From Methanomicrobia archaeon (lineage in GTDB: Archaea; Halobacteriota; Syntropharchaeia; Alkanophagales; Methanospirareceae), in the NCBI GenBank assembly GCA_016928455.1, contig JAFGKP010000123.1, positions 1-36,470 on the forward strand: 36,470 bases of DNA. The letters run 5' to 3'. This document shows positions 1-36,470 of this stretch, in pieces. The number at the start of each line of letters is the position of its first letter. Position 1 is the stretch's first letter. The notes under the pieces are model-generated. The model worked only from the letters and a program-made list of their open reading frames with translations, was not told the origin of the DNA and ran no database searches. The position numbers were made by a program, and so were the translations under genes.

Positions 1-975
1 CGCTTCATCCAGCCCGAACATCAGGTTCATATTCTGGATTGCCTGTCCGGAGCCACCTTTTACCAGGTTGTCAATGGTCGAGATCACCACGATCCGATTA
101 CTGTCTTCTTCAATCGCGAAGCTGAGGTCGCAGAAATTCGTGCCGCGCACAGCACCCAGTGTGGGTACGCCCTGTCGCAGCCGTATAAATCGCTTGTCCG
201 CGTAAACTTGTGCGTAGAGCCGTTCTATTTCCTCAGCCGTCTTAGAGCCGCGGTCTTTCAAGAAGACATGCGCCGTGGTCAGTATACCGCGGATGGCGGG
301 TATGACATGGGGTGTGAAGCTCACGGGGACCGGTAACTCCTGCCGCATCTCCGCGACGTGCCGGTGCGCGGTGACCTGGTAGGGGATGATATTCTCAGCG
401 AGATTGGGAAAATGTGATTTCTCGGACGGCGCTTCCCCCGCACCCGAGATACCGGACTTCGAGTCGAAGAGCACGCGTTGCACCAGGCCTGCTCGTACGA
501 GCGGTGCCACCGCCAGGATCGCGCCGGTGGGGTAGCAGCCGGGATTCGCCACCAGGTTCGCCTGCGCGACCTCAGGATGCAGTTCCGGGAGCCCGTAGAC
601 CGCGTTGCGATCCTCTTTATCAGTATGTTCCAGCTTGTAAATCTTCTCGAAGTCTGCCCGCTTCAGGCGATAGTCCGCACTCAGGTCGATCACGCGCACC
701 CCGTTTTCGATGAGACGTGGCACATAGGTCATGGCACTGCCATGAGGAACCGCGACAAAGACCACGTCGCTCCGCGCCGCAATCTCTCGGGGATCAACAT
801 CGTCGTACGGAAGCGTGATGAACGGGGCGAGGTGTGGATTGACGTCGCTAACCTGCTGACCCTTATAGCGCCGGGACGTCACGACAGAGATATTCACCTC
901 GGGATGAGCGAGGAGCAACCGAATGAGCTCAAGGCCGGTGTACCCTGTTCCGCCTATTATTCCTGCTTCGATCAT
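1..975 (-). CDS. argC: N-acetyl-gamma-glutamyl-phosphate reductase, 3' end truncated by window edge
   Basis: Reverse-strand translation begins MIEAGIIGGTGYTGLELIRLLLAHPEV and contains ANPGCYPTGAILA and DSKSGISGAGEAPSEKSHF, typical of ArgC; open to the window edge. Confidence 0.93.
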   Translation of the reverse strand, partial: MIEAGIIGGTGYTGLELIRLLLAHPEVNISVVTSRRYKGQQVSDVNPHLAPFITLPYDDVDPREIAARSDVVFVAVPHGSAMTYVPRLIENGVRVIDLSADYRLKRADFEKIYKLEHTDKEDRNAVYGLPELHPEVAQANLVANPGCYPTGAILAVAPLVRAGLVQRVLFDSKSGISGAGEAPSEKSHFPNLAENIIPYQVTAHRHVAEMRQELPVPVSFTPHVIPAIRGILTTAHVFLKDRGSKTAEEIERLYAQVYADKRFIRLRQGVPTLGAVRGTNFCDLSFAIEEDSNRIVVISTIDNLVKGGSGQAIQNMNLMFGLDEA

Positions 976-1058
976 TTCCGCCTGTCTCTTACCATAATTG
1001 GGTGCTGCTTAATAAACTCCGATTGTTGCATCGTTCTCTTCGGGGCATACTGTTTTGA

Positions 1059-1352
1059 TCAGTCTTTCCAGTGCCACCAGTTCAGGAGTTCAGGCTCGTG
1101 GCGCTCGTGCGATGCGTAATAGACGGCACAGCGAAAGACGTAGAGCACACAGCGATCGACCGGTGCACCTGCACGCGCTTGAAGCTGGCTGAACAACGCT
1201 TCCGGATCGCGCCCCTGCAAATCTGCGATTGCGTGAATGCCCACGGCCCATAAATCTTCCGCGATACGCTTCCCGACGCCCGGTATCAGCTGCAGCTCTT
1301 GCAGCGCCGCTTGCTTCTTTGAGACGCGCATGCCACTCGTAGTTGAATTCAT
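1059..1352 (-). CDS. Helix-hairpin-helix protein, Cdd1 (pathogenicity locus) family
   Basis: ELQLIPGVGKRIAEDLWAVGIHAIADLQGRDPEALF...VDRCVLYVFRCAVYYASHERHEPELLNWWHWKD. Confidence 0.8.
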   Translation of the reverse strand: MNSTTSGMRVSKKQAALQELQLIPGVGKRIAEDLWAVGIHAIADLQGRDPEALFSQLQARAGAPVDRCVLYVFRCAVYYASHERHEPELLNWWHWKD

Positions 1353-1480
1353 TCGGCAGGTGTGATAAAGACCCGTGCTAGAAGAGTACGGATACCGGTT
1401 GGTGGCGCAGCCGTTGAACGACTTCGTGAGTCCGGAGGCCGAAAGAACTTAAAGGTTGAGACAGTAAGGTACAGATAGCG

Positions 1481-1603
1481 ATGGCACGTAAGAGTAACGC
1501 GAAGAAGGAACGAGACAATGCGCGGCTGCAGAAGCTCATTGTGGGGCTCTTTATGGCCTTGATCATGATCGGGTCAGCAATAACGGCGCTAACATTCTTT
1601 TAA
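1481..1603 (+). CDS. Small single-pass membrane protein (40 aa)
   Basis: ATG at 1481: MARKSNAKKERDNARLQKLIVGLFMALIMIGSAITALTFF*; basic N-terminus followed by one hydrophobic helix. Confidence 0.5.
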   Translation: MARKSNAKKERDNARLQKLIVGLFMALIMIGSAITALTFF

Positions 1604-1622
1604 GCAGGATACCGGAGCTCGA

Positions 1623-2099
1623 TCAGGTCTGCTGCGCTTTGATGTACTTGATCAGCCCGCCGCTTTTCAAGAGCTGCTGCATGAACAGGGGAAGTGGTTG
1701 AAACGAATATGCCTCCTGTTTGGTCAGATTTTCTATGAGTCCGCGGTCTACATCGAGTTCGATCTGGTCTTTTTCATCGATCTGATCGACGACATCCGCC
1801 TCGATCAACGGGAGCCCGATATTGATGGCGTTTCTGAAGAAGATCCGTGCGAAGCTCCGTGCGATGACGCACGTTATCCCTGCGCCGAGCAGTGCACGCG
1901 GCGCGTGCTCTCGCGAGCTCCCGCAGCCGAAATTCGAGCCGGCCACGATGATGTCGCCCTCCTGCACCGCGACCGCAAATTCCGGGCGTACCTTCGAGAA
2001 CGCATGTACGGCGAGCGCCTTCGCATCCCCGGTCGTCAGGAACTCTGCGGGGATGATCTGATCGGTATCCACGTTATCACCAAACTTCCAGATTCGCAT
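1623..2099 (-). CDS. leuD: 3-isopropylmalate dehydratase small subunit (LeuD/AksE-type)
   Basis: MRIWKFGDNVDTDQIIPAEFL...GSNFGCGSSREHAPRALLGAGITCVIARSFARIFFRNAINIGLPLIE. Confidence 0.9.
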   Translation of the reverse strand: MRIWKFGDNVDTDQIIPAEFLTTGDAKALAVHAFSKVRPEFAVAVQEGDIIVAGSNFGCGSSREHAPRALLGAGITCVIARSFARIFFRNAINIGLPLIEADVVDQIDEKDQIELDVDRGLIENLTKQEAYSFQPLPLFMQQLLKSGGLIKYIKAQQT

Positions 2100-2265
2100 G
2101 ATCTCTTTCGTCCTAGCTGCAAACTACAGATTAAATAGCTGTGTTTTTTTTTTCGTATAAAAAAGCCAGGTTCAGTGCTGCGCTCCTCGAATTCCTGCAC
2201 ACTTCTCCCGAGCTGCGCTGAGCTGAGCTGTTCGCGACGTCAGGAGCTCTGACGAGCACCAGGAC

Positions 2266-2781
2266 TCACGTGAAGAAGCCCAGCACCCACATGCCAGCTT
2301 TCATTACGCCGACCTTGAGCGAATTACCGAGTCCAACGCCTTCGTACCGTATCGCGCCACTCTCTAAGGCGTCCTGGAACGCGGCAATGGGATTACTGGC
2401 ACTCAGTATCGCGTCTACCGTCGCCTCGGTACTATACGCGCGAATCGTGGGATCTGCGATCTCGCCCTTCACGAAGCTGACCACTTTGGCATCCGAGTCG
2501 GTCACAATGCCCAGTATAAGCACACTCCCGTCGTTCAGCGTGATCTCAGCGTTGATACGCGCATTGCTTGCAACGGTTTTGATGAACGGGATCTTGTCCA
2601 CATTCGCATTGTAGACCGCCACCATAGGCTCGATCGCAGTAAAGAGCGTATCACCCGGGTCCTGGGCTATAGCGGACGGAACGAATCCCGCGAGTATCGT
2701 ACTCACCATGCAGAGGGCGAGAAATGCTGAGAGCAGCTTCATTCTCTTCAGTGATAGCATTTTCAATGGTTCACCTCCCAC
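2266..2781 (-). CDS. Secreted/membrane-anchored protein of unknown function with signal peptide
   Basis: Hydrophobic N-terminus MKLLSAFLALCMVSTILAGFVPSAIAQ; SCP2-like composition downstream (INAEITLNDGSVLILGIVTDSDAKVVSFVKG) is only a weak resemblance. Confidence 0.7.
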   Translation of the reverse strand: MGGEPLKMLSLKRMKLLSAFLALCMVSTILAGFVPSAIAQDPGDTLFTAIEPMVAVYNANVDKIPFIKTVASNARINAEITLNDGSVLILGIVTDSDAKVVSFVKGEIADPTIRAYSTEATVDAILSASNPIAAFQDALESGAIRYEGVGLGNSLKVGVMKAGMWVLGFFT

Positions 2782-2853
2782 CTTGTTAGTGTTCTTCTCT
2801 TTTTTACCGTATTTAAACTTTACGTTCGGTTGGTTCTCGCGAGCATGTCAGAA

Positions 2854-4116
2854 CTACAACTCATTCGGGTCGGTAATCCGGCCGGTGATTGCCGATGCCG
2901 CAACGACCGCGGGATTCGCCAGATATACCTCAGAATCTTTATGCCCCATGCGGCCAATGAAGTTGCGGTTGGTGGTGCTCACGCACCGCTCTCCTTTCGC
3001 GAGCACGCCCATATGCCCGCCCAGGCACGCGCCACAGGTGGGGCCGCAGACAAACGCGCCTGCCGCGAGGAACGTCTGGATAAGCCCTTCTGCGATCGCC
3101 TGCTGGAAGACCCGATCGCTCGCTGGCACGATGATCATCCGCACATCGTCATGCACCCTCCGGGGTGCCTGCAAGAGCGCAGCAGCGACCCGCAAATCCT
3201 CGATACGTCCGTTCGTGCAGGAGCCGAGGTAGGCCTGATCAATAGTGACATCGAGATCGCGTGCCGGCGCGGTATTCTCGGGCACGAAGGGTCGGGCTAC
3301 GGTGGGCGGGATCTCAGCAGCGTCGTATTCATAGATCTTCTCGTAATCCTCACGATGCCCGTCCGCGTATACCGGCGAGTACTCGCCGCGAACGCGCCCC
3401 TTCAGGAACGTGAAGACTTTCTCGTCCGGTGGTATAATCCCGGTCTTCGCCCCGGCTTCGATCGCCATGTTTGCGATGGTAATTCGATCAGAGAGGCTCA
3501 ACTGCTCGATTGCGGTGCCGTAGAACTCCTGCGCACGATAGAGCGAGCCGGAGACGCCAATATCGCCAATGATGTGCAGAATGATATCCTTGCCCATCAC
3601 GAAGGGTTGCAGCGCGCCATCGACCACAAACTTCTGGGTCTCCGGGACCTTGAACCACAATGTACCGGTTGCCATCGCGGCTGCCGCCTCGGTGGAGCCC
3701 ACTCCGGTAGAAAAGGCACCGAGTGCACCGTAGGAGCACGTGTGGGAGTCAGCCCCGATGATTAACCGGCCTGGCGCGGCAAAACCGTCCTCGATCATCA
3801 CCTGGTGGCAGATACCGCCGCGTCCGATTTCATAGTAGTGCGCGATCTTGTAGCGACGCGCATAGGTCCGCAGCGCCTTCGCCTGCTCGGCCGAGGCCAC
3901 ATCCTTATTGGGCACGTAGTGATCCTGGACCACAACTACCTTCTCGCGTTTGATGCTCTGCTCGGGACCGAAGGCCTCGAAGACTTCGAAAGCCGGCACA
4001 CCCGTGACATCGTTCACCATGACATAATCCACGTCACACTCCACGATCTCACCGGCACGTGCCGCCTTCCCCTTGCCAGCTTTCTCACCCAGTATCTTCT
4101 CTGCTATCGTGGGCAT
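2854..4116 (-). CDS. leuC: 3-isopropylmalate dehydratase large subunit (LeuC/AksD-type)
   Basis: MPTIAEKILGEKAGKGKAARAGEIVECDVDYVMVNDVTG...GADSHTCSYGALGAFSTGVGSTE...YLGSCTNGRIEDLR...CGPTCGACLGGHMGVL. Confidence 0.93.
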   Translation of the reverse strand: MPTIAEKILGEKAGKGKAARAGEIVECDVDYVMVNDVTGVPAFEVFEAFGPEQSIKREKVVVVQDHYVPNKDVASAEQAKALRTYARRYKIAHYYEIGRGGICHQVMIEDGFAAPGRLIIGADSHTCSYGALGAFSTGVGSTEAAAAMATGTLWFKVPETQKFVVDGALQPFVMGKDIILHIIGDIGVSGSLYRAQEFYGTAIEQLSLSDRITIANMAIEAGAKTGIIPPDEKVFTFLKGRVRGEYSPVYADGHREDYEKIYEYDAAEIPPTVARPFVPENTAPARDLDVTIDQAYLGSCTNGRIEDLRVAAALLQAPRRVHDDVRMIIVPASDRVFQQAIAEGLIQTFLAAGAFVCGPTCGACLGGHMGVLAKGERCVSTTNRNFIGRMGHKDSEVYLANPAVVAASAITGRITDPNEL

Positions 4117-4194
4117 AGTATCCAGTACAGTAAGTAAGTAACTCCTCGATGCTACGTAAAGAAAAACGTTGCCGCTTTTTTTTTAACAGCCGGG

Positions 4195-4473
4195 CTAGCA
4201 AATTTCCGGGCGGGCGTTTTCGTCCTGCTCGTCGATCTGCTGCGCCAGCGCGATCACCATTGGTAGAGGGACCGTCACCACTCCCTCAGGCCCCGCATTC
4301 AGCGCGACCCAGGTATTCAACGCGGTGCAAATCTTCAGTATCTTTGACTCCTCAACGGTGTGACGGGTAATTGTATGGACGATCTCGTCCCGATTGAGGA
4401 TATTCAGAGCGTAGGTAGCCTCGATAACCTGCAGCAGCGCCTGCGCGCGCGCTCGTGCGTCTACGATGTCCAT
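4195..4473 (-). CDS. Conserved hypothetical protein (92 aa)
   Basis: ORF in the same strand and spacing as its neighbours; no family recognised. Confidence 0.55.
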   Translation of the reverse strand: MDIVDARARAQALLQVIEATYALNILNRDEIVHTITRHTVEESKILKICTALNTWVALNAGPEGVVTVPLPMVIALAQQIDEQDENARPEIC

Positions 4474-4542
4474 ACTGCTTTTTCTTATGCCTCGTTAAGT
4501 AAGCGCAAAAGGGTGTATGATGGTTTTCATGCGGTGCCCGCT

Positions 4543-6012
4543 TCAGGGATAGCTCCCATCCACCCATCTCGTGCCGGTAATCGCAGCCAGCTCCCGCGTT
4601 AGTGCAACGAGATCCTCGCGATCGAGCTTATTCACATCGTCCTTGCCCACAATCCGTGTGAGTTCAGCTATTTCGGCAGTCGCTACCTGTATAAAGTTCG
4701 AAAGCCGTTTTACACCCGCTTCGACCTCAAGCTGCTTCGTCAGACCGGGATTATGCGTCGTTACGCCGGTCGGGCATAGTCCGGTATGGCAGAGCCGGTA
4801 CTGCTCGCAGTTGAGCGCGATCAAGGCCGCGGTGCCCGTGTAAACGGCATTCGCACCCAGAGCGAGGCACCGAGCGAAATCAGCAGACGTCCGCAACCCG
4901 CCGGCGGCAATGAGCGTTATTTTACCGTTCAGGCCCTGATCGGTAAGGTATCGCGCAGCGCGCGGTAACGCCGCGAGAAGGGGAATCCCAACGTTCTCGC
5001 GCACGTAATAGTCGGTCGCACCGGTGCCGCCACCGAAGCCGTCAAGCGCCACGAAATCCACCCCAGCGTCTATGAGCACCTGCAGATCCTGCTCCACGTT
5101 CCCGCAGCCGATCTTCGCACCTACTGGCACACCGTTCGCCTTTTCACGCAGCCACGAGACTTTCGCCTTGATCTCCGCGGGCGTGGTCATGTCGTGGTGA
5201 TGAGCCGGCGAGTCCGCAGCTTCACCACCCGTCAGCCCCCGCACCTCCGCCACATCCGGAGTCATCTTGCTCGCCGGCAGATAGCTGCCCTTGCCGGGAT
5301 ACGCGCCCTGCCCGAACCGAATCTCAACGGCGGCCACACGTTTCAGGATACCCTCGTCCACGCCGAACCTGCCCGTCGCATACTGCCCGATAAGGTAGTC
5401 AGCAGCAGCGTCCAGTTCCTCGTCCAGTATGCCGCCCTCGCCTGAGTTGAATGCGATCTTCACGAGCGCCGCGGTCCGTGAGATGACGAGCTTCACCCGC
5501 TTTGAGGTCGCCCCGTAGCTCATGCCGGAGATCATAATCGGCGCTGCGAGCTTCAGCGGCCGCTTCGCCTGCGGCCCGATGACCACCGCGGTGTTTACCG
5601 GCTCTTCGCGATTTAACGGGATCCTGTGCACCTGTGCGGGAACGAACTGGAGGTGCTGTAACGAGTATGGCAGTTCTTTCAGGGAGCCCATGGACCGCAC
5701 CACGCTCGTGCCCGTCGCGGCCATCTCCTTGATGTCCACCATGGTCTGGTAAAACCCAGCATCCTCGTCCGCTCGCCGCTTGCGCATGCGTATGCCACTA
5801 TCACCAACCGCTTGTTTATCACAGTAGTAGATGCTCTGCAGCTCGTTCTCAGCATACACGGGGCAGAGCGGGCAGCTACAGCCCTTCACCGGGATATCGC
5901 AATTGCTCGCGCCCAGCGCGCAATACAGTACCTCGCCCTGGCACGTGTGCGGATAACTCGGGCAGCTCGCGCAGATGCACTTCTCCCGATTTTCCACGCT
6001 ATCTTCGACCAT
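4543..6012 (-). CDS. FMN-binding glutamate synthase domain protein with N-terminal DUF2769-type Cys-rich module
   Basis: N-term CICASCPSYPHTCQGEVLYCALGASNCDIPVKGCSCPLCPVYAENELQSIYYC; C-term synthase core AAPIMISGMSYGATSKRVK, DGFGGGTGATDYY, CHTGLCPTGVTTHNP. Confidence 0.88.
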   Translation of the reverse strand: MVEDSVENREKCICASCPSYPHTCQGEVLYCALGASNCDIPVKGCSCPLCPVYAENELQSIYYCDKQAVGDSGIRMRKRRADEDAGFYQTMVDIKEMAATGTSVVRSMGSLKELPYSLQHLQFVPAQVHRIPLNREEPVNTAVVIGPQAKRPLKLAAPIMISGMSYGATSKRVKLVISRTAALVKIAFNSGEGGILDEELDAAADYLIGQYATGRFGVDEGILKRVAAVEIRFGQGAYPGKGSYLPASKMTPDVAEVRGLTGGEAADSPAHHHDMTTPAEIKAKVSWLREKANGVPVGAKIGCGNVEQDLQVLIDAGVDFVALDGFGGGTGATDYYVRENVGIPLLAALPRAARYLTDQGLNGKITLIAAGGLRTSADFARCLALGANAVYTGTAALIALNCEQYRLCHTGLCPTGVTTHNPGLTKQLEVEAGVKRLSNFIQVATAEIAELTRIVGKDDVNKLDREDLVALTRELAAITGTRWVDGSYP

Positions 6013-6048
6013 CTTGAGTCCGCTCGCTCAGTTATGCTATGCGTATGC

Positions 6049-6363
6049 TTAGCGTGCTTTGCCGTCACGGCAGAAATAGCCCAGCGGTTTGCCGCTCACT
6101 AACCGGTACTCTTTCCAGATCGGGCAATCGCCGCAGATGCACATCTGACGGGTATTAAGGTCTTTGCAGGCCGCAGTACCCGTTGCGCAATAGAGGCCGG
6201 GAACATCTTCCGGCTTCGGCATCGCGCCGCTACCTCGTGCCCCCTTTGCCGTCGCCCGCTTCTCCTTCACGCATGCGCTTCCGGTCTGCACCGGGCACTG
6301 TGCGCAGATGCACTTCGCAACGTTCTCCGCAGTGAACGGGACTTTTGGGTTTTGTTCAACCAT
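6049..6363 (-). CDS. Stand-alone DUF2769 family Cys-rich protein
   Basis: NVAKCICAQCPVQTGSACV...GLYCATGTAACKDLNTRQMCICGDCPIWKEYRLVSGKPLGYFC; same Cys pattern as the N-terminus of the neighbouring synthase. Confidence 0.82.
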   Translation of the reverse strand: MVEQNPKVPFTAENVAKCICAQCPVQTGSACVKEKRATAKGARGSGAMPKPEDVPGLYCATGTAACKDLNTRQMCICGDCPIWKEYRLVSGKPLGYFCRDGKAR

Positions 6364-6651
6364 CTTTCCACCACCCCATTTCGCTCCGCAGGTACAATAA
6401 AGGTACCCGAAAATTAAGGGTTCCGTTGTTCGTTACTTACTTGCTTGCTTACTTATTTACTACGTGGCGGAACAGGGCCCTTCCGCGCCAACGGCGTTAG
6501 AATACGTGGGGATAGTGCCTCACTCAGCGGTCTACCTGTTGTTTCTCTTCTTCATCCCGCAGCCCAGCACTATCCTATCCAGTCTGCGTTGCGGTTACGC
6601 GTCACGCAAAAGCGATAACTTCAGTGTCCCGCTTGCTTCCGCTACGTCTCT

Positions 6652-6951
6652 CTACGTTACTTTCTGAAGATAGAGCAATACGTCCTCGATCCGTTTTGAA
6701 ACGTCACCCAGTATTTTCTTCTCTTCCGCGCTCAGTGAAGGGGATACCTGGAGCCCTTTCAGGATACCTATCGCCTCAACGGCCTTGTTCATCTGATCTG
6801 TTCGCTTTTCGACCTCGACCCCTTTCTTCTCCCGCTTCTTCGCGCGCTTATGCTTTGCTCTCACATGATGTGCCAAGAGTAATGGCTTGTCAAATTCCGC
6901 GCCGCAATACTTGCACTTATATACCTTCTTCTCTCCAGTCATTTCTTTCAC
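6652..6951 (-). CDS. Small C2H2 zinc-finger protein
   Basis: YKCKYCGAEFDKPLLLAHHVRAKH (C-x2-C-x11/12-H-x4/5-H) followed by a Lys-rich linker and helical tail. Confidence 0.75.
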   Translation of the reverse strand: MKEMTGEKKVYKCKYCGAEFDKPLLLAHHVRAKHKRAKKREKKGVEVEKRTDQMNKAVEAIGILKGLQVSPSLSAEEKKILGDVSKRIEDVLLYLQKVT

Positions 6952-7253
6952 CTTGCTCTTATGATTGTACAGTCAGTATATAAATACAGTGCAGGTATTG
7001 TAGCTGATCGAATGCTATGACCACGCTGTTACTGCTTATTGAGGCGTTGATTAAACACCTTTCTGCGCCTTTACTCTTAACGTTCGCGATGTTTGTGAAT
7101 ACAAAGCGAAATCGAGGATATCACGAACTCTGGGCCGATTGTTTCGTCGCAACAGACAAGCAAGCAGTGATTCATGAGCTGGATTTTCGTGGATGGACAG
7201 CGATATGCCTGTAAACGTGCTCGACCGCCGTATCTCCTCACGTTCAAGGTCCC

Positions 7254-7616
7254 TCACTGAGCAACCACGCCGAGGTAATAAGGGTCCAGAATGGATTGCG
7301 CGTTCTCTGAATGCGGTTCGCCCGTGCCGGGTTTCTCGTCCCACAATGCGGTGCTATCCGTGCCGCAACGCTGGAGTATCGTACTGCCAAAACTGCCACC
7401 GTGGCACGGTATGCCCGTAACGTTATAGACCTCCCCATGGACGACGATCCAGCAATCCTGAGCTGTATTGTGGCGCGCGACCTCTTCGAGCGTGAAGGTC
7501 GGTTCAGACCCATCGTCGCCACCCGGCGCCGGTGCCTGCTCCACGCATCCGATGGTGAAAAGTAGCGCGAGCAGCAGGCCTGCCATGATCCAACCATATA
7601 CATATCTTCGGGTCAT
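7254..7616 (-). CDS. Cytochrome b5-like heme-binding domain lipoprotein
   Basis: Lipobox-like LLFTIGC then FTLEEVARHNTAQDCWIVVHGEVYNVTGIPCHGGSFGSTILQRCGTDSTALW...HSENAQSILDPYYLGVV, matching the cytochrome b5 fold signature. Confidence 0.78.
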   Translation of the reverse strand: MTRRYVYGWIMAGLLLALLFTIGCVEQAPAPGGDDGSEPTFTLEEVARHNTAQDCWIVVHGEVYNVTGIPCHGGSFGSTILQRCGTDSTALWDEKPGTGEPHSENAQSILDPYYLGVVAQ

Positions 7617-7820
7617 TGGTACGGTATACTACGTGGTAAAGGTATTTCTCTCTTTCGCTTGCCTGCCTGCCTGTCTGCCTGCCCACGGGTCTGCCGTCAT
7701 GCATGCATACAGGCACATCGAGGAGCCTCGTGCTCTGTCTGGAACGTGCGCACGGAGCTGGGCGTGAAGATATTTGCCACCAGTGCTTACATACGTACTA
7801 CGCAGTAGAGGCAGCGAGCC

Positions 7821-9812
7821 GTGATGAACGAGTCTGAATATGTCCGGCATTTCACCGAACTGGTAGAGCTAGAGCGGGTGGAGCAGATGCGGCAGCACGA
7901 GCAGGAGATGCGGCGATTGAGCGGACGTGAGCGCGAGTCAAAAGGCCGGGCGTTCCTGGAGCTGCGGGGCAAATCGCAGGATCTGGGCCTGGGCGGTAAG
8001 CATCTGGTGCGGTTCAGAAAGCAGGTTACCGGGCAGCTGTTACCGGAGAGCGAGATCGAGGTTGGCGACCTCGTGCTGGTGAGCTCTGCGGACGGCCATC
8101 CGTGGGATGAGGATAATCCGACGGGGACCGTAGCAGAGAAGACCGCGCACGCGATTACCGTTGCGTTCGACGAGCCGCCGCCGGGCTTTGTATATCGCAA
8201 GGACCTCAGAATAGATCTCTTTGTCAATGACCTCACCTTTCACCGGATGTTTGAGGCGTTGCAGCGCTTCAAACGTCTGCCACGCGCGCGTAAGGAGACG
8301 CTGCTGGGGCTCGCGTCACCGCACTTCGCACCGATTACCGCAATTACGTTCTACAACGAGCAATTGAACGAGAGTCAAGCAGCAGCAGTGCTGCAGTGCC
8401 TGGCGGCACGTGATTTCTTCCTCATTCATGGGCCACCGGGCACGGGCAAGACGATTACCTGTATCGAAGTGGTTTTACAACTGATCAGTCGTGGCGAACG
8501 GATTCTGGCTGCTGCGGACTCGAATATCGCGGTTGACAACCTGGTAGAGCGGCTGGATAAAGCTGGTGTAAACGTTGTTCGCGTCGGCCATCCTGCACGT
8601 GTCATCCCGTCATTGCGTGAGCGGAGTTTGGATTATCGGGTGCAGGACGATCCTGATTATAAGCAGGCACAGGAGCTGCGGGAGCGTGCGATGGCGTTGA
8701 AAGCGAACACGGACGGGGGTGTTGTACCCGAGCTGCGCTGGCGCCGCGGCCTGAGCAACGAGGCGATCATAGAGCTTGCACGGCAGGGGCGATCGGTGCG
8801 CGGAATACCCGTGGCGAAACTGAAAGGGATGCAGAAGTGGCTGAAGGTGAAGCAGCAGATAGATAAACTATTCGCCATGGCGCGCGACCTGGAAGAGCTC
8901 GCGATCAACCGGGTCATCAGGGATGCGGACGTGGTGTGCGCGACGAACAGCACGGCGGGCTCGGAGATACTCAGGGGTGTGAAGTTCGATGTCGCGGTCA
9001 TTGACGAGGCGACGCAATCTACCGAGCCCTCGGCGTTGATCCCCGTGCTGAAGGCGAAGCGGTTCATCATGGCAGGCGACCACAAGCAGCTGCCCCCGAC
9101 GGTCCTGAACGAAGCAGCAGCGCGGGACAGCCTGAGCAGGAGCTTATTCGAGCGGTTGTTGCAGGCCTATGGCGACCGGATACGGGCGATGCTCGAGATT
9201 CAGTACCGGATGAACGAGGAGATCCAGGCCTTCCCGAATCAGGAATTTTACCAGGGCAAACTTCGCGCTTTTGATGCGGTGCGAGGGCGCACGTTGCGAG
9301 CGCTCATCCCGGCATCAAAGGACACGATCCTTGAGGCTGATGATCTCATACCATTCCTGTTCCTGGACACCCAGGGCCATGACCGGTATAAAGAACGAAC
9401 ACGGCCTGGCTCGACCTCGAAGGAGAATCCCGGCGAGGCGCGATTGGTGCGAGGCATTGCGGAACATCTGATAGATCTTGGCCTATCGCCCGAGGAGATC
9501 GCGATCATCTCGCCCTATGACGATCAGGTCTCGCTCATGAAATCACAGCTCAGGGTCGACGGGCTGGAGATAAAGACCGTTGACGGGTTCCAGGGCAGGG
9601 AGAAGGAGGCGGTTATCGTCTCCTTTGTGCGCAGCAACGAACGGGGAGAGCTCGGCTTTCTCAGTGATCTGCGACGGCTTAACGTCTCTATTACGCGTGC
9701 GAAACGGAAACTGGTTTGTATCGGCGATGCAACGACGCTGGAGCGCAGCGGCTGCTACCGGCGGTTGATCGAGTCGGCGAAGGCACGCGGCGCGTACAGA
9801 ACAGTGTCATAA
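7821..9812 (+). CDS. Superfamily 1 helicase, UPF1/IGHMBP2-like
   Basis: Walker A HGPPGTGKTITC, Walker B DVAVIDEATQSTEP, GDHKQLPPTV, QYRMNEEI, SPYDDQV, TVDGFQGREKEAVIVSFVRSN, LNVSITRAKRKLVCIGD. Confidence 0.93.
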   Translation: MMNESEYVRHFTELVELERVEQMRQHEQEMRRLSGRERESKGRAFLELRGKSQDLGLGGKHLVRFRKQVTGQLLPESEIEVGDLVLVSSADGHPWDEDNPTGTVAEKTAHAITVAFDEPPPGFVYRKDLRIDLFVNDLTFHRMFEALQRFKRLPRARKETLLGLASPHFAPITAITFYNEQLNESQAAAVLQCLAARDFFLIHGPPGTGKTITCIEVVLQLISRGERILAAADSNIAVDNLVERLDKAGVNVVRVGHPARVIPSLRERSLDYRVQDDPDYKQAQELRERAMALKANTDGGVVPELRWRRGLSNEAIIELARQGRSVRGIPVAKLKGMQKWLKVKQQIDKLFAMARDLEELAINRVIRDADVVCATNSTAGSEILRGVKFDVAVIDEATQSTEPSALIPVLKAKRFIMAGDHKQLPPTVLNEAAARDSLSRSLFERLLQAYGDRIRAMLEIQYRMNEEIQAFPNQEFYQGKLRAFDAVRGRTLRALIPASKDTILEADDLIPFLFLDTQGHDRYKERTRPGSTSKENPGEARLVRGIAEHLIDLGLSPEEIAIISPYDDQVSLMKSQLRVDGLEIKTVDGFQGREKEAVIVSFVRSNERGELGFLSDLRRLNVSITRAKRKLVCIGDATTLERSGCYRRLIESAKARGAYRTVS

Positions 9813-9834
9813 TGAACGAGCTCTTTGCGCGCGT

Positions 9835-10050
9835 TCAGTCCTTTCGCTCGATCTCCACAACCTTCTTCCTGCTCGTCGCACCGGCAACGATCCGCACGTT
9901 AGCGTTGAAGTGGTGAGCGAGCAGATTAATGACCGCTTTATTAGCCTTGCCTTTTGTGGGCGGCGCCTTTACCCGCACGATGAGCGGTTCGGCCTCGATG
10001 ACCTCATCTGCTGGTGAATTGGGGATGACCTTGATTGTCCTCCGCTCCAT
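9835..10050 (-). CDS. DUF167 (YggU) family protein
   Basis: From the internal ATG: MERRTIKVIPNSPADEVIEAEPLIVRVKAPPTKGKANKAVINLLAHHFNANVRIVAGATSRKKVVEIERKD. Confidence 0.88.
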   Translation of the reverse strand: MERRTIKVIPNSPADEVIEAEPLIVRVKAPPTKGKANKAVINLLAHHFNANVRIVAGATSRKKVVEIERKD

Positions 10051-10131
10051 TACGAATGAGGTAGGTGCGGTAAGGGATTTAAAGGATAACGATCTTGGTT
10101 GAGAGCAGTAAGGCGAGCACATTGGTGAGCG

Positions 10132-10416
10132 ATGGAAGGAGTGGTAAGGGCGCACGTGGTGGTCTCCGGGCGTGTACAGGGTGTTTATTTTCGCTACGCG
10201 ACCAGAGAGGAAGCGTCATTGCGCGGTGTAAAGGGCTGGGTTCGCAACCTCGCTGATGGCCGTGTGGAAGCGATCTTTGAGGGCGATGAGGTGAAAGTGG
10301 AAGAGCTGATAGACTTCTGTCATTACGGCACGCCGGACGCAAAAGTCTCCTCGGTCGAGGTTACCTGGGAGGAGTACACGGGCGAGTTCAAGGAGTTCTC
10401 CATCCGCTATCGGTAA
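10132..10416 (+). CDS. acyP: Acylphosphatase
   Basis: AHVVVSGRVQGVYFRYATREEASLRGVKGWVRNLADGRVEAIFEGDEVKVEELIDFCHYGTPDAKV. Confidence 0.94.
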   Translation: MEGVVRAHVVVSGRVQGVYFRYATREEASLRGVKGWVRNLADGRVEAIFEGDEVKVEELIDFCHYGTPDAKVSSVEVTWEEYTGEFKEFSIRYR

Positions 10417-10460
10417 GGTCTCAGAGCCTTTTCCCGGTACCCGCTCCGTATACGCGAGCG

Positions 10461-10943
10461 TTATGGTGCAAAGACGCTGATGAGATCGTCACGCGCGATG
10501 ACCCCGACGAGCTTCCCCGCATCATCGACCACCGGTATGCGGTTGAAATCGTGTTTATGCATGATACGTGCGGCGTCCGAGATGGATGCTTCAGACGTGA
10601 TAGTGACAGGCTTTCGCGTCATCACGTCCTTCACGAGCCCCTCGAAGAGCGCATTGATCTCCTCAGGGATTCGCTTCACCTTGCTCATGTAGGCAGTGAG
10701 CGAGAAGACGGGGAAGGGGTTGAGCGGGTCAATATCGGGGAACGGCACGGATGCGGTTAGTTTCATGATGTCCGCTTCACTGATCACGCCGACCACGTTC
10801 CGGTCTTCATCGATCACCGGTGCGCCGCTGATATGATGCATGTGGAGCGTCCTCGCGACGTGCCGTATGGTATCCTCGGGCCGGAATGCGATGACCGCGG
10901 TGGTCATGAGCTCGTGAACTGTTTTGGCTGCTTTGGATGCCAT
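10461..10943 (-). CDS. Tandem CBS domain protein
   Basis: Two CBS motifs: MTTAVIAFRPEDTIRHVARTLHMHHISGAPVIDEDRNVVGVISEADI and MTRKPVTITSEASISDAARIMHKHDFNRIPVVDDAGKLVGVIARDDL. Confidence 0.9.
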   Translation of the reverse strand: MASKAAKTVHELMTTAVIAFRPEDTIRHVARTLHMHHISGAPVIDEDRNVVGVISEADIMKLTASVPFPDIDPLNPFPVFSLTAYMSKVKRIPEEINALFEGLVKDVMTRKPVTITSEASISDAARIMHKHDFNRIPVVDDAGKLVGVIARDDLISVFAP

Positions 10944-10951
10944 TGCGTTCG

Positions 10952-11428
10952 TTATTCCACCTCCACCTGCTCGTAGAGCGATGCGAGTATATCGGCGCGC
11001 GTAACAATGCCGACCAGTGCGCCGGTCTCGTCGAGCACGGGCAAGCGATTGAAGCCGGTAAGGTACATGATCTGTGCCGCGTCATCGATCAGAGTATCCG
11101 GCGAGACCGTCTCGGGCGCCTTCGACATGATCTCTCGGATACGGGTCGCACCGGCGTTCTCGATATCCTGCTGGATGTCCTGGGGCTCTTTCTGATGGAG
11201 CTGCAAGATGTCAAGCGTGGTGAGGATGGGGGTGTACCAGCGGTAGGTATCGAGGAGCTTCAAGATGTCCGCTTCACTCACGACGCCCACGAGCTCCTTG
11301 CGCTCGTTCAGCACCGGCGCGCCCGCGACCTTTTTCGTCTTGAAGACCTGGGCGACCTCGCGCACCGAATCGTCCTCCTGTACCGTGATCACGTCCCGGG
11401 TCATTATCTCCGCAACTTTTTCTTTCAT
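10952..11428 (-). CDS. Tandem CBS domain protein (paralog of the adjacent gene)
   Basis: MKEKVAEIMTRDVITVQEDDSVREVAQVFKTKKVAGAPVLNERKELVGVVSEADIL...; internal ATG at 11428 preferred over the long ORF start. Confidence 0.88.
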   Translation of the reverse strand: MKEKVAEIMTRDVITVQEDDSVREVAQVFKTKKVAGAPVLNERKELVGVVSEADILKLLDTYRWYTPILTTLDILQLHQKEPQDIQQDIENAGATRIREIMSKAPETVSPDTLIDDAAQIMYLTGFNRLPVLDETGALVGIVTRADILASLYEQVEVE

Positions 11429-11510
11429 TTTAGTAACGCACCTGCCTGCGTTCGATACCAGGGGGGTTTTTGATTTTGATTCGCGTTCGTTCGTTCTTTC
11501 TTTCGTTCGT

Positions 11511-12179
11511 TCACATACCGCTCTGGAGCCCGATGGCTTTCCGAATGACCTGTGCGATGGGAATGGAGCAGACCATGTACCAGAACACCCAGTAGGGTAG
11601 TCCGAGGACGAAGCGTGCGGCAAGCTCCTTCTCGCCCATGAGCGGGAAGAGCACGGAGCCGATGGATGCGATATCAACGTAGCGCCAGATCCACATGAAG
11701 ATAGGGATGGTGATGATCCCGATGTACGCCATGGGCTTCATCTGCTGCCGGAACATCTCGCCGGAGAACTGCGTCTGTTTGCGCATGATCTCCTCCTTCT
11801 TCTTCTCCAGCTTCTTCATGAGGGTCTTGTTGTTCGTTCGTTTCGCCTCCAGCAGCTCTTTCTGCAGCTCCCGAACCTGCTTCTGATATTCCTTCGACTT
11901 CGCCATCAGGTCCCAGTTCATCGTATACTTCTGGACCACGGTCGTATACATGCCGGTAATGACCGAGAGAATGAGGATCGTAATGAGGAAATGATTCACG
12001 CCAACTGCGTCCGCGAGCGGATCGAGCACGACACCCAGCGCGCTTCCGAGCCCTTCGCGTAGGCCGGGAATGATGATAATCCCGAAGAGTATAAAGAACC
12101 CGAGCGCCATGAGCGCGCTCTCAAGGAGCTTCTTCATCCGCTCTTTCTGCTGCTGCGCGACGCGCTCTTTACTCACCAT
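11511..12179 (-). CDS. DUF106 (EMC3/TMCO1, Oxa1/YidC superfamily) membrane protein
   Basis: Three hydrophobic segments and central coiled coil SKEYQKQVRELQKELLEAKRTNNKTLMKKLEKKKEEIMRKQTQFSGEMFRQQMKPM. Confidence 0.85.
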   Translation of the reverse strand: MVSKERVAQQQKERMKKLLESALMALGFFILFGIIIIPGLREGLGSALGVVLDPLADAVGVNHFLITILILSVITGMYTTVVQKYTMNWDLMAKSKEYQKQVRELQKELLEAKRTNNKTLMKKLEKKKEEIMRKQTQFSGEMFRQQMKPMAYIGIITIPIFMWIWRYVDIASIGSVLFPLMGEKELAARFVLGLPYWVFWYMVCSIPIAQVIRKAIGLQSGM

Positions 12180-12637
12180 TTGTAACGCACTTACTCCGCG
12201 TTATAGCAGTACAAAAGCGAAGTATTTAAACTTTTTCTGACCGCTAGAACGGTTTTTTTCAGCGTGCTTACCGCTGGACGTTCACCCGAATTCACGGGTA
12301 ATAACTACTGAACTAAGCTATCACGCCCTCTATTCCCTTTTTGCGGAGCAGCAGGTGGTTATGTACCGTTTAGGAAAAAAGGAGTGTTTTTTGGGGTATC
12401 CTGGTTATTCTGCTCTTCCGCGCTTAGCTCGCCTCGCTTCTCCGTACCATAGACCGATTGGATTCCCGGCTCTGGTTTGTCACCAACGGGTAACCAATAC
12501 GTCTTTTCTCTGAGCGTTACCAACTATCCGAGCATCTCACCGTACTTATATACTACTCGTCCACTTCATTCACTGTGATTAATCAAACAACTCGTGCTGC
12601 TCTGTTATGGTGGTAGCGACGTCGGGGGTTACAAGGG

Positions 12638-15600
12638 ATGAAGATGACTGCATCATGGTCGAAGAAAGGCAAGGTGGTGTGGGGGTTATTTGCAGTTGTG
12701 CTGCTTTTCACGAGTGTATTCGCTGCGCTGGCCGCACCGGATTTTGAAAGCGCGGAACTATCCGCATCAGGCGTGCCTGAAGCCCCGACGCGAATTCCCC
12801 GGACAGTAGATAGGGCTCATTCATCTGTTATTGCGCCAGCGCCTTCTGTTAGCTATGCTACAGCCACTATTTCAGAAGCGTCTGAATTCGTGCCTGGCGA
12901 GGTAATTGTTAAATTCAAGCAGCATGTACGATTCACGATCACACAACAATCGGATGGGATCGTTACCACAGGGATTAGATCACTAGATGCACTGAACACG
13001 CGCTATAACGTTATGGAACAGACAAACGTGTTTGAATCCGCAGAAAAGTACGTTTCGGCAGAAATCCCGGATCTTACCACTATTTACGTACTCACTTTTC
13101 CGCAAGACGCTGATATTCTCTCGATTATTACTGAGTATCAGAAGGACCGGAATGTTGAATATGCCGAGCCAAATTATATCAGAAAGGCGAGTGCCATCCC
13201 GAATGACCCTGTTTATCCTGGTCAGTGGGCACACCAGCTTATGTGGTCAGAGCAGGCATGGAACATTACACGGGGAAATAACGACGTTGTTATTGCGATT
13301 ATTGATACCGGTGTTGACTGGAATCATCCTGACCTTGCGGCAAATATATGGACAAATCAGGGCGAACTACCTGTAAACGGGATAGATGACGATGGCAACG
13401 GTTTTATTGACGATATTAGGGGCTGGGATTTCGTTGATACAGACGATTTGTCATGTGATGATGTTGATTGTTCTGACAGAGATAATGATCCCATGGATTT
13501 TGATGGCCATGGCACGCATTGTGCAGGGATAGCGGGCGCGGTAACTGACAATGGCATTGGCGTCGCGGGCATGGCCTGGAATTGCTCGATTATGACTGTT
13601 CGTGCTGGCTACCGCGCAGGTACTACTGCGTATTTAGAGGATCTTGATATAGCTGCTGCGATAGTATACGCAACGGACAACGGCGCGGATGTTATCAGTA
13701 TGAGTTTTTATGCTCCTGCTGTTTCAAACGTACTCCAGGATGCAATAACTTACGCAACTGCGAATGGGCTCGAATATGAACTAGGCGATGCTTCTACAAA
13801 CGGCATTGTATTCGTGGCTGCGGCGGGAAATGATAATTCAGACAGTATCACGTATCCCGCGGGTTATGATGACGTTATTGCGGTTGCAGCCACCAATCAA
13901 AGTGACGGGAAAACGGATTTTACGAGTTATGGCTCATGGGTAGATGTTGCTGCGCCCGGTTTTGACATACTCAGCACCTATTTCGATGACGCGTATGAGG
14001 TACTGTGCGGAACCTCGATGTCAACCCCGTACGTTGCAGGTTTGGCAGGACTTATTCTCTCAAAGAACCCGAGTTTTACACCGGACGAGGTAACCTCAAT
14101 CCTGCACAGTACCACAGATCCCGTAACCGCTTCCGAGTATATAGGTATTGGCAGGATAAACGCTTACAAAGCGCTTCAAATCAACTCGATACCCATAGCA
14201 ACGTTAGATCCGTCACTGGATGATGCAAAGGTTCGCGGTAGTATTGGCATTATCGGCACTGCTGCAGGCGCACATTTCCAGAATTACACGGTGGAGTACG
14301 GTGTGGGGATTTATCCGACGAGTTGGACAGCAATAACCGCATCCACCACACCTGTTATTAACGACACTCTCGCAACATGGTATGCAATCCCAGGAACAGT
14401 AAGCATCAGATTACGTGTAACAGACACTTTTGGTACCACAAGTGAAGATCGAGTTGTTATACATGCATCGTCAGGTAGCGCTGTAAGTTATGTACCAGAC
14501 AATTTTACAACAATTCGAGAAGCAGTAGTTGCCGCATGGGACGGAGACACGATCATCGTGCGTGATGGCACGTACACCGAAAACGTAGATGTAACCGTGA
14601 ATAATCTTACGATTCGGTCAGAGAACGGTTCTGCCCTTTGTCTTGTGCAAGCAGCAAATGCAAACGATCACGTGTTTGAGGTAACAGCAGATAATGTCGT
14701 CATCCGTGGATTCACGACAAAGAATGCAAAATACCCAAAGGCGGGCGTGTATCTTTCAGGTGCTAAGTACGGTGAAGTTGCAGATAACACTGTGTCAGGC
14801 AATTACCACGGTATTTATCTTTCTTCTTCGTGCTACAATAACTCTCTTACCAACAACACTGTCCAGAACAATTACTATGGCATTCGCCTGTATTCTTCGA
14901 GCAACAACAACCTGACGAACAACACAGTCAACTCGAACATTTACGACGGCATTAAGCTATCTTATTCGAGCAACAACAACTTGATGGGCAACACGGCCTC
15001 GAACAATGACGACGGTATTGGGCTGGGCTATTCGAGCAACTACAATATTCTGACTGACAACATTGTCACGAACAACGACGACGGCATTGGGCTGTATGCT
15101 TCAAGCAACTACAATATTCTGACAGGCAACACCGCCACCTCAAATACTAACTGCGGCATTTACCGGTCTTCTTCAAACAACAACCGCATTTATAATAACT
15201 ACTTCAACAACACGAATAACGCCAGGGACGATGGCACCAACGTCTGGAACATCACGCAGACCGAGGGCAGGAACATACTCGGCGGTCCCTATTTGGGCGG
15301 CAATTACTGGAGCGATTATAACGGCACCGATGCAGATGGCGATGGGCTCGGTGATACGCCGTATGATATCCCCGGCGGCACGAACAAGGATTACCACCCA
15401 TTAGTAACGATAGTGGCACAGCACCTATTTGATACGGGGAAGGGCGACTATCCGAGCCTCGCGGGATTACATACTGGTACAATTAAGCTAACGCAAACGG
15501 TCACGGTATCCACACTTTACACGTACCCCTGCAACGGCACCGGCGGGCATACCGAATATGTTAAACTTTGGAGAGGCTCGGAAGTAATCGCTGAGAAGAC

Positions 15601-15844
15601 GTGGAACGGCTACGTGGGTGACTGGTATAACCGCTCATTCGACACCTCGTTCACGATCTACGCGGGCATGACCTATAACTACACCATTCGCACGAGTTCG
15701 TATCCGCAGATCATCCATAATAGCACACTACTCACCGATAACGGCTGGATAACTTGCACTGGGTTCACGGATGCGAATGGTCGCAGGTACGATAACTGGA
15801 TACCTGCGATACGACTGTGGGCAGATCAGGGAGGGGAGCGTTGA
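12638..15844 (+). CDS. Secreted subtilisin-like (S8) serine protease with NosD-type right-handed beta-helix and C-terminal beta-sandwich-like domain
   Basis: Signal peptide; I9-like propeptide; triad motifs AIIDTGVDWNHPDL, DGHGTHCAGIAG, GTSMSTPYVAGLAG; then repeated NNNLTNNTVxxNxxDGIxLxYSSN units; C-term HLFDTGKGDYPSLAGLHTGTIKLTQTVTVSTLYTYPCNGTGGHTEYVKLW. Confidence 0.92.
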   Translation: MKMTASWSKKGKVVWGLFAVVLLFTSVFAALAAPDFESAELSASGVPEAPTRIPRTVDRAHSSVIAPAPSVSYATATISEASEFVPGEVIVKFKQHVRFTITQQSDGIVTTGIRSLDALNTRYNVMEQTNVFESAEKYVSAEIPDLTTIYVLTFPQDADILSIITEYQKDRNVEYAEPNYIRKASAIPNDPVYPGQWAHQLMWSEQAWNITRGNNDVVIAIIDTGVDWNHPDLAANIWTNQGELPVNGIDDDGNGFIDDIRGWDFVDTDDLSCDDVDCSDRDNDPMDFDGHGTHCAGIAGAVTDNGIGVAGMAWNCSIMTVRAGYRAGTTAYLEDLDIAAAIVYATDNGADVISMSFYAPAVSNVLQDAITYATANGLEYELGDASTNGIVFVAAAGNDNSDSITYPAGYDDVIAVAATNQSDGKTDFTSYGSWVDVAAPGFDILSTYFDDAYEVLCGTSMSTPYVAGLAGLILSKNPSFTPDEVTSILHSTTDPVTASEYIGIGRINAYKALQINSIPIATLDPSLDDAKVRGSIGIIGTAAGAHFQNYTVEYGVGIYPTSWTAITASTTPVINDTLATWYAIPGTVSIRLRVTDTFGTTSEDRVVIHASSGSAVSYVPDNFTTIREAVVAAWDGDTIIVRDGTYTENVDVTVNNLTIRSENGSALCLVQAANANDHVFEVTADNVVIRGFTTKNAKYPKAGVYLSGAKYGEVADNTVSGNYHGIYLSSSCYNNSLTNNTVQNNYYGIRLYSSSNNNLTNNTVNSNIYDGIKLSYSSNNNLMGNTASNNDDGIGLGYSSNYNILTDNIVTNNDDGIGLYASSNYNILTGNTATSNTNCGIYRSSSNNNRIYNNYFNNTNNARDDGTNVWNITQTEGRNILGGPYLGGNYWSDYNGTDADGDGLGDTPYDIPGGTNKDYHPLVTIVAQHLFDTGKGDYPSLAGLHTGTIKLTQTVTVSTLYTYPCNGTGGHTEYVKLWRGSEVIAEKTWNGYVGDWYNRSFDTSFTIYAGMTYNYTIRTSSYPQIIHNSTLLTDNGWITCTGFTDANGRRYDNWIPAIRLWADQGGER
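14770..15200 (+). repeat. Asn-rich NosD/parallel beta-helix coding repeats
   Basis: About 23-24 aa imperfect repeats (NNTVSGNYHGIYLSSSCYNNSLT / NNTVQNNYYGIRLYSSSNNNLT / NNTVNSNIYDGIKLSYSSNNNLM / GNTASNNDDGIGLGYSSNYNILT / DNIVTNNDDGIGLYASSNYNILT). Confidence 0.85.
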
Positions 15845-15856
15845 TACGAGGAGTCG

Positions 15857-16019
15857 GGCCTCTTCTAGCTACATCTATACAATCGTTACGGGCTCATATC
15901 CGCAGCTTATCCATCGGCATGAATACAACGCAACGGGTGGTATCATAACCTGCGAGGAGTTCGTGGACAGCAACGGCAAGCGGCACGAGGGGTGGATACC
16001 GGCTATTAAGCTGCAGTGA
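15857..16019 (+). pseudogene. Remnant copy of the C-terminal domain of the upstream subtilase family
   Basis: YIYTIVTGSYPQLIHRHEYNATGGIITCEEFVDSNGKRHEGWIPAIKLQ* aligns with YNYTIRTSSYPQIIHNSTLLTDNGWITCTGFTDANGRRYDNWIPAIRLW of the upstream CDS, with no upstream start or domain. Confidence 0.7.
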
Positions 16020-16111
16020 GCAGACGTGATCGAAGCGCAATCAACGCCCCTTAACCAGACGCACACCCGTCACGCGCGCTGCTATTCCCTGTTCCGCCCG
16101 TGACGTGATAT

Positions 16112-16975
16112 TCACGATGTCCCGGGTGCGTATTCACGTATCATGCGCTCCAGTACCGCGGCGGTGGATGCGTGCATGAGGAGCGCCTCGGTGAGTCGAG
16201 CGACGATATGCCGCTTTGCGTACTCGTCCTCCACGAAGCTGATCTCCGGATAGGTAACGTTTGCGAGTACGAGCCCGTAGGGCGGTGCAGGCTCGATCGC
16301 TTCGGTTATTTCGCGTTCCAGCAGCGCGTCCACCCATTCACAGGCTCTACTCCCGCGTCCGACCAGTGTCAGTGCGGTAACGATCTTCCGCACCATCTTG
16401 CGGAGGAAGCTGTTGGCCGCGATCTCAATGGTAATGAACGAGCTGTTAGCGTCATGTGAAATCTCGAGCCGCGTTATCTCGCGGATGGGCGAAAAATGTT
16501 CGGCTTCCTGCTCGTGATGCCCGGGCGCCTGCGCGAAATTAGAGAAGTCGTGCGTGCCGATAAAGCGCGCCGCAGCGTCCTGTATGCGCGCGACATCCAG
16601 GTCCGTGTTCGGCGGCGCGTAAAGGTAATAGCGATACGTGCGGCTGAGTGCGTCTTTGCGTGCGTTAAACGATGGAGTGGACGGCTTTGCGAGCCCGAAG
16701 ACCCAGATATCTCTGGGCAGCATGCTGTTGATCATGCGCGGGCTGAGGTTGCGCTGCGCGGTATCGAAGGAGAGGACCTGCGCGAAAGCGTGCACGCCCT
16801 TGTCCGTCCGTCCGGCTGCGGCATAGTTCGCGATTGCGCGATCTTCAATGATCTGAAGCGCGGTCAGAGCCTCGAAGAGCGCGCCCTCGATCGTCGGTAC
16901 GGCCGACTGCGGCTGCACCTGAAACCCGTGATAGTGCGTGCCGAGGTACCCGATTTTGAGTGCTATTCGCTCCAT
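16112..16975 (-). CDS. truA: tRNA pseudouridine synthase A
   Basis: KIGYLGTHYHGFQVQP...AAGRTDKGVHAFAQVLSFDT...RKDALSRTYRYYLY...FIGTHDFSNFAQ...NSFLRKMVRKIVTALTLVGRG. Confidence 0.93.
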   Translation of the reverse strand: MERIALKIGYLGTHYHGFQVQPQSAVPTIEGALFEALTALQIIEDRAIANYAAAGRTDKGVHAFAQVLSFDTAQRNLSPRMINSMLPRDIWVFGLAKPSTPSFNARKDALSRTYRYYLYAPPNTDLDVARIQDAAARFIGTHDFSNFAQAPGHHEQEAEHFSPIREITRLEISHDANSSFITIEIAANSFLRKMVRKIVTALTLVGRGSRACEWVDALLEREITEAIEPAPPYGLVLANVTYPEISFVEDEYAKRHIVARLTEALLMHASTAAVLERMIREYAPGTS

Positions 16976-17114
16976 GGTGGTTAGGGGGACGGCCCTTTAA
17001 GATAGACGTTTGTTAACTTAACGCCCGTCGTGTTTTTTTTTAGCGTTTTTCAGCTATGATGTTATTTTAATAGATTAGCTAGCCTGGCGAGCGTAAAAGA
17101 GGAGCGCTTATTCT

Positions 17115-17897
17115 ATGGACGTGCGTGTGATCCTGGTGGAGCCGAAGCTGGCGGAGAATATCGGTGCGGTGGCGCGTGTGCTGAAGAATTTCGGGTTCAG
17201 TGAGCTGTATCTGGTGAACCCGCCGGCGTTCGATGAGAAGATGTTCTGGGTCGCCTCGCATGCCGATGACGTGCTCAGGGCAAGCACCGTGGTGAGCAGT
17301 CTGGATGATGCGATTGCGGGCACGAACCTCGTGGTGGGCACGACGGCGAAGACCGGTATCTCGGCAAGCAGACATCTACGCAAGCCGCTGTTCTCGCCCC
17401 GTGAGCTGGTTGCGACGCTGGCGGACGGAGGAGCTGGAGGCGGGTTGCTCGCGCTGCTCTTCGGGCCTGAGGATAGAGGGCTCCTGAACGATGAGCTGGT
17501 GCACTGCGATCTCCTGGTCTCCATACCGACGAGTACGGCGTATCCCGTGCTGAATCTCTCGCATGCTGTCGCGATCGTGCTGTACGAACTGTACGAGGGG
17601 CAGGAGCAGCAGAAGTGCGAGCAGGGAAGTAGTCTGGAGCAGCAGCAACCGGCACTGGCAGCGGTAGCGGACAAGGAGCGACTGTTTGAGCATCTCAGCA
17701 GGTTCCTGGAGGAGATCGAGTATCGCGCGCACAAGCGGGCGCGGACCATGCTCATGCTCCGGCGGCTCCTGGGCCGGGCGGTGCTAACCGCGCGCGAGGT
17801 GCGTACGCTGCGCGGCATCCTGAGGAGCGCGGAGCGCAAGCTGCGTGAACAGGAACGGGAACGAGAACGGGAACGAGAACGGCGCGAGCAGCGGTAA
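17115..17897 (+). CDS. SpoU/TrmH-class RNA 2'-O-methyltransferase, TrmJ-like
   Basis: MDVRVILVEPKLAENIGAVARVLKNFGFSELYLVNPP...LLFGPEDRGLLNDELVHCDLLVSIPTSTAYPVLNLSHAVAIVLYEL. Confidence 0.92.
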   Translation: MDVRVILVEPKLAENIGAVARVLKNFGFSELYLVNPPAFDEKMFWVASHADDVLRASTVVSSLDDAIAGTNLVVGTTAKTGISASRHLRKPLFSPRELVATLADGGAGGGLLALLFGPEDRGLLNDELVHCDLLVSIPTSTAYPVLNLSHAVAIVLYELYEGQEQQKCEQGSSLEQQQPALAAVADKERLFEHLSRFLEEIEYRAHKRARTMLMLRRLLGRAVLTAREVRTLRGILRSAERKLREQERERERERERREQR

Positions 17898-18374
17898 GAT
17901 CATGCTGCGGTGAGAGCGAGCTTACCGATAGGTTATTAATGATCGCAACCGTCTGTTCCAGGCGCTCATAAGGCGTTTCTTGGTGTAAATGCACGCACCA
18001 CCATTTGCAGCCCGGTAACTTCGTGAGCCCCGTCAAGAAAATCATTCACATGTAACAAAAAAGTTTGTTGTTTGGCTAACACGGAGAGTAGCTCCGAACC
18101 AGCGGGAAAAGAACGGCGCTCGGTATGTGAAGTATCAGTGGATCGTTATTGGACGTGGTGAAGCGTTCAGCTCTGCTATACTAGATAAACAGAACTCTCA
18201 AAACACGCGGGAAAGGATTCTCCCTTGTCCGAAAGGTAGCCCTAGCTTGGAATATAGTTAAATAGACTCTGCACTTACTTATTGGTAATGGGGCGGGGAG
18301 AAGAAGATCATTTAGCCACACGGTAACCAACCCTACGCAGCAGACCGGAATCGGTCGCGGGTGGAGTATCACAC

Positions 18375-18863
18375 ATGGTAGAGCCTCCTGATACACACGA
18401 CATCAGTAATGAAATGGCCCTCACATCTACGAACAAGCGGGCGATGCTCGAGCGTGTAAAAGCAGATTTCGAGGAGTTTGATGCGGGGTGCAGGGGGATA
18501 GTGCTTTTTGGCTCTTATGCTGAAGGGGAGCAGACGAAGAGAAGCGATATTGACGTTTGTATAATCAAGCCCTTGGATGGCATTCTTGACGCCATTTACG
18601 ATAAACTTGGTGGGAAATACGACATCAAAGTGTTTGAGAACTTGCCACTGTACATAAAACAGGAAGTTATAAGAACTCATGAAGTAGTAGTTGGCAATGA
18701 ACTTGACTTATCGGAATATTTCCACTTTTTTAGGAAATTGTGGCAGGATGTAGAGCACAGGATTATAGCGAACGAATTTACTACTTTTGCGGAAAGGAAG
18801 CGGTACAGGAGGCGATGGTTGCATGAGAAAGAGAAGATACTTCGAGAAATTGGAAGTATTTGA
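18375..18863 (+). CDS. MNT-type nucleotidyltransferase antitoxin (start may be 18414)
   Basis: IVLFGSYAEGEQTKRSDIDVCII gives the GS-x10-DxD motif; overlaps a downstream HEPN gene. Confidence 0.85.
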   Translation: MVEPPDTHDISNEMALTSTNKRAMLERVKADFEEFDAGCRGIVLFGSYAEGEQTKRSDIDVCIIKPLDGILDAIYDKLGGKYDIKVFENLPLYIKQEVIRTHEVVVGNELDLSEYFHFFRKLWQDVEHRIIANEFTTFAERKRYRRRWLHEKEKILREIGSI

Positions 18864-19233
18864 AGGTGAGCTGAAATTCATACAAGCGAATGCATCTGCA
18901 TTACAGGACGATGTTACGAGACGGGCGTTGTTGTATGCGTTAGAGGTTTGCGTAGATGTGGTGATGGACGTGGTTGCGATGGCAACGAGGGACTTAGGAC
19001 TGACCGTTGAAGATGATTACACGAACATCGAGAAGCTCGAGAACGAGCAGATGCTGGTAGAGCGGGAAGGAGAGCTACTCAGGAGATTCAATGGTCTGAG
19101 GAATGCAATTGTGCATAGATATAATCAGCTGGATTTGAACGCGATCCAGAGGGGTTTGCGGGGAATAGAAGAGTTGTATGAGGTATTAGACAAATTAGTG
19201 GGTGTAGTTGAGCGAGAAGGGGCACTGGAGTGA
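18823..19233 (+). CDS. HEPN (HepT/DUF86) toxin
   Basis: LLRRFNGLRNAIVHRYNQLD contains the R-x4-H-x-Y HepT motif; starts inside the MNT gene. Confidence 0.82.
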   Translation: MRKRRYFEKLEVFEGELKFIQANASALQDDVTRRALLYALEVCVDVVMDVVAMATRDLGLTVEDDYTNIEKLENEQMLVEREGELLRRFNGLRNAIVHRYNQLDLNAIQRGLRGIEELYEVLDKLVGVVEREGALE

Positions 19234-19388
19234 GCCTGAGAAAGGAGATGGTAAGCGAGAAGGTTGTAAAGGCGCTAGAGGAACAATTACGAATGATTGG
19301 CGGGCTGATATCGGAAGAGCGTCACCTAACAGTTAAGGATTATCGAGATTATTTGAAATCAACCGATGGCCGGAGTATTGAGGTATAG
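19230..19388 (+). CDS. Small ORF (52 aa, GTG start) translationally coupled to the HEPN gene
   Basis: VSLRKEMVSEKVVKALEEQLRMIGGLISEERHLTVKDYRDYLKSTDGRSIEV*, overlaps the HEPN stop by 4 nt. Confidence 0.35.
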   Translation: MSLRKEMVSEKVVKALEEQLRMIGGLISEERHLTVKDYRDYLKSTDGRSIEV

Positions 19389-19432
19389 GATAGGCGGTGA
19401 ACGGGACACATGAATATTCCTGAATTGAAAGG

Positions 19433-19594
19433 ATGTTAATCGAATTGGATAAAAACCTCCATTCGATATTGGATATGGTGAGGGAGACGAGGAAGCCTGA
19501 AGAGGACGTTGTAGAATCAGTTGCGGGTGCTTGGGGATACGATGTGGATGGTGTGGAATTCGCAAGAAAACTGAGACGAACAGAACGGGTATGA
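19433..19594 (+). CDS. Putative VapB-like antitoxin (53 aa)
   Basis: MLIELDKNLHSILDMVRETRKPEEDVVESVAGAWGYDVDGVEFARKLRRTERV*, overlaps the PIN start by 4 nt. Confidence 0.5.
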   Translation: MLIELDKNLHSILDMVRETRKPEEDVVESVAGAWGYDVDGVEFARKLRRTERV

Positions 19595-19770
19595 GACTGT
19601 TCCTGGACACGTCGATCTTTGTGGATGTTCTGAGGACTGTACAGGCTGAAACATCCAAATCAGTCATCAAGAGTTTACAGGAGGGTAATGAGGGTTTTAC
19701 ATCAGCAATAGCAGTTGCAGAGCTCAGTGTTCCTTTCCCTTTTTTCCCCTTTTATGATCGGTACCTATAA
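19591..19770 (+). pseudogene. Truncated VapC/PIN toxin
   Basis: MRLFLDTSIFVDVLRT...EGNEGFTSAIAVAELS is a PIN N-terminus; unrelated VPFPFFPFYDRYL* follows; later PIN acidic motifs are absent. Confidence 0.65.
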
Positions 19771-19785
19771 ACACCACTATTTAAA

Positions 19786-19865
19786 GGTTACTTACATGTA
19801 ACTAAAACCTATTATATATAAATATTACTTACAGAGTCCTCCGCTTCGACGCTAACACGGTCATG
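19786..19865 (+). repeat. Dispersed repeat copy A (pairs with 23934-24006)
   Basis: ggttacttacatgtaactaaaacctattatatataaatattacttacagagtcctccgcttcgacgc vs ggttacttaccggtaactaaaatctatcacatataactgttacttacaggtcatccgcttcgacgc. Confidence 0.75.
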
Positions 19866-20060
19866 TGTCCGGAGCGGCTGATTGAGCTGGAGCGGCAATT
19901 CATCGCACGCCGTGAAATCGGGCTTGTGATCGCGTGGGTATTCAGCGTATCTCCGAATGATAGGATACGACAAGAATGACTACAGGTTCCCGCCCCCAGA
20001 CACCGATAACGATTTATATGCCGTAGATACTACCTTATTAGTAGTGGTGCACCAAGAAAA

Positions 20061-20309
20061 ATGAGTTCTGTAACCGTAACGTTCCGTGGGATACCCGAAG
20101 AGATACTCAATAAAATGGTGGAGTACGGGATAGCGGAGACAAAAAGCGAAGCAATTCGGGTAGCTCTGGTAAATTTCGGCATTGAGATGGGATTACTCAG
20201 CGAACTGGAGTTGGTAAAATCACTGAGAGCGCAGCTAGCTGAGCGCAAACCATCGCACGTGGAAGTTGCCGAAGAGATTAAGAGGGCTAAACTTGAGAGT
20301 CTTCGTTGA
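20061..20309 (+). CDS. Ribbon-helix-helix antitoxin of a PIN pair
   Basis: MSSVTVTFRGIPEEILNKMVEYGIAETKSEAIRVALVNFGIEMGLL... RHH pattern; 3' end overlaps the PIN reading frame. Confidence 0.75.
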   Translation: MSSVTVTFRGIPEEILNKMVEYGIAETKSEAIRVALVNFGIEMGLLSELELVKSLRAQLAERKPSHVEVAEEIKRAKLESLR

Positions 20310-20708
20310 TAGCTCTGTATTCATTTACGGTCTCGAGTTTGCGGAATCCAACTCCGCCTTAATTTACGATGGAATAGCTCGTGGTACGGTCAAAGCGGTA
20401 ATCAATGAGAAAGTCATTAAAGAAGTTGTTAATTACTTCGGGCGAAGGAAGGCAGACATTTTGCGTATCTCATTGAGTCTCAACTCAGAAGAATCTGTGA
20501 AGTTAAGCAGCGACAGGATTACGCAGGCGAAATTGGGAACTGGAAGGGAATAATCAAAGATAAGGATTTGGAACATCTAGCGACTGCTAAAGCGTTCAAT
20601 TTGAAGATAGTCGCTTTTGATACTGACTTCCAGTCGTTCGAAGAATACCATACACCCAAACAATTTGTTGAAGTCCTGGGAGAAAAGCCGTATGAAATTG
20701 AGTGGTAA
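20293..20708 (+). pseudogene. PIN-domain toxin with frameshift near 20505
   Basis: LRVFVDSSVFIYGLEFAESNSALIYDGI...NEKVIKEVVNYFGRR in one frame; DYAGEIGNWKGIIKDKDLEHLATAKAFNLKIVAFDTDFQSFEEYHTPKQFVEVLG in another. Confidence 0.7.
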
Positions 20709-20914
20709 GTATCCAAAACCAGCGTCACACGGTTCTTGTCTTCGTGGAGCGGAGCGGACCCGCAAAGCTTAAACCCACAGAAACTAAAGAGTGTTTTGAA
20801 CAGGTGCGAGCGCTTTATTCGAGGCATTTTTGCCCACAATAGCGGGTCTCGTTCATACTATATCGCCGCTGTTCGTTCTTAACCTGAAGTTGGAGAAGAA
20901 CCAACAGTAGAGAC

Positions 20915-21310
20915 ATGGCAGTATTAGTAGATAAAACGGGGCGCATCGTCGCGACACATGCCATAACGCTCCACGGGCATTATGACCCTGAGCGCTGGGA
21001 TAGTGATACTGTAAGCGAGTTCATAGCAGAGAAGATGCAGCTCTTGGAGGATAAAGCTGATATAGAGCTATTACAGATTGATGGAGATAAGATAGAGGTA
21101 GTTGTCTACGTTTCCGAGCCTGATAAGCCGCCACATACTGTAGAGAGTTATGCGTTCTTCTGGATGATGAATCATGACATAACCCGGGAGAACGGACTAT
21201 TCGTGGATACCATTCTTGTTACTGAGTGTGAGGTTGAGCACAGTCTGTATATTGTGGTGGGGCACTATAAAAATAAGAATAAAAACAAAAATAGATCAGT
21301 ACATGAGTAA
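20915..21310 (+). CDS. Conserved hypothetical protein, copy A (131 aa)
   Basis: MAVLVDKTGRIVATHAITLHGHYDPERWDSDTVSEFIAEKMQLLEDKADIELL...; near-identical paralog at 24602-24973. Confidence 0.75.
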   Translation: MAVLVDKTGRIVATHAITLHGHYDPERWDSDTVSEFIAEKMQLLEDKADIELLQIDGDKIEVVVYVSEPDKPPHTVESYAFFWMMNHDITRENGLFVDTILVTECEVEHSLYIVVGHYKNKNKNKNRSVHE

Positions 21311-21311
21311 G

Positions 21312-21368
21312 GCTCGCGTGCATTTACAAAATTGTGCCAGCAGTGAGCTTTGTTGGGTTAACCAGACC
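21312..21368 (+). repeat. Dispersed repeat, pairs with the window end (36416-36470)
   Basis: gcgtgcatttacaaaattgtgccagcagtgagctttgttgggttaaccagacc vs gcgtgattttacaaaattgcgttagcagcgagcttcgttagggtaaccagacc. Confidence 0.75.
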
Positions 21369-21607
21369 GAAAGGAATTAGTATATTGAGAGCGGATAAGT
21401 TATTGTGTTCGAATCAGTCTTATCCGCCCTCAAAAACAGTATATGTCTCATCCAACTTAAACGTACCGATTTGGGGGGATGACCCTCTGGTGGTCGGTAA
21501 AGGGCTCACTGAGCAATTCATAAGCGGGATCAACCTCGTCATGTCACGGATAGCCCCTGTAATCAGCAACTTTATAAGCATACAGTCACTAGTGGATTTC
21601 ACGGGCT

Positions 21608-21847
21608 ATGAAATTTAACATCACCCTTGAACGCGACGAGGAGGGGCGGTATGTTGCGGAATGTACCGACCTCCCCGGGTGTCTCTCTGAAGGCGAAACG
21701 GTGCAGGAAGCGATCGAGAACATCAGTGAAGCAATCGTGGGCTGTTTGAAATCGCGACTCAAGCTAGCTGGCGAGCAGTTGAAAGTCCCCGCGTTTTATC
21801 AGAAGCTGGATATTTCATTGGATCTTACGGGCACCGCGTATGTCTAA
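21608..21847 (+). CDS. hicB: HicB-family antitoxin
   Basis: MKFNITLERDEEGRYVAECTDLPGCLSEGETVQEAIENISEAIVGCLKSR. Confidence 0.9.
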   Translation: MKFNITLERDEEGRYVAECTDLPGCLSEGETVQEAIENISEAIVGCLKSRLKLAGEQLKVPAFYQKLDISLDLTGTAYV

Positions 21848-22079
21848 GCTTCCCCGGGCGAGCGATGAGAAGCATGTTGCTGCGTTCAAACGAGCTGGTT
21901 GGAAGCTGAATCATATTGAAGGGAGTCACTACATTCTGATCAAAGAAGGGAGTGATGTCCACGTATCAATACCGGTACATAAGAATAAAACCCTCGGTCC
22001 CGGTCTTTTGAAGAAACTCATTGTCAAGGCAGATCTCACCATTGAGGGATATATCAAGCTCTTTTATAGCAAAAAGTAA
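21840..22079 (+). CDS. hicA: HicA-family mRNA interferase toxin
   Basis: KHVAAFKRAGWKLNHIEGSHYILIKEGSDVHVSIPVHKNKTLGPGLLKKLIVKADLTIEGYI; overlaps hicB. Confidence 0.9.
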   Translation: MSKLPRASDEKHVAAFKRAGWKLNHIEGSHYILIKEGSDVHVSIPVHKNKTLGPGLLKKLIVKADLTIEGYIKLFYSKK

Positions 22080-22376
22080 CCAAGTGGTCTTTAGCATCAT
22101 CACTACCAGTCTTTTCATTTTCCCCCATATTCTTTTTAGCGCTCACTTCTGCAGTGCTTCTGTACTTCCTCCTAACGTTTGAACATGCAGTGAATGTAGT
22201 TAGTTTGGTAGGATTATAACGCTACACACGCTTTCATCACAATCGTATTTCAACCACGCGGAATCGGTCTCAGGATTGCTTTTCTGGAGGAGCGCCCTCT
22301 CCGCACGCCCAAGGAATTATCAGGATACAAGTTATATAAGTATCCAATCACAATCTTTCAGTGGTGGCTGTGCTGT

Positions 22377-22562
22377 ATGGTGCTCAAAGTGAAGGCGCGG
22401 TATGAGGGTGAGGTCTTAAAGCCGCTGGAAGCGGTGGATTTGAAGGAAGGAGAAGAAGTAGAGCTTGAACTTAAGCGGGGTTCATTACAAGATTTTCATG
22501 GGAAGCTACAGCTTGAAAAAGAGCTTGCAGACGAAGTGATTGAGCTGGAGCTATGGGATTGA
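22377..22562 (+). CDS. DUF104 (AF2212-like) antitoxin
   Basis: LKVKARYEGEVLKPLEAVDLKEGEEVELELKRG. Confidence 0.85.
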   Translation: MVLKVKARYEGEVLKPLEAVDLKEGEEVELELKRGSLQDFHGKLQLEKELADEVIELELWD

Positions 22563-23053
22563 GCTTTGTCGGTATAAAATCAGGCGCAGGAATCTATGTG
22601 GATGCTAACATACACCTCTATTCCGCCTTTAAGCATCCCGTTTATGGTGCTTCGTGTCGGGATTTATTGATCCGTATAGATGAGGGGGACGTGTATGGTT
22701 ACACCTCGGATTTTGTGTTAGATGAGGTTTTGCATAAATTGATGATTGCGGAAGTAGCGAAGAACTATACAAAGAGTGCAAGGGAAGCGATTGTATATAT
22801 AAAAAAGAATCCCGAGGTGATTTCGCAGCTCGAGGTTGTATGGGCCGAGAGGGATCTCCTTGAACATTCTCATCTCGTCGTTTTGGAGAATCGATCTCTG
22901 TTCCCTGACTTTGTTAAGATATCGAAGAGCTATAACTTGATGGTCACTGATGCGGTTCACGTAGCTATAATGAGCAGGCACGGTTTGACGAACATCGCCA
23001 CGAACGATCCCGATTTCGAAAGAGTGGCAGGGCTCACGGTTTGGAAGCCGTAG
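22553..23053 (+). CDS. PIN-domain toxin (VapC-like)
   Basis: GIYVDANIHLYSAFKHPVYGASCRDLL...FVLDEVLHKLMI...SYNLMVTDAVHVAIMSRHGLTNIATNDPDFERVAGLTVWKP; overlaps the DUF104 gene. Confidence 0.87.
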   Translation: MGLSFVGIKSGAGIYVDANIHLYSAFKHPVYGASCRDLLIRIDEGDVYGYTSDFVLDEVLHKLMIAEVAKNYTKSAREAIVYIKKNPEVISQLEVVWAERDLLEHSHLVVLENRSLFPDFVKISKSYNLMVTDAVHVAIMSRHGLTNIATNDPDFERVAGLTVWKP

Positions 23054-23188
23054 AGGCGTGTAAGCGGCGGTATGCTGCTGTTCTTCCCGGCATAGGCATC
23101 AAGCGATAGAAATAAAGGTCATCGGTCGCTGTCGGTCGCTCAGTCAGCACCTCCAGCAGATCCGGTTATTAAGTACGGTTAGAATAGT

Positions 23189-23683
23189 TCACACGACGAC
23201 CGTCCACTGGAGCACCTGGCCGCCGGAGACGGAGACGACGCTGATACGATCTCCGCTTTTGAGCTCAGCGCCCGGTGCGAGGAGTAATTCGAGCTCATCG
23301 GCGATCTCAAAATCAGGCTTCGAGATCGACCCGCGGTTCAGGGTCGCGTTACCCGCGTAGATCGCGCCGTTGATCCGAATCTCGAGGTTCTCACAGACCG
23401 TCTCGTTCAGGACGCGCTCGTCGGTGGGCTGGAAGGCGTTGGAGAGCGTATCCCCGCCCATATGCACGATGGTGACCTGATCAGAACCGGGCTTGGCACC
23501 CTCGATCATGATGTTGACCGAGTTCACCCTGAGTGCGGCATGCAGTATCCCCGCTGCGTACGTTGCGAGCATGGCCGCGATGATAATGACCACCACGATC
23601 ATCAGCAGCTCGCCGATTATCGGGCTCACCGCACGATCATCTTTGAGCATCTCTTTCCACCTCCGTATCACTATTCTAGCCAT
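23189..23683 (-). CDS. Archaeal type IV pilin N-terminal domain protein
   Basis: MARIVIRRWKEMLKDDRAVSPIIGELLMIVVVIIIAAMLATYAAGIL, class III signal-like motif plus hydrophobic helix; internal ATG chosen. Confidence 0.83.
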   Translation of the reverse strand: MARIVIRRWKEMLKDDRAVSPIIGELLMIVVVIIIAAMLATYAAGILHAALRVNSVNIMIEGAKPGSDQVTIVHMGGDTLSNAFQPTDERVLNETVCENLEIRINGAIYAGNATLNRGSISKPDFEIADELELLLAPGAELKSGDRISVVSVSGGQVLQWTVVV

Positions 23684-23933
23684 CAGCAATATATACTTTG
23701 CGCTCGCGCACATGTTAGTCCCACCCAAACAGTTGCGCACGTTTGACAGCATTAAGCGAAGCGGAGAAGCTATACACTAACCATATAACACGTTTACCAG
23801 AACGTTTTTCACTCTAGAAAGTCTTTCATCTCTGTAGGTGGTGTTCCAAGAGGTGCTCGTGCTTGTTGCGACCAAGCCTAGCGGCCCGATCAGGGCGACG
23901 ATGCCGGGTGGTGTTACGAGTGGCACTTCTATT

Positions 23934-24006
23934 GGTTACTTACCGGTAACTAAAATCTATCACATATAACTGTTACTTACAGGTCATCCGCTTCGACGCG
24001 GTCACG
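23934..24006 (+). repeat. Dispersed repeat copy B (pairs with 19786-19865)
   Basis: See copy A alignment. Confidence 0.75.
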
Positions 24007-24088
24007 CACGGCGTTCGCGAGTCTGCTCGTGTTCGGCTCGTGATCTGGTGGTGGAGCATGCGTAAAGAGCGCCGACCCAGATGACCGA

Positions 24089-24450
24089 CTAGTCTGCTAT
24101 CCAGATCGCGTCGCGGACTACCGTGAAATAACGATGCTCCTTCTCATGGGTGATCTCGTCAATGCCGCGTTTCTCGGGATTCTGATCTTCAAGTTCAAGT
24201 CCCGTCACCAGGCGGTTCAGGTACTTCCTGTCAATCCGTTTCGCGGCCTTCCCGTTAATTGCGGCGACCTCACGTAGTCCTCGAAGCGTTTGGTATAGTG
24301 GCTGTACGTGTCCACGAAGTTTAGCTGGTACCGGATCTTCCGTTCAGTGAAGACGAAGAAGCACTGCTTCGGCCGATCTGCCGGGAACAGGTATCCTCAC
24401 GGGAACCGCAGCGTTTGCCACCGAGGCGAGGGGCACGTGGCAGTCTTACG
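24089..24450 (-). mobile_element. Degraded ISL3-like transposase fragment
   Basis: Reverse strand CFFVFTERKIRYQLNFVDTYSHYTKRFEDYV, then after a frame change VAAINGKAAKRIDRKYLNRLVTGLELEDQNPEKRGIDEITHEKEHRYFTVVRDAIWIAD*; resembles ISL3 RFT.RFE.YV, KRIDKRYL and GIDEI..KKGHRYLTVV blocks. Confidence 0.65.
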
Positions 24451-24601
24451 TGTACGGTCCACTACCAGCGTCACTCGGTGCTCGTCTGCGCGGAGCGGAC
24501 GGAACCGCAAAGCTTAAAACCACAGCAATTAAAGTGGTTTCTGAACAGGGTTGAGAGAGCTTCAGTCGAGGCGTTTTTGCTCACGCTGTTCGTTCCTGAA
24601 G

Positions 24602-24973
24602 ATGGCAGTATTAGTAGATAAAACGGGGCGCATCGTTGCGACACATTCCATAACGCTTCACGGGCATTATGACCCTAAGCGCTGGGATAGTGATACTGTA
24701 AGCGAGTTCATAGCAGAGCAGCTGCAGCTCTTGCAGGATAAAGCTGATAGAGAGCTATTACAGATCACGGGAAATACGATAGCTGTAGTGGTCTACGTTT
24801 CCGAGCCTGATAAGCCGCCATATACTATTGAGAGTTATGCTTTCTTCTGGATGATGACCCATGACATAACCCGAGAGAACGGCCTCTTTGTGGATACCAT
24901 TGATGTTACTGAGTGTACGGTTGAGAACAGTCTGTATATTGTGGTGGGGCACTGTAAAACAAAACAAGAATAA
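24602..24973 (+). CDS. Conserved hypothetical protein, copy B (paralog of 20915-21310)
   Basis: MAVLVDKTGRIVATHSITLHGHYDPKRWDSDTVSEFIAEQLQLLQDKADRELL..., about 17 differences over about 118 aligned residues. Confidence 0.75.
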   Translation: MAVLVDKTGRIVATHSITLHGHYDPKRWDSDTVSEFIAEQLQLLQDKADRELLQITGNTIAVVVYVSEPDKPPYTIESYAFFWMMTHDITRENGLFVDTIDVTECTVENSLYIVVGHCKTKQE

Positions 24974-25375
24974 ACCACTACATGATTACGGCTCCGCAGC
25001 GACCGGGGAGAACGGACGTGTTGTGTTCTGTAACCCGTTCACCGCTATTCTATCCCGGTACGGGCACGGAAAAAGCAGTCTCTTCGCGGCTTTTCGATCG
25101 GTGAATCGGGATCTGAACCACCGCACGACACGCTCGCGCTCATTCATAAACGTGGTGGAAACAAGCGAGCGAAGGCAGCCCGGGAACGGAAATCAGTCGG
25201 AAGTCCATGCTGGGACCCCAAGGTGGTGGCGATTCGCCGATTCATGAACATATTCACCAGGTCTTGCTGATCTGATACTCGCGCCGGTTCGAATTAAAGG
25301 AAAAATCAAAAGAGGGTGTTAAAAAAAAGCCACCCTCGTATCCCTTTTCATGTTTATTATACTCTCGTTTCACGT

Positions 25376-25876
25376 CTACGATACAGTGATCCGCTGCAGG
25401 ATGTTGTCACTGGGCGTATGCAGGATAACAATGCTATCCCCATTTGTAAGATTGACGAACGTCAAATCGAGCTGATCTCCGGGAGCAAAACGAGCATCCC
25501 AATTAGCAGAGGCATTATTCCAAGCTACACTGTTTTTTGATAATGCACTTAGCTGGTTGCTACCACATGCAACACCATTTAGTCTTATCTCAAGGTACTC
25601 CCACTTATCAGTCATATTCGTTTTTTCAGCAGAGTCAAATGCATCGGTGATTGTATCACCGCCGTGATGGAATACCGTTACGGGGACAGTTCCGCCCGCA
25701 CTAACGCCTTCAACGACCATTGCGGAACTGGGCGCTTTATTCACGCCGCCGATGATCCCGTAGGCGAAGGCCGCAACAACTGCGGCAATGATCACGACGA
25801 TCGCGATCATCATGATCACACCGATGACCGGTGATACTGCTTTATCGTCCTTCTTCATGCTTCTTTTGGTTGTCAT
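25376..25876 (-). CDS. Archaeal type IV pilin N-terminal domain protein
   Basis: MKKDDKAVSPVIGVIMMIAIVVIIAAVVAAFAYGIIGGVNKAPSSAMVVEG; strong ribosome-binding sequence aggaggtgat upstream. Confidence 0.9.
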   Translation of the reverse strand: MTTKRSMKKDDKAVSPVIGVIMMIAIVVIIAAVVAAFAYGIIGGVNKAPSSAMVVEGVSAGGTVPVTVFHHGGDTITDAFDSAEKTNMTDKWEYLEIRLNGVACGSNQLSALSKNSVAWNNASANWDARFAPGDQLDLTFVNLTNGDSIVILHTPSDNILQRITVS

Positions 25877-25901
25877 TTTTTATCGTATCACCTCCTAAAA
25901 C

Positions 25902-25920
25902 GTTTCTTTGACAAAGAAAC
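25902..25920. promoter_or_regulatory. Perfect inverted repeat GTTTCTTT-gac-AAAGAAAC directly upstream of the pilin RBS
   Basis: Read directly; a further GAAAGAAAC lies at about 25927-25935. Confidence 0.5.
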
Positions 25921-25996
25921 CTTTACGAAAGAAACTTTTTTTCAGATCTTTCAGCTCGGGTCTCTTTGCATCGTGTCTCGATTCTGTAGGTACAAG

Positions 25997-26048
25997 AGCC
26001 TTCCGGGTCTCGGAAGGCTGGTCAGAGCCCACAAGAAGGGCTCGTGAC
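25997..26048. ncRNA. Tandem hairpins; candidate structured leader or small RNA
   Basis: AGCCTTCCG-GGTCT-CGGAAGGCT (25997-26019, 9-bp stem) then GTCAGAGCCC-ACAAGAA-GGGCTC-g-TGAC (26021-26048, 10-bp stem with one bulge). Confidence 0.5.
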
Positions 26049-26082
26049 AGTAAACAAGGTAGCTGAGTTACGAAGTTTGAGA

Positions 26083-26370
26083 TCATCTTGCACGTTTCAC
26101 CGGTGGCGTTGGTGTCCACCACCAGTCCTCCTTTTCTCCTTGACCGTATTCTCCTCCGTCGTCTCGCTCAGCTCGCGTACCCGCGTCGCTGTTAGTATCA
26201 TCATCATCGAGTGCGGGGCAGTGGAGGTAATGGTGAACGGCGACGGTGAGTGCATCCTTGGTGGTGATCGTGCCGGAGCGTCGTTTTAATGCGTCCAGTT
26301 GTGATCGCAGGAGTGGCACCTGCGCGAAGACTACTTCGGTATCCTCCTGTCCTCGCATCCGCATCACCAT
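26083..26370 (-). CDS. Small hypothetical protein, possibly DUF5371-like
   Basis: EVVFAQVPLLRSQLDALKRRSGTITTKDALTVAVHHYLHC resembles RHH/DUF5371-type helices; start chosen downstream of the TATA box (ORF extends to 26433). Confidence 0.5.
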   Translation of the reverse strand: MVMRMRGQEDTEVVFAQVPLLRSQLDALKRRSGTITTKDALTVAVHHYLHCPALDDDDTNSDAGTRAERDDGGEYGQGEKEDWWWTPTPPVKRAR

Positions 26371-26437
26371 GAGCAGCTCACCACCATGAGATTCATGCGT
26401 GTCCACCTCATCACCATCATTCATTCGCCACATTGCC

Positions 26438-26471
26438 TATATAAGCTTTGGGGGTGCATTTCCACTGGAAA
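26438..26471 (-). promoter_or_regulatory. Promoter-like repeat, copy 1: TATA box plus dyad TTTCCAGTGGAAA
   Basis: + strand TATATAAGCTTTGGGGGTGCATTTCCACTGGAAA; differs from 28988-29019 at 2 of 32 positions. Confidence 0.65.
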
Positions 26472-27128
26472 CTAATGGTCTCGCAGCGGTGTATTTTTCC
26501 GCCGAAATCTTATTGTGGTGAGTCTATATATAGAGACCGTTGGTGGATATTGCTCTGTTCTTGCAGTTTTGCAGTATTGTGAGTATTGTTTTACTATCTT
26601 CGACTCAGCTCAGTAGCATCAGCTCATGAAGGCAGTCAACATTGCACAGCGGAAGTGGTAAAGATGACGGGGATAGCGGTAGTATGATGTACGAGAATGG
26701 CGCAGCATCTCCAGGCCATGGGAGCAAGATACGGTAGGATGTATTGGTCCCGAGCTGGTGATAATTTCCAAATTGATCCTCGACCACGACCCGGCCTGCT
26801 GGTTTTCAGATTGGATTGCTGTTACTGCGAACTTTTTGAGATATTTTTAACGGTTGAACAGTTGAATTCTTCTGCTCTCTTCGTGAACGTTACGAGATAC
26901 TCCAAGGCCTGTTTCATCCCGACTCGGGAATCGCGATATCGGTGGTCTAGCTGCGGGAGTAACCGTTTTAAACAGTCAGATGATCTGCCCTTGCGATCCA
27001 GGAACAGTATCAGGAGCTATTCCATTAAGAACGCGCTCTTTAAGACGGGGAGAAGCGCTCCACGTCTGGGGTCATCAGGAATGGATCGTGATTCCCCTAT
27101 TTACTGACCTCACCCGCGTTGGAACGCC

Positions 27129-27536
27129 TTATTCAGGTGGTACCACGATAAAGGCATCATACTGCTTGAAATGTTCATCAAACGCAAAAGCTTCGGTTAC
27201 TCCCAGTCGTTCCATCAAAGCAAAGCTCGTACAGTCGGTAAAACTAAAGGACTTATCATGGTAACTCACGAATATCTCCCATGCCCTGTTCTCATCTTGT
27301 GGGGTTATATGTATAAGATTGGCGATGGATTCGTCCCACAGTTTATGTCCAATCTCGACAGCGACCTCATAGCCCAGATGGCTCCTTACCAAAGTAATAA
27401 CCTCATCTACAATGTAGTTGCTCGTAATCATGGGGTGAACTAACGAGTCTTGTAACGTTACTGCAGCATGATGGTTGGCATCACTTTTATCGAGGAGTGC
27501 GTACCAGGCACTGGTATCAACGAATAAGTAAGGCAC
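27129..27536 (-). CDS. PIN-domain toxin (VapC-like)
   Basis: MPYLFVDTSAWYALLDKSDANHHAAV...ITSNYIVDEVITLVRSHLG...FSFTDCTSFALMERLGVTEAFAFDEHFKQYDAFIVVP. Confidence 0.9.
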   Translation of the reverse strand: MPYLFVDTSAWYALLDKSDANHHAAVTLQDSLVHPMITSNYIVDEVITLVRSHLGYEVAVEIGHKLWDESIANLIHITPQDENRAWEIFVSYHDKSFSFTDCTSFALMERLGVTEAFAFDEHFKQYDAFIVVPPE

Positions 27537-27541
27537 GTTAT

Positions 27542-27763
27542 CTATCCCTCATAGAGATAATGGTCATGTCTGCGTGAAACATCGCGGACGCCGCTCTCGC
27601 CAATACCAATAATATCAGATAATTCCTTCCGCTGTGATTCCAGTAGGTCCGCATCCTCCTCTGGTATAACCACTAAGTGCACATGCTTGTGCTCAGGGAA
27701 GTCTATCTTCTGAAGTGGCTTGAATACGCCATCCTTATACACCGCCACTATTGTTTTTGCCAT
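27542..27763 (-). CDS. DUF104-like antitoxin
   Basis: MAKTIVAVYKDGVFKPLQKIDFPEHKHVHLVVIPEEDADLLESQRKELSDIIG; directly upstream of the PIN gene. Confidence 0.78.
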   Translation of the reverse strand: MAKTIVAVYKDGVFKPLQKIDFPEHKHVHLVVIPEEDADLLESQRKELSDIIGIGESGVRDVSRRHDHYLYEG

Positions 27764-28182
27764 TTTTTTTAGAAACAGTATCTTTTTCGTGCATATATAT
27801 TTGTGCGCTTTTCCGTCCTCCACGTCGCGGGATGATGATAGTCATGTTCGTGGCAGCCGACCTCGTGTCCAGGCACTTGCACCAGGTTGCCCAAGAACTA
27901 AAGAAATCTCTACCCGGTCTGCTTCACTCCAACTCAGTGTGATATTTTGTTTTGTGAGAATCCGACATATTCATCGTCTCCGATAGATAGGATGGATATT
28001 CGCAAGTGGTACAGGTACGTCATGGACCACGTTATCTCGTGCCAGGTCTCCTGGTGACGAAATGCTGAAGAGCCGAAGATTATTCTTACCGGTATAGAAG
28101 AACCATTATACGTGGATTATCTATTATCTTACACTATAAGGGCTATCAGCGATGACCAGGACGAAGAGGATAGAGCTGGTAT

Positions 28183-28371
28183 ATGAGGGTGGTGGATTTG
28201 GAGGAAGGAATTAGTGGACAATCAAATTTAAGAACGAAAGGCAAGAACCGGGGTGTGCTCACGTCCAGAGACCTTGAGGAATTACGAACGCTATTGAAAT
28301 CTTTACCAAAGACAACCGTTGACTTCAAGAAGTTGGATGAATTATACTATGAAGCAAAAATGCGCAGTTAG
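28183..28371 (+). CDS. Small ORF, possible antitoxin remnant
   Basis: MRVVDLEEGISGQSNLRTKGKNRGVLTSRDLEELRTLLKSLPKTTVDFKKLDELYYEAKMRS; followed by IIILDTTIYGIQ, a PIN-like start. Confidence 0.3.
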   Translation: MRVVDLEEGISGQSNLRTKGKNRGVLTSRDLEELRTLLKSLPKTTVDFKKLDELYYEAKMRS

Positions 28372-28654
28372 TTGGTACAACTGTACTCCTCAAAGTAATT
28401 CTAGAAGGAGATAGTGACCTGATAGAATTTAATGAATCCCAAATCCTTAGCGGATATAACGGATAGGATAGTGATAGAGAAGATCATCATTCTGGATACT
28501 ACTATCTATGGAATTCAAGGAGCGGTTAGAACGGTGAACGTGATCCGCCGGTATTCGCTTTCGTTTTCCCTTTCCGCAGCCAGATGCTGGCTCCCGGAAT
28601 CTCGTGCGGCTCTCAGGAACGGTGCAGCATGCTCGATACTGCGGCTACTTAAAC

Positions 28655-28909
28655 TTAACGTGACGCCGCGCCGGAGCGCAGGAGCGCGAATTTGGTGGCC
28701 AGTACCGGCGTGGCCGGGCTGTCTTCGCGCACCACCGCTTTCGCGAGATCTTCGAGCTCCATGAACTCCTCCCTGGGTGCACCGCATTCGGGACAGACCC
28801 AGGCATCAGGCAGCGCGTCAAACGGGATCCCGGGCTCGATCGCGCCCTCAAAATCGCCCAATTTGGGGTCGTAGACCTCGCCACAGATAAGGCATTCGTA
28901 CCGTTTCAT
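28655..28909 (-). CDS. Rubredoxin
   Basis: [52 protein letters not shown]. Confidence 0.95.
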
Positions 28910-28987
28910 CGTTCACAAAACCCCCACATAGCAGCCCGCAGATCACACAACGATACAATTACGGGATACGTCCATGCGCTTGGTGGA

Positions 28988-29019
28988 TATATAAGCCTTG
29001 GGGGTACATTTCCACTGGA
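28988..29019 (-). promoter_or_regulatory. Promoter-like repeat, copy 2, upstream of rubredoxin
   Basis: + strand TATATAAGCCTTGGGGGTACATTTCCACTGGA; 30/32 identical to copy 1. Confidence 0.65.
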
Positions 29020-29217
29020 GATGCGGCTGTCCGGTGCTGCACTCAGTGCTCCGAATTGAACGGTATGCCGGCTCATGCATGTTCAGGAACGCAAGCAGCG
29101 GATGGATCGTGACGCTTTTTATTCGCTTTTTCAGTCGCGGGCTTCCGTGTTAGCGGGGCACAGGAACATTTAATACATAAAAACGCGTTAGGCATTCTCG
29201 ATCAGCAGCATACTACC

Positions 29218-29907
29218 ATGCCACGCAGCAGCGGTCACTCGTTCACCGGTCGCCCGGCTCGTGCCGGGCTGCTCATCAGTAGGATGCTCACGGCCGTCGT
29301 GCTCGTCCTGATTCTGGCTGCGGATGCTTCGGCCGCAGCTGTAACGAACGGCGAGTCCCCGCTCGCCGACGAACCGGGTGAGGATATCGCGACGGTTGCC
29401 TTTACGTCTCCGGACGACCCGCAGCTCGCGATCTTACGCGACTTCCGCGATACCGTGTTGCTCACCAACCCGGTAGGCGCGTTCGTATGGACCACGTATA
29501 CTGCAGTGAGCCCGCCGATCGCGGCGGTGCTGCTGGAGCGCGAGCACCTGCGTATCGCGACCCGAGTCTTACTGCTCACGCCGGTGATCTATCTCGCGGC
29601 GCTGTGTATGAACACGATCGCGCTGCTCGCCTTTATCGTGCTCATTCTGCTCGTGCTCGTGAGCCTGCGTCGTTATCTCAAGCCCATCCTCACGGGCGTC
29701 CTCTACGGCGTCCTGGCCGGTGCCGCGTTTGCGGTCGCTGCGGTCACGCTCGGCGCGCTCGGCCACGAGCTGCCGTACTGCGCGGTGATTGCCGCGTATC
29801 TGCTGCCCGTGATCGTTCCTGTCGGGCTTGCCGTCTGTCTCATCACCTGGATCGAGTCGCAGGCGCGCCCGCGTGCGGCCCCGCGTCTGAGGCCACGACT
29901 GTATTGA
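29218..29907 (+). CDS. Multi-pass membrane protein of unknown function with signal-like N-terminus
   Basis: LISRMLTAVVLVLILAADASAA, then several hydrophobic segments (VLLLTPVIYLAALCMNTIALLAFIVLILLVLVSL etc.). Confidence 0.7.
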   Translation: MPRSSGHSFTGRPARAGLLISRMLTAVVLVLILAADASAAAVTNGESPLADEPGEDIATVAFTSPDDPQLAILRDFRDTVLLTNPVGAFVWTTYTAVSPPIAAVLLEREHLRIATRVLLLTPVIYLAALCMNTIALLAFIVLILLVLVSLRRYLKPILTGVLYGVLAGAAFAVAAVTLGALGHELPYCAVIAAYLLPVIVPVGLAVCLITWIESQARPRAAPRLRPRLY

Positions 29908-30328
29908 TTAAATCCACGTTTTAGCTCACTCTACTGAATGTTTCACCGTGATCCGTTTCTTTAGATGAAAAACCGTTCGTCTCTTTCATCAATCGTCTGC
30001 AATCCATGCGTTTTGAGTCCCTGGTAATCGGTGAGAACAGGGTCACAAAGTGCACTGAACGCTGAGTTATTTAGTAATTAGAAAGGCACATACGTATGAC
30101 CGAGCGTTTAGCGGGATTCGTAGCAGAATGAAAATGTTGATAACGGAATAGTAGGGTAAAGGTATCACTGTCCTTCTTTATCCGAGTTCAGACACAAGAA
30201 GATATCCGGTTGAACTGTACCGTACTGTACGTGAAGACAAGGACTTTGTGTTCTTGTGGGTCTCGAGCAAGAGTATATTAAATGAGCAGTATTGACGTTA
30301 TGTACTACCCATAAGGCGCAAGCAAATG

Positions 30329-30346
30329 GAAAGCTTTATATAGGCA
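30329..30346 (+). promoter_or_regulatory. Archaeal BRE/TATA promoter for the pilin-like operon
   Basis: ggaaagctttatataggc about 55-65 nt upstream of the ATG at 30397. Confidence 0.6.
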
Positions 30347-30396
30347 GGAAAACATACAGAAATGAGTTAAACCAGTCCAATTGTTTTCGCACGCTC

Positions 30397-32637
30397 ATGA
30401 GTCTCAAAATCCGGAGGAATAGAACCAGGAGCACAAACAAGAGCATCCTTCAGGACACGCGTGCGATCTCTGAGGTATTAGGTGCTTTGATCATTATGGC
30501 TATTCTGCTTTCCGCATCGTCTATCTATCTCGCGCAGCAACTGCCTGAATGGACAAAGGAGTATGAGGCGAAACATGCAGCTGCAGTGCCACATGACTTT
30601 GCCACGCTCGAGGCTAATATCGAGCGTGCGGTATTGAGCGAAGATCCAACCACCGTAACGTCTACAACGGTTGGTATGCTCCCTGAAGGCGTCCCGCTGA
30701 TTGGCATGTACCCAGCCGGTGGCACGCTCCAGTTCAACCCGAATCAAGAAACGTTCGAATGCATCGCCGCCACACCAGATGATTCAGCGGTTTCTGGCAG
30801 TGGCTATTATTGGAATAACACTACCGATTGGAATACCTTCAATGATACGTATCATGTAGTTGTCACTACGTCAAAAGCAGAGTTGGAACCTGCGAAGAGA
30901 GGAAATTTAAATATTACGAAAAATCAGTCGCTATCCGGGGAATATTATCGTGATACGTTCAGTGTGCGAAACAACTCGACACTGACCATTGATGGGCGGT
31001 TAACGATCCATGCTCGGACTATTTTCGTTGAAGAGGGATCAAGCATCAATGCGGACGGCAAGGGCTGGTCCGGTGGGCTGGGCAACTCACCTGGAGATAA
31101 CGGGACTGGTGTGGGCGGGGGACTGGGCGGGAATCAATCAAAAACGGGAAATGCAGGTGGTGATGGTGGAGGAGGCGGGGGCTGTGGCGGTAATGGCGGT
31201 AATGGCGGTGAAAATCAGAATTCGGGCGGCAATGCCTCTGATTTGCTAAACTACTTAGGACCCAGTTGTGCCGGAGAGGTGATGGGCTCTGGCGGCGGAG
31301 GTGGTGGTGATGGTCATGACAGTGAGGGACAAATGATAGCTTCATCCGGCGGTGACGGCGGCAGTGGCGGGGGTTATGTCTGCTTAGACGCCGCTTTTAT
31401 TGACATTAGCGGCAACATCTCCGCCTGCGGCGCGAACGGTGAAGGTAAGTTGCAATATGATGAGAATGAATCCTACCGAGGTGGTGGCGGAGGAGGCGGT
31501 AGCGGAGGCTGGATAAAAATCATTGGCGATAACGTGAACATTACTGGAGTCCTCGTTGCCGCGGGTGGCAATGGAGGTGAGAGCCCCGCAGGAGATGGTG
31601 GGGGTGGGGGTGGGGGTGGAATAGTTGAGGTATTTTACTATAGCCCCTCACAGATCAAGGAGAGCCATATAGATGTGCGCCCTGGGAGAGGTGGAAATGG
31701 TTCTCTGCCAGGTAATAATGGTACTTCGGGGATAAAGGATCCCCCAAAAAACCAACCATATAACTCCACCCTTTTTCACTATGAGTCTGGTTATCTCGTC
31801 TCGAATATGACCGAAGTCCCGGACCAAGAGAAGGTTGGGTACGATACGAACAGCTCACGTACTCGCTACGGTAATCTGACGTATCGTGCGGATGTGCCTG
31901 CGGGAACGGACATCGTGCTCAAGGTGCGCACCTCTATGTATGATGACATGCACGATGCAATGCCCTGGGAGACCTGCCCGCCGGTCGCAAACGGAACGGC
32001 CATCTCTGGTCTCATCTCTGTCTCCGACGGGCACCGGTACATCCAGTGGCGCGCGGAGCTGCTCACCTTCAGCCCCGAAATCACACCCCGGCTCCACTGG
32101 GTCAATATCACTTATGACTATGGCGAGCCCGTGCTCGCGCGCACTTCCGGCACGATCAGCTACGCGAGCCAGTACCTCTATTACCCCAATTATAACCTCG
32201 TCTATGCACATGGCGCCACGATCAGGGAGCAGTATGGCCGGGCCTTCATGCTCTTCCCACCGCCGGTCTTCGTCGAGGCTCATGAGACGGGAAGCGCGCT
32301 CACCATCACGGCGATTGATATAACCGGTGATGAGTCCTCAGTCAGCGGCCGTATGAGCGCTACCGTCCAAACCGCGCCACAGGGCGCTGCGCTGCTCAAG
32401 CCCGGCCTGAACTATGCGAATATTACCCTTAATCTGACTACCGCGTATCGTAGCGCATGGGTGGATTGGTTCACCGCGACCTGCAACGACGCGGGCTTAT
32501 CACATGGGACAGAACCAGGACAGTACAACATCACCATTACACCAGATGCGCTCCAGGTCATCTTTTATGGCAACGAGACGAAGCCCGTGAAGTTGTGGCT
32601 CAAGCGTGCAGAAGCCAGGGTAAAACTCACTGAATGA
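30397..32637 (+). CDS. Large surface protein with type-IV-pilin-like N-terminus and glycine-rich domain, paralog 1
   Basis: MSLKIRRNRTRSTNKSILQDTRAISEVLGALIIMAILLSASSIYLAQQLPEWTKEYE...; Gly-rich segment; LKVRTSMYDDMHDAMPWETCPP...HRYIQWRAELLTFSPEITPRLHWVNITYDY; ATG at 30397 chosen because the TATA box lies inside the longer ORF. Confidence 0.88.
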   Translation: MSLKIRRNRTRSTNKSILQDTRAISEVLGALIIMAILLSASSIYLAQQLPEWTKEYEAKHAAAVPHDFATLEANIERAVLSEDPTTVTSTTVGMLPEGVPLIGMYPAGGTLQFNPNQETFECIAATPDDSAVSGSGYYWNNTTDWNTFNDTYHVVVTTSKAELEPAKRGNLNITKNQSLSGEYYRDTFSVRNNSTLTIDGRLTIHARTIFVEEGSSINADGKGWSGGLGNSPGDNGTGVGGGLGGNQSKTGNAGGDGGGGGGCGGNGGNGGENQNSGGNASDLLNYLGPSCAGEVMGSGGGGGGDGHDSEGQMIASSGGDGGSGGGYVCLDAAFIDISGNISACGANGEGKLQYDENESYRGGGGGGGSGGWIKIIGDNVNITGVLVAAGGNGGESPAGDGGGGGGGGIVEVFYYSPSQIKESHIDVRPGRGGNGSLPGNNGTSGIKDPPKNQPYNSTLFHYESGYLVSNMTEVPDQEKVGYDTNSSRTRYGNLTYRADVPAGTDIVLKVRTSMYDDMHDAMPWETCPPVANGTAISGLISVSDGHRYIQWRAELLTFSPEITPRLHWVNITYDYGEPVLARTSGTISYASQYLYYPNYNLVYAHGATIREQYGRAFMLFPPPVFVEAHETGSALTITAIDITGDESSVSGRMSATVQTAPQGAALLKPGLNYANITLNLTTAYRSAWVDWFTATCNDAGLSHGTEPGQYNITITPDALQVIFYGNETKPVKLWLKRAEARVKLTE

Positions 32638-32678
32638 AGTGATAATATGGAGAACCTAATGGGAAAAGAACAGAGGCT

Positions 32679-34886
32679 ATGACAGCATTCTGGAAGAGCG
32701 AGCAGGCCGTTTCTGAAGTGGTGGGCGTGCTCCTGATAATGGCTATTCTCCTCTCTCTGAGCGCGATCTTCTTCTCGCGAGAGGTTCCGGCATGGACGAA
32801 GGAGTTCGAATATCAGCATGCCGCAAAGGTCCCGCAGGACTTCGCGGCACTCGGCGCACAAATTGATATGGCGCTGGCGAGCGAAGACCCAGCGACACCC
32901 TTGTCTACTGCTATCGGGATGACCCCCGGTACTGTCCCGCTGGTCGGCCTCCAGGCCGCCGAAGGCACGCTCACCTTCGAGCCTGATGAAGAGACTTTCG
33001 AATGTATCGCCACCACGCTCGAAGCAGCAAATACCTCGGGGAACGCCTACTGGAATGATAGCTCTACCTGGACTAAATTCGAGAAGTACCATGTGAAAGT
33101 GACCGATTCGGGCGTACGGCTGGAATCCGACGCGGGAGAATATAAAGACCCTATTGAAACGAACGGGACACTCTCGGGGGAATATTATTGCGATCGCTTC
33201 ATCGTCCGGAATAATTCGACACTGACCGTACCGGGACGGTTAACGATCCACGCCATGAACATTTTCGTTGATGAAGGGACTCTAATTACCGCAGATGGCT
33301 GGGGCTATGCGGGTGGGGCGGGCAACAAGCCGGGGTATAACGGGAGTGGAACAGGTGGAGGGAAAGGTGGAGACGAAGGTGAAAATAAGAAAGAAGGGGG
33401 TTACGGCGGCGGTGGTGGGGGATGCGGCGGAGAAGGGGGCCGTGGGGGGAATAATACCGACTCAGGTGGCAGTGCATCGCATTTGAACGATTTGATGGGC
33501 TCTGGCGGCGGTGGCGGTGGCGACTGGAAGGATCCTAATGGTAAGATCGTACTCTCATCAGGTGGTGCCGGTGGGTCGGGTGGGGGTTATATACAGTTAG
33601 ATGCGGCCACTATTGATATTCGGGGTATTATCTCCGCTAATGGATCAGACGGAGTAGGTGCTCAATTATCTAAGGACAATAACTTTTTTGGTGGGGGTGG
33701 CGGTGGTGGTAGCGGCGGCCTGATCATCATCAAAGGTAATGTCGTCAATATTACCGGTATGCTCTACGCCATGGGCGGTGATGGGGGCAGTAATGACGAT
33801 AAAGGAACCGGCGGTGGTGGTGGCGGGGGCGGTGAAATCCATGTATATTACGATAGCAGTATCTTTCCAAATGACGTAAAAGCTGACCATATCAATGTAG
33901 GTTACGGTAATGGTGGCAGCAGTGGTAAGGAGGGGGCGGAGGATGGGAAGAACGGCACGCCCGGATCACCCGTGGTAAATCAATCCCTTTACTTTCCGAG
34001 TATCTTCTACTACAGCTCAGGGTATATCGTCTCGAACATGATCAACGTCTCAGACCAGGGGCAGGTCGGGTACGATACGAAGAACAGCACCCTCATTCGC
34101 TACGGGAATGTAACGTACGGGTCTGAGCTTCCGCCTGATACTGATATCGTGCTGAAGGTCCGCACCTCGATGTGTCCTGACATGCACGATGCGCTACCCT
34201 GGGAAGACTGCCCGCCCGTTGCCAATAACACGTACATCCCGAACCTCCCCTCGGCCTCTGACGGGCACCAGTACATCCAGTGGCGTGCTGAACTGCTCAC
34301 CTTCGATCCGCGCATCACGCCCGTGCTCTCGTGGGTCAATATCAGCTACGAGTATGGCAAACGACCGGTGCTCGTTACGTCATCCGGGCATCTGGACTAC
34401 AAGAGCCAGTATCTCTATTTCCCCAATTATCAACTCGTCCACACACACGGCGGCACGATTAAACTTCAGGATGACGAGAGTTTCATGCTCTTCGCACCGC
34501 CTATCTTTGTGAGCACTGATGATTCAGGAATATCGCTCAAAATCACCGCGGTCAACCTTACAGGTACTAAAAGAACGCTCAGCGGACGGCTCAGCGCCAC
34601 CGTGCAGGCCTCGTACCTTGAGGACACCCTGCTCACCAACGGCTTGAACTTCGCGAATATCACCCTGAATATCACGACCAACTATCCCGCCGCATGGGCA
34701 GACTGGTTCAACACGACCTGCAAAGACGCGGGAATAGTGTATGGAAATGCTTCCGGGCAGTATAACATCACCTACAAGAGCACCGCCGCACCAGATACGC
34801 TCCAGATTGTCTTCTACGGCAACGAGACGAAGCCGGTGAACCTGTGGTTGAAACGATCCCGTGCGAAGGTCGAAATAACGAGCTGA
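32679..34886 (+). CDS. Large surface protein with type-IV-pilin-like N-terminus and glycine-rich domain, paralog 2
   Basis: MTAFWKSEQAVSEVVGVLLIMAILLSLSAIFFSREVPAWTKEFEYQHAAKVPQDFAALGAQIDMALASEDPATPLSTAIGM...; same domain order as paralog 1. Confidence 0.9.
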   Translation: MTAFWKSEQAVSEVVGVLLIMAILLSLSAIFFSREVPAWTKEFEYQHAAKVPQDFAALGAQIDMALASEDPATPLSTAIGMTPGTVPLVGLQAAEGTLTFEPDEETFECIATTLEAANTSGNAYWNDSSTWTKFEKYHVKVTDSGVRLESDAGEYKDPIETNGTLSGEYYCDRFIVRNNSTLTVPGRLTIHAMNIFVDEGTLITADGWGYAGGAGNKPGYNGSGTGGGKGGDEGENKKEGGYGGGGGGCGGEGGRGGNNTDSGGSASHLNDLMGSGGGGGGDWKDPNGKIVLSSGGAGGSGGGYIQLDAATIDIRGIISANGSDGVGAQLSKDNNFFGGGGGGGSGGLIIIKGNVVNITGMLYAMGGDGGSNDDKGTGGGGGGGGEIHVYYDSSIFPNDVKADHINVGYGNGGSSGKEGAEDGKNGTPGSPVVNQSLYFPSIFYYSSGYIVSNMINVSDQGQVGYDTKNSTLIRYGNVTYGSELPPDTDIVLKVRTSMCPDMHDALPWEDCPPVANNTYIPNLPSASDGHQYIQWRAELLTFDPRITPVLSWVNISYEYGKRPVLVTSSGHLDYKSQYLYFPNYQLVHTHGGTIKLQDDESFMLFAPPIFVSTDDSGISLKITAVNLTGTKRTLSGRLSATVQASYLEDTLLTNGLNFANITLNITTNYPAAWADWFNTTCKDAGIVYGNASGQYNITYKSTAAPDTLQIVFYGNETKPVNLWLKRSRAKVEITS

Positions 34887-34913
34887 AACGAATGAAGGGA
34901 TTCTGAGAGCTAT

Positions 34914-36245
34914 ATGAGTATGCGACGCCGATCAGAACCAGGAACCGAAGCCGCCCAGGCGTTCGTCGTGGGGGCGATCCTCATCACCGGGATCGTGCTT
35001 ACCACGTCCTTTATCTACCTCTCCATCAACACGCCGGCAGCGACCAAAGCGGGCGAGTATCAGCATGCCGCCGCGGTCGCTGCGGATTTCAATACGCTCT
35101 GCTACAGCATTACCGCTTTGAGAGCTTCAGCATCGTCTGGTGCTTCACTCTCCGTGCCGATCCGCATGAGCCCTGCGAAAGAGTCGCTCATCGCGCTTCC
35201 CGCAGCCGCGGGCACGATCAGCTTCTCACCCGCTACCGAGCAGGTGAGCATTAGCGTCAATGGCACGGGCTCGCCTCCTGCTGGGCCCTGGACGGACGAG
35301 GAGTTCACGCATACCGACCGCTTTAAAGTCGAGATAGCGTCAGGCAACGCCACGCTCGCCAAGCCGCGATACGCACGGGGCTATCTGGAATCGAACCATA
35401 GTACTACACCGGGCAAGATCGGGGGGAAGGATCTGGGAAGTGCGAACATTACGTACGAGAACTTCTCGTGGAACACCAGTCTTCCAGCAAACACGCGGAT
35501 CGTCTTGAAGGTGAGAACGGACATGTTCCCGGATATGAGGCATGCTAAGAACTGGAGCGACTGCCCGGCAATCGAATCACAAGACGGGTTCAATAACAGA
35601 AGTCTCGCGAAAATCGCATCGGTCTCACCGGGGCATCAGTATGTGCAGTATCGCGCGGAGCTCAGCACCTGGGATCCCGATTTAACGCCCACGTTATGTA
35701 ACGTGAGCATCTCTTACAACTTCTCACAACCAGAGGTTGTCCTCGCGAGCTCTTCCGGCTCGATCAGCTTCACGAGCAACCACTGCTATCTCCCGGAGCA
35801 TACCCTCAGCTATGCAAGTGGCGCGGTAATCAAGAAGCAGCAGGACAATGAGTTCGTGCTCGGGAATTTCAGCATCTCCGCCGCTAAAGCAGGCAGTACT
35901 ACAGAAATCCGCATCTCGCTCTTTGACCTGACCGGAACCTCGGTCCCTGCGCAGAGTGGCCAACCAACGACCATCATTAAAATATATCGCGATGACTACG
36001 GACTCATCTCTGATTCGTTCTATTATCCCAATCTCACGCTGAACATCACGACGAATTATACCCAGGCCTGGTCAGACTGGCTGAATAAGACCCTTGACGC
36101 GGCTGGATTGGTCCGCAGCTCTGACTCTGACTACAATCTCTCGAGGCCTACTAATAACTCGGTACGGGTCGTGTTTTATGGCCATGATGATGGTGTTAAG
36201 TTGTATCTCGATAAGACCACCGTTCAGGTACGCATACCAACATAA
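34914..36245 (+). CDS. Shorter paralog 3 of the pilin-like surface proteins, lacking the glycine-rich domain
   Basis: EAAQAFVVGAILITGIVLTTSFIYLSINTPAATKAGEYQHAAAVAADFNTL...; LKVRTDMFPDMRHAKNWSDCPA...HQYVQYRAELSTWDPDLTPTLCNVSISYNF. Confidence 0.88.
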   Translation: MSMRRRSEPGTEAAQAFVVGAILITGIVLTTSFIYLSINTPAATKAGEYQHAAAVAADFNTLCYSITALRASASSGASLSVPIRMSPAKESLIALPAAAGTISFSPATEQVSISVNGTGSPPAGPWTDEEFTHTDRFKVEIASGNATLAKPRYARGYLESNHSTTPGKIGGKDLGSANITYENFSWNTSLPANTRIVLKVRTDMFPDMRHAKNWSDCPAIESQDGFNNRSLAKIASVSPGHQYVQYRAELSTWDPDLTPTLCNVSISYNFSQPEVVLASSSGSISFTSNHCYLPEHTLSYASGAVIKKQQDNEFVLGNFSISAAKAGSTTEIRISLFDLTGTSVPAQSGQPTTIIKIYRDDYGLISDSFYYPNLTLNITTNYTQAWSDWLNKTLDAAGLVRSSDSDYNLSRPTNNSVRVVFYGHDDGVKLYLDKTTVQVRIPT

Positions 36246-36415
36246 GTTATGCTGGTAGCGAGCGCGGTGACGGTATCGTGTGCGTGGTGCTACGTTAGAG
36301 CATTCTGTACGTTTGGATGGTTCGGATGATGTCCGATTCCGCATCAGGCCTGCATTGAGCGTGTATGTATGCAGGATGAACGACCGAAAGCGGGGTTGTC
36401 AAGTTAATGGGTGCT

Positions 36416-36470
36416 GCGCGTGATTTTACAAAATTGCGTTAGCAGCGAGCTTCGTTAGGGTAACCAGACC
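36416..36470 (+). repeat. Dispersed repeat, truncated by window edge (pairs with 21312-21368)
   Basis: See 21312-21368 alignment. Confidence 0.7.

Follow-up and report, generated by a model that had tools for sequence, protein, structure and literature searches.

Three adjacent archaeal genes for probable minor type IV pilins with modules inside the pilin head

What kind of proteins are encoded by three large, related genes lying at the end of an archaeal contig, and how could they be carried on the cell surface? The window, i.e., the whole stretch of DNA analysed (36,470 nucleotides), is contig C37 of an assembly of 1.51 Mb in 154 contigs (75% complete), and the contig ends 225 nt 3' of the last of the three genes. 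Related loci are found in Methanophagales (ANME-1) and in 'Methanomicrobia archaeon LH_S14'; judging from these relatives, the host genome presumably belongs to the ANME-1 group of methane-oxidising archaea. The genes, designated A, B and C, and their promoter element are as follows:

30334..30342, + strand: TATA-like promoter element CTTTATATA, the sole exact match in the 36-kb window (chance mean 0.16)
30397..32637, + strand: gene A, 746 aa, DUF7289 pilin split by a glycine-rich and an extracellular module
32679..34886, + strand: gene B, 735 aa, architecture as in gene A
34914..36245, + strand: gene C, 443 aa, split pilin, glycine-rich region absent

A sequence-only reading had described three consecutive plus-strand genes behind one clear promoter box, and this layout is borne out: the frames are open at these positions with gaps of 41 and 27 nt, and the CTTTATATA box lies about 55 nt before the ATG of gene A. 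Co-transcription of A, B and C is predicted from the gene spacing. Proteins A and B are 58% identical, and C is 36–39% identical to A and B over the aligned columns. Directly upstream of the operon (29218–29907, +) lies a membrane-protein gene whose product has a CFI-box-CTERM domain (NCBIfam E 1.1e-16); no gene of this type was noticed beside the homologous operons at loci L023 and L037.

DUF7289 (PF23960) is matched above the Pfam cut-off of 27 bits by A (28.2 bits) and B (27.8 bits) and below it by C (21.6 bits), the match in all three being limited to about profile positions 108–204. An ordinary-pilin profile was built from 17 uninterrupted DUF7289 pilins of relatives (229–287 aa). It matches A, B and C each in two ordered pieces with an insert between them (totals of 82, 71 and 45 bits, respectively; the best of 600 shuffled copies reached 4.5 bits):

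30436..30666, + strand: A, N-terminal half of pilin, residues 14–90 (profile positions 3–79, 29 bits)
32101..32532, + strand: A, C-terminal half of pilin head, residues 569–712 (profile 94–239, 50 bits)
32685..33104, + strand: B, N-terminal half of pilin, residues 3–142 (28 bits), with the SEQA/VSEVVG helix (here and below the slash marks the cleavage-type site)
34329..34733, + strand: B, C-terminal half of pilin head, residues 551–685 (profile 92–224, 41 bits)
34965..35141, + strand: C, N-terminal half of pilin, residues 18–76 (profile 16–74, weak, 5.7 bits)
35706..36134, + strand: C, C-terminal half of pilin head, residues 265–407 (profile 95–226, 38 bits)

Since two ordered pieces are found per protein, each protein is one pilin interrupted after the long N-terminal helix region; at the level of profile matching, the split architecture of A, B and C is established. 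The interruption of the head comprises about 480 residues in A and B and about 190 in C. When the C-terminal core was compared, profile against profile, with that of five ordinary DUF7289 members, the probability was 97.6%. In B, the N-terminal half has a Pilin_N match (E 0.027) and an archaellin/pilin N-terminal NCBIfam match, both below cut-off; the NCBIfam scan of A and C gave no match. The pilin reading proposed earlier is thus supported by the DUF7289 match and by the recovery of both pilin halves. The accompanying picture of ectodomains borne on pilin-like stems needs revision: the pilin part is present, but the ectodomains interrupt the head midway and do not sit atop a stem. A 483-aa protein of the sister family (L102), in which the N-half of the pilin scores just 4 bits, may be a shorter split pilin.

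A charged leader is followed by an uncharged hydrophobic segment directly after a cleavage-type site, which favours prepilins. Prepilin cleavage depends on G, A or S at −1 and, in archaea, on a charged residue at −2 (PMC4371748). A has the class III site TRA/ISEV and a hydrophobic helix. The class III signal was checked with an author-made regular expression, not with FlaFind itself; its strict form is found in A (R-A/I-S) and in most intact homologues, and only its relaxed form in B (Q-A/V-S) and C (E-A/A-Q), the latter finding counting against the pilus reading. The [RQ]A[IV]SEV[LV]G and (P)xWTKE motifs, previously ascribed to the whole set, occur in A and B; C has AAQAFVVG and PAATKAGEYQHAA.

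Structure prediction gave a 65-residue N-terminal helix (residues 3–67 in B, 8–72 in C) followed by beta strands, at poor confidence (mean pLDDT of 54.5 for B and 46.5 for C, with alignments of 9–11 rows). No PDB match under E 0.001 was obtained in a fold search with the model of B. The models place a long helix before strands but are too poor to demonstrate pilin-like packing, which counts against the pilus reading. Seven viral-library fold matches of the B model under 0.001, including giant-virus PA14 and collagen-like proteins, were rejected as a resemblance to the glycine-rich coil in a low-confidence model (TM 0.15–0.23 on the query). A sequence search of PDB gave just glycine-rich linkers and chance matches, and a phage origin was rejected, no tblastn match being found in phage records.

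The inserts are composed of two kinds of modules:

30904..31761, + strand: A, glycine-rich beta-coil region (putative), about residues 170–455, with coil motifs and the four glycine runs
31765..32121, + strand: A, inserted extracellular beta module, about residues 457–575, aligning with the modules of L104 and L105
33141..33998, + strand: B, glycine-rich beta-coil region (putative), about residues 155–440
33999..34358, + strand: B, inserted extracellular beta module, about residues 441–560, placed by alignment
35361..35732, + strand: C, inserted extracellular module, about residues 150–273, placed by alignment

The first part of the A and B inserts, a glycine-rich region of ~280 residues (15% Gly overall, four runs of 6–8 Gly each), is the largest feature of these proteins and was absent from the sequence-only description. 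Coil-like motifs such as IQLDAATIDIRGIISANG occur twice each in A and B, against a shuffled mean of 0.01–0.03, and parts of the region are the best-predicted section of the B model (pLDDT 80–90). A beta-coil with glycine-rich loops could be formed by this region.

The other module (~120 aa) makes up the insert of C alone and coincides with the previously noted 'LKVRT...QWRAEL...TPxL' core. This core (LKVRTxM...QxRAEL...TPxL) is indeed present in A, B and C, but it is not specific to them, being found also in the secreted proteins of L104 (1114 aa) and L105 (together with DUF2341), neither of which has a pilin N-terminus. Neither Pfam nor PDB offers the 120-aa module a match of known function; its copy in C gives a weak Glucodextran_C match below cut-off (E 0.0085). 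Searches of A, B and C yielded no ligand-binding domain with a known function, which counts against a reading as adhesive pilins. A C-type pilin of 670 aa at L108 (1635–3647, −) bears two copies of the module, so the insert can grow through duplication. N-glycosylation sequons number 27, 23 and 17 in A, B and C (shuffled means 7.6, 6.7 and 4.9), an excess which fits a glycosylated surface protein.

The genome contains one prepilin peptidase gene (C129:9653–10417, Peptidase_A24 and Arc_PepC_II), and contig C130 carries one PilB-type ATPase gene (T2SSE) and two TadC-like platform genes (T2SSF). Neither finding named beforehand as speaking against pilins, a genome devoid of peptidase and ATPase with an ordinary membrane anchor predicted, or an already characterised family of the same architecture, was encountered, which supports the pilin interpretation. 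The location of the operon on C37 and of the machine on C130 means that they are not linked in this genome, and this counts against the pilus reading. A weak T2SSE match within the window belongs to a helicase. Candidate major pilins are encoded in the window outside the operon, 4.5–7 kb upstream of gene A, and are the only two Pilin_N genes of the assembly:

23189..23752, − strand: archaeal type IV pilin (Pilin_N), candidate major pilin, 53.6 bits (cut-off 25.2)
25376..25876, − strand: archaeal type IV pilin (Pilin_N), candidate major pilin, 61 bits (cut-off 25.2)

Other genes of the window include one for a 1068-aa secreted-type protein in which a subtilase (Peptidase_S8) is joined to NosD/beta-helix repeats (12638–15844, +). 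Two closely similar small proteins (MAVLVDKTGRIVATH...) are encoded at 20915–21310 and 24551–24973 (+), an apparent local duplication.

In a family survey, 24 of 51 genomes matched at 1e-10, 19 strongly. T2SSF was present in 17 of the 19 strong-match genomes versus 19 of the 32 others (Fisher p 0.02, uncorrected for kinship and based on hand-copied tables); these latter 19 possess T2SSF without a strong match, so proteins of the A/B/C type are not essential to the machine. Across 397 genomes of the phylum, the whole-core matches among those listed all fall within the window's own family, and the listed matches outside it cover only one half of the core. The nearest sister gene lies 267–2103 bp from TadC in 8 of the 17 T2SSF genomes (ANME-1) and at 8.4 kb in genome G001; at L042 a sister gene is also near a prepilin peptidase gene.

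In the tree, A and B form a pair (100/97) and C is a separate paralogue. The TadC-linked copies all group in a clade of their own (88/61); A/B (100/99) and C (100/100) fall into two others. Clade I operons, including A-B-C, are unlinked to the machine in the genomes examined, and G001 has both kinds. TadC adjacency was accordingly dropped as a property of the A-B-C operon: the linked copies being in a separate clade, linkage is evidence for the family and bears on this operon only indirectly. The survey of neighbourhoods for pilus genes, proposed with the sequence-only reading, thus gave a divided answer, positive for sister genes and negative for the operon itself.

Several family loci show irregularities of their own. 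A glycine-rich pilin gene of G001 (L036, 8795–11123) occupies two overlapping frames (439 and 370 aa), owing either to a frameshift or to an error of assembly; L024, L042 and G059 show breaks of a similar kind. At L038 and L025, PIN-like toxin genes are located between successive glycine-rich pilin genes, beside the PilB/TadC locus.

The best explanation, with a probability of about 0.6, is that the three proteins act as modular minor type IV pilins: the peptidase would process them and a pilus would display them, with adhesion as the likeliest purpose. They would be made as prepilins, inserted into the membrane through the N-terminal hydrophobic helix and cut by the prepilin peptidase on the cytoplasmic side. 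The single PilB/TadC machine could then incorporate them in a type IV pilus, or in a short pseudopilus, of which the small Pilin_N pilins would be the main subunits. The pilin head would bear the extra parts in a surface loop, the glycine-rich beta-coil and the beta module in A and B and the beta module alone in C. The bulky, sequon-rich domains would thereby be exposed on the surface or tip of the filament, where adhesion to cells, matrix or minerals is the most likely role, by analogy with the modular pilins of Streptococcus sanguinis (PMC9934059) and with a lectin-like pilin of a same-class relative (L045).

A sub-form of this explanation, non-exclusive with it and advanced tentatively, is a tip complex in which the filament begins with C, which lacks both the glycine-rich module and an acidic residue among the first mature residues, and is capped by A and B, as with PilA and PilB/PilC of S. 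sanguinis (PMC9934059). In its favour are that S. sanguinis model, the three separate clades of the tree and the same order, glycine-rich genes followed by one short C-type gene, at L023 and L037. Against it, the acidic residue near position 5 is often missing in archaeal pilins (PMC4371748). The proteins could alternatively be prepilin-like but stay in the membrane, the helix, processed or not, anchoring a large ectodomain associated with the cell wall or S-layer, with no filament. The very large insert, the separation of clade I operons from the ATPase in every genome examined and the occurrence of the 120-aa module in secreted proteins without a pilin part all suit such an anchor. Retention of both pilin halves is more than an anchor needs, and sister genes adjoin PilB/TadC loci in 8 genomes, which makes this alternative unlikely.

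A highly improbable alternative is that A, B and C are subunits of a pilus whose main use is electron transfer or secretion, linking ANME-1 with a sulfate-reducing partner. Pilin or archaellin genes are expressed by ANME-1 and relatives in syntrophic consortia (PMC9539880, PMC10322722), which favours it, but A, B and C lack any CxxCH heme motif, which makes direct conduction of electrons through hemes unlikely, and a surface spacer or adhesin fits the glycine-rich insert and the glycosylation sites better. Returning to modular minor pilins, a bolder extension, and distinctly a long shot, would be that ANME-1 pilins with modules inside the head form glycine-rich spikes, i.e., recognition or spacing proteins which hold the archaeon to its sulfate-reducing partner or to the matrix and whose copy number and modules vary by lineage.

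The pilin family and modular pilins as such are already known. In the open-access literature, with most subscription papers outside it, no account was found of pilins whose head is interrupted by modules, or of these ANME-1 proteins, nor any mention of DUF7289. A, B and C are specific, testable candidates for the binding of ANME-1 to bacterial partners; in a large comparative study of ANME genomes, pili and further extracellular structures were deferred to experimental work (PMC9012536). Insertion inside the head represents a second route to a modular pilin, as against addition at the end. The analysis also sheds some light on DUF7289, a family without known function whose Pfam model captures just the back half of A, B and C.

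Among known systems, the ordinary DUF7289 members are the nearest to A, B and C. An N-terminal pilin helix, an all-beta head, frequent duplication, variable length and an association with PilB/TadC are common to both, and the C-terminal half of A, B and C scores at or near the curated cut-off. The ordinary members are uninterrupted (about 230–290 aa), whereas in A, B and C the head is split by 190–480 residues. DUF7289 is probably the same group as the arCOG02911 minor pilins, which are about 250–550 aa long and prone to duplication (Makarova 2016, PMC4858521).

Relatives examined outside ANME-1 mostly carry their extra modules behind a pilin domain that is not interrupted. L044, from a distant relative with halophile-type pilin genes, has three pilins of 658–874 aa in which such a domain precedes other repeats (DUF7305 and weak Bactofilin in the one pilin scanned). 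Like A, B and C, these pilins of 650–870 aa are several and adjacent, have a beta-repeat part and stand beside a small-pilin cluster; unlike in A, B and C, the pilin domain is whole and the module lies behind it, not within the head. Large pilins are also co-regulated with pilB4-C4 of H. volcanii (PMC4371748). In L045, an uninterrupted DUF7289 is followed by the lectin-like Laminin_G_3 domain and a Pilin_N pilin by DUF2341, both encoded beside the ATPase and TadC genes.

PilB and PilC of S. sanguinis (PMC9934059) are likewise large minor pilins with extra modules, but their modules are placed at the C-terminus and those of A, B and C inside the head, for which binding is proposed by analogy. 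An adhesive role, as considered here, has been proposed for PilY1-type tip adhesins and archaeal DUF2341 proteins (PMC4858521). DUF2341 accompanies the 120-aa module in L105 and is found on a pilin in L045, whereas A, B and C, pilin-type proteins themselves, gave no match to DUF2341.
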